Positions 1 to 64,000 of a stretch of DNA of 64,000 bases are shown here, one piece after another. Every line of letters starts with the position of its first letter. Position 1 is the stretch's first letter. The DNA is from Acinetobacter sp. WCHAc010034 (lineage in GTDB: Bacteria > Pseudomonadota > Gammaproteobacteria > Pseudomonadales > Moraxellaceae). The stretch is from positions 1,860,001 to 1,924,000 of the forward strand of contig NZ_CP032279.1 of assembly GCF_001696615.3 (NCBI RefSeq). The letters run 5' to 3'. Made by a program: the position numbers and the translations under genes. The notes under the pieces were generated by a model. That model saw only the letters and a program-made list of their open reading frames with translations. It made no database searches and was not told the DNA's origin.

Positions 1-2
1 CG

Positions 3-275
3 AAAAGCCTATCCAAAGGGCATTGCGTCATTATTCCTTTGCGCCATGTCAGCTCTTTTTTTGACGTGACGGACAAGGAGCGCAAAAGCCTGCTGTCTTT
101 GCTGGAACAGGCGCGCAATGAATTGAACATGCTGCACCATCCGGCAGGCTTCCATATCGGCTTCAATGACGGCGCGGTATTTGGCCAGGCGGATGAGCAT
201 CTGCATATCCATATTATCCCGTGCTATGAAAATCAGGCTTTGCAGCTGGACGCGCGCTGGGGCTTCACCGGCTGA
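3..275 (+). CDS. HIT family protein, C-terminal part (5' end outside the window)
   Basis: The open frame enters from the left edge and carries the histidine-triad signature HLHIHIIP near its end, the nucleotide-binding and catalytic motif of the HIT superfamily (Ap4A hydrolase or HINT-like nucleoside phosphoramidase/hydrolase). About 90 residues are visible. A helical stretch with KERKSLLSLLEQARNEL is followed by the strand-rich HIT core, as expected for the second half of a protein of about 110-150 residues. The true start lies upstream of the window; a TTG at 39 is only an internal codon. The exact substrate cannot be told from this fragment. Confidence 0.85.
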   Translation, partial: KSLSKGHCVIIPLRHVSSFFDVTDKERKSLLSLLEQARNELNMLHHPAGFHIGFNDGAVFGQADEHLHIHIIPCYENQALQLDARWGFTG

Positions 276-477
276 TTCCCGCCGGCGCAGCAAGGTTCCT
301 CCGCGGAGCCTCCTGCGCCTCGCTTCAGCCCTTCCCTTCAAGCCGCCTACCGGCGCGGCCGCATTCCGCATGCCTTAAACCGGATCAGCGTTTTTCCGGA
401 TTATTCCGCTCCGGCGGAAATTTCACTCAATAATTCCATGTATACTGAAGCAGTTTTCCTGCGTGCTGTCCTGCTTT

Positions 478-1506
478 ATGTTTGTATTTTCTGATGCCCT
501 GCTGGCCTGGTTTGACGTGCACGGCCGCCATGACCTGCCGTGGCAGACCGCGGATGACCCTTACAGAGTTTGGGTCTCTGAAATCATGCTGCAGCAGACC
601 CAGGTCAAAACCGTGCTGCAGTATTTTGGGCGCTTCATGCAGCGCTTTCCTGCGGTGCAGGATCTGGGCCGGGCCAGCTGGGATGATGTCGCCCCCTATT
701 GGGCCGGGCTGGGCTATTACGCCCGCGCGCGCAACCTGCACAAGGCTGCCGGGATTGTCGCCCGCCAGGGCAAATTCCCTGAAACGCTGGATGGCTGGAT
801 TGCGCTGCCCGGCATCGGCCGCTCCACCGCCGGCGCGCTGATGTCGCTGGGCCTGCGCCAGTACGGCGTGATTATGGACGGCAATGTCAAGCGGGTGCTG
901 GCGCGGTTTTTTGCCATTGAAGATGACCTGTCCAAGCCGCAGGCTGAGCGCGCAATGTGGGCCCTGGCCGAACAGCTGTGCCCGCAAAGCCGCAATCATG
1001 ACTACACCCAGGCCATTATGGACTTGGGCGCCACCGTCTGCACGCCGAAAAAGCCGCTGTGCCTGTACTGCCCGATGCAGCAGCGCTGCAAAGCCCATCA
1101 GCAGGGCATGGAAACTGAACTGCCTTTCAAAAAGCCGAAAAAAGCCGTGCCGGTGAAAGACGGCCAAGTGCTGCTGCTGTGTTCAGGCGGGGAATGGCTC
1201 TGGCAGCAGCGCCCGGACAGCGGCTTATGGGGCGGCCTGTGGAGCCTGCCGGTTTTTGAGCAGGCGCAGGAGCTGCAGCAGGCCGCGCAGGGCTTTGGCT
1301 TAAAGCCGGCGGCGGCGCGCGCGCGCATTACCCACAGCTTTACCCATTTCACCTGGCAGCTGGAAGCCTTGACCTTCCATGCGCCTGAAGATCAGAAAGA
1401 GCATCTGGCCATAGAGCTGAACGGGCAATGGCTCAGCCCGGAAAGCGCCGCGGCTCTGGGCATTCCGGCAGCCATGAAAAAATTGATCTCTGCAGTGAAT
1501 CTGTGA
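478..1506 (+). CDS. mutY: A/G-specific adenine DNA glycosylase MutY
   Basis: MutY removes adenine mispaired with 8-oxoguanine in base excision repair. The 342-residue protein has SEIMLQQTQV with catalytic Glu35, the helix-hairpin-helix LPGIGRSTAGA near residue 110, DGNVKRVLAR with Asp134, and the 4Fe-4S loop with Cys188, 195, 198 and 204 in C-x6-C-x2-C-x5-C spacing. The C-terminal part from about residue 225 is the NUDIX-like domain that reads 8-oxoG. I chose the ATG at 478 because the product then begins MFVFSDALLAWFD, as MutY proteins usually do. A GTG at 463 would add five residues, and neither start has a clear Shine-Dalgarno sequence. The gene is followed after 56 bases by the M23 lipoprotein gene. 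Confidence 0.97.
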   Translation: MFVFSDALLAWFDVHGRHDLPWQTADDPYRVWVSEIMLQQTQVKTVLQYFGRFMQRFPAVQDLGRASWDDVAPYWAGLGYYARARNLHKAAGIVARQGKFPETLDGWIALPGIGRSTAGALMSLGLRQYGVIMDGNVKRVLARFFAIEDDLSKPQAERAMWALAEQLCPQSRNHDYTQAIMDLGATVCTPKKPLCLYCPMQQRCKAHQQGMETELPFKKPKKAVPVKDGQVLLLCSGGEWLWQQRPDSGLWGGLWSLPVFEQAQELQQAAQGFGLKPAAARARITHSFTHFTWQLEALTFHAPEDQKEHLAIELNGQWLSPESAAALGIPAAMKKLISAVNL

Positions 1507-1562
1507 CATAGTCAAGGCAGGCCCAATGAGGCACTGACAATAACCACAGAAAGGAAAATTCC

Positions 1563-2105
1563 GTGCTGCGCCTTACCGCTGCTGCTATTATCGGACTGCA
1601 TATTTTACTGCTCGCTGCCTGCACCTCGGCGCCCAAGCGCCCTGCTTCCGGCGGCCTGCCGCCCGCTCAGGTGCAGAAGCTGAAAAGCATGCTCCTGCCC
1701 GGCAGCCTGCCGCTGCCGGTCGGCAATGCCCAGCGCCAGGCGCTGCAGGACACCTGGGGCGCATCGCGCAGCCGGGGCCGCGCGCATGAAGGCATCGACA
1801 TCCAGGCTCCACGTGGAACCAAAGTCTACAGCGCGACCGATGGCCTGATTGCCGACCTGCGCAGCAATAATCTGGGGGGCAAAGTGGTCTGGATCATCGG
1901 CCCGGCCGGATCATGGCACTATTATGCGCATCTGGACGGGCATAAGCGCGGGCTGAATGTCGGCGACAGCATTAAAAAGGGCGACCTCATCGGCTATGTC
2001 GGCAACAGCGGCAACGCGCGCCATACCGCGCCGCATCTGCATTACGGAATTTATCTGGACGGCAAAGGGCGCGGCGCAGTCAACCCATTTCCCTATTTAC
2101 GCTAA
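1563..2105 (+). CDS. M23 family peptidoglycan DD-metalloendopeptidase, lipoprotein
   Basis: This 180-residue protein has a GTG start, a hydrophobic signal segment and the lipobox LLAAC with Cys20, so it should be a membrane-anchored lipoprotein. The rest is a LytM/peptidase_M23 domain with zinc ligands in HEGID (His75, Asp79) and HLH (His158, His160), the motifs of LytM-type endopeptidases. It therefore either cuts peptidoglycan cross-links or, like EnvC and NlpD, activates amidases; the intact zinc motif favours a catalytic role. It is shorter than NlpD and has no visible LysM domain. The GTG is preceded by AGGA within CAGAAAGGAAAATTCC, a good ribosome-binding site that supports this start. 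Confidence 0.9.
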   Translation: MLRLTAAAIIGLHILLLAACTSAPKRPASGGLPPAQVQKLKSMLLPGSLPLPVGNAQRQALQDTWGASRSRGRAHEGIDIQAPRGTKVYSATDGLIADLRSNNLGGKVVWIIGPAGSWHYYAHLDGHKRGLNVGDSIKKGDLIGYVGNSGNARHTAPHLHYGIYLDGKGRGAVNPFPYLR

Positions 2106-2121
2106 TTATCAGGAATTATGC

Positions 2122-2367
2122 ATGTCAGAAGCATTGATCAACCGCCTAGTCGAATTTGCCGAATCAGGCAATCAGCAGAAAATCGTCTTAGCCGGGCAAA
2201 GCCATCAGGGCTGGATTATGGAAATTACCGAAGAAGCCCTGCTGATCAGCACCGGCTATGCCGACAAGTCCGGCAAGGATGTCTGGATCCAGTTTGCGGA
2301 TCTGGATCAGGCGTCTCTATTTTACTGGGACAATAACAATGACCAATGGGCTGCATTCCAGCTTTAA
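2122..2367 (+). CDS. Conserved hypothetical protein, 81 aa
   Basis: An 81-residue acidic soluble protein beginning MSEALINRLVEFAES, with no signal peptide or membrane segment. The ATG at 2122 lies 17 bases after the M23 stop and is preceded by CAGGAATT, a plausible ribosome-binding site. The gene sits in a same-strand row with mutY, the M23 gene and tag (next start 18 bases downstream), so co-transcription is likely. Its body, with GQSHQGWIMEITEEALLIS, looks like a small beta-barrel fold of the SH3 or Sm kind, but I recognise no named family. The function is unknown. Confidence 0.75.
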   Translation: MSEALINRLVEFAESGNQQKIVLAGQSHQGWIMEITEEALLISTGYADKSGKDVWIQFADLDQASLFYWDNNNDQWAAFQL

Positions 2368-2385
2368 CTTTCAGGGAGGCTGCTT

Positions 2386-2958
2386 ATGACGCTGCAGCGC
2401 TGCGGCTGGTGTTCCAACGACCCGCTTTATATGCAATACCATGATCAGGAATGGGGGCGCCCGGCGCATCAGGAGCAGCATTTATTTGAAATGCTGTGCC
2501 TGGAAGGCCAGCAGGCGGGACTGTCCTGGATTACCGTGCTGAAAAAGCGCGAAGCTTACCGGCAGCACTTTTTCCGCCACAGCATTGCGGATATCGCCGC
2601 CATGAGCGACAGCGCGCTGGAAGGCAAGCTGCAGGACGCCGGCCTGATCCGCCATATCGGCAAGCTGAAAGCCATCCGCGACAACGCAGCCGCCTGGGAG
2701 CGGATGAAGCGGGAGAATACCGATCCTGCGCAGTGGCTCTGGTCATTTACCCGGCAGCAGAGCCTGGACAATGATGTGCCGGACTATAAGGCGGCCCCGG
2801 CGCAGACGGCGGAAAGCCTGCAGATGTCGAAAGCCTTAAAGAAGCTGGGCTTCAAGTTTGTTGGCCCGACCACCTGCTATGCCTTTATGCAGGCGGTGGG
2901 CATGGTCAATGACCATGAAAACCGCTGCAGCTTTAAATACCCCTTGAATTCCGAATAA
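2386..2958 (+). CDS. tag: DNA-3-methyladenine glycosylase I
   Basis: Tag excises 3-methyladenine from alkylated DNA. The 190-residue length matches E. coli Tag (187). The zinc-site residues of the family are visible: Cys6 in RCGW, His19 in YHDQEWG, and His177/Cys181 in NDHENRC. The 3-methyladenine pocket motif CLEGQQAGLSWITVLKKR, with its conserved Glu and Trp, is intact. AGGGAGG at 2372-2378 is a strong ribosome-binding site for the ATG at 2386. The gene lies 15 bases before an alcohol dehydrogenase gene in the same direction. Confidence 0.97.
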   Translation: MTLQRCGWCSNDPLYMQYHDQEWGRPAHQEQHLFEMLCLEGQQAGLSWITVLKKREAYRQHFFRHSIADIAAMSDSALEGKLQDAGLIRHIGKLKAIRDNAAAWERMKRENTDPAQWLWSFTRQQSLDNDVPDYKAAPAQTAESLQMSKALKKLGFKFVGPTTCYAFMQAVGMVNDHENRCSFKYPLNSE

Positions 2959-2973
2959 GCCAGGAGCCCCGCA

Positions 2974-3996
2974 ATGTCCAGCAATCTTATCCGCGCTTAC
3001 GCCGCCATGCAGGCTGGAGCCGCGCTGCAGCCCTATCAGTTTGACGCCGGCGAACTGCAGCCGCATCAGATTGAGGTTAAAGTTGAATACTGCGGGCTGT
3101 GCCATTCCGACCTTTCCGTCATCCAGAATGACTGGCAGTCTTCGGTTTATCCTGCGGTTGCGGGCCATGAAATTATCGGCACTGTCATGCGGCTGGGCGC
3201 TGAAGCCAAAGGCTTAAAGCTGGGGCAGCGCGTCGGCATCGGCTGGACGGCGGAAAGCTGCCAGCACTGCGCGCCGTGCATTTCAGGCCGGCAAGTCCAG
3301 TGCAGCGGCGGCAAAACCGCAACTATTATCAGCCATGCCGGCGGCTTTGCCGATAAAGTCCGCGCCGGCTGGCAATGGGCCATTCCCCTGCCGGATGGCC
3401 TGGACCCCGCGTCTGCCGCCCCGCTGCTGTGCGGCGGCATTACCGTGTTTGACCCGCTTCTGGCGCATAATATTCAGGCGGTGCATCATGTCGGCGTGAT
3501 CGGCATCGGCGGCCTGGGCCATATCGCCATTAAGCTGCTGAAAGCCTGGGGCTGCGAAATCACCGCCTTCAGCTCCAGCCCGGATAAAACTGCGGAGCTG
3601 AAAGCGATGGGAGCTGACCATGTCGTGGACAGCCGCGACGCGGCAGCCCTGAAAGCGCAGCGCGGCAAGTTTGACCTGATTCTGAGCACGGTGAATGTCA
3701 CGCTGAACTGGAGCGCCTATTTAGCCGCGCTGGCGCCAAACGGCGCCGTGCATATGCTGGGCATGGCTTTGGAGCCGATGCAGATTCCCGCCGGCATGCT
3801 GATCAGCGGGGCAAAATCGCTGACGGGCTCATCAACAGGCTCGCCGGCGGCGTTGCGCCAGCTGCTGCAGTTCGCAGCCCGCAAGAATATCACGCCACAA
3901 ATTGAGCTGTATCCGATGTCGCAGATTAACGCGGCCATTGCGCGCCTGCATTCCGGCCAGGCGCGCTACCGGATTGTGCTGCAGGCGGATTTTTAA
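2974..3996 (+). CDS. Zinc-dependent alcohol dehydrogenase, YahK/cinnamyl-alcohol-dehydrogenase type
   Basis: This 340-residue medium-chain dehydrogenase should interconvert alcohols or aldehydes with NAD(P)H in the cytoplasm. The catalytic zinc motif CGLCHSD (Cys43, His44) is followed by GHEIIG. The structural zinc site has four cysteines in CQHCAPCISGRQVQC. The Rossmann motif GIGGLGHIAIKLLKAWG is followed by FSSS rather than an acidic residue, which suggests NADPH in this subfamily. The ATG at 2974 has AGGAG upstream. Its end overlaps the end of the convergent MocR gene by four bases, and no terminator is visible between them. The substrate is not predictable. Confidence 0.92.
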   Translation: MSSNLIRAYAAMQAGAALQPYQFDAGELQPHQIEVKVEYCGLCHSDLSVIQNDWQSSVYPAVAGHEIIGTVMRLGAEAKGLKLGQRVGIGWTAESCQHCAPCISGRQVQCSGGKTATIISHAGGFADKVRAGWQWAIPLPDGLDPASAAPLLCGGITVFDPLLAHNIQAVHHVGVIGIGGLGHIAIKLLKAWGCEITAFSSSPDKTAELKAMGADHVVDSRDAAALKAQRGKFDLILSTVNVTLNWSAYLAALAPNGAVHMLGMALEPMQIPAGMLISGAKSLTGSSTGSPAALRQLLQFAARKNITPQIELYPMSQINAAIARLHSGQARYRIVLQADF

Positions 3997-5426
3997 GCCG
4001 CCTGCCCATCCTGCAGGGCCGCTCTGACCCAGTCCGCCAGCAGCAGAATCGCCGCCTGAATTTCAGCCGACAGCTCATGGCCGGCGTTCAGGCGGATGCA
4101 GTTGCTGTAGCGCCGGTCTTCGCCGAACAGCAGCCCCGGCACAATATTGATGCCCTGCTCCAGCGCATAGCGGTACAGCGCCATGCTGTCAATCTGCGCA
4201 GGAAACTGCAGCCAGAGCACATAGCTGCCTTGCGGCTGATTCAGGCGCAGTTCTATGCCATGAAAGGCCTGAATGATGAACTGGCGGTACTGCTGCGCCT
4301 GCTGCATCAGCTTCGGGCGCAGCTCCCCCAAATGCTGGCGGTAAGCGCGGCTGTAAATCAGGTCCGCCAGCCCCAGCTGCAGCGGGGTATTGACCGAAAC
4401 ATTCTGCGTAATCAGCCGGGCGTGCAGATGCTGCAGGCGCTGCGGCATGCAGAACCAGCCGACGCGGTAGGCGGAAGACAGCGATTTCGACACCGAGCCG
4501 CAGTAAATGACATAGCCGGCGTGGTCCCAGTACTGGATCGGCAATGGCCGGGCGGCCGTGAAGCTGCATTCGGCATAGATGTCGTCTTCAATCACATGGC
4601 ACTGATATTCGGCTGCCAGCCGGGCGATTTTTTCCTTGTCCGCATTGCTCAGGCAGAAGCCCAAAGGGTTCTGAAAATTCGCCGTCAGCAGGCAGGCTTT
4701 GGCGCCCGACTGCTGCATCGCCTGCTCCAGCCGCGCTAAGTCAAAGCCTCCGGTATTGGCCGGGATTTCTATGATTTTGCGCTTCAGCAGGGCCAGCAGC
4801 TGCAGCTGGCCGTTATAGTTCGGGGTCGGCACAATAATGCTGTCGCCCTCTGCGGTCAGGCTCTGGATCACCACCGAAAGCGCCGGCATGCAGCCATTGC
4901 TGATATAGACCTGCTCCGGCGCAATGTGAAAGCCGTCCTCGGCCCAGTGCGCGGACAGGGCTTCCCGGAGCTGGGCATGCCCCTGCCGGTCGCTGTAGAG
5001 GAAATCTTCAGGCCGGCAGCGCTTTAAGGCGCGCTGGATGGAGCGGCGCAAAGCCTCCGCCGGCACCAGATTCGGCGAAAGCTGGATGGAGCCTAAATGA
5101 ATCAGCCGGCTGTTGATGGCCGCGGCCTGAATCTGAATCTGCAGCTCCAGATTCGAAACATCCCGCGCATTGGCCTGAAAATCCGGATGCTCCGGCACAG
5201 CTACGGGCTGATTCTGCGCCTGCGCAAAATAGCCCAGTTTCGCTTTTGCATAAATCAGGCCCTGCGCTTCCAGCCATTCATAGCAGCTTTTTGCGGTATT
5301 CAGGCTGATCCGCTGCTGCTGCGCAAACTGGCGCAGCGGGCTGAGGCGCTGTCCCGCGCTGATTTCGCCGCGGTAAATTTTCTGCGCAATCTGCTGCGCC
5401 AGAAGCTGATACTGAAACGCTGCCAT
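3993..5426 (-). CDS. MocR/PdxR-type GntR regulator with aminotransferase-like domain
   Basis: This 477-residue protein has an N-terminal GntR winged helix (about residues 5-75, with GEISAGQRLSPLRQFAQQ and RISLNTAKSCYEWLEAQG) fused to a fold-type I aminotransferase domain (about 105-470). The PLP lysine is in GSVSKSLSSAYRVGW, near residue 315, and SNGCMPALSVVIQSL and NPLGFC are typical of the fold. Members of this family sense PLP or amines and usually control a nearby or divergent gene. Here the divergent neighbour is the small lipoprotein gene at 5526, and the intergenic 5427-5525 carries two GTACCC-type direct repeats (near 5434 and 5461) that could be its sites. The target is unknown. Confidence 0.92.
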   Translation of the reverse strand: MAAFQYQLLAQQIAQKIYRGEISAGQRLSPLRQFAQQQRISLNTAKSCYEWLEAQGLIYAKAKLGYFAQAQNQPVAVPEHPDFQANARDVSNLELQIQIQAAAINSRLIHLGSIQLSPNLVPAEALRRSIQRALKRCRPEDFLYSDRQGHAQLREALSAHWAEDGFHIAPEQVYISNGCMPALSVVIQSLTAEGDSIIVPTPNYNGQLQLLALLKRKIIEIPANTGGFDLARLEQAMQQSGAKACLLTANFQNPLGFCLSNADKEKIARLAAEYQCHVIEDDIYAECSFTAARPLPIQYWDHAGYVIYCGSVSKSLSSAYRVGWFCMPQRLQHLHARLITQNVSVNTPLQLGLADLIYSRAYRQHLGELRPKLMQQAQQYRQFIIQAFHGIELRLNQPQGSYVLWLQFPAQIDSMALYRYALEQGINIVPGLLFGEDRRYSNCIRLNAGHELSAEIQAAILLLADWVRAALQDGQAA

Positions 5427-5431
5427 CTTCC

Positions 5432-5466
5432 TGTACCCATTTTTTAATATTTGCTGTATCTGTACC
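5432..5466. promoter_or_regulatory. Candidate direct-repeat operator upstream of the MocR gene
   Basis: CTGTACCCATTTTTTAA near 5431 and CTGTACCCGTTAAATTAA near 5459 form a direct repeat of CTGTACCC, 28-29 bases apart, just upstream of the MocR start. MocR proteins commonly bind direct repeats of this sort near their own promoter. The assignment is inferred from position and repetition only. Confidence 0.35.
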
Positions 5467-5525
5467 CGTTAAATTAACAGATTTAAGCTTGCCGTACAGT
5501 TTTTCAGTACAGGATGGCGCCTTTC

Positions 5526-5933
5526 ATGCAAAAAATAACAGCAGCTTCAAATGCTTTGATCATCTGCCTGAGCTTGGCGGCCTGCCAGCCTGAAGCCGGA
5601 AATGCGCAGGCGCAGCAGCGGAATTTTGTCTGCAAGGCGCTGATTGAGGGCTTTTTAAGCGCGCAGCAGCTGAACCGGTACGAGCTGCATCAGATTCAGC
5701 CGGCGCAGCAGGGCGCTGAGCTGTATATCTATAAGGCCCAGCCAGAGCATAGCGCAAGCGTGATGCCGCAGCAGCGGAAGCTGCATTTCGCCTGCCAGCA
5801 GGCATCCGCCCGGAAATTTCAGATTCAGCTGTCCGGCCCGCAGCAGGAAAATGCGCAGGCGCTGCTCAGCGTGGAGCTGCCGGAACCGGCGCAGCTGAAA
5901 GCGCTGACGGCTTTCAGCCTGAACCCGCAATAG
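5526..5933 (+). CDS. Putative lipoprotein, unknown function
   Basis: A 135-residue protein starting MQKITAASNALIICLSLAAC, a signal peptide with a lipobox ending in Cys20, so it is probably a lipoprotein. The mature part is rich in Gln and Ala and resembles no family I know. I prefer the ATG at 5526 because AGGA at 5511-5514 lies 11 bases upstream and the signal peptide then starts cleanly; an ATG at 5514 would add four residues. The gene is divergent from the MocR regulator and may be its target. It is convergent with the START-domain gene 29 bases downstream. Confidence 0.7.
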   Translation: MQKITAASNALIICLSLAACQPEAGNAQAQQRNFVCKALIEGFLSAQQLNRYELHQIQPAQQGAELYIYKAQPEHSASVMPQQRKLHFACQQASARKFQIQLSGPQQENAQALLSVELPEPAQLKALTAFSLNPQ

Positions 5934-5962
5934 CGGCGCAGCCTGCAGGCCGCGCCGGCGCC

Positions 5963-6619
5963 TTATTTCAAAATTTCCGGCAAGGCCGGCTGCGCATTGC
6001 CCTTGGCCAGTTCCGCCTTCATTTTCTGCAGCATCTGATAAGGCTGCTGCTGCACAAACATATTCACCACCGGCAGCGGAATAGAGCCTTCGGGATTGGC
6101 ATAGCCGTAGGTGGAAACCTTGACCTTCTGCGGGCCTAATTTCTGAAAAGTCCAGTCGCCTTCATACTGGCTGAGGCGCACATAAGCGCTGTTCGGCTGG
6201 GCCGCCTTTTTCACGGCCTTATTCTGAATGCTGACAATGCCCTGCGCATCCTTGCGCATTGTGCCCTGCACAATCAAATCGCGGTCCTGCAGCGGAAAAG
6301 GGAAATCCAGCACCATATGCAGCTGGAATTCGCCTTTTTTATCATCCCTGGACAGCAGCTTGACGCTGCCCAGATAGGGCACCCAGTCCGCCGCATGCTC
6401 GACATTCAGAATCAGCGCCACCGCCTGCTCAATCGGCACATTCAGCGTGGTTTCCGCCCTGTACATGAAAACCGGATTCCGGCTGTCCTGAAAGGTCCAG
6501 ACCTTAATATTGTTTTTATTGATGCTGAGCTTGGCAGGCGCTGCCGGCTTGGCCAGCGCTGCGGCGCTGAAAGCCGCGGCGCAGGCCAGCAGTAGGATTT
6601 TTTTCATTGCATTCTTCAT
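5963..6619 (-). CDS. START-domain protein, secreted
   Basis: This 218-residue protein has a signal peptide (about residues 1-23, ending in AAALA) and then a START/SRPBCC-type lipid-binding domain. The region from NKNNIKVWTFQDSRNPVFMY through HAADWVPYLGSVKLLSR to DFPFPLQDRDLIVQGT is characteristic of bacterial START proteins. It should bind a hydrophobic ligand in the periplasm; the ligand is unknown. A CATTCTTCATC run at the start offers two in-frame ATGs (6619 and 6607), and the second gives the cleaner signal peptide MKKILLLACAAAFSAAALA. It precedes dapB in gene order but reads the same way, with dapB upstream on the minus strand, 47 bases away. Confidence 0.85.
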   Translation of the reverse strand: MKNAMKKILLLACAAAFSAAALAKPAAPAKLSINKNNIKVWTFQDSRNPVFMYRAETTLNVPIEQAVALILNVEHAADWVPYLGSVKLLSRDDKKGEFQLHMVLDFPFPLQDRDLIVQGTMRKDAQGIVSIQNKAVKKAAQPNSAYVRLSQYEGDWTFQKLGPQKVKVSTYGYANPEGSIPLPVVNMFVQQQPYQMLQKMKAELAKGNAQPALPEILK

Positions 6620-6666
6620 CTTATTTTAGTTTTGCATTGTTATTTTAAAGCAGTTTGAAGCCGGCT

Positions 6667-7587
<921 letters not shown>

Positions 7588-7697
7588 CTATGCAGGCCCC
7601 AGCGGATGCAGCCGGCCGCGCAGGCAATTTCCGGCTTTTTAAATGCCGGGCTGCATTTCGATGTATCATAAGGCGGTTTTTTCCACGATGATCCGGC

Positions 7698-9347
7698 ATG
7701 AAGAACTTACTGTTTGCCTGCGCCGCCGCATGCATATTTTTAGCTTGGCTGCTTCCCATCCATTACCGCCCATGGGCCACTTATACCGGCGAACTGTACG
7801 CTTTTTTTGCCTTATTTGCGCTGGCCGGCGCATTTCTGAAGCAGAAGCTGCTGCTGCCTAAAATTGCGCTGCCGCTATTCGGCCTGGCGCTGATTCCGCT
7901 GATTCAGTTCACTTTCGGCCAGGTGTATTATTTCAGCATTGCGCTGCTGGGCTTCCTGTATGTCTTCGGCTTTGGGCTGGCCGTGGCGATAGGCTTCAGC
8001 CTGTGCCGGGATTCAGGCCAAAGGGAAAAAACCTTCGCCTATTTAAGCTGCACCTTTCTGGCTGGCGGGGTCTGCACAGGCCTGATCGCCATCTGCCAGT
8101 GGCTGAATCTGGACAGCCGGCTGACCGCCATCATGATGGATATTCACGGCAATGCCCGGCCCTTCGCCAACTTTGCCCAGCCCAACAACATGGGCACCTT
8201 CCTGCTGATGGCGCTGATGGCCTGCCTGTATCTGCATGAAACCAGGCGCCTGCCGGCCAAATGGCTGGTTCTGGCGGCGGCCCCGATCTTAATCGGCGTA
8301 GCGCTGAGCCAGTCGCGCACTTCGTGGGTGGCCTGCCTGTGCATCATGGCCTACCTGTCCTATCAGCAGTACCGGCATGTCATCCGCCTGCCTTGGCGCT
8401 ATAACCTGCTCTGGCTGTCGGCCTTCGCAGCGCTGATTTTCTTCCTGCCGCACATCGGCCAATGGATTGCGCAGGCTTCGGATGTGCAGATTATTGAAAG
8501 CCGCGAGCTGGCGGAGCGCGCCGGCGGCGATATGTCGCGCCTGGCCATCTGGCAGCAGATGCTGCACGCCATAGCGGCCCAGCCGTGGTTCGGCTACGGC
8601 TGGTATCAAACCAGCAGCGCCTTTGTCAGCATCAGCGATACCTTCCAGGGCCCGGTCTGGATCCGCAGCGCGCATAATTTCATTCTGGATTTCCTGCTCT
8701 GGAACGGCCTGCTGATCAGCCTGCCGTTTCTGGCCTATTTCGGCTATTGGGGCTGGCAGCTGCACCGGCGCGCCAATTCTGCCGAATCCGTAACCGGCCT
8801 GCTGATGGCGGGGGTATTCATCATCCACGCCATGCTGGAATTTCCGCAGAACTATGCCTATTTCCTGCTTCCGGCCGGCTTTATTTTAGGCGCGGTTCAG
8901 GCGCAGAAAGCCGATACGGCTGTGCTGGCCCTGCCGCCAGTGTTCATGCGGGTGGCCTTCGCCGCCGGCGCCATTCTGCTGGCGGTGATTTACCGCGATT
9001 ACGCGGTGCTGGTGCCGAAGCTGAATCAGGCTGCGGCCTATGAGAAAACCCCGGAAAAAATCACCCGCAATGAGCGCATTTACCTGCTGAGCGAATTTGA
9101 CCACCGCATTAATTTCATCCTGATCAACCCCTACAGCAAAATGACCCAGGCGCAGCTGGATGAAGCTGAAAAGCTGGTGCGCAGCTATCCGACCAAATAC
9201 CATTTGGTCAAGTATGCCAAAATGCTGGCCTACAATGGCCATGAAGCCGAAGCCCGGCATCAGCTTTGGCGCCTGAAAGCCATTCACAAGAAAGAGCTGA
9301 GCTGGAGCGAGCTGATCAAAGACCAGCCGCGCTCAGCTGAAAGATAA
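7698..9347 (+). CDS. PglL/Wzy-family O-oligosaccharyltransferase or O-antigen ligase
   Basis: This 549-residue inner-membrane protein has about 11-12 hydrophobic segments over residues 5-440 and a soluble C-terminal tail. A long periplasmic loop (about residues 245-330) carries AIAAQPWFGYGWYQTS and RSAHNFILDFLLWNGL, the conserved His-Asn region of Wzy_C proteins. GVALSQSRTSWVA is the other usual landmark. Such proteins move lipid-linked glycans onto pilins or other proteins (PglL/TfpO) or onto lipid A core (WaaL). No pilin or glycan cluster is adjacent, so the acceptor cannot be told. It is bracketed by dapB and dnaJ and ends at a shared bidirectional terminator. Confidence 0.82.
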   Translation: MKNLLFACAAACIFLAWLLPIHYRPWATYTGELYAFFALFALAGAFLKQKLLLPKIALPLFGLALIPLIQFTFGQVYYFSIALLGFLYVFGFGLAVAIGFSLCRDSGQREKTFAYLSCTFLAGGVCTGLIAICQWLNLDSRLTAIMMDIHGNARPFANFAQPNNMGTFLLMALMACLYLHETRRLPAKWLVLAAAPILIGVALSQSRTSWVACLCIMAYLSYQQYRHVIRLPWRYNLLWLSAFAALIFFLPHIGQWIAQASDVQIIESRELAERAGGDMSRLAIWQQMLHAIAAQPWFGYGWYQTSSAFVSISDTFQGPVWIRSAHNFILDFLLWNGLLISLPFLAYFGYWGWQLHRRANSAESVTGLLMAGVFIIHAMLEFPQNYAYFLLPAGFILGAVQAQKADTAVLALPPVFMRVAFAAGAILLAVIYRDYAVLVPKLNQAAAYEKTPEKITRNERIYLLSEFDHRINFILINPYSKMTQAQLDEAEKLVRSYPTKYHLVKYAKMLAYNGHEAEARHQLWRLKAIHKKELSWSELIKDQPRSAER

Positions 9348-9380
9348 AAAAATAGCCTGCATATTGCAGGCTATTTTTTC
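9346..9380. terminator. Bidirectional intrinsic terminator
   Basis: The hairpin AATAGCCTGC-atat-TGCAGGCTATT has A-runs on the left and T-runs on the right, so it can end transcription of the glycan ligase on the plus strand and of dnaJ on the minus strand. Confidence 0.9.
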
Positions 9381-9404
9381 AGGGCTGGACAAGCCTAAGC
9401 TGGC

Positions 9405-10520
9405 TTAGTCAAACAGGCCGAAGAATGATTTTTTCTTCGGCGATGAGCCGCTGCCTTCGCCGTCCATCGTTTCCTGCAGCTCTTTCAGCAGTTCACGCTG
9501 GCGCGCCGTTAAATTCACCGGCGTTTCCACCACAATGCGGCAGAGCAAATCACCCTGCATGCTGCTGCGCACCGGCTTCACGCCTTTGCCGCGCAGGCGG
9601 AACATTTTGCCGGTTTGCGTGCCTTCAGGAATCTTCAGGCTGACGCGGCCTTCAAGGGTCGGAATTTCAATTTCCTTGCCCAAAGCTGCGTCGGCAATGC
9701 TGACAGGCACATCCATATACAGGTCTGCGCCGTCGCGCTGGAAGATTTCATGCTCGCGCACCACCACTTCCACATACAGGTCGCCGGCCTGGCCGCCGCG
9801 GATAGCTTCGCCCTTGCCGCTTAAGCGCACGCGGTCGCCGTTGTCCACCCCGGCAGGAATGGTGACTTCCAGTGTCTGCTGGCGGTCCGACACGCCTGAA
9901 CCGTGGCATTTGCCGCATGGGTTCTTGATGATTTTGCCCTGGCCGCGGCAGGTGCTGCAGGTCTGCTGCACCGAGAAGAAGCCCTGCTGCATGCGCACTT
10001 GGCCTGCGCCGTGGCAGGTTCTGCAGGTTTCCACATCATTCGGGTTCTTAGAGCCTTTGCCGTCGCAGGCATCGCATGGCGCCGGCGCGGTAAAGGTGAT
10101 GGTTTTTTTCACGCCTTTAACCGCTTCTTCCAGCGTCAGCTCCATCACATAGCGCAGGTCTGAGCCTTGGCGCGCGCGCTGCTGGCCGCGGCCGCCGCCG
10201 CCGAATGCGCCGCCGAAGATATCGCCAAACTGGCTGAAGATGTCTTCCGCGCTGAAGCCGCCAAAACCGCCGCCAGCGCCGCCGCCCATGCCGCCTTCAA
10301 AGGCCTGATGGCCCATGCGGTCATACATGCTGCGCTTTTCGCCGTCCGACAGCACTTCATAAGCTTCGGCCGCTTCCTTGAATTTTTCTTCCGCTTCCGG
10401 ATTGTCCGGGTTGCGGTCAGGGTGATACTTCATCGCCAACTTACGGTAGGCTTTTTTAATTTCATCATCACTAGCGGTTTTAGCGACGCCCAAAACCTCA
10501 TAATAATCACGTTTAGCCAT
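9405..10520 (-). CDS. dnaJ: Chaperone protein DnaJ
   Basis: DnaJ delivers unfolded clients to DnaK and stimulates its ATPase. The 371-residue protein is a complete type I Hsp40. It has a J domain with HPD at 33-35, a Gly/Phe-rich linker (about 73-115), four zinc-finger repeats ([32 protein letters not shown]) near residues 146-210, and C-terminal substrate-binding domains. GAGGAG lies 14 bases upstream of the ATG. A heat-shock-type promoter precedes it at 10572-10598. dnaK is not adjacent in the window. Confidence 0.98.
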
Positions 10521-10571
10521 GTCTGGCGATGCTCCTCACGGAATTCTGTTGAATACTTAACTGTGGTGTGA

Positions 10572-10598
10572 AATTGGGGCCAAAGCGGCTTTTACAAG
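10572..10598 (-). promoter_or_regulatory. Candidate sigma-32 heat-shock promoter of dnaJ
   Basis: On the minus strand CTTGTAA, 12 bases, then CCCCAATT closely match the sigma-32 consensus CTTGAAA-N(11-15)-CCCCATNT. It lies about 50 bases upstream of the dnaJ start. Gene identity and position both support it. Confidence 0.65.
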
Positions 10599-10625
10599 GG
10601 CAAATGCTGAAAAAATTCAGCCGGC

Positions 10626-11003
10626 TTAGAAAACTGCCTTGTTTTTGAAAAACTTAGTGATGCCTTTAATCCAGGCATTCAGCAGGTACAGGAAGGCGGT
10701 GCCGGAGAATACCACGCCGGCCACGGTGCAGCCGGTGACCCATAAATAGGTGTCCCAGTAGTAGAAAAACAGCGGGATGAACCACAGCGCGGCGAAGCAG
10801 GCCAGAATCGTGTAAATCACCACGCTGCGCATCACCCAGAAGGCCTGAGCCTGGATCCAGACTTCAGCAGAGTCGAGCTGGGTGACTTTGCGCGCCAGCC
10901 AGTAGGCGAAAAAGCCGCTGACCACGGTAAACAGCGCGAAAAACATGAAGACATAAGAAATCGCAACATAGCGGCGATACTTGATAAGGCTGTCTGTCGT
11001 CAT
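10626..11003 (-). CDS. Small inner-membrane protein, unknown function
   Basis: A 125-residue protein with three clear hydrophobic segments at about residues 12-34, 55-80 and 88-110, and a basic C-terminus (KGITKFFKNK). The N-terminal MTTDSLIKYRRY is likely cytoplasmic. I recognise no catalytic motif or named family. It lies upstream of dnaJ on the same strand, but the dnaJ heat-shock promoter separates them. The ATG at 11003 is the first methionine, and the upstream sequence offers no strong ribosome-binding site. Confidence 0.75.
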   Translation of the reverse strand: MTTDSLIKYRRYVAISYVFMFFALFTVVSGFFAYWLARKVTQLDSAEVWIQAQAFWVMRSVVIYTILACFAALWFIPLFFYYWDTYLWVTGCTVAGVVFSGTAFLYLLNAWIKGITKFFKNKAVF

Positions 11004-11136
11004 GTCTCATTTAACCCCATACACTGCTCCAAAACGCCCGAATGCGCGCAGCGGTTTACTTATTAAAATTGTCAGTAAAGATCAGGTGCTACTATATTGA
11101 AAAAAACCCTATTCCGCACCCATTTTTATGACACTT

Positions 11137-14100
11137 TTATATATTCTGCTGAATTTTTTTCACCTTAAACCACTGCGCATACAGCGCAGGCAGGAAAAAC
11201 AGGGTCAGCAGGGTCGCCACAATCAGGCCGCCCATGATCGCAACCGCCATCGGCCCGAAGAAAATGCTGCGCGACAGCGGAATCATCGCCAGCACGGCGG
11301 CCAGCGCGGTCAGCACAATCGGGCGGCAGCGGCGCACGGTGGCGCCGATAATCGATGACCACGGATCATGCCCAGCCTGAATGTCCTGCTCAATCTGATC
11401 GATCAGGATCAGCGAATTGCGCATGATCATGCCGGACAGCGCAATGGTGCCGAGCATGGCCACAAAGCCGAAAGGCTTGTTGAACAGCAGCAGGAACAGC
11501 ACCACGCCAATCAGGCCCAGCGGCGCCGTCAGGAACACAATAAAGGCGCGCGACATGCTTCTGAGCTGAATCATCAGCAGCGTCATCACCACGGCCAGGA
11601 ACACCGGCATGCCGGCATTCACCGAAGCCTGCCCGCGCGCCGATTCCTCCACCGTGCCGCCGGTTTCCAGCAAATAGCCGCCCGGCATTTGCGCGCGCAG
11701 CTGCGCCAGCGGCTCAGACAGTTCCTTCACCACCGTCGCCGGCTGCAGCTGGCTGCGGATATCGGCGCGCACGGTAATGGTCGGCAGGCGGTTGCGGTGC
11801 CAGATCAGGCCTTCCTCAAAGCTGTATTCAATGCTGGCGATTTGCGCCAAAGGCACGGAGCCGCCGCCGGCGGCCGGCACGGCCAGGCTGCTGAGCGCAG
11901 CCGCATCCAGCCGTTCCGCCTGATCGCCGCGCATGCGGATTTCAATCAGCTCGCGCTTTTCGCGGTACTGGTCCAGCGCTGCCCCGCTGAGGGAACTGTT
12001 GAGGAAATTGGCCAAATCCAGGCTGGAGACGCCCATTTGGCGCGCGCGGTCCTGATCAATCTGCAGCCGGATCACCTTGCTCGGCTCGCCCCAGTCCAGA
12101 TGCACATTGGTGGTGTTCGGATTTTCAGCGACTGCAGCCGCCGCTTTCTGCGCCCATTCGCGCACGGCAGCCAAATCCTCGCCGGAAACGCGGAACTGCA
12201 GCGGATAGCCGACCGGCGGGCCGTTTTCCAGCAGCGAAACGCGGGTGCGCGCCTCCGGCAGCAGCTGGCGGATTTTTCCGCTCAGCGAACGGCGGATTTC
12301 ATCGCGCTCATCCAGTGAAGAAGCCAGTACCACGAACTGGGCAAAACTGGCCTGCGGCAGCTGCTGGTCTAAAGGCAGGTAAAAGCGCGGCGAGCCGGTG
12401 CCGACATAGGCGGTAAAATTGTCAATTCCCGGCTGCTGCGACAGGAAGCGCTCGACTTTTTCCACCGCCGCCTCTGTGGCCTGCAGCGATGCGCCTTCTT
12501 CCAGCTTGATATCCACCAGAATTTCGGCGCGGTTGGAAGGCGGGAAAAACTGCTGCGGCACGGCTTTAAACAGCAGCGCCGACAGCACAAAAATCCCCGC
12601 CGTGGCGGCGATCACGGTCTTGCGGTAAGTCACGCAGGCATCCACCCAGCGCCGGAAGCCTTGGTAAAACCGGGTCTGATAAGGGTCGTGATGCCCGCCG
12701 GCAGGATGCTCCGGCGGCTGCGGCTCCGGCTCCGGCTGGCGGCGCAGCCGCGCCCACAGGCGCTGATGCCACGGCGCTTTCCGGGCCGGGCCTGCATTGA
12801 AGTCCGGCAGCAGCTTATCGCCCAGATAAGGCACAAACAGCACGGCGGCAAACCACGACACAATCAGCGCGATAGTCACCACCTGAAAAATTGAGCGGGT
12901 GTATTCGCCGGTGCTGGAGGCCGCGGTGGCGATCGGCAGAAAGCCGGCGGCGGTAATCAGGGTGCCGGTCAGCATCGGAAAAGCGGTGGTGCGCCAGGCG
13001 TGGCCGGCGGCCTGCAGCCGCGAATAGCCCTGCTCCATTTTAACCGCCATCATTTCAACCGCGATAATCGCGTCATCCACCAGCAGCCCAAGCGCCAGAA
13101 TCAGCGCGCCGAGTGAAATCTTATGCAGGCCGACATCAAACAGCTTCATGCCGGCAAAAGTCATCGCCAGCACCAATGGAATCGACAGCGCCACCACCAG
13201 GCCGGTGCGGAAGCCTAGCGAGAAAAAGCTCACCAGCAGCACGATGATCACCGCTTCCGCCAGCACTTTCATGAACTCGCTGACGCTGCGCTTGACGGCT
13301 TCAGGCTGATCCGAAACTTTCTGCAGCTGCATGCCCAGCGGCAGGCCTTTCTGCAGGCGCGCAAATTCAGTTTCCAGATTTTTGCCCAGCGCCAGAATAT
13401 CGCCGCCTTTGCGCATGGAAACCGCAATGCCGATGCCGTTTTCGCCCATAAAGCGCATGCGCGGCTGCGCCGGCTCGCTGAAGCCGCGGTAAATTTCCGC
13501 CACATCGCCCAGCTGCACGGTTTTGCCGCCGGCCAGCAAGGGCAGGCGCTTCAGCTCATCCACGCTGTTCAGGCCGCCGCTGACCCGCACCTGAATGCGG
13601 TCAGAAGCGGTTTCAAAAAAGCCGGCGCTGGCCACGGCATTCTGCTGCTGCAGCGCCTGCTGAATCGCGCTCAGCGGAATGCCCAGCTGGGCCGCCTTGG
13701 TGTTGGAAATTTCAATCCAGATGCGCTGATCCTGCAGGCCGATCAGTTCAACTTTGCCTACATCCTTGACCCGCTGCAGCTGCAGCTGCAGACGGTCTGC
13801 GTATTCCTTTAAGGCGGCGTAGTCAAAGTCATTGCCGCTCAGCACATAAATGTTGCCGAAAGTATCGCCGAATTCATCGTTGAAAAATGGCCCCTGCACG
13901 CCGCCGGGCAGCTCATGGCGGATGTCATTGACCTTCTTGCGCACGCTGTACCAGACATCCGGGATGTCTTTGGAGCGCAGCGAGTCTTTGGCCACAAAGG
14001 TCACCAGCGATTCGCCCGGGCGCGAATAAGCCATGATGCGCTCATAATTTCCGGTGCTCATCAGCTCTTTTTCAATGCGGTCAGTGACCTGCAGCGAAAC

Positions 14101-14280
14101 TTCCTTGGCGGTGGCGCCCGGCCAGTAGGTTTGCACCACCATCACCTTAAAGGTGAACGGCGGATCTTCGCTTTGCGACAGCTTGGCATAGGACAGCATG
14201 CCGACGATGCCGAGCAGAATCATGAAATACAGAATCAGGCCTTTATTTTTCAGCGCCCATTCAGACAGGTTGAAATTCAT
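11137..14280 (-). CDS. RND efflux transporter permease subunit
   Basis: This 1047-residue protein is a full-length AcrB-superfamily inner-membrane pump with 12 predicted membrane segments and two large periplasmic loops. TM4 carries ALGLLVDDAIIAVEMM (Asp pair near residue 400), the proton-relay motif. The N-terminus reads LILYFMILLGIVGMLSY, and the middle cytoplasmic loop is Pro/Glu-rich (about 500-530). The overall sequence resembles the MdtB/YegN-like or VexF-like drug pumps rather than the AdeB subgroup. It overlaps its adaptor gene by four bases (ATGA), so the two are translationally coupled. No outer-membrane factor gene follows, so a TolC/OprM-type channel must be encoded elsewhere. Substrate unknown. 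Confidence 0.95.
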   Translation of the reverse strand: MNFNLSEWALKNKGLILYFMILLGIVGMLSYAKLSQSEDPPFTFKVMVVQTYWPGATAKEVSLQVTDRIEKELMSTGNYERIMAYSRPGESLVTFVAKDSLRSKDIPDVWYSVRKKVNDIRHELPGGVQGPFFNDEFGDTFGNIYVLSGNDFDYAALKEYADRLQLQLQRVKDVGKVELIGLQDQRIWIEISNTKAAQLGIPLSAIQQALQQQNAVASAGFFETASDRIQVRVSGGLNSVDELKRLPLLAGGKTVQLGDVAEIYRGFSEPAQPRMRFMGENGIGIAVSMRKGGDILALGKNLETEFARLQKGLPLGMQLQKVSDQPEAVKRSVSEFMKVLAEAVIIVLLVSFFSLGFRTGLVVALSIPLVLAMTFAGMKLFDVGLHKISLGALILALGLLVDDAIIAVEMMAVKMEQGYSRLQAAGHAWRTTAFPMLTGTLITAAGFLPIATAASSTGEYTRSIFQVVTIALIVSWFAAVLFVPYLGDKLLPDFNAGPARKAPWHQRLWARLRRQPEPEPQPPEHPAGGHHDPYQTRFYQGFRRWVDACVTYRKTVIAATAGIFVLSALLFKAVPQQFFPPSNRAEILVDIKLEEGASLQATEAAVEKVERFLSQQPGIDNFTAYVGTGSPRFYLPLDQQLPQASFAQFVVLASSLDERDEIRRSLSGKIRQLLPEARTRVSLLENGPPVGYPLQFRVSGEDLAAVREWAQKAAAAVAENPNTTNVHLDWGEPSKVIRLQIDQDRARQMGVSSLDLANFLNSSLSGAALDQYREKRELIEIRMRGDQAERLDAAALSSLAVPAAGGGSVPLAQIASIEYSFEEGLIWHRNRLPTITVRADIRSQLQPATVVKELSEPLAQLRAQMPGGYLLETGGTVEESARGQASVNAGMPVFLAVVMTLLMIQLRSMSRAFIVFLTAPLGLIGVVLFLLLFNKPFGFVAMLGTIALSGMIMRNSLILIDQIEQDIQAGHDPWSSIIGATVRRCRPIVLTALAAVLAMIPLSRSIFFGPMAVAIMGGLIVATLLTLFFLPALYAQWFKVKKIQQNI

Positions 14281-15389
14281 GGCTGCCCCCCTGCCTGAAT
14301 TTTCACGGCGCGGTTGTCGCGGTCCACCGGATTGACTTTCTGCTTGGCGCGCAGCAGGTGCACCCCGCCGATCACTACATAATCGGCCGGATTCAGGCCG
14401 CTGAGCACCGGCGCGCTGTCGCGGCCGTATGCGCCCAGAACTACAGGCACTTTGCGCAAGCTATGGTCAGCATTGACAGTAAAGACATAGGGCTGCCTGT
14501 CAGCCGCGTCGGCTGAAATGCTGGACAGCGGCACGCTCAGCCTGGCGCCCGGCGCGGCGCTGAAAAATACCCGCGCGCTTTGCCCCAGCTGAATGCCTTC
14601 GGCGGCGGGCAGCGCCACTTTCACGCTGTAGGTGCGCGACTGGTCGGCAGCCGGCGAGATTTCCCTGACCGCCGCATCGAATTTTTCTTCCGGCTTAGAC
14701 CACAGCGTGACCTGCGCCGGCTGGCCCGCTTTGATTCCGCCGATCGCCTGCTCCGGCACGCCGATCACCACTTCACGCCCGCTGCCGATTGCCAGCTGAT
14801 AGGCCGCCTGCCCGGCAGCGACAACTTGCCCGGCTTCAATATTGCGCGCGGTAATCACCCCGCTTTTGCTGGCCGTCAGCTGATTGTACTGCGTCTGGTT
14901 GCTGCTGACCTGATAGTTGGACTGCGCCTGCTTCAGGCTGGACAGGGCCGCCTTGTACTGGTTGTCCACGGCATCGTACTGCGAGCGGCTCACCGCATTG
15001 ACCGGCAGCAGCTGCTGAAAGCGCTTCAATTCATCTTCAGCAATTCTGGCCGCCGACTGCGCGCTTTCCAGCTGCGCGCGGGCCGCGTTCAGCTGCAGCT
15101 GCGCGTCCTTGACATCCAGCCGCGCCAGCACCTGCCCCGCCCTGACCTGATCGCCGACATCGGCATAGCGTTCAGCAACCTGCCCGGCAACGCGGAAGGC
15201 CAAAGCGGTCTGCTCCTGCGCCTGCACATCGCCGGCATAGCTTTTCTGTTCCGGCTGCGCGGCGCCGGGCTGCGCCACCATCACCACGGGGACTTCCTGT
15301 TCGGCCGGCGCTTTATCCCTGCTGCATCCCCACAAGGCCAAACTGCAGGCGGTAATCATGCTGACAACGGCGGTTTTTATCGTGCTCAT
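14277..15389 (-). CDS. RND efflux periplasmic adaptor (membrane fusion protein), lipoprotein
   Basis: This 370-residue adaptor bridges the RND pump and an outer-membrane channel. The signal sequence ends in SLALWGC, giving a lipid-anchored Cys22. The order is the usual one: a lipoyl half-motif (QTALAFRVAGQVAERYADVG), an alpha-helical hairpin (about 95-165, QLQLNAARAQLESAQSAARIAEDE), the second lipoyl half (KSGVITARNIEAGQVV), then beta-barrel and membrane-proximal domains. It is first in the operon with the pump and is divergent from a TetR-family gene across a 150-base region with a long inverted repeat, which is the expected regulatory layout. Confidence 0.94.
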   Translation of the reverse strand: MSTIKTAVVSMITACSLALWGCSRDKAPAEQEVPVVMVAQPGAAQPEQKSYAGDVQAQEQTALAFRVAGQVAERYADVGDQVRAGQVLARLDVKDAQLQLNAARAQLESAQSAARIAEDELKRFQQLLPVNAVSRSQYDAVDNQYKAALSSLKQAQSNYQVSSNQTQYNQLTASKSGVITARNIEAGQVVAAGQAAYQLAIGSGREVVIGVPEQAIGGIKAGQPAQVTLWSKPEEKFDAAVREISPAADQSRTYSVKVALPAAEGIQLGQSARVFFSAAPGARLSVPLSSISADAADRQPYVFTVNADHSLRKVPVVLGAYGRDSAPVLSGLNPADYVVIGGVHLLRAKQKVNPVDRDNRAVKIQAGGQP

Positions 15390-15450
15390 GAAGCTCGCTC
15401 TTATTTAAATCGGTTTTTTAGGGCAAAATAAGGCTTATTAAGCTGGCTGT

Positions 15451-15488
15451 TTTTTAATTAATAAACCACAGGGTACATTAATTAAAAA
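15451..15488. promoter_or_regulatory. Inverted repeat between RND operon and TetR gene, candidate operator
   Basis: TTTTTAATTAAT at 15451-15462 and its exact reverse complement ATTAATTAAAAA at 15477-15488 flank a 14-base spacer. It sits in the middle of the divergent promoter region, where a local TetR repressor would be expected to bind. Confidence 0.5.
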
Positions 15489-15539
15489 CGTGAACTGAAA
15501 TCAATAACCTTATTTGATTTTTTTTGGAATTTTTTGCAC

Positions 15540-16154
15540 ATGAATGCCGGACGCCCGAAAGACCTGGAAAAGCGCAGGCGCATCCTGGAAGCCGCCAAAT
15601 GCCTGTTTTTAGCATGCGGCTATCACGGCTGCAGCATGAACCGCATTGCGCAGGAGGCCGATGTCAGCAAGCTGACGGTATACAACCACTTTCAGGACAA
15701 GGAAACCCTGTTTACCAGCGCGATTGCCGAAACCTGCGACAGGCTGCTGCAGGCGCGCCCCATCCACCTGTCGGCAGGCAGCGATTTTCAGCAGGCGCTG
15801 CAGCAGGCCTGCGAGCTGTCGCTGAATATTGTCAATTTGCCGGAAGCGCTGAAGACCGAATACCTGCTGCTGGAGCTGGCCTCGCAGCGCAATCCGCTGG
15901 CGCAGCAGTTTTACAATGCCTCGCATGAAAAGCTCAGCGCGCTGTGGGAAAGCTTTTTTGCGCAGGCGGCCGCGCTGCGCTTCATCCGCACGGATGCGCC
16001 GCGCCGGCAAGCCGCGCTGATTTTCTCGCTGCTGCTGGGGCAGCGCCACCATGAAGTGCTGATGGGCATCCGTCCGGTTCCCGATCAGGCGGAGCGCGCC
16101 GGCATCATTCAGGACAGCATTGAGCTGTTCCTGCTGCGCTACGCCCTGCCCTGA
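15540..16154 (+). CDS. TetR/AcrR family transcriptional regulator
   Basis: A 204-residue protein with an N-terminal TetR helix-turn-helix (about residues 8-55: RRRILEAAKCLFLACGYHG and MNRIAQEADVSKLTVYNHF) and a helical ligand-binding C-terminal half resembling the TetR_C_AefR-like group. I use the ATG at 15540; a TTG two codons upstream is the only alternative and is unlikely. Being divergent from the RND adaptor and pump genes, it is probably their repressor, released by a pump substrate. That is inference from layout. Confidence 0.93.
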   Translation: MNAGRPKDLEKRRRILEAAKCLFLACGYHGCSMNRIAQEADVSKLTVYNHFQDKETLFTSAIAETCDRLLQARPIHLSAGSDFQQALQQACELSLNIVNLPEALKTEYLLLELASQRNPLAQQFYNASHEKLSALWESFFAQAAALRFIRTDAPRRQAALIFSLLLGQRHHEVLMGIRPVPDQAERAGIIQDSIELFLLRYALP

Positions 16155-16301
16155 ACGCCTGAAAAGGCCCGGCGTCAAGCCTGAACTGCATCCGCCCTGC
16201 TGCTTTTCAGGCAAACTGAATCCAACTTTTGTCTGTGCCCCGCTTGGATTGTCACTGAATCAGAGTATAGTCAAGTCAGGAACAACCGGAGAATGCTAAA
16301 A

Positions 16302-18986
16302 ATGATTCAACAAATTGACGCTCCTTTACGCGATGATGTGCGCTTGCTGGGCAATTTACTCGGCGAAACCCTCAAGCAGCATGCCGGACAAGATTTGTTT
16401 AATCAGGTTGAACAGATTCGCGCTTTAGCCAAAGGCGCGCGCGACGGCCAGGCCGAAGCGGAAAAGCAGCTGGAGCAGCTGTTTTTAAGCCTGGAGGATG
16501 AGGAAATCCTGCCGCTGACCCGCGCCTTTACCCACTTTCTGAACTTCGCCAATATTGCCGAGCAGTACCATGCCGTGCGCAGCCGCCGGCAAAGCGAATT
16601 TGATGAAAATGCGCCGTCGCCTAATCCGCTGGATCATTTATTCCAGAAATTCAAAGCCCATGAGATTTCATCAGACGCGCTGTATCAGCAGATTTGCGAG
16701 CTGAAAATTGAACTGGTGCTGACCGCGCATCCGACCGAAGTCAGCCGGCGCACGCTGATTCAGAAATATGACGGCATCAATGACTGCCTGTTTAAATTCG
16801 ACCAGCAGAAGCTGACCCCGCGCGAGCGCCAGGCCGTGCTGGAAGACTTAAAGCAGCTGATCTGCTCGGCATGGCAGACCGATGAAATCCGCCAGCACCG
16901 CCCGACCCCGGTCGATGAAGCGAAATGGGGCTTCACCACCATTGAGCAGACGCTGTGGAATGCCGTGCCGAAATTCATGCGCGAACTGGACGGCATGGTG
17001 CATGAGCACTGCGGCCAGCGCCTGCCTTTGACCATTGCGCCGGTGCGCTTCGCCTCCTGGATGGGCGGCGACCGCGACGGCAACCCGAATGTCACCCACA
17101 ACATCACGCAGGAAGTGCTGTGGCTGTCGCGCTGGAAAGCCGCTGACCTGTATGTGCGCGACATTGAAGCCCTGCGCTGGGAACTGTCGATTGAACAGTG
17201 CAGCCCGGAATTGCGCGAAGCTTTGGGCCAGGATCACCCGGAACCCTACCGCGAATACCTGCGCGAAACCCGCCAGCGCCTGAAAGCCACCCGGCACTGG
17301 CTGGCGGAAAAGCTGCGCGGCGCAGACGCCGACGACAGCCAGGCCATCAAGAGCAAGGATGAACTGCTGCAGCCGCTGCTGCTGTGCTACCGCTCGCTGA
17401 TGGACTGCGGCCTGCCGGAAGTCGCCAACGGCAAGCTGCTGGACTTCATCCACCGCGTCAACTGCTTCGGCATTGAGCTGCTGAAGCTGGATATCCGCCA
17501 GGAATCCGGGCGCCACCGCCAGGCCATTTCCGCCATTACCGAATATCTGGGCCTCGGCAATTTTGAAACCTGGACCGAACAGGCGCGCCAGAACTTCCTG
17601 CTGCAGGAGCTGCAAAGCAAGCGCCCGCTGCTGCCGAAATTCATCAATGAGCCGAAGCAGAGCCTGATTGAGCATCCGGATGTGCAGGAAGTCTTCGCCA
17701 CCATGCGCACTTTGGCGGAGCAGCCGCCGGAAAGCCTCGGCGCCTACATTATTTCCATGGCGGAATATCCGAGCGATGTGCTGGCGGTGCTGCTGCTGCA
17801 GAAAGAAGCCGGCATTCAGCATGCGCTGCGCGTTGTGCCTTTGTTTGAAACCCTGAAGGATCTGGACGGCGCCGCCGCCACCATGAACACCCTGTTCGGC
17901 ATGCACTGGTACAAGCAGCATATTCAGGGCAGGCATGAAGTGATGATCGGCTATTCCGACTCGGCCAAAGACGCCGGCTTCATGTCCGCCAACTGGGCGC
18001 AGTACCGCGCGCAGGAAGAGCTGACCGATGTGGCGAAAAAGCACGGCGTGCAGCTGACCCTGTTCCACGGCCGCGGCGGCTCCATCAGCCGCGGCGGCGC
18101 GCCGACCCAGCAGGCGCTGTTCTCGCAGCCGCCGGGCTCAATTTCCGGCGCCATCCGCGTGACCGAACAGGGCGAAATGATCCGCTTCAAGTTCGGCCTA
18201 GAAGGCATTGCGCTGCAGAATCTGGAAATTTATACCGCAGCCACGCTGGAAGCCACGCTGCTGCCGCCGCCGGAGCCGAAAGCGGAATGGCGCGCGCTGA
18301 TGCATAAAATGACCGACCTGTCGGTGCAGGTGTACCGCCAGACCGTGCGGGAAAATCCGCATTTCGTCAAATACCTGCGCACCGTGACCCCGGAGCTGGA
18401 ACTGCAGATGCTGCCTTTGGGCTCGCGCCCGGCCAAGCGCAAAGTCAGCGGCGGCATTGAATCGCTGCGCGCCATCCCCTGGGTATTCGCCTGGACGCAG
18501 ATCCGCCTGATGCTGCCGGCATGGCTCGGCACAGGCGCTGCCATCAATCAGGTGATTGATCAGGGCCAGAAAGGCGCGCTGGAAGACATGCTGCAGCACT
18601 GGCCGTATTTCCAGACCTTGATTGACATGCTGGAAATGGTGCTGTCCAAAGCCGACAGCCATGTCGCCTTATATTACGAGGCGCATTTAACCGATGACGA
18701 AGACCTGAAGCTGCTGGGCGAGCAGCTGCGCCAGCGCCTGCGCGATGCGGTGCAGACCCTGCTGGCGCTGAAAGGCGAATCGCAGCTGCTCAGCAGCAAT
18801 GACGTGCTGGATCAGTCCATGAAGGTGCGCAAGCCTTACCTGCTGCCGCTGCACCTGCTGCAGGCGGAGCTGATGAAGCGCCGCCGCGCCTATCTGGCGG
18901 ACCGCCAGGCGGAAAACACCCCGGTCGATCATGCGCTGATGGTCAGCATCGCCGGCATCGCCGCCGGCCTGCGCAATACCGGCTGA
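16302..18986 (+). CDS. ppc: Phosphoenolpyruvate carboxylase
   Basis: Ppc carboxylates phosphoenolpyruvate to oxaloacetate to refill the TCA cycle. The 894-residue protein has both family signatures: LTAHPTE with His143, and MIGYSDSAKDAG near residue 555 with the catalytic lysine. FHGRGGSISRGGAPT follows near 590, and the C-terminus ends GIAAGLRNTG, as is typical (the terminal NTG is invariant in the family). GGAGA at 16288-16292 is nine bases before the ATG at 16302 but directly abuts an ATG at 16293, so the downstream start is the right one. Confidence 0.98.
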   Translation: MIQQIDAPLRDDVRLLGNLLGETLKQHAGQDLFNQVEQIRALAKGARDGQAEAEKQLEQLFLSLEDEEILPLTRAFTHFLNFANIAEQYHAVRSRRQSEFDENAPSPNPLDHLFQKFKAHEISSDALYQQICELKIELVLTAHPTEVSRRTLIQKYDGINDCLFKFDQQKLTPRERQAVLEDLKQLICSAWQTDEIRQHRPTPVDEAKWGFTTIEQTLWNAVPKFMRELDGMVHEHCGQRLPLTIAPVRFASWMGGDRDGNPNVTHNITQEVLWLSRWKAADLYVRDIEALRWELSIEQCSPELREALGQDHPEPYREYLRETRQRLKATRHWLAEKLRGADADDSQAIKSKDELLQPLLLCYRSLMDCGLPEVANGKLLDFIHRVNCFGIELLKLDIRQESGRHRQAISAITEYLGLGNFETWTEQARQNFLLQELQSKRPLLPKFINEPKQSLIEHPDVQEVFATMRTLAEQPPESLGAYIISMAEYPSDVLAVLLLQKEAGIQHALRVVPLFETLKDLDGAAATMNTLFGMHWYKQHIQGRHEVMIGYSDSAKDAGFMSANWAQYRAQEELTDVAKKHGVQLTLFHGRGGSISRGGAPTQQALFSQPPGSISGAIRVTEQGEMIRFKFGLEGIALQNLEIYTAATLEATLLPPPEPKAEWRALMHKMTDLSVQVYRQTVRENPHFVKYLRTVTPELELQMLPLGSRPAKRKVSGGIESLRAIPWVFAWTQIRLMLPAWLGTGAAINQVIDQGQKGALEDMLQHWPYFQTLIDMLEMVLSKADSHVALYYEAHLTDDEDLKLLGEQLRQRLRDAVQTLLALKGESQLLSSNDVLDQSMKVRKPYLLPLHLLQAELMKRRRAYLADRQAENTPVDHALMVSIAGIAAGLRNTG

Positions 18987-19007
18987 CGGCTTAGGCCAAA
19001 AGCACCG

Positions 19008-19034
19008 GGCGCATCTTGATGATGCGCCTTTTTA
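19008..19034 (+). terminator. Intrinsic terminator of ppc
   Basis: GGCGCATC-ttgat-GATGCGCC followed by TTTTTATT, 21 bases after the ppc stop. Confidence 0.9.
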
Positions 19035-19284
19035 TTGACCGCTTATTCTATAATGAAGTTTTTTTCATAACTGGAATCAAAAATATTCATGAATGGCGCT
19101 GCCCGCAGCAGGCTGCGGTTAACGGCTGATTTAACGCTGTTTTTCACACTGCAAACTTTTACCGCGCGGTAAAAAATAATGAAAAGTCATGGAATTAGTT
19201 TTAACATTTTTTTTACCGCGGTGATTAAATCTTGCAAAAAAGAAGCGTATGATGTGCGCAGTTTATTTTTCGAGTGCTCATTTT
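19035..19284 (+). promoter_or_regulatory. Promoter region of the permease gene with ACCGCG palindromes
   Basis: This AT-rich leader holds a perfect 18-base palindrome, TTTTACCGCGCGGTAAAA, at about 19157-19174. A second related site, TTTTTACCGCGGTGA, follows at about 19210-19224. Two similar palindromes 50 bases apart upstream of one gene suggest a regulator binding site. No clear -35/-10 pair could be fixed. Confidence 0.4.
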
Positions 19285-20589
19285 ATGTCCAATTGGTTTC
19301 CCCAATGGCGCCCTTATGCCGGCAGCATTGAAGCGCGCCCTGTAGGCACCAATGAGTACCTGCCGCCGGCGCAAAGCGCCGTGCTGGGCATACAGCACGC
19401 TTTCGCCATGTTCGGCGCCACCGTGCTAGCGCCCTTCCTGATGGGTTTTGACCCGAATCTGGCGATTTTAATGTCAGGCCTGTGCACCATCCTGTTCTTC
19501 TTTATGACCGGCGGGCGCGTGCCGAGCTACTTAGGCTCGAGCTTCGCCTTTATTGGCGTGGTGATCGCCGCCACGGGCTACGCCGCTTCTGGCACCGGCG
19601 CGCCGAACGCCAATATCGCTTTAGCCGCCGGCGGCATCATGGCCTGCGGCGTGCTGTACGCCATTTTCGGCCTGATTGTGATGGCCACGGGCACGCGCTG
19701 GATTGAAAAGCTGATGCCGCCGGTGGTGACGGGCGCCGTGGTGATGATCATCGGCCTGAACCTTGCGCCGGTTACGGTGAAAGGCGTGATGGGCAACAGC
19801 TTCAATATGTGGATGTCGCTGGTGACGGTGCTGTGCATGGGTTCGATTGCGGTCTTCACCAAAGGCCTGATGCAGCGCCTGCTGCTGCTGCTGGGCCTGC
19901 TGCTGGCCTATCTGCTGTATTACCTGGTGTCGAATGTCATGGGCTACGGCGCGCCGATCAACTTTGCGCCGATTCAGCAGGCCGCCTGGTTCGGCGTGCC
20001 GCAGTTCCATGCGCCGCAGTTTGACTTCAACGCCATGCTGATTATTGCCCCGATTGCGCTGATTCTGGTGGCGGAAAATCTGGGCCATATTAAAGCCGTC
20101 AGCACCATGACCGGCGAAAACCTTGACCCGCACATCGGCAAAGCCTTTGTGGCGGACGGCGTTGCAACCACGCTGTCAGGCGCGGTCGGCGCTCCGGGCA
20201 TGACCACCTATGGCGAAAACATTGGCGTGATGGCGGTAACCCGCGTGTATTCCACCATCATCTTTGTGATTGCCGGCGTGTTTGCAGTGTTTCTGGGCCT
20301 ATCGCCTAAATTCGGCGCAATCATCCATACCATTCCAAGCGCGATTTTAACCGGCGCATCGATTGTGGTCTTCGGCCTGATCACCATTGCCGGCGCGAAA
20401 ATCTGGATTGAAAACAAAGTCGATTTTTCTAAAAATAAAAACCTGATGGTGGCTGCGGTAACCATTATTTTAGGCACAGGCGACTTTGCGCTGCAGTTCG
20501 GCAGCTTCAACCTCGGCGGCATTGGCACGGCGACTTTCGCTGCGCTGATTCTGAACTGGTTCTTCAGCTTAGGCGATAAATCGGCATAA
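19285..20589 (+). CDS. Uracil-xanthine permease (NCS2 family), UraA-like
   Basis: This 434-residue inner-membrane transporter should import uracil or a purine base with protons. It has about 14 hydrophobic segments. The UraA substrate-binding residues are present: Glu264 and His268 in AENLGH (E. coli Glu241/His245) and Glu311 in TTYGENIG (E. coli Glu290), which favours uracil. An upstream ATG at 19249 would add 12 residues (MMCAVYFSSAHF), but the family homology begins MSNWFPQWRPY, and GAGTG lies about ten bases before 19285. It ends at a strong terminator. The gene is alone, with no pyrimidine genes nearby. Confidence 0.93.
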   Translation: MSNWFPQWRPYAGSIEARPVGTNEYLPPAQSAVLGIQHAFAMFGATVLAPFLMGFDPNLAILMSGLCTILFFFMTGGRVPSYLGSSFAFIGVVIAATGYAASGTGAPNANIALAAGGIMACGVLYAIFGLIVMATGTRWIEKLMPPVVTGAVVMIIGLNLAPVTVKGVMGNSFNMWMSLVTVLCMGSIAVFTKGLMQRLLLLLGLLLAYLLYYLVSNVMGYGAPINFAPIQQAAWFGVPQFHAPQFDFNAMLIIAPIALILVAENLGHIKAVSTMTGENLDPHIGKAFVADGVATTLSGAVGAPGMTTYGENIGVMAVTRVYSTIIFVIAGVFAVFLGLSPKFGAIIHTIPSAILTGASIVVFGLITIAGAKIWIENKVDFSKNKNLMVAAVTIILGTGDFALQFGSFNLGGIGTATFAALILNWFFSLGDKSA

Positions 20590-20606
20590 GCCTGCTCCGC
20601 GCTTTT

Positions 20607-20632
20607 AAGCAGCCTTCCGGCTGCTTTTTTTC
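20607..20632 (+). terminator. Intrinsic terminator of the permease gene
   Basis: AAGCAGCC-ttcc-GGCTGCTT followed by a run of T, 18 bases after the stop codon. Confidence 0.93.
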
Positions 20633-21156
20633 CGCCTCAGTTTTTCATCCAGGCATTCCGCCACGGCCTGTTTTTTTTGCGGGAGGCCCGGCTGCAACGG
20701 AAAATTCAGGGCCGGTGATTTTCAGGAATTTGAATAACTTTCATTCTAAAAATAATACAAATTAAGTCAAACGCTTAACTGCTTTTACAGGCATGCTCCC
20801 GCCGGCAGCGCTGCGGATTGCAGGTGCCGGATGCGGGCTGCCCGGCATGCTCCAATTGAATAAGCCCAGCCGGCAGCTTGAAAAGCCTGCAAAACCCCTG
20901 CAAATCACACCCTGCCGCGGCGCGGATTTTGGCCAGCGCAGCAGACCTAATAATTTTTTACAATTTGGAAGTCAAAACTAAGCCGCCATTTTTAATAGGG
21001 AAACCGCGGGATAAATTTAAAAAAATACGTGAATATTGACACTATTCGCATTTTACTTTTTTTGTGTGATCTAATACTCATTAACGACATAAAACACTAC
21101 TGAAATAACAAATAAATGCAGATGAAAACATTTCAGATCAAAGGACGGTAAAGATT
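20633..21156. other. Non-coding region before the CsgG/HfaB operon
   Basis: About 520 bases without a convincing gene. The left part is GC-rich and the right 150 bases are very AT-rich. A TTGACA at 21036-21041 and a TAATAC at 21072-21077 are promoter-like elements, but their spacing (30 bases) does not make one promoter. AAGGA near 21141 is the ribosome-binding site of the next gene. The long leader (over 100 bases) would leave room for regulation, as is usual for surface-fibre operons. Confidence 0.5.
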
Positions 21157-21534
21157 ATGAAAATATCAATGATCAATGTCGGTTTATTTTGTTTGTGTTT
21201 CCTGAGCAATTCTTATGCAACATCTGATGAATGGAGCCAGCGCTGGAAAGCTTCAAGCAGCCGCGCCAATGACAACTTGGTTCAGGCCAACCTGATTGAG
21301 CTCAAGGATTCGGATTATTATAACGGACTAGGCAAAACCACCATCAACAGCACCTCAACCAGCTCCATCGGCACAGTCAATTCATCCACCAGCAACGTCA
21401 ATATCAATGGCTCAAACAACGGCGTAGACATTTCAAATGATACCGCGAATGACGGTTCGGTCAATTCCAATACCACGCAGAATAATCAGCAGTGCCTTAA
21501 CTTAAGCACGCAAGCGGGGGATACGCCATGTTAA
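21157..21534 (+). CDS. Small secreted Ser/Thr/Asn-rich protein, HfaA/curli-subunit-like
   Basis: A 125-residue protein with a signal peptide (about residues 1-21, ending in SNSYA). The mature part is about 104 residues and dominated by Ser, Thr and Asn, with short repeating runs such as TTINSTSTSSIGTVN and SNVNINGSNNGVDIS, then a Cys pair at the C-terminus. It is the first gene of an operon whose second gene is CsgG/HfaB-like; the ATG of that gene lies within its last codons (ATGTTAA), a seven-base overlap. Position and composition recall HfaA of the Caulobacter holdfast anchor and curli subunits, but I cannot show homology by eye. Amyloid formation is an inference. Confidence 0.7.
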   Translation: MKISMINVGLFCLCFLSNSYATSDEWSQRWKASSSRANDNLVQANLIELKDSDYYNGLGKTTINSTSTSSIGTVNSSTSNVNINGSNNGVDISNDTANDGSVNSNTTQNNQQCLNLSTQAGDTPC

Positions 21535-22703
21535 ATTTCCCTCAATTCAAGCGCAGGAAAACCGCTTCGCTAAGCGCCGTGATTGTGTTCAGCCAGCTTC
21601 TGGCGGGATGCACCGGCATGGCGCTTAGCAACAAGGAGCCCGCCAGCCTGGTGCAGGGGCCGCCGATCACCGATATTTTCACGCCTTTTGACATGGCCCT
21701 ATCCTGCCTGAAAGGGCAGCTGCGCAATGATGTCAGCTTCTCCGTCGGAGCGATTCTGGATCAAACCGGCAAAGACGTGGTGACCAACGGCGGCAGCGGC
21801 AAAATGGTGACGCAGGGCGCCGGAGACATGGTGCAGTCCGCGCTGTTTCAGGCCGGCGTCAGCCTGCTGAACCGGCGCGACCCGCGCATCATTGAAAGCG
21901 AAGCCAAGTGGGGCATCCGCGACCCAAGGCAGATTCAGGCGTCGGACTACTATGTCACGGGCAGCATCAACAGCCTGGACTTTATTCCCGGCGGCGGCTT
22001 TGACATGCAGGTCGGCGGCGTCGGCCCAAGCTACAGCCAGACCCGGATTATGGTCGGCCTGGATTTATCCCTGACCGACACCCGCAGCAGCAAAGTCGTC
22101 GCCAATGTTTCCCTGCAGAAGCAGATCGCCGCGCAGGACTACGGCATCAATGCAGGCCGGTTTGCCGGCCATACGCTGCTGAACATTCAGATCGGAAAGG
22201 GAGAACGCGAAGCGACCAACTTCGCCTTGCGCCAAATGCTGAATCTGGCCACCTTTGAGCTGCTCAGCCAGGTCATTCCGCCCTCGACATTTGAAAGCTG
22301 CCGCGCAGCGATCCCGCCGGAATTCGGGCGCTTAAGCCTAACGCGCAGCTCTGTCGCCCTGTACAAGTATCAGGAGAGCCGGCAGCAGAATGCAGCCCCG
22401 GGGAAGCCGCTGCTGGAAGCGCCTTCAGATAAAGCGCATGCATCCGGTGAAAGAAACAAATCATCGAACTCGCCCAGCAAAGATACCCTGCCGCCCAAGC
22501 ATAAAGAATCTGAGCTGATTCAAAACCCTGAAGGCGATGCCGAAATGAGCAAGCAGGAACTGATTAAATACATCAGCATGAAGCGGCGCGGCGCTGCAGG
22601 CAAAGCGCATGACGGCCAAAAACAGGATGAAAAAGCCGAGATGCTGTGGGATGCCAATCCGGCGGTGATTGAAAACTACTGGTCATCAACGCAGCGCGAT
22701 TAA
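21528..22703 (+). CDS. CsgG/HfaB family outer-membrane secretion lipoprotein
   Basis: CsgG-type proteins form nonameric outer-membrane pores that export curli subunits; HfaB is the Caulobacter holdfast-anchor homologue. This 391-residue protein has the lipobox QLLAGC and the CsgG domain over about residues 40-270: PPITDIFTPFDMALSCLKG, QAGVSLLNRRDPRIIESEAKWG, DYYVTGSINSLDFIPGGGFD, RIMVGLDLSLTDTRSSKVVA and ALRQMLNLATFELLSQV. It is longer than E. coli CsgG (277) because of a Ser/Pro/Lys-rich C-terminal tail of about 110 residues. It is coupled to the gene before it and is followed by a second secreted repeat protein. No csgE or csgF homologue is near. Confidence 0.9.
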   Translation: MLNFPQFKRRKTASLSAVIVFSQLLAGCTGMALSNKEPASLVQGPPITDIFTPFDMALSCLKGQLRNDVSFSVGAILDQTGKDVVTNGGSGKMVTQGAGDMVQSALFQAGVSLLNRRDPRIIESEAKWGIRDPRQIQASDYYVTGSINSLDFIPGGGFDMQVGGVGPSYSQTRIMVGLDLSLTDTRSSKVVANVSLQKQIAAQDYGINAGRFAGHTLLNIQIGKGEREATNFALRQMLNLATFELLSQVIPPSTFESCRAAIPPEFGRLSLTRSSVALYKYQESRQQNAAPGKPLLEAPSDKAHASGERNKSSNSPSKDTLPPKHKESELIQNPEGDAEMSKQELIKYISMKRRGAAGKAHDGQKQDEKAEMLWDANPAVIENYWSSTQRD

Positions 22704-22786
22704 AAGCTGTAAAAAATGGGCTCGCTCCCATGATAAGAAAGAAGCGCTTAGCGAGGGGCGCTTCAAAACTAGAAAGGAAAACAACT

Positions 22787-23404
22787 ATGAATAAGACTAT
22801 CAAAACCATCGCCTTATCTGCTGCCTTCCTGTCCAGTGCAGCCATGGCAAATTCACAGGGCACACATGTCAATGTAGATACCGGCCTGCAGTCCACCCTG
22901 CACCTTTTATCGCAGCATGTCAAAAATGGCTCAGCCCTTAACCTTGCGATCAATACCAACAATATTGACGCAACCGTCAATACACACAGCGGCTTTAATT
23001 CGATGAATAATGTCGGAGACAAAATCGCGGTGGAAACTTCCGCAATCGGCGCAGTCAATACCGGCAGCATCAATCTGCAGCAGGGCAGCCTGAGCGCTGT
23101 CAATACCGGCTCATTGACTGCGGGCTTCCATGCCGGCGGCAACGCATGGGAAGAAGTGGAATCACACCGCTCTCCTGACTACTCCTCAGGGATTGAAGGC
23201 CACGTCAGCGCAAGCCTCAACACCAGCTATTATGACCGCTTCTCTGAAACGATGAGCAATTACAGCGCAGCCAATCTGGCCTTTAACTCCGGCGCAATTG
23301 ATGCCTCTGTAAATACAAAGGCATTTAAGAACCATATTGACGGCATCAAAACTTCTGCAATCGGTGCAGTGAACACCGGCAGCATTACGGTTACTGTAAA
23401 GTAA
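22787..23404 (+). CDS. Secreted repeat protein of the CsgG/HfaB operon, putative exported adhesin
   Basis: A 205-residue protein with a signal peptide (residues 1-21, ending in AAMA). The mature part holds an internal duplication: residues 48-95 and 159-203 share the pattern SAxNLAxNxxxIDAxVNT followed by TSAIGAVNTGSI, with another AVNTGSL at about 104-110. Short strands rich in Asn, Thr and Gly repeating in this way suggest a beta-helix or amyloid-like fold. GAAAGGAAAA directly upstream of the ATG at 22787 fixes the start; a longer frame from 22730 would hide the signal peptide. It takes the third-gene place that hfaD has in Caulobacter, though I cannot prove homology. Confidence 0.75.
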   Translation: MNKTIKTIALSAAFLSSAAMANSQGTHVNVDTGLQSTLHLLSQHVKNGSALNLAINTNNIDATVNTHSGFNSMNNVGDKIAVETSAIGAVNTGSINLQQGSLSAVNTGSLTAGFHAGGNAWEEVESHRSPDYSSGIEGHVSASLNTSYYDRFSETMSNYSAANLAFNSGAIDASVNTKAFKNHIDGIKTSAIGAVNTGSITVTVK

Positions 23405-23428
23405 ATCCGCCCTTCAATATGATCCGAG

Positions 23429-23460
23429 GCCTGGCTATTAACGGATAGCCGGGCCTTCCT
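23429..23460 (+). terminator. Intrinsic terminator of the CsgG/HfaB operon
   Basis: The hairpin AGGCCTGGCTAT-taacgg-ATAGCCGGGCCT is followed by TCCTTATT, 25 bases after the last gene of the operon. The T-run is weak but the stem is 12 bases long. Confidence 0.8.
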
Positions 23461-23971
23461 TATTCTGGAATAAACCGGCACTGGAATGCAATTGCTTTTA
23501 CTGGCGGAACTGCTGAAAAAGCACGCCGCGCAGCAGCCGGCCATCCATGCGGCGCCGGCAGCAAAACCGGTTCCATGCGCCTGATTTTAAATGGCTGGAT
23601 TTTATAAACAGCCAAAGTACGCCTTAAAGAATAAAAAGCCGGAAGATGGATTTTCAGATGCAGGCCGGAAAGCTGTTTTTTCAGGCCCGCATTTAAGACT
23701 TGGGAATAAAAACCCGGCCAGCGCAGGAAATTTTACGGAATTTTTGCTCCGCGCCGCAGCCGCGGATTCCGCTTCCCACCCGCCTCAGCCAAGGCCAGAA
23801 CCTGCACGGCAAGAGGAATGCATCATTGGCCTGCGGCGCGCTTCCGCCGGCGGCTCAGGCTTCATCCGATTGGCCGCATAAATTGCCGGAAAATAAATTT
23901 ACGCTCATTTTACGTTACTCCCCGCGCCGGCCTTCCTATACTTTTTTTATCTGATCACTGAAGATAACAAC
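23461..23971. other. Non-coding region before the glutamine-synthetase-like gene
   Basis: About 510 bases. Plus-strand open frames exist (23591-23881 and 23700-23954), but they are Pro/Arg/Ala-rich, overlap each other and lack ribosome-binding sites, so I do not call them. CTATACTTTTT at about 23936-23946 may be the -10 region of the next gene. No repeat stands out. Confidence 0.5.
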
Positions 23972-25363
23972 ATGAATATGCCGATTCAAAATTCGCCCCT
24001 GACGCGCCAGCTGCCGCAAGGCCCGGCCTTAGAGCACGCGGATGCCGATGCCTTTGAACAGGAAATTGCGCAGTATCTGGGGAAATACCCGCAGACTGAG
24101 CATATTGATATCTGCCTGCATGACCTGAATGGCCATATCCGCGGCAAGCGCATCGAGCTGAACGCCCTGAAAAAGCTGGCCAAAGGCTGCTATTTCCCGC
24201 TGTCCGTATACGCCATGAACCTTGAAGGCAAAGTAGTTGAGGAAAGCGGCCTGGGCAAATACATCGGCGAGCCTGACCGCCTGTGCCTGCCGGTTGCCGG
24301 CTCATTGCGCCCCTGCGCCAGCCAGCCGGAAAAGCATGCGCAGCTGTACCTCACCATGAAGGCGGAAGACGGTTCGGACTGCATTCATGAACCGCGGAAT
24401 ATCCTGAAGCGGCTGCTGCTCAGCCTGAATCAGATGGGCTATTTCCCGATGATGGCCGGTGAAATTGAATTCTACCTTTACCCGCAGCAGGCCAATCATG
24501 GGCAGGACGCGCACGCCATGCAGTGCTTTGATGTTGACCGGCCGGATCAGTATCAGGCGGTTTTAGAGCGCATTGAAAGCGAAGCGAAAAAGCAGCAGAT
24601 CGCCCTTACGGCAATCGTCGCGGAAAGCTCGGCCAATCAGTTTGAAATCAATATCCAGCACAGCTGCAGCCTGCTCCAGCTCTGTGACGACATTCTGGCG
24701 ATGAAAAGGATTGTGAAGCAGATCGCCGCCATGCATGGCTTAAGCGCCTGCTTTATGGCCAAGCCCAGCATGGCGGCCGCAGGCAGCGGCCTGCACTTTC
24801 ATATGAGCTTGCTGGACCACCGCCGGCTCAACCTTTTCGGCATCCAGAACAACGATTTTCCCAATTCCTTAATGTACCGCGTGATTGCCGGCCTGATTGA
24901 CCTGCTGCCCGCGTCCATGGCGGTGCTGGCCCCGAATATCAACTCGTTCCGGCGCTTTCAGTTCGGCCAGCATGTGCCGCTGGAAGCCAGCTGGGGCGTC
25001 AACAACCGCAATGCCGCGATCCGCCTGCCCTGCTCAGACCCGGAAAACCACCGCCTGGAATACCGCGTTGCAGGTGCGGACGCCAACCCCTACCTGTGCA
25101 TCAGCGTGATTCTGGCCGGCGTGCTGCATGGCTTGACCCATCTGCTGAAGCTGCCGAAGGCCGTGCATGCGCTGCAGCCGGATGATCCGCGGATTCTGCT
25201 GCCGGACAGCCAGCCCGAAGCGCTGCGCCTGTTTCAGCAGCATGCGGTGCTCAGACAGTATTTAGGGCCGGACTTTGTGCAGCTGTGGGCCGCCTGCAAA
25301 AAGCAGGAGCACCAGTCGGTTTTAAATAAAATCACCGATTCGGAGCTGAAATGGGGACTGTAA
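23972..25363 (+). CDS. Glutamine synthetase family protein, gamma-glutamylpolyamine synthetase (PuuA)-like
   Basis: A 463-residue cytoplasmic ligase with the glutamine synthetase beta-grasp and catalytic domains. Visible motifs are GEIEFYL (metal ligands), AESSANQFEINIQHS, AAGSGLHFHMSL (ATP/glutamate region), PNINSFRRF and ASWGVNNRNAAIRLP. The last two resemble PuuA and GlnT-like enzymes that attach glutamate to amines rather than GlnA, and the adenylylation-site region of GlnA is absent. It stands alone, without puuB/C/D homologues, so the amine is unknown. It starts MNMPIQNSPL; a second ATG two codons on is also possible. Its stop codon touches the left end of a repeat element. Confidence 0.88.
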   Translation: MNMPIQNSPLTRQLPQGPALEHADADAFEQEIAQYLGKYPQTEHIDICLHDLNGHIRGKRIELNALKKLAKGCYFPLSVYAMNLEGKVVEESGLGKYIGEPDRLCLPVAGSLRPCASQPEKHAQLYLTMKAEDGSDCIHEPRNILKRLLLSLNQMGYFPMMAGEIEFYLYPQQANHGQDAHAMQCFDVDRPDQYQAVLERIESEAKKQQIALTAIVAESSANQFEINIQHSCSLLQLCDDILAMKRIVKQIAAMHGLSACFMAKPSMAAAGSGLHFHMSLLDHRRLNLFGIQNNDFPNSLMYRVIAGLIDLLPASMAVLAPNINSFRRFQFGQHVPLEASWGVNNRNAAIRLPCSDPENHRLEYRVAGADANPYLCISVILAGVLHGLTHLLKLPKAVHALQPDDPRILLPDSQPEALRLFQQHAVLRQYLGPDFVQLWAACKKQEHQSVLNKITDSELKWGL

Positions 25364-25752
25364 GCCTAATGCTGATCAGTTAAGGAGTTTCACCGTAAAC
25401 TTCTTAATTTTGGAGGCTATTCACGGCGGAGTCTTACCTCTTTTAAATCAAATTTTTGGAGCTCGTTTTGTTCCTTGCGAAACAATGTTTCTCATTCGCC
25501 AAATGAGAAGCGAAGCTTCGCAAGGAAAGCATCTTGCGGCGCAGTGCGCCTCACCGCGAAACCTGTTCACTTTCTGCACTTAAATAATTTTGTTGCAAAA
25601 ACAGTCCATTTCAAAGGTCTGATAGGTTGCAGATGACGCTTCCGCGTATCAAACAAAGCTTTGAATTTAAAAAATAAAAATCCAGTCAGCTTCTTAACTG
25701 ACTGACATTAGGCTGTATGCAATGCGCGCTGTTCAGGAGGCAGCGCGCCTAT
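25364..25752. repeat. Intergenic repeat element with inverted ends and a long internal palindrome
   Basis: Between two convergent genes, the left end TAATGCTGATCAGTTAAG (from 25367) and the right end CTTAACTGACTGACATTA-like sequence (to 25710) are imperfect inverted repeats about 344 bases apart, flanked by AGCC and GGCT. Inside, 25471-25527 is a 57-base near-palindrome with arms TTCCTTGCGAA / TTCGCAAGGAA. A related element, with matching ends but a different interior, lies at 58180-58527. No open frame is present. Confidence 0.6.
25665..25706 (-). terminator. Intrinsic terminator of the chorismate mutase gene
   Basis: On the minus strand CAGTCAG-ttaagaag-CTGACTG is followed by GATTTTTATTTTTT. 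It doubles as the right end of the repeat element described at 25364-25752. Confidence 0.8.
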
Positions 25753-26040
25753 TCAGGGGCGGATTTCCTTCAGCTCACGGCGGATAAAGTGCTGAATCAT
25801 TTCCCGGTAGATGCTTTCGACCAGATCCGGATCTGTGCCCTGTTCAATAGCCGCGGCCCGCACTTTTTTAATCACTTCTTCAACCCGCTCCGGCGCCTGC
25901 ACATCCTGCACCGTGCGCTTAAAGCGCGCGGCCTGATCGACATAAAACTGGCGCGCAGCGATCAGCTCTATCAGGGCGCCGTCAATGGCGTCAATCTGCG
26001 CGCGGGCCTGCGGCAAGGATTCAATCTTTTCTTTCTTCAT
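25753..26040 (-). CDS. Chorismate mutase, AroQ type (monofunctional)
   Basis: A 95-residue all-helical AroQ-fold protein, either a chorismate mutase making prephenate or a PchB-type isochorismate pyruvate lyase. The first helix has RAQIDAIDGALIELIAARQ and the second YVDQAARFKR, with the expected Arg and Lys residues. The segment QAPERVEEVIKKVRAAA and the last helix SIYREMIQHFIRREL complete the fold. Because the core helices match PchB-like proteins and there are no siderophore genes nearby, I leave the activity open. It starts at the ATG at 26040, or at a GTG at 26055, and in either case overlaps the end of the upstream gene by about 20-35 bases, so it is probably translated with it. Confidence 0.85.
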   Translation of the reverse strand: MKKEKIESLPQARAQIDAIDGALIELIAARQFYVDQAARFKRTVQDVQAPERVEEVIKKVRAAAIEQGTDPDLVESIYREMIQHFIRRELKEIRP

Positions 26041-27343
26041 TGGCTTTGGATTCACTTTCAGCAGTATTTTCAGTCTTGTACCTCTCTTCTAACACATTAC
26101 TGAAAATACTTTCAATCATCCAAACGCGGTATAGGCTGTTGAATACATAGCTTTGGCCGTCAATGCGCAGCTCCAGCACCGGAAAGTCCGGCTGCGACTT
26201 CATTTCGCAGTGCATATCATTTTCTTTCAGCAGCGCCTGAAAATCTTCTGAGGTCAGTGCGCCAAGCGCCAGCTCATGCTGCAGCTGCTGGAAATGCGCC
26301 TTGCAGGACAAGTCCCTGCCCCTGGTCCAAACCGCCTGCAGGATCTGATACATGGCCTCAATGCGCTGCTCTTCCGGCGCGCTGTAGTACAGCTCAGCCA
26401 TCTTCAGCGTGGCGGCTTCGGTCGGGCGGCAAAACGGGGTAAAGGCCACCTCGGTGCGCTTCGACAGGCGCGTGGCCAGGCTCCAGTCAAACAGGTCGCG
26501 GCCATGGTAGCTGAGCGGATAAACCTTCAGCTGAATATTGTAAAAATCGGCCAGCTCTTCCTTAATATAGGCCAGCAGCAGCCAGGACACCGGGTCTTCC
26601 AGGGCAATGTATAAATCCAGCTCTGGATCCAAAGCCTGAATTTCATTCAGCTCTTCCGCATCGCTGATCAAGTGCTCACGCCATTCAATATGATTGATCA
26701 GAAAAATCGGATTGCCGGTCAGCAGCTTCTGCTGCTTGAGGCGCCGGGTCAGGCGCAGCAGGTCATCTACGGCATGGTATTTGCGTTCGCCGAATTCAAA
26801 ATAGCTGGCCAGCAGCGGCGCATCATTGAAAATCCGCTCCGGGAAATGCTGCGGCTGATGGTGGCGGCTGGCCATGGCGTGCAGGGTGCGCAATTTTCCG
26901 TACTGCTTTTGCCACAGCATATGGAACACGTCTTCCAGCAGGTACAGAAAGTCCTGCCCGCGCAGCGGGGTATTGCGCAGAATGGTTTCCGCCTGCTGCA
27001 GCGCCTGCGGCGACGGCTGCTCCGGCGCGTCATGAAAGCTGAAGCGGTGCTGCCGGGCCAGAATTTTGGCGTCATTCAGGCAGTACTGTTGCCATTCGGC
27101 GGCGGACATATGGTTGGGCGGCTCAGCGCTTTGGCTGGAAATCACCACCCGCAGCGGCTTCAGCTCCGCGCTGAGGATTTCTTCCAGCTGCGGCAGCTGC
27201 TGCGCGGCCAGATAGCTGTAAACATCGTCTAGGCGCAGGTGGATGCTCAGGCCCTTGTCCGTGGGCAGCACCGCTTGACGAGCCGGCTTCCGGTAAAACC
27301 AGCTCGACCGGATCGGATCAAACCAGCGGCGCAACAGTGACAT
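26021..27343 (-). CDS. Protein with two apparent DsbA/HCCA-isomerase-like thioredoxin domains, unknown function
   Basis: A 440-residue soluble protein without a signal peptide. Two regions read like the DsbA/2-hydroxychromene-2-carboxylate isomerase branch of the thioredoxin fold. The first begins SIHLRLDDVYSYLAAQQLP (about residue 33). The second begins LDLYIALEDPVSWLLLAYI (about 245) and includes TEVAFTPFCRPTEAATLK. Neither has a CxxC pair, so redox activity is unlikely, and a glutathione- or substrate-binding role is possible. The start at 27343 (MSLLRRWFDPI) has GAGG upstream; a frame extending to 27415 would run through the ilvD terminator. It overlaps the chorismate mutase gene, which suggests a linked role, but none is known to me. 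Confidence 0.7.
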   Translation of the reverse strand: MSLLRRWFDPIRSSWFYRKPARQAVLPTDKGLSIHLRLDDVYSYLAAQQLPQLEEILSAELKPLRVVISSQSAEPPNHMSAAEWQQYCLNDAKILARQHRFSFHDAPEQPSPQALQQAETILRNTPLRGQDFLYLLEDVFHMLWQKQYGKLRTLHAMASRHHQPQHFPERIFNDAPLLASYFEFGERKYHAVDDLLRLTRRLKQQKLLTGNPIFLINHIEWREHLISDAEELNEIQALDPELDLYIALEDPVSWLLLAYIKEELADFYNIQLKVYPLSYHGRDLFDWSLATRLSKRTEVAFTPFCRPTEAATLKMAELYYSAPEEQRIEAMYQILQAVWTRGRDLSCKAHFQQLQHELALGALTSEDFQALLKENDMHCEMKSQPDFPVLELRIDGQSYVFNSLYRVWMIESIFSNVLEERYKTENTAESESKANEERKD

Positions 27344-27356
27344 GAGATCAGCCTCG

Positions 27357-27391
27357 AAAAAATAAACCCTTGCAGTACTACAAGGGTTTAT
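27357..27391 (-). terminator. Intrinsic terminator of ilvD
   Basis: On the minus strand ATAAACCCTTG-tagtactg-CAAGGGTTTAT is followed by TTTTTC. It lies 25 bases after the ilvD stop and only about 14 bases before the start of the next gene, so it could also act on that gene's leader. Confidence 0.9.
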
Positions 27392-27415
27392 AGCAATTTG
27401 TTGGGGAATGATCAA

Positions 27416-29101
27416 TTATACATCTAAATTCAGATCCGTAACCGCTCCTTTCTCAGCCCCTGAGGTCAATTTTGCGAACTTCGCCAAGGCGCCATGGCGG
27501 TAATTCGGCTGGGGCTTGACCCAGGCCGCCTTGCGCGCGGCGATTTCAGCCTCAGAAATATGCCAGGTCATTTCGCGGGTTTCGGCATTAATGGAAATTT
27601 TATCGCCGTTTTTCACCAGGCCGATCGGCCCGCCTTCATAGGCTTCCGGCGTGACATGGCCAATCACAAAGCCGTGGCTGCCGCCGGAAAAGCGCCCGTC
27701 GGTCAGCAGGGCCACCGACTGGCCCAAGCCCTTGCCGATAATCGCCGAGGTCGGCTTGAGCATTTCCGGCATGCCCGGCCCGCCTTTCGGCCCGACCCCG
27801 CGGATCACCACCACTTCGCCTTCCTGCACTTCGCCGTCCAGAATGCCGCGCATCGCGCCCTGCTCGCCTTCAAAAACCCGCGCCGGGCCGGCAAAGAACA
27901 GGCCTTCTTTGCCGGTAATTTTCGCCACCGCGCCGGTCGGCGACAGGTTGCCTTTCAGCACCACAAGGTGCGAATCTTTTTTAATCGGCGCATCAAAAGG
28001 CAGGATAATCTGCTGGCCGGCAGGATAATCCTCCACATCGGCCAGATTTTCCGCCAGAGTCTTGCCGGTCACGGTCAGGCAGGAACCGTCCAGCATGCCG
28101 GCGTTCAGCATGCGCTTCATTAAAGGCTGAATGCCGCCGATCGCGATCAGCTCCGACATCAGGTATTTGCCCGACGGGCGCACATCCGCCAGCACAGGAA
28201 TGTCCTTGCCGATGCGCTCAAAATCATTCAGGCTCAGTTCAACGCCTGCGGTATGCGCCATGGCAATCAGGTGCAGCACGCCATTGGTGGAGCCGCCCAG
28301 CGCGATCAAGACTTTAATGGCGTTTTCAAAGGCGGCTTTGGTCATGATGTCGCGCGGCTTAATGTCCAGGCGCAGCAGGTTCATCACCGCTTCGCCGGCG
28401 CGCCGGCAGTCGGTTTTTTTATCTTCCGACACCGCCTCCTGCGCGGATGAACCCGGCAGGCTCATGCCCAGGGCTTCAATGGCGGAAGCCATCGAATTCG
28501 CGGTATACATGCCGCCGCAGGAGCCCGGCCCCGGCAGCGCCACTTCTTCAATATGCTTGACCTGAATCGCATTGATTTCGCCTTTGGCGTGCTGGCCGAC
28601 CGCTTCAAACACTGAAATCATGTCGGTATGGCCCTCGCCCGGCTGAATGGTGCCGCCGTAAATGAACAGGCCCGGGCGGTTCAGGCGCGCCAGGCCCATA
28701 ATGCAGCCGGGCATATTCTTGTCGCAGCCGCCAATCGCGATGACGCCGTCATAGGCCTGGCAGCCGACCACCGTTTCAATCGAATCGGCGATGATTTCCC
28801 GGCTCAGCAGCGAATATTTCATGCCTTCGGTGCCGTTGGAAATGCCGTCTGAAATGGTGATGGTATTGAAAATAATGCCTTTGCCGCCGGCCACATTGAC
28901 GCCGCCTTCGGCTTCGCGCGCCAGTCCGTCTATATGCATATTGCACGGCGTAACATTGGCCCAGGTCGATGCAATGCCGATAAACGGGCGGGTGAAATCA
29001 TCATCCTGAAAGCCTGTAGCGCGCATCATGGAGCGCGCCGGCGCATTTTCAATGCCTTCATAGACAGGTGCTGAATGTTCGCGGAGGTTGTCTTTACTCA
29101 T
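27416..29101 (-). CDS. ilvD: Dihydroxy-acid dehydratase
   Basis: IlvD dehydrates 2,3-dihydroxy acids in valine, leucine and isoleucine synthesis using an Fe-S cluster. At 561 residues it is of the shorter, actinobacterial/plant-like length class rather than the 616-residue E. coli type. Signatures include [29 protein letters not shown] and [13 protein letters not shown], which supply the three cluster cysteines. [20 protein letters not shown] near the C-terminus is the second family signature. GGAACAACC precedes the ATG. It stands alone, far from other ilv genes. Confidence 0.97.
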
Positions 29102-29216
29102 GGTTGTTCCTTGGCGATGGCTGGCTGCAACGGCTGCCCGGGCAATTTATTCTGGATTTATTGTATAGAAAGCAGGCGCAGTGTAAAAGAAATAAGCGCG
29201 CTGCCTTTTTCCCGCA

Positions 29217-29249
29217 AAAAAAAGGAACCGCAATTGCGGTTCCTTTTGC
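29217..29249 (-). terminator. Intrinsic terminator of the five-gene surface operon
   Basis: The perfect palindrome AAAGGAACCGCAATTGCGGTTCCTTT is followed on the minus strand by a T-run. It lies 14 bases after the stop of the last gene of the operon. Confidence 0.95.
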
Positions 29250-29262
29250 TTCAGCTGGACAA

Positions 29263-32187
29263 TCACTGCATTTTGATTCCAAAATACAGTGACTTTTCCT
29301 GCTGTGGCAGCAGCTCTTTCAGAATTGCTTTGATTTTGGCGCTACCGTCATCTTCAATTTTATTATTCACGCCGTCAGTAACGTTTTGGCCATTGCTGCC
29401 GATAATCGGCAGGATGTTGGCAGGCGCCCACTGCTTTGTATAGGCGGGATACATATCATTGATCGTCACATTACTTAATGTGGCGCTACCGGAATTTTTC
29501 ACCATAATCCGGTAAATCAGGCATTGATCCGGCTTAAGGCTGGCATTCTGCACTGTATAGGCAGCGCTGATCACCGCTTGAGCATTCGTCATGCTGCAGC
29601 TTGCAACAGGCAGCTGCGACTTCAGAATCTGCAGCTGATTTGGGCTTACGCTAATCAAGTCGGTATTGCTCAAGTCCGCCAGCGCAATTTCTTTGCCGGC
29701 ATTGTTCGGCACAGCAATCAATTTGACCTGGCTGCTCATGCCGTTGGCAGCGGTGGCCGGCGCTTCAACTTTAATGAAGAGCGTCATAGACTGATTGGGC
29801 TGAATGATGAAGCCTGTAACGTCGGCTTCTGTTCCAGTCACCAATAAAGTATCACCGGCATCCAGCGCATCGCTTTTGTTCTTGTCCAGAAACAGGCTGT
29901 ACAGGAAACCGTCATTCGGCAGCGTCAGGCTCAGCCTGCTGACCTTTTCATCTTCTATGCCGTAGTTGGTAATGCGGTGCAGGAATACGTAGGTTCCGCC
30001 AACTGCGACCTGCGCCGACTGATCATTGGCCAGTTCCAGCAGGCGCTGCTTTGGCTGCGGAATGACTGCGTCCAAAATAATGTCACCCAAGCCGGACTGC
30101 AGCGATTCAATGGCAAACCAGATATTGGTTTTTGCGCTTGCCGATGCATAAGCTGTAACGACTGCACAGACTTGGCCGGTAGCGTTGGCCGCCACATTCA
30201 GCTGGCTAATCTGCTGGCTGCTGATGCCCGCTTTGCACTGCCCGGCGTCGGCTTGATAGAATTCAACTTTCAGGCCCGAAGTAAATGGGCTGATCCCGCT
30301 TTTTACCAGCGATGAATAGTCTCCGCTGCTCACTGCTGGTGCAATTGCAGTGCTCGATGCATACAGCTGGTAATCCTGCGCCAGATTGCCGTAGTTCTGT
30401 ATATTCAATGGAAAGTAGGCTTTTCCGCTGCTGTCTGCTGTCTTAGTCCATAGCGGTGTGGCGCCAGTTCGGCCTTCCTGCGCAATATTAAACATGCCAA
30501 CGCCGGTTTCAGATGCTGGCGCGCCTGCTTTGTTATTGGACAAGTCATTTTTGGCAGCATACAGCGTTCTTACTGCAGAAGTATTATTGGCAAGATTCTG
30601 ATCGGTGGTTGATGTGACGGTTGCCGTATTAATAATATGTCCCGCATCCCCCCCCGTCTCTTGATCACTTGACTTGACTTGTAAATTTTTGACCGTAAAT
30701 TTATATTTTTTATTCTTTTCGACACCGCCAGTTAAGTTCAGCCCAGAACCGGTCAGATCTGCTAATTTACCGGCAGCAGTCCACGATGCAGGGCATACTG
30801 CAGGCGCACCCGCTGCGGTTACATCTTCGCAAAGCAGTTCAGTTATGCCATTAACAGTCTGCAAGTTCTTGCCCAATACATCTTTCAGGATAACATTTTG
30901 CGCATCAACAATTGTTTTGTTATTTAATTCAACAGTATAGCTTATATAATTTCCCGGTTGCGGAATTGAGCCGGCGGTTAATGTCTTGATGACTTCTAAA
31001 TCAGTATCATCATCCTTAAGCGTTAAATTAAAACTGTACAATGGATTGCTGCCGCCGCAGGATTCCATATTGGTCGTAACAGCGCCGCTGTTCTTCGTCA
31101 ATGCAAAGGCCAAAGGTAAGGTTTTATCCCCCTCAATATTTTTATTATCCGTAAGCTGAATGACCAAATCCTGAATCAGCACTCCCTGCGCATAATCTAA
31201 GCCGCTATTGTAGGTTGGCCGATATTTAAAAGTGATATTGCCTTTTCCATCATTGGTATCGGGCGTAATGATCACAGTCGAAGCGCTACTACGCCTAGCC
31301 AGCACATAATCTGTGCCATATATTGCGCGCTGCGCCAAAGGTATGCCCGCATCATACTGAATTTTAAACTCTAATTCCGGCATGTCAGCAGCGCTTAGAA
31401 TCTGCCCGACGAGCTTGAATGGAACGCTCTGCGAACTGCTGTTATTTTCAACATAATTGCCGTTTTGCGTAGAGAATTCAACCGCTGGTTTTAAGTTAAT
31501 TTTAACATTATCAATGAAGTTCCCTTGACTAGCAGTAGCTCCAGCAACTTTTGCTTGAAAAACAAATGAATAGTTCGCAGCTTGAGTTATATAAGCTGCC
31601 ATATTTACTTTAGCCACTGAGGTCTGTGTCGCCCATGTACGAACTGTGCTGTGGACAGGGCTAAGTCCTAATGGAATTTTTCCATTCCATGTGCTGCGGC
31701 CGCTCAACTGGCCTAAAAAGAACTCTGCTGTTTCTTCTTTTTTATCCCGAGTCGCATGGTCAAAGCTCCAGCTGAACTCATCGTCAGGAACTAGGCAGAC
31801 GGTTTGATAAATGTTGGAAGACTCCATCGCATTAAGTTCAGCATATTGATTATCTGCATAGCTTGTTGTTGATGGACGATTAGGGTTGTCCGCAATGCCG
31901 GTTGCCCCAGGCCCTTTCCAGAATTCAACAGGATACTTATTATTTGAGCTCTGCGAGTGGGTAGTTCTCCATCCTGGTACATACATTGCTGTACCAATAA
32001 GAGCAGGATCTGCATCTAAATAAGTCCATGAACTTGAAATTACGGGCTTTTGTATATCCAAATTGACAAAGCTACGCTGAATTCTCGTAGTTGAAGGAGG
32101 CAAATTGGCATCTGCCGCATAAACCTCAGCAGCGCCAGCCAGCACAAGCGAAGACGCCAAAACATGACCTAAATATTGCTTCATCAT
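29263..32187 (-). CDS. Large secreted DUF11-domain surface protein, 974 aa
   Basis: Last gene of the surface operon. It has a signal peptide (about residues 1-25, ending in AEVYA), then an N-terminal globular domain (about 35-235) with EFSWSFDHATR, in the style of adhesin ligand domains. A Calx-beta-like region (about 250-400) has NGNYVENNSSSQSVPF. At least one DUF11 repeat follows, near 405-545 (DLEVIKTLTAGSIPQPGNYI and YTVELNNKTIVDAQN). The C-terminal module, with SLKPDQCLIYRIMVKNSG and TINDMYPAYT, closely resembles the end of the 935-aa protein in the same operon. There is no membrane anchor or LPXTG. It probably sits at the cell surface; its ligand is unknown. The stop of the OmpA-like gene is one base from its start. 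Confidence 0.8.
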   Translation of the reverse strand: MMKQYLGHVLASSLVLAGAAEVYAADANLPPSTTRIQRSFVNLDIQKPVISSSWTYLDADPALIGTAMYVPGWRTTHSQSSNNKYPVEFWKGPGATGIADNPNRPSTTSYADNQYAELNAMESSNIYQTVCLVPDDEFSWSFDHATRDKKEETAEFFLGQLSGRSTWNGKIPLGLSPVHSTVRTWATQTSVAKVNMAAYITQAANYSFVFQAKVAGATASQGNFIDNVKINLKPAVEFSTQNGNYVENNSSSQSVPFKLVGQILSAADMPELEFKIQYDAGIPLAQRAIYGTDYVLARRSSASTVIITPDTNDGKGNITFKYRPTYNSGLDYAQGVLIQDLVIQLTDNKNIEGDKTLPLAFALTKNSGAVTTNMESCGGSNPLYSFNLTLKDDDTDLEVIKTLTAGSIPQPGNYISYTVELNNKTIVDAQNVILKDVLGKNLQTVNGITELLCEDVTAAGAPAVCPASWTAAGKLADLTGSGLNLTGGVEKNKKYKFTVKNLQVKSSDQETGGDAGHIINTATVTSTTDQNLANNTSAVRTLYAAKNDLSNNKAGAPASETGVGMFNIAQEGRTGATPLWTKTADSSGKAYFPLNIQNYGNLAQDYQLYASSTAIAPAVSSGDYSSLVKSGISPFTSGLKVEFYQADAGQCKAGISSQQISQLNVAANATGQVCAVVTAYASASAKTNIWFAIESLQSGLGDIILDAVIPQPKQRLLELANDQSAQVAVGGTYVFLHRITNYGIEDEKVSRLSLTLPNDGFLYSLFLDKNKSDALDAGDTLLVTGTEADVTGFIIQPNQSMTLFIKVEAPATAANGMSSQVKLIAVPNNAGKEIALADLSNTDLISVSPNQLQILKSQLPVASCSMTNAQAVISAAYTVQNASLKPDQCLIYRIMVKNSGSATLSNVTINDMYPAYTKQWAPANILPIIGSNGQNVTDGVNNKIEDDGSAKIKAILKELLPQQEKSLYFGIKMQ

Positions 32188-32188
32188 T

Positions 32189-33268
32189 TTAGTTTACCTT
32201 CACTTTTTGCTGATCTGATTCTATCTGTAAATCTTGCCACTGCGGTTCTAATTTTACTGCAACCTGACCGCTGCTGAGCTGCAGCACCACCCGGCGGCTT
32301 TTGGCCGCGGCCAGCCGGAGGTCTGCATCGGCCTGCAAATCCACAGCGCCTTTCGCCTCTGACTGCATGCGCTGCGCAGCAATGCCCCGCGCTGCCAAAT
32401 AATCCTGCACGGACTGAATGCGGCGCTGCGCAAGCGCGAGATTGTATCTCTCCGTCGCGCGCTTATCGGTATAGCCCAGCAAAGTGACCTGCATTTGAGG
32501 GTACTGAGTGAATACCGCAATAAACTGGTCTAAAACTTTTTGGCTTTCACTGCTCAAGTCCGCGCTGTCTAAAGCAAAATGCACCACGTTGCTTAAGCGC
32601 ACGCCAGCCGCAGCCGGATCTGCAACCAAAGGCCAAAACTCCGGGTTGACGCCGGAACAGCCCTGCCCATTCAGCTGCTGCAGCGCTGGAAGCTGTTCAG
32701 GATGCCAAGCCGGCGCAGCTGCGCCGGGCTGAGTGGCGCTGGCCTGCGCCACTTGATAAACGGCGCGTTCCGCGGCCTGAAAGTGCTCTCTGGCATGGCG
32801 CCAGCCAAGTTCGCAGTATTCCGCTGCAGCCCACACCAGCATGACTTCCGCCTGTGCCAGCGGCTCCGGCGCGCGCTCCAGCGCACCCTGCTGCTTGAAA
32901 TATTCAATCTGCTGCCATAAATCGCGGCGCATCACTTGGGAAACGCTTAATACCGGCGTCGCTAAAGGCAGAGGCTGACGCTGCTGCAGGGCCTGAGCGA
33001 TGCCTTGCGCCTGCTGCCAAGCCTGCTGCCCTGCGCTGCTCAGGCTGCCTTCAGAGATTTCATGGCGCGCATAGCTCAGCCACATTTGGCCTTTATAGGC
33101 CTGATAACGCTCCTGCCCCGATGCGGCTTGGCGCTGCTGTTCCAGTGCAGCCGCCAGCTCATCTATTTGCGCCGCAGCCGGCGGATAACTGCCGTTCTGC
33201 AGGCCGCCTGCCAGCGCTGCGCTGAGGCTGCTCCCCAGAACGGCCAGGCATAATAAAGCTACTTTCAT
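32189..33268 (-). CDS. OmpA-family peptidoglycan-associated protein
   Basis: A 359-residue protein with a signal peptide (residues 1-20, ending in AALA), a helical Gln/Ala-rich middle (about 30-215) and an OmpA C-terminal domain (about 225-340). That domain contains VHFALDSADLSSESQKVLDQ, TLLGYTDKRATERYNLALAQ and RIQSVQDYLAARGI, the residues that bind diaminopimelate in peptidoglycan. It lacks a barrel of its own. It lies directly between the giant barrel gene (three bases) and the 974-aa gene (one base), so the three are almost certainly co-translated. It is likely the peptidoglycan tether of the assembly. Confidence 0.9.
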   Translation of the reverse strand: MKVALLCLAVLGSSLSAALAGGLQNGSYPPAAAQIDELAAALEQQRQAASGQERYQAYKGQMWLSYARHEISEGSLSSAGQQAWQQAQGIAQALQQRQPLPLATPVLSVSQVMRRDLWQQIEYFKQQGALERAPEPLAQAEVMLVWAAAEYCELGWRHAREHFQAAERAVYQVAQASATQPGAAAPAWHPEQLPALQQLNGQGCSGVNPEFWPLVADPAAAGVRLSNVVHFALDSADLSSESQKVLDQFIAVFTQYPQMQVTLLGYTDKRATERYNLALAQRRIQSVQDYLAARGIAAQRMQSEAKGAVDLQADADLRLAAAKSRRVVLQLSSGQVAVKLEPQWQDLQIESDQQKVKVN

Positions 33269-33271
33269 GGT

Positions 33272-36200
33272 TTACTGCCCCTGCCCCGGCTCTAAAGAAA
33301 AGTTAGCACCTGCCGAACGGCGTCCAAATAAATCTTCATCAAATTTGAATCTGAATCGGATATAAGCGCCCTGGCCGGTAGAGCTGGTATTCGCCAGTTC
33401 GTCATCCTGATAGCCAAGGAAGTTGTAGCCAGCAGAAAGCCAGAGGTTGGCTGCCGCCAAATAGCCGACTTCCGCCCCAAGCAGGTAGCGCGTTCCCGCG
33501 CCGCGGTTTGCCCAAAGCGCCCCGGTTTGCAGGCTGGCATCCCAGCGCTCATTGATGTCATAAAGCGCGCGGCCGCTGACCAGTTGCGTCAATGCGCTGC
33601 TGCGCACATCATATTCATCCAGAACCGACCACTTGGCCGCATAGCGCCCTGACAGGGTAAACTGGCGCAGCGGATGCCAGTTGACATGCGTGGAGCTGAC
33701 ATAGGCGCTGCGCTTGAACTCAGCTTCCAAATCAGTTGCGTTATCTTCATAGTAGTGCTCTATTTTAGCCAGCACATCCAGTTTATTCTGCTCAAAGTCG
33801 CGCCATGCCATACCCAGCTGGAAGCGGTTTCTCAAATGGTCGCCCTGTTCAGCATCTTTGCTGTCAATAAAATTCAGCGTGTTTTTAGCCAGCACGGTTA
33901 AATCTTCATTCAGCTTGCGCGCATAGCCCACTGTATTGATCAAGGTATCTGAATTGTCTGAACGCCGGCCTTCCAGGCGGGTCATGGCTTTCCAGTCATC
34001 ATGGGCTAAATATTCCAAGCCCAAAGTGGCGGCTGTAGAATCCTTGCCGTCATTTTCCGGATTTTTAGAAACGGTCTGGATGCGCTCGAAGCTGGTGCTC
34101 AAGTACACTTTCGGCATAAGCTGCCAGCGGTTGCGCAAGCCCAGGGCAGCTTCCGCTTCCCGGCTGCTCATTCCATCCGCCACCCGGTATTCGCTGAATG
34201 CGGAACCGTCTTTCATGTAATTGCTGCTGATGCCGAATATGGTGCTGTTGGTTTCTTCCGTAGTATTCAGCGAATATAAGCCGTCAATTGATGAAATCAC
34301 CTCATGGCGCGCATACAGCTCAGTATTCGGCAAGACCTGCATGGTGCCGCCCAGCGCCACCACCTGCTTCTCTGAATCAGACACATCCTGTTCATATTCT
34401 GCAAAAACGCTCGCGCCTTTCCACGGGAGCTTGCCTGTAAACTTCACTCTGGCGGTGGTGCCGTTATAGGCTCCCATGTTTTCAGTGGCCTGTGTCGCAG
34501 CCTCGCTGCTTTCATCGTAATAGCGCAGGCCCAGTTCAACAGCAAGTACCTTAAAGAAGCTGCGTTCAATGCTGGCAGATAAGCCTGTACGCACGCCGCT
34601 GTTATTGCGGTCTTCAGTCCGGATCGCTTCAGCGCGCGCCAAACCGACCTTCGGAATCGGCAGAGAAGCCTTCAGGCCGCTTTCCATGCGTCCAGCGCTG
34701 ATGGTCGCCGCATCATTCTGGAAGCCTTCCTGCGCCTGCTGATGGTAGATGCGCAGGCTGCCGGCGCTTGGCGCATATTCAAATTCAACCCGCGCCGCCG
34801 TGCCTTCATCTTTGGCTGCAGCCGGTGCAGCGCTGCTGATTTGCGCAATCTGGTCTACATCTGAAGCGCTATTTTTTGACTGCGCAATTTCAGCAATAAA
34901 CTTGCCGTGCTGCCCGACTTTAACCACGGTATTGACGCTGGCAATCTGCTCTTCTTTGAGCGGATCGGCGCTTTTCACAAAAGAGCCGCCCAGCTTTAAA
35001 TGGCTCTTGACTGCATAGCTGAAGCTGACCCCGCCCACCTGATATTCTTCGCCGATATCTTCCGCTTCCACGGTAATGCGGACATAGTTCGGGTTCAGAT
35101 CAGCATCAACACTGGAAACAGCCTCTTTCAAATAGATGCTGCTGCTGTACGTGTCGACTTCATAGTCCGCAAAGCGCGTCAGTGTTTTGCGTGAAATAAT
35201 CAAGCCCGGGTTATTGCGGTCGCGGGTTAAAATCTCGACTTTTTCACTGTTTTCCAGCATCTGGTCATTGCTGATCGCGCCCAGGCTGTAAGGCCCGGTG
35301 ATGCCCATCGCGCGGTTTTCCGTCACCACCTGGCGCGATTTGGTTTCGGCGCCAAAAGCGGCGGCCTGCAGCTTATCGCCGTCATGCCCCAGCTTGAAGC
35401 CGGTCAGAGAGCGGTTGTACTGGCCGAGCGATAAGCCTTCGTCTTTCTCTGTGCGGGTCACATAGTCGCCGTACATGGCGTAAGAGCGCCCTTTATCCAC
35501 GCGCACATACAGTTTGCTGGTCGATTGGGCTTCAAAGCCTTTGGCTGCCGCATCGCCATACACCGGATAATATTCGTCCGGCTGAATGTCGCGAAATAAT
35601 CGCTGCTTCGAGCTTTTATCCGAATCATAGGCCAAAGTCAGCAGGTAATCGCCCTTGACCTTGCCTTTTAAAAACATGGCGGCGCGCCCGTTCAGGCTGG
35701 TATCGCCGCCCCAATCCGCAATTTCAGTCAGCTGGTCTTCAAAGCCGTCATCGCGGTTAACGCTGTGCAGCTTATTGCGGTCAAAATTATTAAAGTTGAC
35801 CGATCCTTCAATTAAGCCCACAGCAATCAATGGACGCAAATCCGCCAGAAACTGGATGTCGATTTCCTGCTTCAGCAGGCCGCTGCTGGCGCGCAGCTTG
35901 CCGCGGCCCGGCGCGTTTGGCGCAAGCACCGGAATCACCATTTCTCCGCCTTCAATAAAGGTCTGGATGCCCGGCTCATTCGGATTCAGATCCTGCAGGT
36001 CAATCAGTCCGATGTCGCTTTCCAGCGTGATTGCCGTACGGGCTGCGATTTTCACCCCGTCTTTATCCTGCAGGCGGAGCACCAGCTGCAGAACATCTTT
36101 GCCGTTGGCGGCCGCTGCGGCGGCTGCAGCATGCTCCAGCTGCAGGCGCTGGATTTCGCCCGGAACTACTACCTGGATCTGCTGACTTTCACGCACATTG

Positions 36201-39200
36201 CCCATAAAGTCCAGCTGCTCGACCCGGATTTCATTTTTCCCGGTGTTCAATTCAACGCCGATGAATTCCTTGCCCTGCTTCTGCTGTTCTGCTAAGACCG
36301 ACAGTTTGCCTAGGCGTTTTTCAGATACAGCTTGGCCATTGACCAGCACGCGCTGATCAGCTCCCGCTGTGCCCTGAAGCTGAATGGCAGTTTGCGCAAA
36401 AGGTAAAATCTGGCCGTCTTTCAGGTTTAAAATGCTTAAAACATTGCTGTCGCTGCGCTTCAAGTACTCTTCTAAATTAACCAATGCCGGCGGCTTGACC
36501 GGGTCAATCGCCAGCTGCCGGCCTTTAGGCGCATCGGCAACGCTTTTATTTAAAATGCAGCTCTGATCATTATCATTCGCTAAGCAGCCATTTGTATTAT
36601 CCGAACGGCTGCTCTGTTCAATATACGATGGCGCATCAATCGACAGCTGCTTGCTAATGGCTTTTTCTAAATTTAAATTGCTTTGATTGATTTTTTCCTG
36701 GCGCTGCTTCACCGCCTCAGTCAGCGGCGCTGAACAGGCTCCCGCCTGATCCGCCATGGCGAAATCGGCGCGGTGCAGCTCACCGCGCTTTACATCAACA
36801 AAGCGGCTTGACGGATCTCCGGCATTGCGGTTTGACTGAATGACCAGCTCCGCGCCGGCTGGCAAAGTGGTACGGTCCAGTTTCAGCACATGGGTTTTCG
36901 GCGAAACGCCGTAAAAGTCATATTTGCCTTCACGATCGGTGACGACATAACTGCCGTCTTCCATATACAGGCGCACACCTGGAACGCCTAATTCGCCTTT
37001 GTCCTGCATGCCGTTGCGGTTGCAATCCGTATACACTTTGCCAATGACAAAAGCGTCTGAGCTGAATACGCCCGGACGAACCTTCACTTTAGCCTGCGCT
37101 TCATTCGAATTCAGGCCGTGGCTCACCGCGCGCGCGCGGTTAATTCCGTCGCCATTCAGCGCATTCGGGCCGACCAGCACCCGGTATTCAATTTTTGCGC
37201 TGGCGTTGACCGCCAGATCACCCAAGCCTAGGGTTAAATACGGCCCTTTTCCGCCTTCAGGTTCAGCTGCCGGCTTGCCATCAACCCGCAGGGTGTTCGG
37301 CACATAGCTGAAGCCGCGCGGCAAGGTATCCTGAACCTTAACATCTTTGGCAATGTCATCACCCTGATTGCTGACGGTAATACTGTAACTGGTAAAGTCG
37401 CCCAGTTCCACACTGCTGTCGCGCGCGGTTTTCTTCACCATCAGGCTTTGGCCCGAACTGAGCGGATCAATTGGAATATCAATATTCAGCGCTGGGCTGG
37501 TTAAATCCAGCTTAAAGCTGCGCCCGTACGAATAATCCGGATCTACTGCAGTAATGCCGAAAGCCTTAAACGAGCTGACCGGGTAGGCATTCTGATCACT
37601 GCTGAACTGGTAGCTTTTACCGTTAATCGGGGCTGAAGTATCAACCAGCAGCGTATATTCACCGGGCAGCACAAATGGATAAATGAATTCCCCTTGAGCA
37701 TTGGTCTGCTGTTCAGCCGGAATGCTGCCAGTCATGTTTCCGTCAGCATCCTGGCCAAAAGCCACATTAGCTGCCACAGGCCGGCCATTTTTATCCGCCA
37801 AAGTCACCCGGGCATTTGCCACCGGCTGTCCTGTTTTTGCATTAAAAACAATGCCGTAAGGGTCAATCAGAATATCAGTTGAAATGTCCGGTTTTGGCGT
37901 ATTGGTGCTGTTGCCGTTTTGATCCAGGCAGTCAATAATCGTTGCCGTGACTTTGTCGCGGCGCACGGTTTGCAGAATGTCATCCTGGGTATTTGGCGCT
38001 GTGCCGTCCCATGCTGCCGTATTAACTTCAAAGTGGAAAACTCCGCTGTTGGCTTCGGTTTCTTTGCCGTTCGTATACAGGAAATCGCCGGTCAGCGCCG
38101 ATTTAACCAGAACCTTAACCTGATCCTGATTATGCGAAGCATTGCAGATTGCTGCATTGGCTTTCAGATAAACCGGCTCTTTGACCTTGCCCGTTTGAAT
38201 CACATTCTTGTAATCGGGCGTTGTGCCATCAAGCGTTGCGTCAGCAGCTTCAATTATGGTTTGCACTAAATCTGAAGGGGTTTTTCTTTGCTGATTGGCC
38301 GCGCTGTTCCATGAAAACAGATAAGCTTGATTTTTCAGCACGCTGTAGCTTAAGTTGGCGGCTGTTTTAACCTTCAGGATAATTTTGCTTTCCTGCCCGG
38401 CAGCAAAGCTTCGGTAGCCGACAACCGCATGGCTGATCTTATTCTTATTGGCAGGCTGGGCCGATACATAGCGCCCTTCGCCGGTTTTATACAGCACTTT
38501 GGCTTCGGCCGTGCTGACTGAAACTTCATCATACAGCGTATTTCCCGGCAATGGATCTTCAACAATGATCCATTCGCCCTGCACGCCGTCTACATGGACG
38601 GATAGCGGTGCAATCGGCAAATTGCCGCTGTTCTTAACCATCAGGCTGTAGGTAATGGCTTCCTGTCCGCCCGCATACTGAATATTGGTTTTATCTACAG
38701 CCTTATGAATGCTCAGCTGCGGAACAACAATAGTGGCAGGGTCATCCGCCGTGCTGCTTGGCTGCGGGCCTTCCTGAATGACTGCGGTCACCGGCATTTT
38801 AATCTGGGTATTATGCGGTGTGTCTTTAGAGGTATCCGCAACAACCCACAGATAAGCTTTTTCGCCCGGCTGAAGCGCCAAGCCCTGGCTGAGCAGTGTA
38901 TCCAAGCCAGTATAAAATTGATCATCGCCATCATCCACATAAATGCGGATATTGGATAAATGGCTGGCATTGTCCGCGCTTAATTTGAATGTTGCCGGCG
39001 CATTGCTTAAGTTCACCAGTTCATTGAACCAGTAAACTGCGGTGCCCGCTTCAACGACCTGATGCGCGCTTGGAGAAAGCTTAAGTGCGTATAATTCTGA
39101 AACTCTGACTTCTACTTTATTGGACTGGACATCTTTTGAATGCAGCAGCCCGTCGCCGCCCAGCACTTCATACTTTGCATAGGCGATATTTGGAATAATT

Positions 39201-39313
39201 GTGCCAGCATTTGGCATAGTCGCAGCAGCATGTCCGTATTGAGCAAAAAATAAAGCAGACGCAAGTGCAGACAGCGACAGCGCCTCGACTTTTCTATCCA
39301 TTGCCTTTTTCAT
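33272..39313 (-). CDS. Giant outer-membrane barrel protein with Ig-like/DUF11 repeats, 2013 aa
   Basis: A 2013-residue exported protein whose signal peptide ends in YGHAA. The N-terminal module AGTIIPNIAYAKYE resembles that of the 935-aa protein. Then come DUF11-like segments (about 210-340 and 625-745, KTARDSSVELGDFTSYSITV), a carboxypeptidase-regulatory-like domain (about 482-560) and an SdrD_B-like domain (about 755-850, IGKVYTDCNRNGMQDKGELG). From about residue 1160 to the end the sequence is amphipathic strand-turn-strand throughout, with PDEYYPVYGDAA near its start, and looks like a very large outer-membrane barrel. I start it at the ATG at 39313; an ATG at 39301 is also possible. Export pore or anchor is inference. 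A terminator lies between this gene and the one before it. Confidence 0.85.
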   Translation of the reverse strand: MKKAMDRKVEALSLSALASALFFAQYGHAAATMPNAGTIIPNIAYAKYEVLGGDGLLHSKDVQSNKVEVRVSELYALKLSPSAHQVVEAGTAVYWFNELVNLSNAPATFKLSADNASHLSNIRIYVDDGDDQFYTGLDTLLSQGLALQPGEKAYLWVVADTSKDTPHNTQIKMPVTAVIQEGPQPSSTADDPATIVVPQLSIHKAVDKTNIQYAGGQEAITYSLMVKNSGNLPIAPLSVHVDGVQGEWIIVEDPLPGNTLYDEVSVSTAEAKVLYKTGEGRYVSAQPANKNKISHAVVGYRSFAAGQESKIILKVKTAANLSYSVLKNQAYLFSWNSAANQQRKTPSDLVQTIIEAADATLDGTTPDYKNVIQTGKVKEPVYLKANAAICNASHNQDQVKVLVKSALTGDFLYTNGKETEANSGVFHFEVNTAAWDGTAPNTQDDILQTVRRDKVTATIIDCLDQNGNSTNTPKPDISTDILIDPYGIVFNAKTGQPVANARVTLADKNGRPVAANVAFGQDADGNMTGSIPAEQQTNAQGEFIYPFVLPGEYTLLVDTSAPINGKSYQFSSDQNAYPVSSFKAFGITAVDPDYSYGRSFKLDLTSPALNIDIPIDPLSSGQSLMVKKTARDSSVELGDFTSYSITVSNQGDDIAKDVKVQDTLPRGFSYVPNTLRVDGKPAAEPEGGKGPYLTLGLGDLAVNASAKIEYRVLVGPNALNGDGINRARAVSHGLNSNEAQAKVKVRPGVFSSDAFVIGKVYTDCNRNGMQDKGELGVPGVRLYMEDGSYVVTDREGKYDFYGVSPKTHVLKLDRTTLPAGAELVIQSNRNAGDPSSRFVDVKRGELHRADFAMADQAGACSAPLTEAVKQRQEKINQSNLNLEKAISKQLSIDAPSYIEQSSRSDNTNGCLANDNDQSCILNKSVADAPKGRQLAIDPVKPPALVNLEEYLKRSDSNVLSILNLKDGQILPFAQTAIQLQGTAGADQRVLVNGQAVSEKRLGKLSVLAEQQKQGKEFIGVELNTGKNEIRVEQLDFMGNVRESQQIQVVVPGEIQRLQLEHAAAAAAAANGKDVLQLVLRLQDKDGVKIAARTAITLESDIGLIDLQDLNPNEPGIQTFIEGGEMVIPVLAPNAPGRGKLRASSGLLKQEIDIQFLADLRPLIAVGLIEGSVNFNNFDRNKLHSVNRDDGFEDQLTEIADWGGDTSLNGRAAMFLKGKVKGDYLLTLAYDSDKSSKQRLFRDIQPDEYYPVYGDAAAKGFEAQSTSKLYVRVDKGRSYAMYGDYVTRTEKDEGLSLGQYNRSLTGFKLGHDGDKLQAAAFGAETKSRQVVTENRAMGITGPYSLGAISNDQMLENSEKVEILTRDRNNPGLIISRKTLTRFADYEVDTYSSSIYLKEAVSSVDADLNPNYVRITVEAEDIGEEYQVGGVSFSYAVKSHLKLGGSFVKSADPLKEEQIASVNTVVKVGQHGKFIAEIAQSKNSASDVDQIAQISSAAPAAAKDEGTAARVEFEYAPSAGSLRIYHQQAQEGFQNDAATISAGRMESGLKASLPIPKVGLARAEAIRTEDRNNSGVRTGLSASIERSFFKVLAVELGLRYYDESSEAATQATENMGAYNGTTARVKFTGKLPWKGASVFAEYEQDVSDSEKQVVALGGTMQVLPNTELYARHEVISSIDGLYSLNTTEETNSTIFGISSNYMKDGSAFSEYRVADGMSSREAEAALGLRNRWQLMPKVYLSTSFERIQTVSKNPENDGKDSTAATLGLEYLAHDDWKAMTRLEGRRSDNSDTLINTVGYARKLNEDLTVLAKNTLNFIDSKDAEQGDHLRNRFQLGMAWRDFEQNKLDVLAKIEHYYEDNATDLEAEFKRSAYVSSTHVNWHPLRQFTLSGRYAAKWSVLDEYDVRSSALTQLVSGRALYDINERWDASLQTGALWANRGAGTRYLLGAEVGYLAAANLWLSAGYNFLGYQDDELANTSSTGQGAYIRFRFKFDEDLFGRRSAGANFSLEPGQGQ

Positions 39314-39353
39314 TGACAAGCCCCAAAACAAAAAAAATAAAATACAAACAAGT

Positions 39354-39395
39354 AAAAAAACAGCTGCGCTCCCCTTTCTTAAAAGAGGAGTGCAG
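39354..39395 (-). terminator. Intrinsic terminator inside the surface operon
   Basis: On the minus strand CTGCACTCCTCTTT-taag-AAAGGGGAGCGCAG is followed by CTGTTTTTTT, 16 bases after the stop of the 935-aa gene and 41 bases before the giant-barrel start. It should cut down read-through into the three downstream genes. Confidence 0.85.
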
Positions 39396-39410
39396 GCTTA
39401 AAAGGATGAA

Positions 39411-42218
39411 TTATGGAGCGGCTTTATCAACCGTAACGGCGAACTTCAATGTCGCAGAAGTGCCTGGAGTTAAAGTGCCGACCTTGTAATTTACATTGCC
39501 GCCAGATTCCGTCGGCGCATCGCCCTGGGTTAATGGATTCCGCGCAATAGAGCCGGTTTTGTATGTTGTATATGCAGGCACGGCATCATTGATTACAACA
39601 GCTGTTGCGTCAGCATTACCTTGGTTGGTTGCTGTCACTTTATAGAATACACACTGGCCCGGTTTAGCATTCTGCAGATTTACAGTGTAATCAGCGTCAG
39701 CCGGCGCAGCCGTACAGTCTGCAGCAAACTGGAATTTCTCCAAGCGGACTGAACCCAAGTTGATTACTGTGCGGTCTGTAATCGACAGAATGCTGTTTGA
39801 ACCTAATGCAGCGCCTGATTCAGGCTGAATTTGCACTGTAGACGTATAAGACTGGCCAGCAGTTGCTGTTGCAGCCGCTTCAACTTTTACATAAACAGTA
39901 ACAGACTCACCTTGCTGTAAGCCTGCCAGTCCAGCTTTATCAAATTTTGCATTTTGCAGAATGCTGTTTAAGGTGCCCGCGCCAGTGCCTGTTACACGCT
40001 CTTTAACATCATCCAGCAGGCCATCACCATTCACATCTACATAAACAGTAACTGTTTCACCAGCTGTCGGCGTTGGTAAAGCAAAGTTCAGTGTTTTTCC
40101 GCCAGCTGCTTCAGCTACGTTACCAATGTTGGTTAGAGTATGGCTGTAAATAATGCTGCCGCCTGGCGCCAGCTGGCCTTGACGGTCCGGCGTAAAGCTG
40201 ATGGCGCGCTGTTCTGCAACCGTCAGCTTAAATCCAATGCTGTCGTTGCTGCCGGTAGATGGCGAACTGATCTTGACTGTAATGGTTTCAGGAACACTTG
40301 TTGCTGGCGTGCCGTCTGGCGCAGTAACGACTAGACAGTAGCTGCCCGTACTGCCATTCGCAATCGTGCCTGAGTTGGTTACTTTCGTATTTGTACAGTT
40401 GCCGGCAGCGTCTTTTCCAAAGACCTCTGCTGTCCAGCCCGTTGGAACGCCTTCAACAGCAATATTGTAGTTGTCCGGCGTGCCACCTGTATTCTGGATG
40501 GTAACGTCCAGCGGCTTAGATGTGCCCGGGACTAAAGCCGTGTCAGGAACGCCTGTGCTGCTGTTCGCGCCGTCGCCGACATAGTCTGGTGTGCCTGCTG
40601 TACCTTTATTATGCACCAAGTCTACAGCGCTTTTCGTAAAGGCATCAACAACTAGAGAAATGGTATCTTTATTGCTGCTGTTGTTGGCTGAAGTGCTAGT
40701 CATGGTCAGCGTAGTGCCGTCCGCTACTGTGCCGTTAGTTGGCAAAGTAACGCGCACCACAAATTTCAGGCTGCCGCCAGCCTGAATTGGGCCTGTATTG
40801 TTGTCTGTCACCGGAGTTTTTCCATCCGCTTTCAGAATTTCAACAATGCTGCCGGCCGGCAAAGATGAGCCAGCGGCTGTAGCAACATTCAGATTATAGC
40901 TATCTGTAGTTGTGCCGGAGTTGTGAACATAAATAACATCGCCACCTGTAGCGTTATTGCCGAAGACAATAGCCTGGCCTTGCGAAGCTGTTGTATGAAC
41001 TTGGTCGTCAATGCCTGCAGCACTGCCGGCTGGAACATTGTTGTCAATCCAAGAGGCAGATGCATCATCGTTAATCGAGTGTGCTGTTGTGCCTACAACA
41101 GTGACATTGTTCGGGTTGGATGGAACAAGACTCGTGTCTGGAGTTGCCGGCGGAACAGATGGGACATTATCCGGCGTTAATGGCGTATTTGTACCTGGCG
41201 TAAAGCCATCAGTATCTGCGTATGCGGTGTTGGTGATTTTCTCGCCATTGGCAGCAGCCGTTTTTACTTTAACAGTAAAAGTTAACTTACCGGTTGAACC
41301 GGCAGCAAGCTTGCCTGCATTAAAGGTAAAGGCCTCTTTCGCATCGCTACGGCCACTAGCTACATAAGCAAATTTATCACTATCTGTACCATCACGAGTT
41401 AATGCTGAAGTGCTGCCATTATAATGCGCAGTTAATTTGGCATCAGCCGTATCAGCAAATGTTACATTGCTTGGCAACACGTCATAGATAATGACGTCTG
41501 ATGCAGCGGCTGCTGTGCCTTTATTCTGGAAAGTCAAAGTATAGGTAATGTAGCCATTCGCACCAATTGTGCTGACGCTGGCTTCTTTTTTAATTTCAAT
41601 GACTGCGCCGGTAATAATAGTCGCTTTATCAGTATTGGACGCTGTATTTTTGCCGGCATCATATAAAGCCGTTGTTTTTGCTGTTGCAGTTAGAGTTAGG
41701 CTGTCATTCTGGCCTGCCGCTGCCGCTAGCGGCGTTTTAGCAACCACAACCAGGCCGATAGATTCGCCAGCAGCTAATTCAATCGCTGTTGTTGGAGTTA
41801 AAGCAGCAGCGCCATTATCCGCTACGCCATCCTGATTGCGGTCAATATAGACATCATAGCTGGCCCAGTCGAAAGTGCCGGCATCATTTGCAATGCTGAG
41901 CGTGAATGAGTCTGTGCCATTACCAGTGTTGGTCAAGATATGCGGGAAGCTTACACTACTGTTGGCCGCTGTCTGACGTTCGTTAGACTGCACAAGAGTA
42001 AAGCTGCCTACTTGCGCTACAAGGGTTTTAACCACGTTAGACGTTACAACACGCTCAGTCTGCGTATTGTCTGTATACGTTGCGGTTGCAACGTTACTGA
42101 TATTTTGACCTGCTAAAGGCGTAGAAGCTGCGGCCATCGCAGAACTGCCAAACAGAGATACCCCACCCGCAACTGCTAAAGCAGCCGCGACTTTACTTAA
42201 TTGAAAATGTTGTTTCAT
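39411..42218 (-). CDS. Large secreted DUF11-repeat surface protein, 935 aa
   Basis: Second gene of the surface operon, with a signal peptide (about residues 1-30, ending in SSAMA). The mature protein is Thr/Ala/Asn/Gly-rich with almost no Cys and looks like a chain of Ig-like DUF11 modules. An N-terminal module has AGQNISNVATATYTD. DUF11 units follow, for example EIKKEASVSTIGANGYITYT with FQNKGTAAAASDVIIYDVLP, and further repeats contain VFGNNATGGDVIYVHNSG and SPSTGSNDSIGFKL. The C-terminal module, with AKPGQCVFYKVTATNQG and VVINDAVPAYTTY, is shared with the 974-aa protein. ASYDVYIDRNQDGVADNG and VYVDVNGDGLLDD look like Ca-binding loops. No transmembrane anchor is visible. It starts at the ATG at 42218. 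It could be the main surface polymer, since it precedes an internal terminator. Confidence 0.82.
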   Translation of the reverse strand: MKQHFQLSKVAAALAVAGGVSLFGSSAMAAASTPLAGQNISNVATATYTDNTQTERVVTSNVVKTLVAQVGSFTLVQSNERQTAANSSVSFPHILTNTGNGTDSFTLSIANDAGTFDWASYDVYIDRNQDGVADNGAAALTPTTAIELAAGESIGLVVVAKTPLAAAAGQNDSLTLTATAKTTALYDAGKNTASNTDKATIITGAVIEIKKEASVSTIGANGYITYTLTFQNKGTAAAASDVIIYDVLPSNVTFADTADAKLTAHYNGSTSALTRDGTDSDKFAYVASGRSDAKEAFTFNAGKLAAGSTGKLTFTVKVKTAAANGEKITNTAYADTDGFTPGTNTPLTPDNVPSVPPATPDTSLVPSNPNNVTVVGTTAHSINDDASASWIDNNVPAGSAAGIDDQVHTTASQGQAIVFGNNATGGDVIYVHNSGTTTDSYNLNVATAAGSSLPAGSIVEILKADGKTPVTDNNTGPIQAGGSLKFVVRVTLPTNGTVADGTTLTMTSTSANNSSNKDTISLVVDAFTKSAVDLVHNKGTAGTPDYVGDGANSSTGVPDTALVPGTSKPLDVTIQNTGGTPDNYNIAVEGVPTGWTAEVFGKDAAGNCTNTKVTNSGTIANGSTGSYCLVVTAPDGTPATSVPETITVKISSPSTGSNDSIGFKLTVAEQRAISFTPDRQGQLAPGGSIIYSHTLTNIGNVAEAAGGKTLNFALPTPTAGETVTVYVDVNGDGLLDDVKERVTGTGAGTLNSILQNAKFDKAGLAGLQQGESVTVYVKVEAAATATAGQSYTSTVQIQPESGAALGSNSILSITDRTVINLGSVRLEKFQFAADCTAAPADADYTVNLQNAKPGQCVFYKVTATNQGNADATAVVINDAVPAYTTYKTGSIARNPLTQGDAPTESGGNVNYKVGTLTPGTSATLKFAVTVDKAAP

Positions 42219-42260
42219 AAGAAAACTCAACAATAAAACGTTTTAAACGACGAGAAAAAA

Positions 42261-42740
42261 TTATTCGGAAGCATTGACACGAACTTGAGCGGAAACCGAA
42301 ATTTTTTGTTTTGGCTTCAGCTCATTCACATTCCATTGCAATGCACGATACTCACGCAGCGGAACATTTACTTTTTTGCCATTTTCGATACGAGTCAGCG
42401 GCGCTTTAGCAAAGCTTTTCCCATCTAAAGAGGCATAAGTATCTTTTGGTGCACTTTGGCCGGTATAAGTGACAGACTCTGGAAGCGGCAAATTCAATTT
42501 CAGATTTTTCAGGCTATTCGAAGATACATTCGAATAATCAACGCGGTATTCCAATACATCCTTCGGCTTGACCTGATCAGTAGCCTTAAGTTCCTTTTTA
42601 TTTTTCTTGCCGGCATCCACCTGAAATACTTTCATTTCAGCTTTTAATGGCGCGTCATTGGCATATGCCAAATTCGCCACACCCAGCGCCGAACTTGAAA
42701 GCAAAACTAAACAAATGCCTTTCTGTACTTGTGTAACCAT
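42261..42740 (-). CDS. Small secreted DUF11-like protein, 159 aa
   Basis: First gene of the surface operon. The signal peptide (about residues 1-28, ending in LAYA) is followed by one Ig-like DUF11-type domain with KPKDVLEYRVDYSNVSSN, LKLNLPLPESVTYTGQS and a C-terminal strand KQKISVSAQVRVN. It is Lys-rich and has no Cys. The ATG at 42740 is used; the longer frame starts at a TTG. The gene ends 42 bases before the 935-aa gene. A single-domain partner of the multi-domain proteins may cap, nucleate or chaperone them, but this is only inference from position and fold. Confidence 0.78.
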   Translation of the reverse strand: MVTQVQKGICLVLLSSSALGVANLAYANDAPLKAEMKVFQVDAGKKNKKELKATDQVKPKDVLEYRVDYSNVSSNSLKNLKLNLPLPESVTYTGQSAPKDTYASLDGKSFAKAPLTRIENGKKVNVPLREYRALQWNVNELKPKQKISVSAQVRVNASE

Positions 42741-43387
42741 AAGAAATTGCTTCAATTTTTTAAATTATGTACATTTTTACTACAGTTAAGAAAAAAAACA
42801 AACATAAAAATGCAGAATTCATCACGTTTTTTGTTTTTTTTGATTGTTTTGCTGCATTTGGGAGTGGGTAGAAAGAAATTTGAAACTATTTAAAGCCCTC
42901 TGCATACCATAAAATTAAAGCGGCATGCATCACATAAAAGGCATGAAATTCAATTTTATATTTATAAAAATGCATAATTCATCACATCAAGTCTAAATTT
43001 TGATTTTTTTTACGCATAAAAATGCATAAACATGACAAATATAGAAAAATATCGACAAAATGAAGAATATTTACTGTAACGGCTGCTTTAGCCAAATGAA
43101 TCCGCCTGAAATATAAACCATACAGCATTGGACATGGTTTTAATTAATAAGAAAAACTTAACAATAAGGTTGATTCAAAACAGCTTTCTCCTCTAAAATT
43201 TATTTTTACAACAGCAGGGAAAAGCATCAGAAGCGGAATTTAAAACTCAAAGCATATGCAGAGCACAATGGATTTCCTAAAAATACCATCCTGAATTACT
43301 CCAGCTCCATTTTTCCCAGATTCCCCCCCCTCCGCTTCAATGCAGATAAGTAGCAGTAGCCTTTCCCTTCCCTGTAAAACAAACGCA
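42741..43387 (-). promoter_or_regulatory. Long AT-rich regulatory region of the surface operon with direct repeats
   Basis: About 650 bases without a gene. ATAAAAATGCAGAATTCATC at about 42804-42823 recurs as ATAAAAATGCATAATTCATC at about 42964-42983, 160 bases away, and in part as ATAAAAATGCATAAACATGA at about 43016-43035. The first two continue with AC and are followed by T-rich, TTTGAT-containing sequence. TACATAAT on the minus strand just upstream of the operon is a possible -10 element. The repeats suggest several sites for one regulator. Confidence 0.5.
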
Positions 43388-43417
43388 TAAAAAAAGCAGG
43401 CTTAGGCGCCTGCTTTT
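43388..43417 (-). terminator. Intrinsic terminator of metPS
   Basis: On the minus strand AAGCAGGC-gcctaa-GCCTGCTT is followed by TTTTTATG, 16 bases after the metS stop. Confidence 0.92.
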
Positions 43418-43432
43418 CTATATGGGGCAGCA

Positions 43433-43576
43433 TCACAGCGTATGCTGATCCTTCACGTCTTCCAGCACATCATCCAGCTCTTCAGGATTTTTCATCAAGT
43501 GCAGGATAGACAGCGCCAGCCCGCCCCACAAAAACAGCATGGAAATAATCATCATCACAATTGCGGAAGTATTCAT
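43433..43576 (-). CDS. metS: Small subunit of a MetP-type methionine/alanine importer
   Basis: A 47-residue membrane peptide, MNTSAIVMMIISMLFLWGGL followed by ALSILHLMKNP and an acidic tail. One hydrophobic segment at about residues 4-28 and the NPEEL-type motif match the MetS/MmpS small subunits that accompany NSS transporters such as MetP of Corynebacterium. The ATG lies one base after the stop of the transporter gene, so the two are translated together. The TCAAGTG-like end of the gene is close to the terminator. Confidence 0.88.
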   Translation of the reverse strand: MNTSAIVMMIISMLFLWGGLALSILHLMKNPEELDDVLEDVKDQHTL

Positions 43577-43577
43577 C

Positions 43578-45065
43578 TTAACGCTCCTCGCGGTCTTTCA
43601 TTTTTGACAGAATCACAGCAATGACCGCACAGAAAATCACGCTGCCCCAGCCAAATACGCCCTGCAGGCTCATGCTATAAGTATCGTAACCGTTTTTCAC
43701 TAAGTTAAATAGGGTCATGCTCAGCGTGGTTAACAGGATCAAAGAAGTGATCACGGTTAAAGTGAATGCCCAGCCTTTGCCCAGCTGAATGGTGGAAATA
43801 CGGTTGACGTGATCACGCAGCTCAATCAATGCGGAACGCTTAAACCACGCAATGCTGATGATTGAAACCAGCGCGCCACCGATAATGCCGATGTTATTGA
43901 TAAAGTGATCCACAATATCCACCAGCTTGATCGCATTCACGCTGGAGAATAAGATCACTGAAACCAGCGCGCTGCCGCCGCCGATAATGGTTACCGCTTT
44001 TTTACGGCTCCATTTCAGCTTGTCCTGCATGGCTGCAATCGGCACTTCCAGGATGCTCACCATGGAAGAAATGCCCGCGACAAACAGCGAAGAGAAGAAC
44101 AGCAGGCCGAATAAATCAGCGCCCGCGCCTAAGCTGGAAATGATTTTCGGGAAGGCAATAAAGGCCAGGCCAATACCGCCGCTCACCACGTCTTGAACTT
44201 CTTTGCCTGCGGCATGCGCCATAAAGCCCAATGCTGCAAAAATGCCAATACCCGCCAAAATCTCAGTGGATGCATTGGCAAAGCCAACGATCAGGCCTGA
44301 GCCTGTCAAGTTGGTTTTCGGCTTTAAATACGATGCATAAGTCACCATGATCCCGAAGCCGACCGACAGCGAGAAGAAAGTATGGCCATACGCCGCCAGC
44401 CAGACTTTATAGTCCATCATCGCAGACCAGTTCGGGGTAAAGAATGCATTCAAGCCTTCCGCCGCGCCCGGTAAACGCAGTGACTGCACCACCAAAACCG
44501 TGAATAAAACGAATAATAAAGGCATGAAAATCTTATTCGATAATTCAACGCCTTTTTTCACCCCGCCAAACAGGATGATTAAGGTCAGCGCCCAAATTCC
44601 CACGATTGGCCAGAATAAATGGCTGACAAACTGCAAGTCAAAGCCTGATGCTTTCGAGGTCTGCAGATAGGTATTAAAGAAGAAGCTTTCAGGGTCGCTG
44701 CCCCATGCCTGGCCAATCGAGAAGTAAACATAGCTTCCCGCCCAGGTCAGTACGCTGGCATAGTACAGGCCAATGATGATGCACACGCAGACTTGCCACC
44801 AGCCCAGCGTTTCCCCGCCTTTGAATAAAGCGCGGTAGGCTTTGGGCGGAGAGCCCGTACTGCGGTGCCCTGTTGCATAATCTAAAAATAACAGCGGCAA
44901 GCCGGCAGTAATCAGCGCCAATAAATAGGGAATTAAAAATGCGCCGCCGCCGTTTTCATAGGCGACATAGGGGAAACGCCAAATATTGCCTAAGCCTACA
45001 GCCGAACCTACAGCTGCAATAATAAAGCCGGACCGCGATGTCCAGTTTTCACGATTTCCTGACAT
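43578..45065 (-). CDS. metP: Sodium-dependent transporter (NSS family), MetP-like large subunit
   Basis: A 495-residue inner-membrane protein with about 12 hydrophobic segments, importing an amino acid (methionine and alanine in the Corynebacterium MetPS system) with sodium. The NSS signature WTSRSGFIIAAVGSAVGLGN, followed by WRFPYVAYENGGGAFL, marks TM1 and its unwound substrate/Na site. I start at the ATG at 45065 because AGGTG is just upstream and homology begins with MSGNRENW; the frame is open for 49 more codons that look non-coding. The presence of a metS gene next to it supports the MetP assignment over other NSS members. Confidence 0.92.
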   Translation of the reverse strand: MSGNRENWTSRSGFIIAAVGSAVGLGNIWRFPYVAYENGGGAFLIPYLLALITAGLPLLFLDYATGHRSTGSPPKAYRALFKGGETLGWWQVCVCIIIGLYYASVLTWAGSYVYFSIGQAWGSDPESFFFNTYLQTSKASGFDLQFVSHLFWPIVGIWALTLIILFGGVKKGVELSNKIFMPLLFVLFTVLVVQSLRLPGAAEGLNAFFTPNWSAMMDYKVWLAAYGHTFFSLSVGFGIMVTYASYLKPKTNLTGSGLIVGFANASTEILAGIGIFAALGFMAHAAGKEVQDVVSGGIGLAFIAFPKIISSLGAGADLFGLLFFSSLFVAGISSMVSILEVPIAAMQDKLKWSRKKAVTIIGGGSALVSVILFSSVNAIKLVDIVDHFINNIGIIGGALVSIISIAWFKRSALIELRDHVNRISTIQLGKGWAFTLTVITSLILLTTLSMTLFNLVKNGYDTYSMSLQGVFGWGSVIFCAVIAVILSKMKDREER

Positions 45066-45410
45066 AAAACACCTAAACCTTAGGCGTCTTTTTATGCTGC
45101 TTATTGTATGGCTTATATCGCAGGCAGAAAAAGCGCCATTCAAAAAATAATTTTTGTGTTTGAAGCTAGAGTTCACCTTTTGGGTGCAGTGTTCTAATTT
45201 GCAAACAGGCAAAGCGCATAAAATCTTGCTTAAAGGCTTTTAGCGCGCGCCGCCCTTTGTATGGTTCAACAATACTGGCTTTTTCGCACTTTTTCTGTAA
45301 GTTCTGGATGAAAGATGCTGTTTCGCAATTTGTTTTGCATTCGAATGTTCAAATAAACAGCGCGCCCAGGCAGAAAACCGGCGGCATTTCACCCCCCTTT
45401 GCCGCCGGCA
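45066..45410. other. Non-coding region
   Basis: About 345 bases between the metP start and the end of the DUF1287 gene. No credible gene, repeat or terminator stands out; the left part carries the metP promoter region. Confidence 0.5.
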
Positions 45411-45977
45411 TCAGCGCTGCACCCGGTAATGCCCGGTAATTGCATACTGATGCAGGATATTTTCTTCGCGCGCGCCCTGCCCGATATTGTGAATAATCAG
45501 CGGAGTCCGGCTGAAGGCCTTGCGGTCTGAAACAATGCCGATATGCGCCAGGCCGCGCCCCAGATCCCAAGTGACAATATCTCCGGGCGCATAGCGCTGA
45601 TCCTGCACAGCATAGCCCTGGCGCTGCAGATAAGCCTGAATATTCGGCACGCGCCGGTGATCGATATTGCTGTCCGGCGCTTTCAGGCCCCACTTTTGCG
45701 GGTAGCGCTTAAAGTTGGCGCGCATGTCCTCATGAATGCCTTGCTGCAGGTCCATGCCCTGCCGGCGCAGCGCGCGGATCACCACATCGGTGCAGACGCC
45801 CTTCACCAGCGGCACATCGCCCATCGGGTAGCGCAGCGCGCTGTACGCCGGGTCATAATACAGGGTTTTCCCGATCTGGCTCCGCGCATCCGCCACCAGC
45901 TGCAGGGCATCCAGCGCCCAGCAGGCCTGCGCCGCCGGCAAAAGCAGCAGCGCGAACAGTTTGGCTTTTATGGTCAT
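45411..45977 (-). CDS. DUF1287 domain protein, exported NlpC/P60-like
   Basis: A 188-residue protein with a signal peptide (about residues 1-21, ending in ACWA). The domain contains VKGVCTDVVIRALRRQGMDL, with a candidate catalytic Cys, and RYAPGDIVTWDLGRGLAHIGIVSD with the His, followed by LIIHNIGQG. This Cys-His pattern is that of DUF1287, a papain-like NlpC/P60 relative probably acting on the cell wall or a peptide in the periplasm. Its target is unknown. The gene stands alone. Confidence 0.88.
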   Translation of the reverse strand: MTIKAKLFALLLLPAAQACWALDALQLVADARSQIGKTLYYDPAYSALRYPMGDVPLVKGVCTDVVIRALRRQGMDLQQGIHEDMRANFKRYPQKWGLKAPDSNIDHRRVPNIQAYLQRQGYAVQDQRYAPGDIVTWDLGRGLAHIGIVSDRKAFSRTPLIIHNIGQGAREENILHQYAITGHYRVQR

Positions 45978-46175
45978 TTTTCAATCTGCATCCTTTAAAA
46001 TATTGCTTATTCAAAGCGCTAAAATCTTCCGCCCATGCCCTGCCGGATTTTTTACTTAAGCGTCAATGCAATTTTCCGGCTTTCACTATATGATGCGCTG
46101 AACTGGACATCAGTTCCTACTCTGTAAGCGGAAGCTTATTTTTTTCAGATCATAAATCATACGACGGACAGCCCT

Positions 46176-46868
46176 ATGAAAGCTTTAAATTTACTGTATG
46201 CATTGGCCGGCCTGGCTGCAGTCCATACTGCCCATGCCGATGTGATTGGGCTGAAAGGCAGTGTTGATTTCTGGAGCTACAGCGCGGACTTGAGCCATCC
46301 GCATGAAGCCCAGCCCCAGTCTCAGCTGGGAGATGACCATGGCCTGTCATTTTCAGCTGCGCTTGAACATCCTGTGCCTTTGCTGCCGAATATCAAAATC
46401 AAGCATGCCCGCCTGCAGGCCGACAGCGATGAAAGCGCTTCAGGAACGCCGCGCAATCAGCTTGACCTCAATTATTCCGACTTCATTCTGTATTACGAGC
46501 TTTTGGACAATATCATCAATGCCGATGCCGGCTTGGGCCTGAAGCGGCTGGAAGGCGACATCCGCCATAACTATGCAGCTGCGCAAGACGTCAGCGCCAG
46601 CATTCCCATGCTTTACGCGCAGGCCGGCGTCAAGCTGCCCTTTACCGGCCTGAGCGCCAATGCCGAAGTCAGCGTTGCCGGACTGGATGATGAGCGCGTC
46701 ACCGATGCGCAAGCCGAACTGAAATACAATTTCATCGATTCCGCTTTAGTCGATGCCGGCGCCAAACTGGGCTACCGCATTCTGGATATTCAGCTGGAAC
46801 AGGACAGCAGCCGGGAAACCAAGCTGAAATTCAAAGGCCCCTATATCGGGCTTGAAGCGCACTTTTAA
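46176..46868 (+). CDS. TIGR04219-type outer-membrane beta-barrel protein
   Basis: A 230-residue protein with a signal peptide (residues 1-21, ending in AVHTAHA), then a series of amphipathic strands: IGLKGSVDFWSYSADLS, NQLDLNYSDFILYYELLDN, INADAGLGLKRLEGDI, and a last strand GPYIGLEAHF ending in Phe, the usual signal for barrel insertion. This matches TIGR04219, an OmpW-sized family of unknown function common in Acinetobacter and Vibrio. The nearby plus-strand hairpin at 47058-47088 may end its transcript. Confidence 0.82.
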   Translation: MKALNLLYALAGLAAVHTAHADVIGLKGSVDFWSYSADLSHPHEAQPQSQLGDDHGLSFSAALEHPVPLLPNIKIKHARLQADSDESASGTPRNQLDLNYSDFILYYELLDNIINADAGLGLKRLEGDIRHNYAAAQDVSASIPMLYAQAGVKLPFTGLSANAEVSVAGLDDERVTDAQAELKYNFIDSALVDAGAKLGYRILDIQLEQDSSRETKLKFKGPYIGLEAHF

Positions 46869-47057
46869 TTCTGCGCAGCCCTGTGCGAAATTGCGTACAG
46901 GGCCTGCAGTCAATCGGCGCTGTACAGGGCCATCCAAAGCGTCTTATATTTAAGCCATACCGGGACAGGAAGTCTCAGAATAAAAGAATAAAAACAATCA
47001 AATTAAGCAAAGCAGGATGCTGAGGCAGAACAGGAGTACTGCCCTTAACTGATACGG

Positions 47058-47088
47058 AAAAGCCCCGGCAGGATGCCGGGGCTTTTTT
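47058..47088 (+). terminator. Intrinsic terminator, probably of the TIGR04219 gene
   Basis: AAAAGCCCCGGC-aggat-GCCGGGGCTTTTTT. It is nearly symmetric, so it may also work on the minus strand. Confidence 0.85.
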
Positions 47089-47136
47089 ATCGCCGATTGT
47101 CCCGCCTTAGATCCAGCCGGCAGGCCGCAGCCCTTT

Positions 47137-47170
47137 AAAAAAAAAGAAAGCCCGGAAAATGGGCTTTCTT
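47137..47170 (-). terminator. Intrinsic terminator of the MFS transporter gene
   Basis: On the minus strand AAGAAAGCCC-attttcc-GGGCTTTCTT is followed by TTTTTTT, 14 bases after the stop codon. Confidence 0.92.
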
Positions 47171-47184
47171 GGCGCTGAGCGGAT

Positions 47185-48546
47185 TTAATCCGCTGTAAGG
47201 ACGCCGGCCTTTAATGCTTTTTCTGCAGCCGGTTCAGCTGCTTTCTTCTCCACGCGGATAAAGAAAATAGCAATCGCGCCGATAATTCCAGGAATGGCGA
47301 CCGCGATAAAATTCCACTTATGCGGCAGTTCCATGCCCAGGAGCAGGCCAATCACGATTGGGCCGACAATTGCCCCAGTGCGGCCGATTGCCGATGCCCA
47401 GCCAATGCCTGTAGAACGGACTGCAACCGGATAATACTGCGCCACATAGCTGTAGAGTAAAATGCTGCAGCCAATCGATGACGCGCCCGCCAGGCTGACC
47501 AGCAGATAAATAACAGGCTGCGGGGAATTGAAGCCTAAGCCTACCAGAGAAAGTATGCCCACCGTCAGCATGCTGATTAAAACCGGTTTAAAATCAAAGC
47601 GGTCAGCCAGAACACCGCCGCTTACAGTGCCAATGACTGCCCCGATATTCAAGGCCAGCAGGAACATCAAGCTGCTGCCTAAAGAATAGCCGGCGGCCAT
47701 CATCAGCTTCGGCAGCCAGCTGCCTAAGGCATACAGCATTAATAGGCACATGAAAAATGCCAGCCAAAACAGCAGTGTGCCGGCTGCTCGGTTTTCACTG
47801 AACAAGGCCTTGACTGAAGCGCTGGTGGTTTGATCATTCGAGGACAGCACCAGCTGCGTATCTGCTGTAACTTGCGCGGCCGGCTCAACTTTCTGCAGGA
47901 AATAGCGCGCCTGATCCTGCTTTTTCGCCTTGACTAAATAAGTTAAAGATTCCGGCAGGAATTTCCAGAATAATGGCACAAACAGTAAAGGAATGATCGC
48001 AATATAGAACATGATTTGCCAGCCATGATCAGCAGCAAGCCATGAACCGCACAAAGCCGCCATGATGCCGCCCATTGCGTAGCCGCTGAACATCGCCGTT
48101 ACCAGGGTGCTGCGCAGGCGCTGCGGCGCATATTCTGAAGTTAAAGCCACCAGGTTCGGCAATACGCCGCCAATGCCGAGGCCTGCAATAAAGCGCAATA
48201 TTCCAAACTCTGTTGGATTGGATGCGAAACCGCCTAAAAAAGTAAACAGGCTGAATAATGAAACGCAAATTAAAATAACTTTTTTGCGGCCAATTTTATC
48301 CGCCAGCATGCCAAAGCTCATTGCGCCAAACATCATGCCGGCCAATGCGGTACTCGCCAGCATGCCTGCCTGCACTGCGCTCATGCCCCATTCCTTCATC
48401 AGCAGCGGCAGCACAACGCCGTTAATCGCCAAATCATAGCCGTCAAACAGCACGATAAACAGGCACCAGAGCACAATTTTCATATGAAAGGATTTAAATT
48501 TCGCCCGATCCACTACAGCATTCACATTCATTGTTTGTACTGTCAT
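47185..48546 (-). CDS. MFS transporter, aromatic acid:H+ symporter (AAHS) type
   Basis: A 453-residue inner-membrane protein with 12 hydrophobic segments. The TM1 motif LFDGYDLAINGVVLPLLMKE, with its buried Asp, and the loop 2-3 motif GMLADKIGRKKVI are those of PcaK, BenK and MucK, which import 4-hydroxybenzoate, benzoate or muconate. No aromatic catabolic genes are nearby, so the substrate is open. The ATG at 48546 is preceded by GGAGGTGGG, a strong ribosome-binding site; a longer frame to 48627 is not supported. An inverted repeat at 48634-48655 lies upstream. Confidence 0.93.
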   Translation of the reverse strand: MTVQTMNVNAVVDRAKFKSFHMKIVLWCLFIVLFDGYDLAINGVVLPLLMKEWGMSAVQAGMLASTALAGMMFGAMSFGMLADKIGRKKVILICVSLFSLFTFLGGFASNPTEFGILRFIAGLGIGGVLPNLVALTSEYAPQRLRSTLVTAMFSGYAMGGIMAALCGSWLAADHGWQIMFYIAIIPLLFVPLFWKFLPESLTYLVKAKKQDQARYFLQKVEPAAQVTADTQLVLSSNDQTTSASVKALFSENRAAGTLLFWLAFFMCLLMLYALGSWLPKLMMAAGYSLGSSLMFLLALNIGAVIGTVSGGVLADRFDFKPVLISMLTVGILSLVGLGFNSPQPVIYLLVSLAGASSIGCSILLYSYVAQYYPVAVRSTGIGWASAIGRTGAIVGPIVIGLLLGMELPHKWNFIAVAIPGIIGAIAIFFIRVEKKAAEPAAEKALKAGVLTAD

Positions 48547-49036
48547 TTTATACCCACCTCCAATTGTGAGACTTATTTTGAGACTTGCAGTCAACATACA
48601 ATGCGTTTTTGCTGTTAAATTGTCCAAAATTACAAAGGTATGAAACGATACCTTTTAGATATGCAGCGCAGGATTGGTAAGAAAATGTCAGAAAAAGCTA
48701 TAAAAATTGGAAATATTTGCTTAAGCATTAAATGATGAACCGAGGGTACAGTTTTTATTTTTAATAAATATCAATAGCTTATAAATACAGCTTCAGCAAT
48801 CAGACAATAGATGATTTGATATAAAAATTGTCAGATTTAAACTTTAATTTAATTGGTAATCATCAGGATATAAGCTTTTAGTCGCATGCCTGCAGGCGGC
48901 CTGCCAGCGCAGCGGCGCGCTAAACCCGTACCTAGATGCACATTACAGAGCTGACCGTTTTATCAAAGGAAAAGAATGCTCCGGCAGCTGTAGGCTTTGC
49001 GGACTTCCGGGATGCCCTTTTATTTGTTTATATGCA
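48547..49036. other. AT-rich non-coding region upstream of the MFS transporter
   Basis: About 490 bases with no credible gene. It contains the ribosome-binding site of the transporter and the inverted repeat listed separately. The right part, near 48880-49030, shows no recognisable signal. Confidence 0.5.
48634..48655. promoter_or_regulatory. Inverted repeat upstream of the AAHS transporter, candidate operator
   Basis: AAAGGTAT-gaaacg-ATACCTTT has perfect 8-base arms and lies about 90-110 bases upstream of the start codon, a usual place for a LysR- or IclR-type activator site. Confidence 0.55.
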
Positions 49037-49037
49037 T

Positions 49038-49074
49038 AAAAAAAGCCCCTTCACATAAATGTGAAGGGGCTTTT
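49038..49074 (-). terminator. Intrinsic terminator of the rRNA operon
   Basis: On the minus strand AAAAGCCCCTTCACA-ttta-TGTGAAGGGGCTTTT, a perfect 15-base stem, is followed by a run of T, just after the 5S gene. Confidence 0.95.
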
Positions 49075-49083
49075 GAATAATGA

Positions 49084-49197
49084 GCTGGCGATGACTTACT
49101 CTCACATGGGTAACCCCACACTACCATCAGCGCAAAGAGGTTTCACTTCTGAGTTCGGGAAGGGATCAGGTGGTTCACTCTCGCTATTGTCGCCAGC
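49084..49197 (-). rRNA. rrf: 5S ribosomal RNA
   Basis: The gene reads GCTGGCGACAATAGCGAGAG at its 5' end on the minus strand and closes with the complementary GTCATCGCCAGC. The length of about 114 bases and the conserved CCCTTCCCGAACTCAGAAGT loop region are those of 5S rRNA. Confidence 0.95.
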
Positions 49198-49393
49198 ACA
49201 ACTGTTATGGATACTCGCTTGGTCTTATCTGTTCACTTTTCAGTGCATGCCAAGGTTTTTTCCAAATGAGTTATTAACAGGTATATCTGAGTTTATGCAA
49301 TTTGTTCAATTTTACTTAGCTTTTCAACTAAATCAAGTTTGATCGTTTGATTTCGAATCAATTGATGCTTCGTATACAACTGCTTGGGCGTTG

Positions 49394-52291
<2,898 letters not shown>

Positions 52292-52711
52292 CAACCCCAA
52301 ACAGTCGCTAATACTTACAAGTAGTATTTCGCGTCGCAAACTTAATTGCCACAGTTAGAGTTTCGTGAACTTAATCACTGTACAGCTTCAATTAGATTCA
52401 TATACCAAAACGCTTGATTCAGTTAATTTCGCTAGTAACTCATTTCATTCAGCATTAACAATTGCTTGTTAAGCTGGCTAAAACGAGTATGAACAAATTA
52501 TTTCAACTCAAATATATTCTGTTAATGATTCACTGCATCCTCGTCGGACTGCAGTCAACTGTGATAAATCACAGAACTTAATAAGATGCGCATTATACGC
52601 TTTTTCTTACTAAATTCTATAATCTAGGGCTTCGTTTGCTTAAAGCCTGCGCGAAGCACAGCTTCTTGCTTAAATTCTCGGACAAAGCGTTGCTTTGTTT
52701 TTCCTCGAATT
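52292..52711 (-). other. rRNA spacer between tRNA-Ala and 23S
   Basis: About 420 bases, AT-rich near the 23S gene. CTGTTTGGGGTTGTATAGTC on the minus strand continues the 23S terminal helix and pairs with GACTATACAACGCCCAAGCAG on the far side, the usual RNase III processing stem. A C/G-richer stretch near 52625-52705 is imperfectly self-complementary. Confidence 0.7.
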
Positions 52712-52787
52712 TGGTGGAGACTAGGAGAGTCGAACTCCTGACCTCCTGCGTGCAAAGCAGGCGCTCTACCAACTAAGCTAAGTCCCC
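52712..52787 (-). tRNA. tRNA-Ala (anticodon TGC)
   Basis: 76 bases, beginning GGGGACTTAGCTTAGTTGGT on the minus strand, with anticodon loop CTTTGCACG, T-loop GTTCGACTC and an encoded CCA end. It is in the usual spacer place. Confidence 0.97.
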
Positions 52788-52837
52788 AGCTTATCATAAG
52801 GCCAATGTTTCTGATTCTCTGTTTCAGTTTGCAGATT

Positions 52838-52914
<77 letters not shown>

Positions 52915-52925
52915 TCAGATACATC

Positions 52926-52967
52926 GTCATGAAGAACAACTTGTTGTGGATTCTTACCGATCGTCAA
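52926..52967 (-). ncRNA. 16S precursor processing stem, 3' arm
   Basis: The sequence beyond the 3' end of 16S, ATCGGTAAGAATCCACAAC and AAGTTGTTCTTCAT on the minus strand, is the complement of the leader at 54635-54676. The two arms make the long RNase III processing helix around 16S. Confidence 0.85.
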
Positions 52968-52975
52968 TCTTTCGT

Positions 52976-54514
<1,539 letters not shown>

Positions 54515-54634
54515 AAATCAATAGTGCTTTATTCAAAACACCAAATCTGGCTCATCAATTTTCTGACATTAATTTCTCAAATAAACTTCGAGTAATTTCT
54601 ACCATCAATCAATGAAAATTATTTCGATCGATCA

Positions 54635-54676
54635 ACCGGTAAAAATCCACACAAGTTGTTCTTCATATTCTCTTAA
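54635..54676 (-). ncRNA. 16S precursor processing stem, 5' arm
   Basis: ATGAAGAACAACTTGTGTGG and ATTTTTACCGGTTGATCGAT on the minus strand pair with the sequence after the 16S 3' end at 52926-52967, forming the RNase III substrate helix. Confidence 0.85.
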
Positions 54677-54782
54677 TGATCTTCTCAATGCTTCGTCAGC
54701 ATCAAGAGCTGGACTGGATAAACTTAACAACTCAGCGCTTCGCGCTTCGTCCGTTTCCGCCTATCTCGTCGGTATGGGGTGC

Positions 54783-54810
54783 ATTCTAGAGGATTTAGAA
54801 ATCATTGCAA
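54783..54810 (-). promoter_or_regulatory. rRNA operon promoter
   Basis: On the minus strand TTGCAA, 16 bases, then TAGAAT, followed by the GC-rich discriminator GCACCCC and preceded by an A/T-rich UP-like stretch. This is the usual shape of a growth-rate and ppGpp-controlled rRNA P1 promoter, about 270 bases before the 16S gene. Confidence 0.8.
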
Positions 54811-55692
54811 GCCCTAAAATCATTTATTTATCACGCATGTATTATTTTTCATCAAAAATGGCAAAAAAAGCCGTTTTTCTTTCACTTTTTAGCCAATTAC
54901 TATCTGTTTTTTATAAAAACTGAATGCATTTTCTGAAAAATATATTTTTCATGCAAAAAAATTCCTTCCATTTAAAAAGGATTTTTTGCGCAGTTTCTGA
55001 GATTCCGCCCTTTTCAGCTGCCGGCTGCTATTTTCAACGCCACGCTGGATGGATGCAGAAATGCGCCGCGCTTTCCTTCTCTCATATCTACATCGCCCGC
55101 TCTAAACCCAATAAGAGCGCCTGCTGTTGAGCAGCTGAACTCCATCACCGCACCCGGCGAATCATGCATCAACCCCATGCCTTCCTGCCTATTATGTATA
55201 GAGAGACCTTTTGAAAAAATATTTGACCGCTGATTGCAGGGCCTTAAAAGCGCCTGAAGCTTGCCGGCGGATTAAACCCTGCTTAATAGCTCAAAATTAT
55301 TAATGACAGGCTTATGCTGGAATTCTCTGTAAAAATGCGGGATGGATGCGCCGGCAGCGGCGTTATGGAAAAAATCAGCAAATAAAAAAGGAAGAGATCT
55401 CTCCCAAAATCTCTCCCTTGGAGTTGAATCTTTACTCGATCCATCGCATTGTTATTATAGTTATTCTTAAAAACTATTTAAAAAAAAGAGTCCCTTGGGG
55501 AAGAGACTGTAAAACTGCGGAGCTGTTATGCATATCCTTAGATACGCTTTTATATTTGGCTGCAAGAGTTCCAGATGAATAAATCTTATACATAAGCCGA
55601 ATAAAATGCAAGCCGTTTGGAAAAATTTAACTGTTGTTTTTATAGGGTTTTTTTTGATTTGCTTATTTATTTAATTAATATACCAATTTAAC

Positions 55693-55724
55693 AAAAAAAA
55701 GCAGGCCAAAGCCTGCTTTCTTTT
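55693..55724 (-). terminator. Intrinsic terminator of tyrS
   Basis: On the minus strand AAGCAGGC-tttg-GCCTGCTT is followed by TTTTTTG, about 20 bases after the tyrS stop. Confidence 0.93.
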
Positions 55725-55742
55725 CAATAAGTTAGCTTAAAA

Positions 55743-56957
55743 TTAATCGGTAAAAATCACTTTTGCGATGGCTTTTTTGCTGGCCTGAACAACTAAAGTG
55801 GTGTTTTCCTTGACAGAGAATGACGCATCCACCGTATTCCAGTCGACCTTCACCGCGCCGCGGGCAACCGCATCTTTCGCCTGAGCCGCATTTTTTGTCA
55901 GGCCGGCTGCGCGCAAAATAGAGGCAATAAAAATTTCACCGCCATATTCCGCGCGGGAAACCGTCACTTCCGGCGTGCCTTCCGGCAGCTCGCCTTCGGT
56001 AATCAGGTTGCCTGCGCCTTTATGCGCATGCTCCGCTGCTTCTGCGCCATGGAAACGCTCAACCAGCTCCAGCGCAAGAATTTTCTTAATTTCCTGCGGA
56101 TTGCGGCCTTGCGCCATTTCCGCCAGCAAAGCTTCAATGTCCTGCAGCGATTTAAAGCTGAGCAATTCAAAATAGCGCTCAATCAGGCTGTCCGGCATTG
56201 ACAGCACTTTCTGGTACATCGCGCCCGGCGCGTCGAATACGCCAATATAGTTGCCTAAAGACTTGGACATCTTATTGACGCCGTCCAAGCCTTCCAGAAT
56301 CGGCACGGTAATGCAGACTTGCGCTTCCTGATCGAAACGGCCCTGCAGAGTGCGGCCCATCAGCAGGTTAAAGGTTTGGTCGGTGCCGCCTAGCTCGACA
56401 TCCGCCTCAAGCGCAATCGAGTCATAGCCCTGAACCAGCGGATACAGGAATTCATGAATCGCAATCGGCTGATGGTTGTTATAGCGCTTGGTGAAGTCGT
56501 CGCGCTCCAGCATGCGCGCAACCGTCTGCTGCGAAGCCAGCTGAATTAAGTCCGCTGCGGTTTTCTGCGCAAACCATTCGGAGTTGAACACCACCTTGGT
56601 TTTATTCGGATCAAGGATCTTGAACACCTGCTCCTGATAAGTCTTGGCGTTTTCCAGCACCTGCTCGCGCGACAGCGGCGGGCGCGTCGCGCTCTTGCCG
56701 CTCGGATCGCCGATCATCGCGGTATAATCGCCAATCAGGAAAAAGACTTCATGGCCCAAGTCCTGAAACACTTTCAGCTTATTGATCAGCACCGTATGGC
56801 CCAGGTGCAGGTCAGGCGCAGTCGGATCAAAACCCGCTTTGATTTTAAGCGGACGGTTCTCTTTTAATTTCTTCAGAAGATCTTCTTCAGAAATAATTTC
56901 ATGCGTGCCCCGTTGAATGAGAGCAAGTTGTTCTTCAGCCGGCAGGAAATTTGACAT
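55743..56957 (-). CDS. tyrS: Tyrosyl-tRNA synthetase
   Basis: Charges tRNA-Tyr with tyrosine. The 404-residue protein is a class I synthetase of the TyrZ-like (type 2) group. HLGH (residues 51-54) is the HIGH motif, KMSKS near residue 230 is intact, and [13 protein letters not shown] lies between them. The C-terminal part (about 340-404) is the S4 RNA-binding domain. Start at the ATG at 56957 ([10 protein letters not shown]); an in-frame ATG at 56975 lies outside the homology. It is divergent from anmK with 81 bases between the starts. Confidence 0.98.
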
Positions 56958-57038
56958 CACAAAACCCAAACACATCAGTTATTCAATTTGTGCGATATAC
57001 TAACATTTTTTCAGCACATTGCAGGCTTTAGAATAATC

Positions 57039-58166
57039 ATGACAGCGATCTATATTGGCGTAATGACCGGCACAAGCATGGATGGTGTCGATATTGCCGC
57101 TGCTTCTTTTGATCCTCTGCAGCTTCATGCAGCGCTGACCCTTGAATTCGACCCGCAGCTGCGCGATGAACTGATGGCGCTGACCCTGCCCGGCGACAAT
57201 GAAATTGACCGCATGGGGCAAGCCGACGCCGCTTTGGCAAAGATGATTGGCCACGGCATCAACCGCCTGATTGAAGAAAATAATTTAGACCGCAGCCGGA
57301 TTAAAGCCATCGGCTCGCATGGACAGACCATCCGCCACCGCCCGGAACACGGCTTTACCCTGCAGATCGGCGACCCGAATATCATTACCGAAATCACCCA
57401 GATTCCGGTGATTTCCGACTTCCGGCGCCGCGACATGGCGGCCGGCGGCCAAGGCGCGCCGCTGGTTCCAGCCTTTCATCAGGCCTTATTTCAGCATACA
57501 GACATTCACCGGGTGATTTTAAACTTAGGCGGGATTGCCAATGTCAGCCTTTTGACCGCCGGCGATCCGCAAAGCGTCTGCGGTTTCGATACCGGCCCGG
57601 CCAATATCCTGATGGATGCCTGGTGCCACCGCTATACCGGCCAGCCTTATGATGAAAATGGCAACTGGGCCGCTTACGGCGCCCCGATCCGCAGCCTGCT
57701 TGACCGCCTGCAGGCGCATGATTTTTTCGCCAAGGAGCCGCCGAAAAGCACCGGGCGCGAAGATTTCAATCTGGAATGGCTGGATGAACAGATTTCTGAC
57801 TGGCGCAGCGCCCTGGAATACGATGAGCTGGAAGATACGCCTGAGAATGTGCAGGCTACTTTATTAAAGCTGACCACCCGCGCCATTAAGAAAGCTATTT
57901 ACCGTTCAGGCATGGATACCGGGGAAGTGTATGTCTGCGGCGGCGGCGCCTACAACTCGCATCTGCTGGAACAGCTGCGCTGGCGCCTGCGCAAGCACCA
58001 GTGGACGGTGCAAAGCACTGCAGACCTGGGCCTAAGCCCGACCTGGGTGGAAGCCGTTGCCTTCGCCTGGCTGGCAATGCGCTTTATGAATCAGCTGGCA
58101 GGAAACTTGCCTGCAGTGACTGGCGCTCAAGGTTATCGCGTTCTAGGCACGATCACTGCGGTTTAA
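57039..58166 (+). CDS. anmK: Anhydro-N-acetylmuramic acid kinase
   Basis: AnmK phosphorylates and opens 1,6-anhydroMurNAc from recycled cell-wall fragments to MurNAc-6-phosphate. The 375-residue protein has the ASKHA-type phosphate loop IGVMTGTSMDGVD at the N-terminus, ILNLGGIANVS, VCGFDTGPANILMDAW and GGGAYNSHLLEQL. I start at the ATG at 57039, since the upstream frame from 56988 has no homology. The gene points at a repeat element and the convergent MltB-like gene, both fitting a cell-wall recycling neighbourhood. Confidence 0.97.
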   Translation: MTAIYIGVMTGTSMDGVDIAAASFDPLQLHAALTLEFDPQLRDELMALTLPGDNEIDRMGQADAALAKMIGHGINRLIEENNLDRSRIKAIGSHGQTIRHRPEHGFTLQIGDPNIITEITQIPVISDFRRRDMAAGGQGAPLVPAFHQALFQHTDIHRVILNLGGIANVSLLTAGDPQSVCGFDTGPANILMDAWCHRYTGQPYDENGNWAAYGAPIRSLLDRLQAHDFFAKEPPKSTGREDFNLEWLDEQISDWRSALEYDELEDTPENVQATLLKLTTRAIKKAIYRSGMDTGEVYVCGGGAYNSHLLEQLRWRLRKHQWTVQSTADLGLSPTWVEAVAFAWLAMRFMNQLAGNLPAVTGAQGYRVLGTITAV

Positions 58167-58179
58167 AGGATAGCCTGTT

Positions 58180-58527
58180 AAAGGCCTTCATCAGCATAAT
58201 GCTGATCTGTTAAGCGTAATTTCATTATTCCTTATTAAATTTCTTTCATAAGTCATTTTTTAAAAAATATTTAATTCACAATGGGAGTTCCCTCTTCTTT
58301 TTAAGGAGAGGGCTAGGGTGGGGATTTTATTGAAAAAATTCCCTCACCCTAACCTTATCCCTGAACCATATACAGCGCAAGAGAAGGAAATTTCAATAGT
58401 AATTTTACTGCCAATTAATAGTCACTTATTGATTTATGAAAGATATCTATTTAAGAGATTCTAGAATTGAAAAAGAAAATGCCAGTCAGTTTATCAACTG
58501 ACTGGCATTATGCATCAGCAGGCCTTT
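58180..58527. repeat. Intergenic repeat element with inverted ends (second copy)
   Basis: The left end AAAGGCCTTCATCAGCATAA and the right end, which on the minus strand reads AAAGGCCTGCTGATGCATAA, are inverted repeats about 348 bases apart. The parts inside them, ATGCTGATCTGTTAAG and the CAGTCAG hairpin, match the ends of the element at 25364-25752. Within it, 58304-58362 is an imperfect palindrome with GGCTAGGGTGGGGATTTT and its complement, a repeat type met between genes in many proteobacteria. No open frame. Confidence 0.6.
58474..58508 (-). terminator. Intrinsic terminator of the MltB-like gene
   Basis: On the minus strand GCCAGTCAGT-tgataa-ACTGACTGGC is followed by ATTTTCTTTTTC. It is nearly identical in design to the one at 25665-25706. 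Confidence 0.88.
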
Positions 58528-58552
58528 TTACCAGCACCTATACTCAAAACCC

Positions 58553-59845
58553 TTAACGCATCATAGTTTTTGCATGTTCATTTCGGAATGCCTGCAGAAT
58601 CTGCTGCCCTGCGCGGCCTGTCGGATTCAAGCCCAGACGGCTCTGCTCCTGACGGATCGCCTGGCGGGTTTTATCGCCGATCAAGCCGTCCGCAGCGCCA
58701 ATATCATAGCCGCGGCTGAGCAAAAACTGCTGAATTTCACGGCGTTCCGCCCTTGAAGTGCCGGCATCATCGGTTGGCCAGGCTGCGCTGAACGCGCCCT
58801 TGCCCTGCAGGCGGTCAGATAAATGCGCAATCGCCAAGGCATAGCTTTCCGCCGCGTTATAGCTGTAAATCGCGTCAAAGTTTTTAAACACCAGGAATGC
58901 CGGGCCATTGGCGCCCGCCGGCGCCATCAACCCCGCCTGCGAACTGTCAAATAAACCGCCCTGCACCAAGGGCGAACCGTCTGCGCGCATAAGGCCCTGG
59001 CTTGACCAGTAGAATAAAGGCTTCTTATTGCGCCGGCCTTCGCCGCTTATGGACATGCCCTGCGGGACTTTCACTTCAAAGCCCCACGGCTGCCCGGTTT
59101 GCCAGCCGCGCTTTTTCAGGAAATTGGCCGTTGACGCCAAGGCATCTGAAGTACTGGACACCAAATCGCGGCGCCCGTCGCCATCAAAATCCACCGCCAG
59201 CTCTTCATAGGTTGAAGGCATGAACTGGGTATGGCCAAATGCCCCGGCCCATGAGCCTTTCAGCTGCTGCTCGGTCAAATCGCCGCGCTGCAGTATGCGC
59301 ATGGCCGCGAAAAATTCGCCGCGGAAATAGCCTTGGCGGCGCCCCTCGCAGCTCAATGTGCCGAGTGACTGCAGCAAAGGATATTTACCCGAAATATCAC
59401 CGAAATTGCTTTCCACGCCCCACACCGCCACCACGGTTTCCGCCGGAACGCCGTAAGCGGCAGCCACGCGGTTCAATACTGCGCGGTGCTGCGCTAATTT
59501 CTGCTGCCCCAGCTGCACCCGCTCTTCATCCACCAGGCCGGACAGATAGTCCCAAATCGGCGTTGAAAACTCCGGCTGATAGTTGAGTTTTTCAATCACC
59601 GAATAATCTGGCGTCAAATTCTGCGTATAGCGGTCATAGGCCGCGCCGGAAATGCCAGCACTCACCGCCCGGCCGCGCAGGCCGGCAAGGCAGCCCTGAA
59701 AATCATTTTGAGATGAATAAGCGTATGAATTTGGCACGGCGGGCGCTGCCGCCACGGCTGCAGGCTGGCCATTAATAATCAGCTCCGCCTGAGCCTGAGA
59801 CATTGCAAGTACAGCGGAACCGAAAACCCATGCTAATTGGCGCAT
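58553..59845 (-). CDS. Lytic murein transglycosylase, MltB family, with peptidoglycan-binding domain
   Basis: Cleaves peptidoglycan glycan chains to 1,6-anhydroMurNAc products. The 430-residue protein has a signal peptide (residues 1-20, ending in AQA), an SLT_2/MltB domain with catalytic Glu145 in VWGVESNFGD, GHTQFMPSTYEELAVDFDGD, and a C-terminal PG_binding_1 domain (about 360-425: LLSRGYDIGAADGLIGDKTR). There is no lipobox, so it is probably periplasmic and soluble. Its product is the substrate of the pathway to which anmK, its convergent neighbour, belongs. Confidence 0.94.
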   Translation of the reverse strand: MRQLAWVFGSAVLAMSQAQAELIINGQPAAVAAAPAVPNSYAYSSQNDFQGCLAGLRGRAVSAGISGAAYDRYTQNLTPDYSVIEKLNYQPEFSTPIWDYLSGLVDEERVQLGQQKLAQHRAVLNRVAAAYGVPAETVVAVWGVESNFGDISGKYPLLQSLGTLSCEGRRQGYFRGEFFAAMRILQRGDLTEQQLKGSWAGAFGHTQFMPSTYEELAVDFDGDGRRDLVSSTSDALASTANFLKKRGWQTGQPWGFEVKVPQGMSISGEGRRNKKPLFYWSSQGLMRADGSPLVQGGLFDSSQAGLMAPAGANGPAFLVFKNFDAIYSYNAAESYALAIAHLSDRLQGKGAFSAAWPTDDAGTSRAERREIQQFLLSRGYDIGAADGLIGDKTRQAIRQEQSRLGLNPTGRAGQQILQAFRNEHAKTMMR

Positions 59846-60423
59846 AACATCCTTTATCTATCTTTAAATTCAAATCGTGATTACACCATAGCATTGCTGT
59901 ACTGAAATGACAGATGAAGATCTGTAAATTTAAATTCATAATTTATTTTTGAATTTAAAAAACTTATCCACAGCAGCGCCAGCCCGGAACTTTTAAATTT
60001 AAATTCAAAACCGAAATTTTCAGGCGGAAAAGTTATCCACAGCACATCAAAAACCAGGCGCAGGAAAGAATTTTCATTTTAAATTCAAAAGACTTATTTA
60101 TGAATTCAAATGCGGTTTCAGCCAGCTGTTTTGAATTCAAAGGCAGACTGCAGGTTTAAATTTATTATTCTGAATTTAAATTCAAAGTTTGAATTTATTC
60201 TAAAAATTTATGAATTCAAACAGCGGTTCTGAATTCATATTTTTTTGAATTCAGAATCTTCCGCAACGATGCTGCTGTTCAGAAATGCGGTGCGGTTTTT
60301 ATTATTTTGATGCAAGGCAAATGGATGCAGGCGCATCAGCCGCCTGCAGAATATCGGCTTTTGCGGCCGCTGCATGGCGCGCTTTTGCAAAAGAGGCGCA
60401 ATCATGCCTGAACTGCAGACGTA
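59846..60423. repeat. Repeat-rich non-coding region with two DnaA-box sequences
   Basis: Within about 59863-60254 there are some ten copies of TTTAAATTCAAA, TTTGAATTCAAA or GAATTCAAA in both orientations, including perfect palindromes, and five GAATTC in the last 160 bases. TTATCCACA occurs twice on the plus strand, at 59964-59972 and 60033-60041, each followed by GCA. TTATCCACA is the consensus high-affinity DnaA box. No gene is present; the remainder to 60423 shows nothing specific. Confidence 0.75.
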
Positions 60424-60457
60424 AAAAAAGCGGCCATTGCCATGACCGCTTTTTTAT
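60424..60457 (-). terminator. Intrinsic terminator of purEK
   Basis: On the minus strand AAAAGCGGTCAT-ggca-ATGGCCGCTTTTTTT, 15 bases after the purK stop. Confidence 0.92.
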
Positions 60458-60472
60458 CACTCAAAGCAGGGC

Positions 60473-61594
60473 TTAAATGCTCATATCTTCGCTCAATGCC
60501 AGCGGATTCGGCAGAATTGCCGCCAAAGCGCGGCACAGCGCAGTCAATTCAGCACTGTCATTCGGCATTAAAGTAATATGGCCGATCTTGCGGCCTTCGC
60601 GCTCAGCCTTATTGTACAAATGCACATGCGCGCCGTTCAGCGCCAGCACATCTGCAAGCTGCGGATACTGGCCGATAATATTGACCATCACCGACGGGCG
60701 GACCACTTCTGTTGAACCCAGAGGCAGGCCGGCAACGGCGCGGATATGGTTTTCAAATTGCGAGCAGACCGCGCCTTCAATTGACCAGTGCCCTGAGTTG
60801 TGCACGCGCGGCGCCATCTCATTGGCGCACAGGCCGGCATCGGTGACAAACAGCTCCAGCGTCAGCACGCCGACATAATCCAAATGCTGCAGCAGGCGGG
60901 TGATGTAGTCCTGAGCCGCAGGCAGCAGCGCTGCGCTGTTCGGCGCAGGCACAATTGAATGCGACAGAATGCCATTATGGTGATGGTTTTCCGCCAAAGG
61001 CCAGGTTTTGACATCGCCATCCTGGCCGCGCACCGCAATAATCGATACTTCACGCGAAAAGGCCACAAAGCTTTCCGCCACCAGTGCGCCGGCAGGGCCG
61101 AGTTCAGCCCAGGCCTGATCAATCTGATCTGCAGAACGCAGCACAAACTGGCCTTTGCCGTCATAGCCGCCGGTTGCGGTTTTCAGCACAATCGGCAGGC
61201 CCAGCGCAGCCACAGCAACCTTTAAGCTGTCCAGCGAATTCACCGCCTGATACGGCGCAACAGGAATGCCCAGCTCATCAAACAGCGCTTTTTCCAGCAG
61301 GCGGTTCTGCGCAGTCGCCAAAGCCTGGCGCGGCGGATGCATATCTTTCTGCTTGGTCAAAACATCGACATCAGCCAAGGGAGTATTTTCAAACTCAAGG
61401 CTGAATACGTCGGCGCTGCCGATAAACTCCTGCAGGCCATGTTCGGCAGTGCTGGCGATGACCGGACCCAAGGCAGCCGATGGGCAGTCTGTGCTGGCGT
61501 CAAAAAAAGTGCATTGAATATTCAGCGGCAAGGCAGCTTGCGCCATCATGCGGCCGAGTTGACCACCACCAAAAATACCGATGGTTTTATTCAT
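60473..61594 (-). CDS. purK: N5-carboxyaminoimidazole ribonucleotide synthase
   Basis: PurK uses ATP and bicarbonate to carboxylate AIR in purine synthesis. The 373-residue ATP-grasp protein starts with GIFGGGQLGRMMAQAALPL. KTATGGYDGKGQFVLRS is the ATP-binding loop, ELFVTDAGLCANEMAPRVHN the metal and substrate region, and GHWSIEGAVCSQFENHIRAV the family signature. It is second in the purEK operon, 14 bases after purE. Confidence 0.97.
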   Translation of the reverse strand: MNKTIGIFGGGQLGRMMAQAALPLNIQCTFFDASTDCPSAALGPVIASTAEHGLQEFIGSADVFSLEFENTPLADVDVLTKQKDMHPPRQALATAQNRLLEKALFDELGIPVAPYQAVNSLDSLKVAVAALGLPIVLKTATGGYDGKGQFVLRSADQIDQAWAELGPAGALVAESFVAFSREVSIIAVRGQDGDVKTWPLAENHHHNGILSHSIVPAPNSAALLPAAQDYITRLLQHLDYVGVLTLELFVTDAGLCANEMAPRVHNSGHWSIEGAVCSQFENHIRAVAGLPLGSTEVVRPSVMVNIIGQYPQLADVLALNGAHVHLYNKAEREGRKIGHITLMPNDSAELTALCRALAAILPNPLALSEDMSI

Positions 61595-61608
61595 AAGATC
61601 TGTCCCGT

Positions 61609-62121
61609 TTAAGCTTGGCCCGGAATATTTTTGCTTGCCACTTTGTCTGTCTGCGCCGCGCGGAAATCGGCAACATTTTTGGCGATGTCCGGGCGCGTCA
61701 AGCCTAAAATCTGCGCCGCCATCAGCGCCGCATTGGCTGCGCCGGCAGGGCCAATCGCCAAGGTGCCGACCGCAATGCCTGCAGGCATCTGCACAATTGA
61801 CAGCAGCGAATCTACGCCGTTTAAAATTGAAGATTTGACCGGCACGCCCAGCACCGGCAGGTCGGTTTTAGCTGCGCACATGCCCGGCAAATGCGCTGCG
61901 CCGCCGGCGCCGGCAATAATCACCTGAATGCCGCGCGCGCGCGCGGTTTCCGCATATTCAAAAAGACGGTCTGGAGTACGGTGCGCAGACACCACTTCCG
62001 CTTCAAAAGGGACGCCAAGCTGCTTGAGCATATTGGCAGTGTGTTCCAGAGTTGCCCAATCAGATTGGGACCCCATGATGATTCCAACTAGGGGAGCGTC
62101 TTGTGCAGCGGCCGCATTCAT
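61609..62121 (-). CDS. purE: N5-carboxyaminoimidazole ribonucleotide mutase
   Basis: PurE moves the carboxyl group of N5-CAIR to give CAIR in purine synthesis. The 170-residue class I protein has [32 protein letters not shown] with the active-site His, and [17 protein letters not shown]. The ATG at 62121 is the first of the frame; the upstream sequence reads poorly as a Shine-Dalgarno. It forms an operon with purK. Confidence 0.98.
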
Positions 62122-62394
62122 TGCAAATATTCCAGAGATTAGATGAGGAAAGAAAAATCTCGACGAAAGCCAGGCTTTAGAAGAGCCGATATTATAGACC
62201 GTTTTTTCATCCCGCCAAAATTTAACAGATGCAGGCGGGCGTTATTTTCAGTATTTTTTCGGGAAATAGAAAAAGTTTCCCTAAAATATCCGGCAGCCCC
62301 GGCTGCGGCCTGCAGCGGGCGGCCATCCGGCCATTCCGTCAGACAGCAGGATAATGCCCAAGAGGCGTCCGGCGCGGGGAGGACGCAGCCAGGG

Positions 62395-62733
62395 CTACTG
62401 GCTTCTGAAGACAAAGTACACGCAGCCGATCAGGCACAGCCCCGCCCAGACATAGTCCAGCTTAAACGGCTGCTTGAACAGAAAGATCATAAACGGCACA
62501 AACACCAGCAGCGTCACCGCTTCCTGAGTGATTTTCATCTGGCCGACTGACCAGCCTTGGGCCGCCAGCAGGCGCGTGGCCGGAATCATAAAGCTGTATT
62601 CCAGCAGGGCAATCAGCCAGCCGAATAAAATGGCCTGCCACAGCGGCGCGCCATGCAGGAATTTCAAATGGCCGTACCACGCCAAAGTCATAAAGCAGTT
62701 GGAAATAATCAGCAGCATTAAGGGCAGGGACAT
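62395..62733 (-). CDS. DMT/DUF486 family small membrane protein
   Basis: A 112-residue inner-membrane protein with four hydrophobic segments (about residues 3-22, 30-50, 66-84 and 92-110). It starts MSLPLMLLIISNCFMTLAWY, followed by GHLKFL, and contains WLIALLEYSFMIPATRL, the signature of DUF486, a single-unit relative of drug/metabolite transporters that probably acts as a dimer. Its substrate is unknown. The ATG at 62733 has GAGAAAG upstream and gives the usual DUF486 N-terminus; a frame from 62754 adds seven residues. Confidence 0.88.
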   Translation of the reverse strand: MSLPLMLLIISNCFMTLAWYGHLKFLHGAPLWQAILFGWLIALLEYSFMIPATRLLAAQGWSVGQMKITQEAVTLLVFVPFMIFLFKQPFKLDYVWAGLCLIGCVYFVFRSQ

Positions 62734-62988
62734 GGCGGCGCTTTCTCTTATCAAACCGCGCTTATTTTACGGTTTTCTTTTTAAATTGCATGCTGTTTAT
62801 GCTGCGGATTAGCTCATGCAAGGCCGGCCGGAGCGCCCGGAAAAAAATGCTTTTAAAACGCCGGCAGCGATACAAGAAAAACTATCTTTTCAGCTATAGC
62901 CTTGCTATCGTTGCTGGCAAATTGAATCAATCACGACAGCACCACAACAGTGAAGTGATGTGTCTATAAACGCAGTGGAGTTAAGCGT

Positions 62989-64000
62989 ATGCATCTGCAT
63001 ATTTTGGGTATTTGCGGCACTTTTATGGGCTCTTTGGCGCTGCTGGCCCGCGATCTTGGACATAAAGTCACCGGCTCAGATCAGAACGTTTATCCTCCGA
63101 TGTCAACCCAGCTGGAAAATGCCGGCATTGGCTTAATGCAGGGCTATGACCGCAGCCACCTGCAGCCGCATCCGGATCTGGTGATTGTCGGCAATGCCAT
63201 GAAGCGCGGCATTGATGCAGTGGAATACATGCTGAATGAAGGCCTGCCGTATATTTCCGGCCCGCAGTTTCTGGCGGACCATGTGCTGCAGGGCAAGCAC
63301 GTTTTAGGCGTGGCCGGCACGCACGGCAAAACCACCACCACCACCATGCTGGCCTGGGTGCTGGATCAGGCTGGCTTAAACCCGGGCTTTTTAATCGGCG
63401 GCGTGCCGCTGGGCTTCAGTGAAAGCGCGCGCATGGGCGGCGGCAAATACTTCTGCGTTGAAGCGGACGAATATGATTCCGCCTTCTTTGACAAGCGCTC
63501 CAAGTTCGTGCATTACCGCCCGAAGACCGCCATTTTAAACAACCTTGAATTTGACCATGCCGACATTTTTGATGATCTGGCGGCGATTCAGAAGCAGTTC
63601 CATCATCTGGTGCGCACCATTCCAAGCGAAGGCCGGATTATTGCGCCGGTTACCGAAACCCATATTGATGAAGTGCTGGAGATGGGCTGCTGGACGCCTG
63701 CAGTGCGCACTTCGCTGCAAGCCAACAGCGCGGCGGAATTCCACGCCGAACAGCTGGCTGCAGACGGCTCGCACTTTAAAGTGCTGCAGCGCGGCGCAGT
63801 CAAAGGCGAAGTGCAATGGAGCATGACCGGGCAGCATTCTGTGGCCAATGCTTTGGCAGCCATCGCCGCCGCGGAGCATGTTGGCGTGCCTGTTGAAGCC
63901 GCCTGCGCAGCGCTGTCGAATTTTGGCGGGGTCAAGCGCCGCATGGAGCTGCTGGGCACAGTCAAGGGCATTGAAGTCTATGATGACTTTGCGCATCACC
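62989..64000 (+). CDS. mpl: UDP-N-acetylmuramate:L-alanyl-gamma-D-glutamyl-meso-DAP ligase (3' end outside the window)
   Basis: Mpl ligates recycled tripeptide to UDP-MurNAc in the cytoplasm, closing the peptidoglycan recycling loop. The first 337 residues are visible; full-length Mpl is about 450. It is a Mur ligase, with N-terminal GICGTFMGSLALLARDLGH for UDP binding, the ATP loop GVAGTHGKTTTTT (Gly110-Lys114), CVEADEYDSAFFDKRSKF and NNLEFDHADIF. These match Mpl rather than MurC, whose N-terminal loop differs. GTGGAG at 62974-62979 is the ribosome-binding site. The frame runs out of the window with no stop. Confidence 0.96.
   Translation, partial: MHLHILGICGTFMGSLALLARDLGHKVTGSDQNVYPPMSTQLENAGIGLMQGYDRSHLQPHPDLVIVGNAMKRGIDAVEYMLNEGLPYISGPQFLADHVLQGKHVLGVAGTHGKTTTTTMLAWVLDQAGLNPGFLIGGVPLGFSESARMGGGKYFCVEADEYDSAFFDKRSKFVHYRPKTAILNNLEFDHADIFDDLAAIQKQFHHLVRTIPSEGRIIAPVTETHIDEVLEMGCWTPAVRTSLQANSAAEFHAEQLAADGSHFKVLQRGAVKGEVQWSMTGQHSVANALAAIAAAEHVGVPVEAACAALSNFGGVKRRMELLGTVKGIEVYDDFAHH

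What the first reader, a model, noticed from the sequence alone, without database searches (positions are those of the whole stretch)
29217..42740. Five-gene surface operon: small DUF11 protein, two large DUF11 proteins, a 2013-aa barrel and an OmpA anchor
Seen: five minus-strand genes with gaps of 42, 97, 3 and 1 bases and a strong terminator at the end. All have signal peptides, and none has a sortase, LPXTG or autotransporter translocator that I recognise. Known: DUF11 and SdrD_B modules occur in surface adhesins, and OmpA C-terminal domains bind peptidoglycan. Inferred: the barrel protein may export or hold the DUF11 proteins at the surface and the OmpA-like protein may tether the whole to the wall, a possible undescribed surface-display or fibre system.
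Basis: partly seen in the sequence, partly recalled or inferred. Interest (0 to 1): 0.85.

Follow-up and report, generated by a model that had tools for sequence, protein, structure and literature searches.

The report
Ig-fibre operon with giant barrel
A conserved gene set that appears to build a chain-like surface fibre in Gram-negative bacteria: its parts carry matching half-domains that look made to click together and lock with self-forming chemical bonds, beside an unusually large outer-membrane barrel; the joining is inferred from sequence and has not been tested.

Summary
In detail: five minus-strand genes, gaps 42/97/3/1, signal sequences, strong terminator. The set recurs: in 79 related loci small lies upstream of the barrel in 73, DUF11a in 73, and the "OmpA" partner directly downstream in 68. 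In 175 Acinetobacter genomes all 45 with a barrel have DUF11 matches; 126 of 130 without one have none. The barrel domain matched no Pfam, NCBIfam or solved family here. The A. silvestris adhesin whose DUF11 domain was crystallised is encoded beside such a barrel.

New reading: in most cases small, DUF11a, DUF11b and the variable adhesin X end in a DUF11 domain cut before the two strands that carry the isopeptide Asn; DUF11a, DUF11b and X keep Lys and Asp. The N-termini of DUF11a and the barrel resemble the missing strands, with near-invariant Asn. This suggests tip–DUF11a–barrel joined by donor strands and locked by isopeptide bonds, small being an isopeptide-dead cap.

The mechanism is untested.

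The parts
42261..42740 (-). small, 159 aa: signal peptide plus one DUF11-type domain (about residues 50-159) cut at its C-terminus; in the family the catalytic Asp position is mostly Leu
39411..42218 (-). DUF11a, 935 aa: donor-like N-terminus, several DUF11-type domains, cut C-terminal DUF11 domain
42012..42113 (-). DUF11a donor-like segment (about residues 36-69), Asn42 (conserved 72/73); 11.3 bits on the tail profile
39414..39761 (-). DUF11a C-terminal acceptor-like domain (about residues 820-935): Lys828, Asp878, Cys835/Cys856; ends before the Asn-bearing strand
33272..39313 (-). barrel protein, 2013 aa
39089..39205 (-). barrel protein donor-like N-terminus (about residues 37-75), Asn42 (conserved 79/79); the window copy itself scores only -0.3 bits on the tail profile
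37088..37456 (-). complete internal DUF11 domain of the barrel protein (residues 620-742) with Lys628, Asp662, Asn725 aligned to 9IFR
33275..35827 (-). C-terminal barrel (about residues 1163-2013), about 40 predicted strands in the second model
35093..35311 (-). well-conserved inserted domain (about residues 1335-1407) between predicted strands 8 and 9, plug-like by position
32189..33268 (-). OmpA-like partner, 359 aa: conserved N-terminal domain plus C-terminal OmpA domain
32309..32578 (-). OmpA (PF00691) domain, residues 231-320, with an Asp...Arg pair 15 residues apart
29263..32187 (-). DUF11b, 974 aa: N-terminal 390 aa without Pfam match at E<=0.1, DUF11 at 396-539, cut C-terminal DUF11 domain; no donor-like N-terminus
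29266..29640 (-). DUF11b C-terminal acceptor-like domain (about residues 850-974): Lys856, Asp911, Cys864/Cys889
29216..29247 (-). intrinsic terminator at the end of the operon
42804..43017 (.). AT-rich upstream region with a 54-nt direct repeat (42804-42857 and 42964-43017, 74% alike), possible regulator site

Best explanation
The operon builds a multi-subunit Ig-domain surface fibre based on a giant outer-membrane barrel. Shown by sequence: the soluble subunits (small, DUF11a, DUF11b/X) mostly end in a DUF11 (CnaA-like, 'CLIPPER') domain that stops before its last two strands, and DUF11a and the barrel protein begin with a segment that resembles those strands. Inferred: DUF11a's N-terminus fills the gap of the tip adhesin (DUF11b here, X elsewhere) and the barrel's N-terminus fills the gap of DUF11a, giving the chain tip - DUF11a - barrel. 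Inferred: Lys and Asp of the acceptor react with the Asn of the donor strand, so each joint becomes a covalent intermolecular isopeptide bond, a natural version of split-domain tag/catcher pairs. Inferred: small has the same gap but no catalytic Asp, so it can cover donor strands reversibly (chaperone or cap) without locking. Inferred: the large barrel (about 40 predicted strands) gives passage to a chain of folded domains, and the partner protein holds the base, through peptidoglycan where its OmpA domain is kept. Where the adhesin is one chain with its own OmpA domain (A. silvestris type), cut ends are absent and no small gene or donor was seen, as this model predicts. My estimates: dedicated adhesin/fibre cassette 0.85; donor-strand joining 0.65; covalent lock 0.5; barrel as exit pore 0.6.
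For: Cassette: 79 loci: small 73, DUF11a 73, partner 68; 43 of 43 strong-barrel Acinetobacter genomes have a strong small match, 1 of 132 others does; 45 of 45 barrel genomes have DUF11 against 4 of 130 without. Fusions: the OmpA domain lies inside the barrel protein in L174, L175, L176, L180, L181, L202, L051, L052, and at the C-terminus of the adhesin directly upstream of the barrel in 7 loci. Cut ends (last DUF11 domain ends by profile column 101 of 123 within 8 aa of the C-terminus): small 66/75, DUF11a 71/76, DUF11b 9/9, X 33/46 (46 rows hold 3 mis-sorted transporters and 4 duplicates), distant DUF11a 15/21 (21 rows hold some mis-sorted ORFs), third subunit 13/15, small 12/16; barrel 0/79, one-chain adhesins 0/7. 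Donor profile above 5 bits at the N-terminus: DUF11a 47/76, barrel 36/79, small 0/75, X 3/46, DUF11b 0/9, controls 1/412; above 10 bits 35, 15, 0, 0, 0, 0. Residues: DUF11a Lys 72/73 and Asp 72/73, DUF11b 9/9 each, X Asp 45/46; donor Asn 72/73 (DUF11a) and 79/79 (barrel). Lys motif: DUF11a 70/73 (shuffled 3), X 34/42 (shuffled 7). In an alignment with 9IFR the Lys of X, DUF11a and DUF11b falls in the column of 9IFR Lys715 in all 22 of 24 rows that reach it. Complete internal domains keep Lys-Asp-Asn in 198/219. Published: the DUF11 domain 9IFR forms a Lys-Asn isopeptide bond (PMC12617251).
Against: First joining test negative: simply appending N-termini to acceptors gave no gain (own barrel N-term median -1.1 bits, 3/69 above 3 bits; own DUF11a N-term -3.7, 4/69; random 24/345). 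When donors and controls were both cut at their best tail match, 32/69 (barrel) and 35/69 (DUF11a) gained more than 3 bits, against 59/414 controls and 4/69 small: support, not proof. The window's own barrel N-terminus scores -0.3 bits on the tail profile; its case rests on family conservation. The DUF11 profile does not itself place the acceptor Lys: column 7 is unaligned in 52 and Tyr or Phe in 19 of 71 cut DUF11a domains, and Tyr in 9/9 DUF11b, because acceptors carry a Cys-containing insertion after the Lys; the placement rests. In distant lineages the Lys is seen in column 7 in 4/15 cut DUF11a and 0/13 cut third subunits, and the Lys motif in 3/21 and 1/15. Distant donors: 14/21, 12/15, and only 6/18 barrels above 5 bits. 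The one-chain N-terminal test is meaningful for at most 4 of 7, as three are cut at the N-terminus. The donor segment might pack in cis in its own first domain. Loci share descent (42 of 79 are Psychrobacter) and no phylogenetic correction was made. 11/79 loci lack the partner next door.
Confidence: 0.6

Rival explanations
1. Non-covalent donor-strand fibre: the cut domains and donor strands join subunits as in chaperone-usher pili, and Lys/Asp are kept for fold stability only.
For: The cut-end and donor pattern needs only strand complementation; small shows that the same gap persists without the catalytic Asp; Lys mostly not located in distant acceptors.
Against: Lys and Asp are near-invariant in DUF11a and DUF11b domains that have no Asn-bearing strand of their own, and the donor Asn is near-invariant; complete domains of these proteins keep Lys-Asp-Asn in 198/219.
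Confidence: 0.2
2. Giant-barrel autotransporter-like protein: the 1140-residue N-terminal region of the barrel protein is a passenger exported by its own barrel; DUF11a and DUF11b are separate secreted adhesins.
For: C-terminal barrel with a long N-terminal Ig region and signal peptide; no other exporter in the operon.
Against: In relatives an OmpA domain sits before the barrel inside the same chain, which would place that part in the periplasm; in G053 a separate 411-aa gene resembles residues 25-160 of the window's barrel protein (E 2.9e-07); strict co-occurrence with small and DUF11a.
Confidence: 0.12
3. The barrel is an outer-membrane receptor or structural porin, and the DUF11 proteins form a periplasmic or S-layer-like lattice exported by another route (for example type II secretion).
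For: Barrel profile is nearest to the strand pattern of TonB receptors (hhalign 96/90%), although LptD also gives 61% with TonB receptors; Foldseek lists Deinococcus SlpA first.
Against: The crystallised fibrillar adhesin of A. silvestris with CshA_NR2 and GEVED domains is encoded next to such a barrel; no TonB plug reported by Pfam in the window or L189 barrel; DUF11 matches are almost absent without the barrel in Acinetobacter.
Confidence: 0.08

Closest known systems
CLIPPER (DUF11) fibrillar adhesin B9T28_05395 of Acinetobacter silvestris, PDB 9IFR (PMC12617251)
   Same: Same DUF11 domain family with Lys/Asp/Asn; and, found here, encoded next to a barrel of the same family (121/121 residues identical to 9IFR in L189)
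   Different: One 2129-aa chain with its own OmpA domain; no cut end, no donor strand and no small gene found at the locus. The paper's main text does not contain secretion, export, translocat- or barrel
Chaperone-usher pili (FimD, PapC)
Archaeal thread filament of Sulfolobus acidocaldarius (PMC9715654)
   Same: Donor-strand complementation plus proposed intermolecular isopeptide bonds (abstract and passages)
   Different: Bond is between an N-terminal amine and Asn two subunits away, not Lys-Asn of a split domain; no outer membrane or barrel; assembly pathway unknown there
Engineered tag/catcher pairs from split isopeptide domains (SpyTag, isopeptag; recalled; PMC5487036 and PMC6539128 seen only in the listings)
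   Same: Last strand with the reactive side chain supplied in trans to a domain with Lys and acid
   Different: Engineered; here the split would be natural
Type 9 secretion translocon SprA
   Different: Not among the sequence matches of the PDB search; no T9SS sorting domain in the window's subunits

Membership tests
Chaperone-usher pathway | usher family protein (PF00577) | tested here: not met
   No match at E<=0.1; hhalign of two barrel profiles against 20 Acinetobacter ushers 17% and 0.6%
Chaperone-usher pathway | PapD-like two-domain chaperone gene | tested here: not met
   Small is one DUF11-type domain; no PapD family in any of the five proteins
Chaperone-usher pathway | 24-strand barrel with plug between strands | tested here: inconclusive
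   Models of pLDDT 72-74 with about 40 strands and an inserted domain; ushers rank first but within the range of porins
Chaperone-usher pathway | subunits lacking the C-terminal strand, completed by an N-terminal extension | tested here: inconclusive
   The pattern is present in sequence; complementation itself not shown
DUF11/CLIPPER isopeptide domain | Lys, Asp, Asn triad in complete domains | tested here: met
   198 of 219 complete domains; window barrel Lys628/Asp662/Asn725 aligned to 9IFR
OmpA-like peptidoglycan-binding proteins | PF00691 domain with Asp and Arg ligands | tested here: met
   Window protein: 53.1 bits, cut-off 27.2, Asp...Arg spacing 15. For the partner family as a whole it fails: 25 of 67 have the domain
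Classical autotransporter (type V) | autotransporter translocator domain | tested here: not met
   No such Pfam match at E<=0.1
Type 9 secretion | C-terminal sorting domains on cargo | tested here: not met
   None in the window's subunits
Type 9 secretion | SprA homologue | tested here: inconclusive
   Weak fold matches only
Sortase-assembled pili | LPXTG sorting signal on subunits | tested here: not met
   No Gram-positive anchor; the window's DUF11a, DUF11b and small end in the cut DUF11 domain

The most novel reading that the evidence does not exclude
A natural split-isopeptide (tag/catcher-like) assembly line in Gram-negative bacteria: Sec-exported Ig subunits with a catcher at the C-terminus and a tag at the N-terminus are joined covalently in the fixed order tip - DUF11a - barrel, kept apart by a catalytically dead look-alike (small), and displayed through a new family of about 40-strand outer-membrane barrels that also serves, in one-chain form, the crystallised A. 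silvestris adhesin.
Probability: 0.45. Interest if true: 0.95.

Novelty: new variant of a known kind. Interest (0 to 1): 0.82.

Why it matters
DUF11/CLIPPER is described as the most widely distributed of these isopeptide domains (PMC12617251), yet export of such adhesins across a Gram-negative outer membrane is not mentioned there. This work points to a dedicated barrel family (449 tblastn-confirmed relatives in GTDB contigs; 62 of 398 sampled genomes of the phylum at E<=0.001, nine of which match only the Ig part) and to a concrete, testable joint: two residues and one donor segment per subunit. If the joint is covalent it would be a natural, sortase-free covalent fibre in Gram-negatives and a source of new protein-ligation pairs. 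It would also suggest a function for more than a thousand protein clusters (1530, 1142 and 1523; overlap not measured), those with names being called 'SdrD B-like', 'DUF11', 'TonB-dependent receptor' or 'hypothetical'.

Tried and rejected
Filing the barrel as usher, LptD or TonB receptor: no Pfam hit; hhalign usher 17/0.6%, LptD 22/4%, TonB 96/90%, but the control LptD-TonB gives 61% (usher-TonB 12%), so the TonB score is read as a generic strand pattern. RecA hits of DUF11a in the PDB are read as low-complexity artefacts. The reading 'OmpA anchor conserved everywhere' was my own; some searches showed that my OmpA profile had matched the N-terminal domain, so I dropped it. The plain concatenation test failed; its design let unrelated residues lie between the halves; the refined test is. 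A regular-expression count of Lys/Asp was badly framed (window too short, pattern too strict) and is not used; replace it for Lys. In one search the Asn column was read one column off; one search uses column 105. Set X holds 3 transporter proteins and, four proteins entered twice; the distant DUF11a set holds some mis-sorted ORFs; counts are given as run. Of the 8 X proteins without the Lys motif, 3 are the transporters and 4 (L086, L088, L131, L134) show the Lys without the Cys. Weak barrel hits G147 and G159 and weak small hits G137 and G179 were left out of the 2x2 tables; G155 (broken remnants of small and DUF11a, no barrel) was kept as small without barrel. The four DUF11 genomes without a barrel are G137, G155, G179 (64% complete) and G188 (one match at 4e-4). 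The literature search used 'Acinetobacter OR Psychrobacter', which the tool took as a literal phrase, so that term matched nothing. Absences in VIA lists were not used as evidence.
Full report
WHAT IS THERE. Pfam places DUF11 in genes 2, 3 and 5 and weakly in gene 1, SdrD_B and a carboxypeptidase-regulatory-like domain (just below its cut-off) in the barrel protein, and OmpA at the end of gene 4; NCBIfam gives only DUF11-type repeats, below-cut-off fimbrial and anchor models and OmpA-type families. The last ~870 residues of gene 3 match no Pfam or NCBIfam family above cut-off, and the profile search of the PDB gives nothing better than E 0.11, to unrelated proteins. The genome is placed in Acinetobacter because the named nearest proteins are from that genus.

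HOW WIDELY IT OCCURS. A barrel profile finds 449 tblastn-confirmed relatives in GTDB contigs, of which the best 80 were kept as 79 loci: 42 Psychrobacter, 25 Acinetobacter, 3 Alkanindiges, 2 Agitococcus, one each of Fluviicoccus and Moraxella atlantae, and five metagenome bins (Moraxellaceae, Geobacteraceae, Deltaproteobacteria, two unplaced). They are not independent. ORF maps show small upstream of the barrel in 73 of 79, DUF11a in 73 of 79, and the partner directly downstream in 68 of 79. Five of the six losses of small are loci that begin too close to the barrel (L084, L085, L096, L120, L130); L089 has other genes there. In 175 Acinetobacter genomes 43 have a strong barrel and 44 a strong small: 43 shared, 0 barrel without small, 1 small without barrel. 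Counting the one-chain type, 45 have a barrel and 49 a DUF11 match: 45 shared, 0 and 4 unshared, Fisher p 1.5e-37 without correction for descent. A sample of the phylum gives 62 of 398 genomes at E<=0.001, nine of them (family f65) matching only the Ig part. A set with small, barrel, OmpA-type partner and DUF11b, and three short genes in the place of DUF11a, sits on a plasmid of A. haemolyticus; a small-DUF11a-barrel set on a plasmid of Pacificitalea.

TWO LAYOUTS. Layout A is this window's: small, DUF11a, barrel, usually a partner, and a large variable adhesin (DUF11b here; X elsewhere, with SpaA_3, SpaA_4 or DUF7933 domains in several of those scanned). In loci like L177-L179, L193, L203 and L205 (relatives of L179 are named Sphingorhabdus/Sphingomonadaceae) there are two ~350-aa subunits around small. 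Layout B is a one-chain adhesin with its own C-terminal OmpA domain directly upstream of a barrel, seen in seven loci (in L183 the barrel lies in two ORFs). One of them, L189, encodes the 2129-aa A. silvestris adhesin: the 121 residues of the crystallised CLIPPER domain 9IFR are identical to its residues 708-828, and its next gene is the 1237-aa barrel. The paper (abstract and passages; section 8; passages) does not contain the words secretion, export, translocat- or barrel in its main text. Across 41 more distant loci with a barrel, the OmpA domain occurs somewhere in the cassette in 22: as a separate gene in 7, inside the barrel protein in 8 (weak in L052 and L175), inside the adhesin in 7.

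THE PARTNER IS NOT SIMPLY AN OMPA ANCHOR. Of 67 partner proteins only 25 have the OmpA domain; most Psychrobacter partners and four Acinetobacter ones end before it, while a ~200-aa N-terminal domain is shared (one Psychrobacter partner, scanned alone, has no Pfam match). The tether to peptidoglycan is therefore an option, not the core.

THE CUT ENDS AND THE DONOR-LIKE STARTS. I built a 123-column DUF11 profile from domains of these proteins. Complete internal domains keep Lys (column 7), Asp (41) and Asn (105) in 198 of 219. The last domain of the soluble subunits stops by column 101, within 8 residues of the protein end, in 66/75 small, 71/76 DUF11a, 9/9 DUF11b, 33/46 X, and in distant lineages 15/21, 13/15 and 12/16; never in barrels (0/79) or one-chain adhesins (0/7). 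They thus lack the two strands that carry the Asn. Yet Lys and Asp stay: DUF11a 72/73 each, DUF11b 9/9 each, X Asp 45/46. The profile alone does not place this Lys, because the acceptors carry a Cys-containing insertion after it (column 7 is unaligned in 52 and Tyr or Phe in 19 of 71 cut DUF11a domains, and Tyr in 9/9 DUF11b); an alignment with 9IFR and with X proteins that lack the insertion puts it in the column of Lys715 in all 22 of 24 rows that reach it. In small the Asp position is Leu in 65 of 66 cut domains.

A profile of the missing strands, made from 135 distinct tails of complete internal domains, was run on N-termini: above 5 bits in 47/76 DUF11a and 36/79 barrels against 0/75 small, 3/46 X, 0/9 DUF11b and 1/412 unrelated proteins; above 10 bits in 35, 15, 0, 0, 0 and 0. 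The Asn of the motif is kept in 72/73 DUF11a and 79/79 barrels. One-chain adhesins and their barrels show none (0/7, 0/7), but three of those adhesins are cut at the N-terminus. Joining acceptor and donor in silico gave no gain when done crudely and a gain above 3 bits in 32/69 and 35/69 when both sides were trimmed alike, against 59/414 controls and 4/69 for small.

MECHANISM PROPOSED. Acceptor-only proteins (DUF11b/X, small), acceptor-plus-donor (DUF11a) and donor-only (barrel) allow one order: tip - DUF11a - barrel. Small, with the gap but without the acid, would occupy donors reversibly. The joining, the covalent lock, the role of small and export through the barrel are inferences. The one-chain layout fits, because a fibre made in one piece needs neither joints nor cap.

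WHAT IS KNOWN. Intermolecular isopeptide bonds together with donor-strand complementation are proposed for archaeal threads (PMC9715654; abstract and passages), with different chemistry. In the listings of searches I saw no description of this cassette, of the barrel family, or of a natural Lys-Asn split-domain joint in Gram-negatives; only the best rows of each were listed, and subscription journals and preprints are mostly not in that library. Of PMC9210967 only passages were seen.

VERDICT. The recurrence and the split-domain pattern are solid as sequence facts; the assembly model is a strong, cheaply testable hypothesis.

Noticed in passing
window 42804-42857 and 42964-43017: 54-nt direct repeat (74% alike) plus three ATAAAAATGCA copies in the AT-rich region upstream of the operon; possible regulator site.
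   Followed up: partly
L185 9294-21659 (A. haemolyticus w12 plasmid p4): The operon lies on a 302-kb plasmid with a transposase just downstream and arsenic-resistance genes about 5 kb upstream; the DUF11a position holds three short genes there.
   Followed up: no
(P0145, P0166, P0174, H4, H10, H12): Barrels or partial matches of this family in Xanthomonadaceae and some Alphaproteobacteria are named 'TonB-dependent receptor', although the two barrels scanned here (window, L189) show no TonB plug in Pfam.
   Followed up: partly
L189 adhesin residues 748-749: The published catalytic Asp-748 of 9IFR reads Asn at 748 and Asp at 749 in the sequence, while Lys715 and Asn806 fit; probably a numbering slip.
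   Followed up: yes
G027:C11, G003:C6:641653, G171:C1:613642, G102:C6, G189:C6: About 1380-aa DUF11 proteins encoded away from the barrel locus in several Acinetobacter genomes, perhaps alternative tip proteins.
   Followed up: no
L171/L196 (G283) and L172/L197 (G476): Two genomes carry both a barrel with a separate OmpA-type partner and a one-chain-type barrel.
   Followed up: no
L103, L108, L115, L117, L124: Psychrobacter loci with a second DUF11a-like gene (in L124 also a second small gene) upstream of the cassette, which may let subunits be exchanged.
   Followed up: no
window 43433-43576: A 47-codon ORF follows the sodium-dependent transporter gene and resembles, from memory, the small subunit of two-part transporters of that family.
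   Followed up: no
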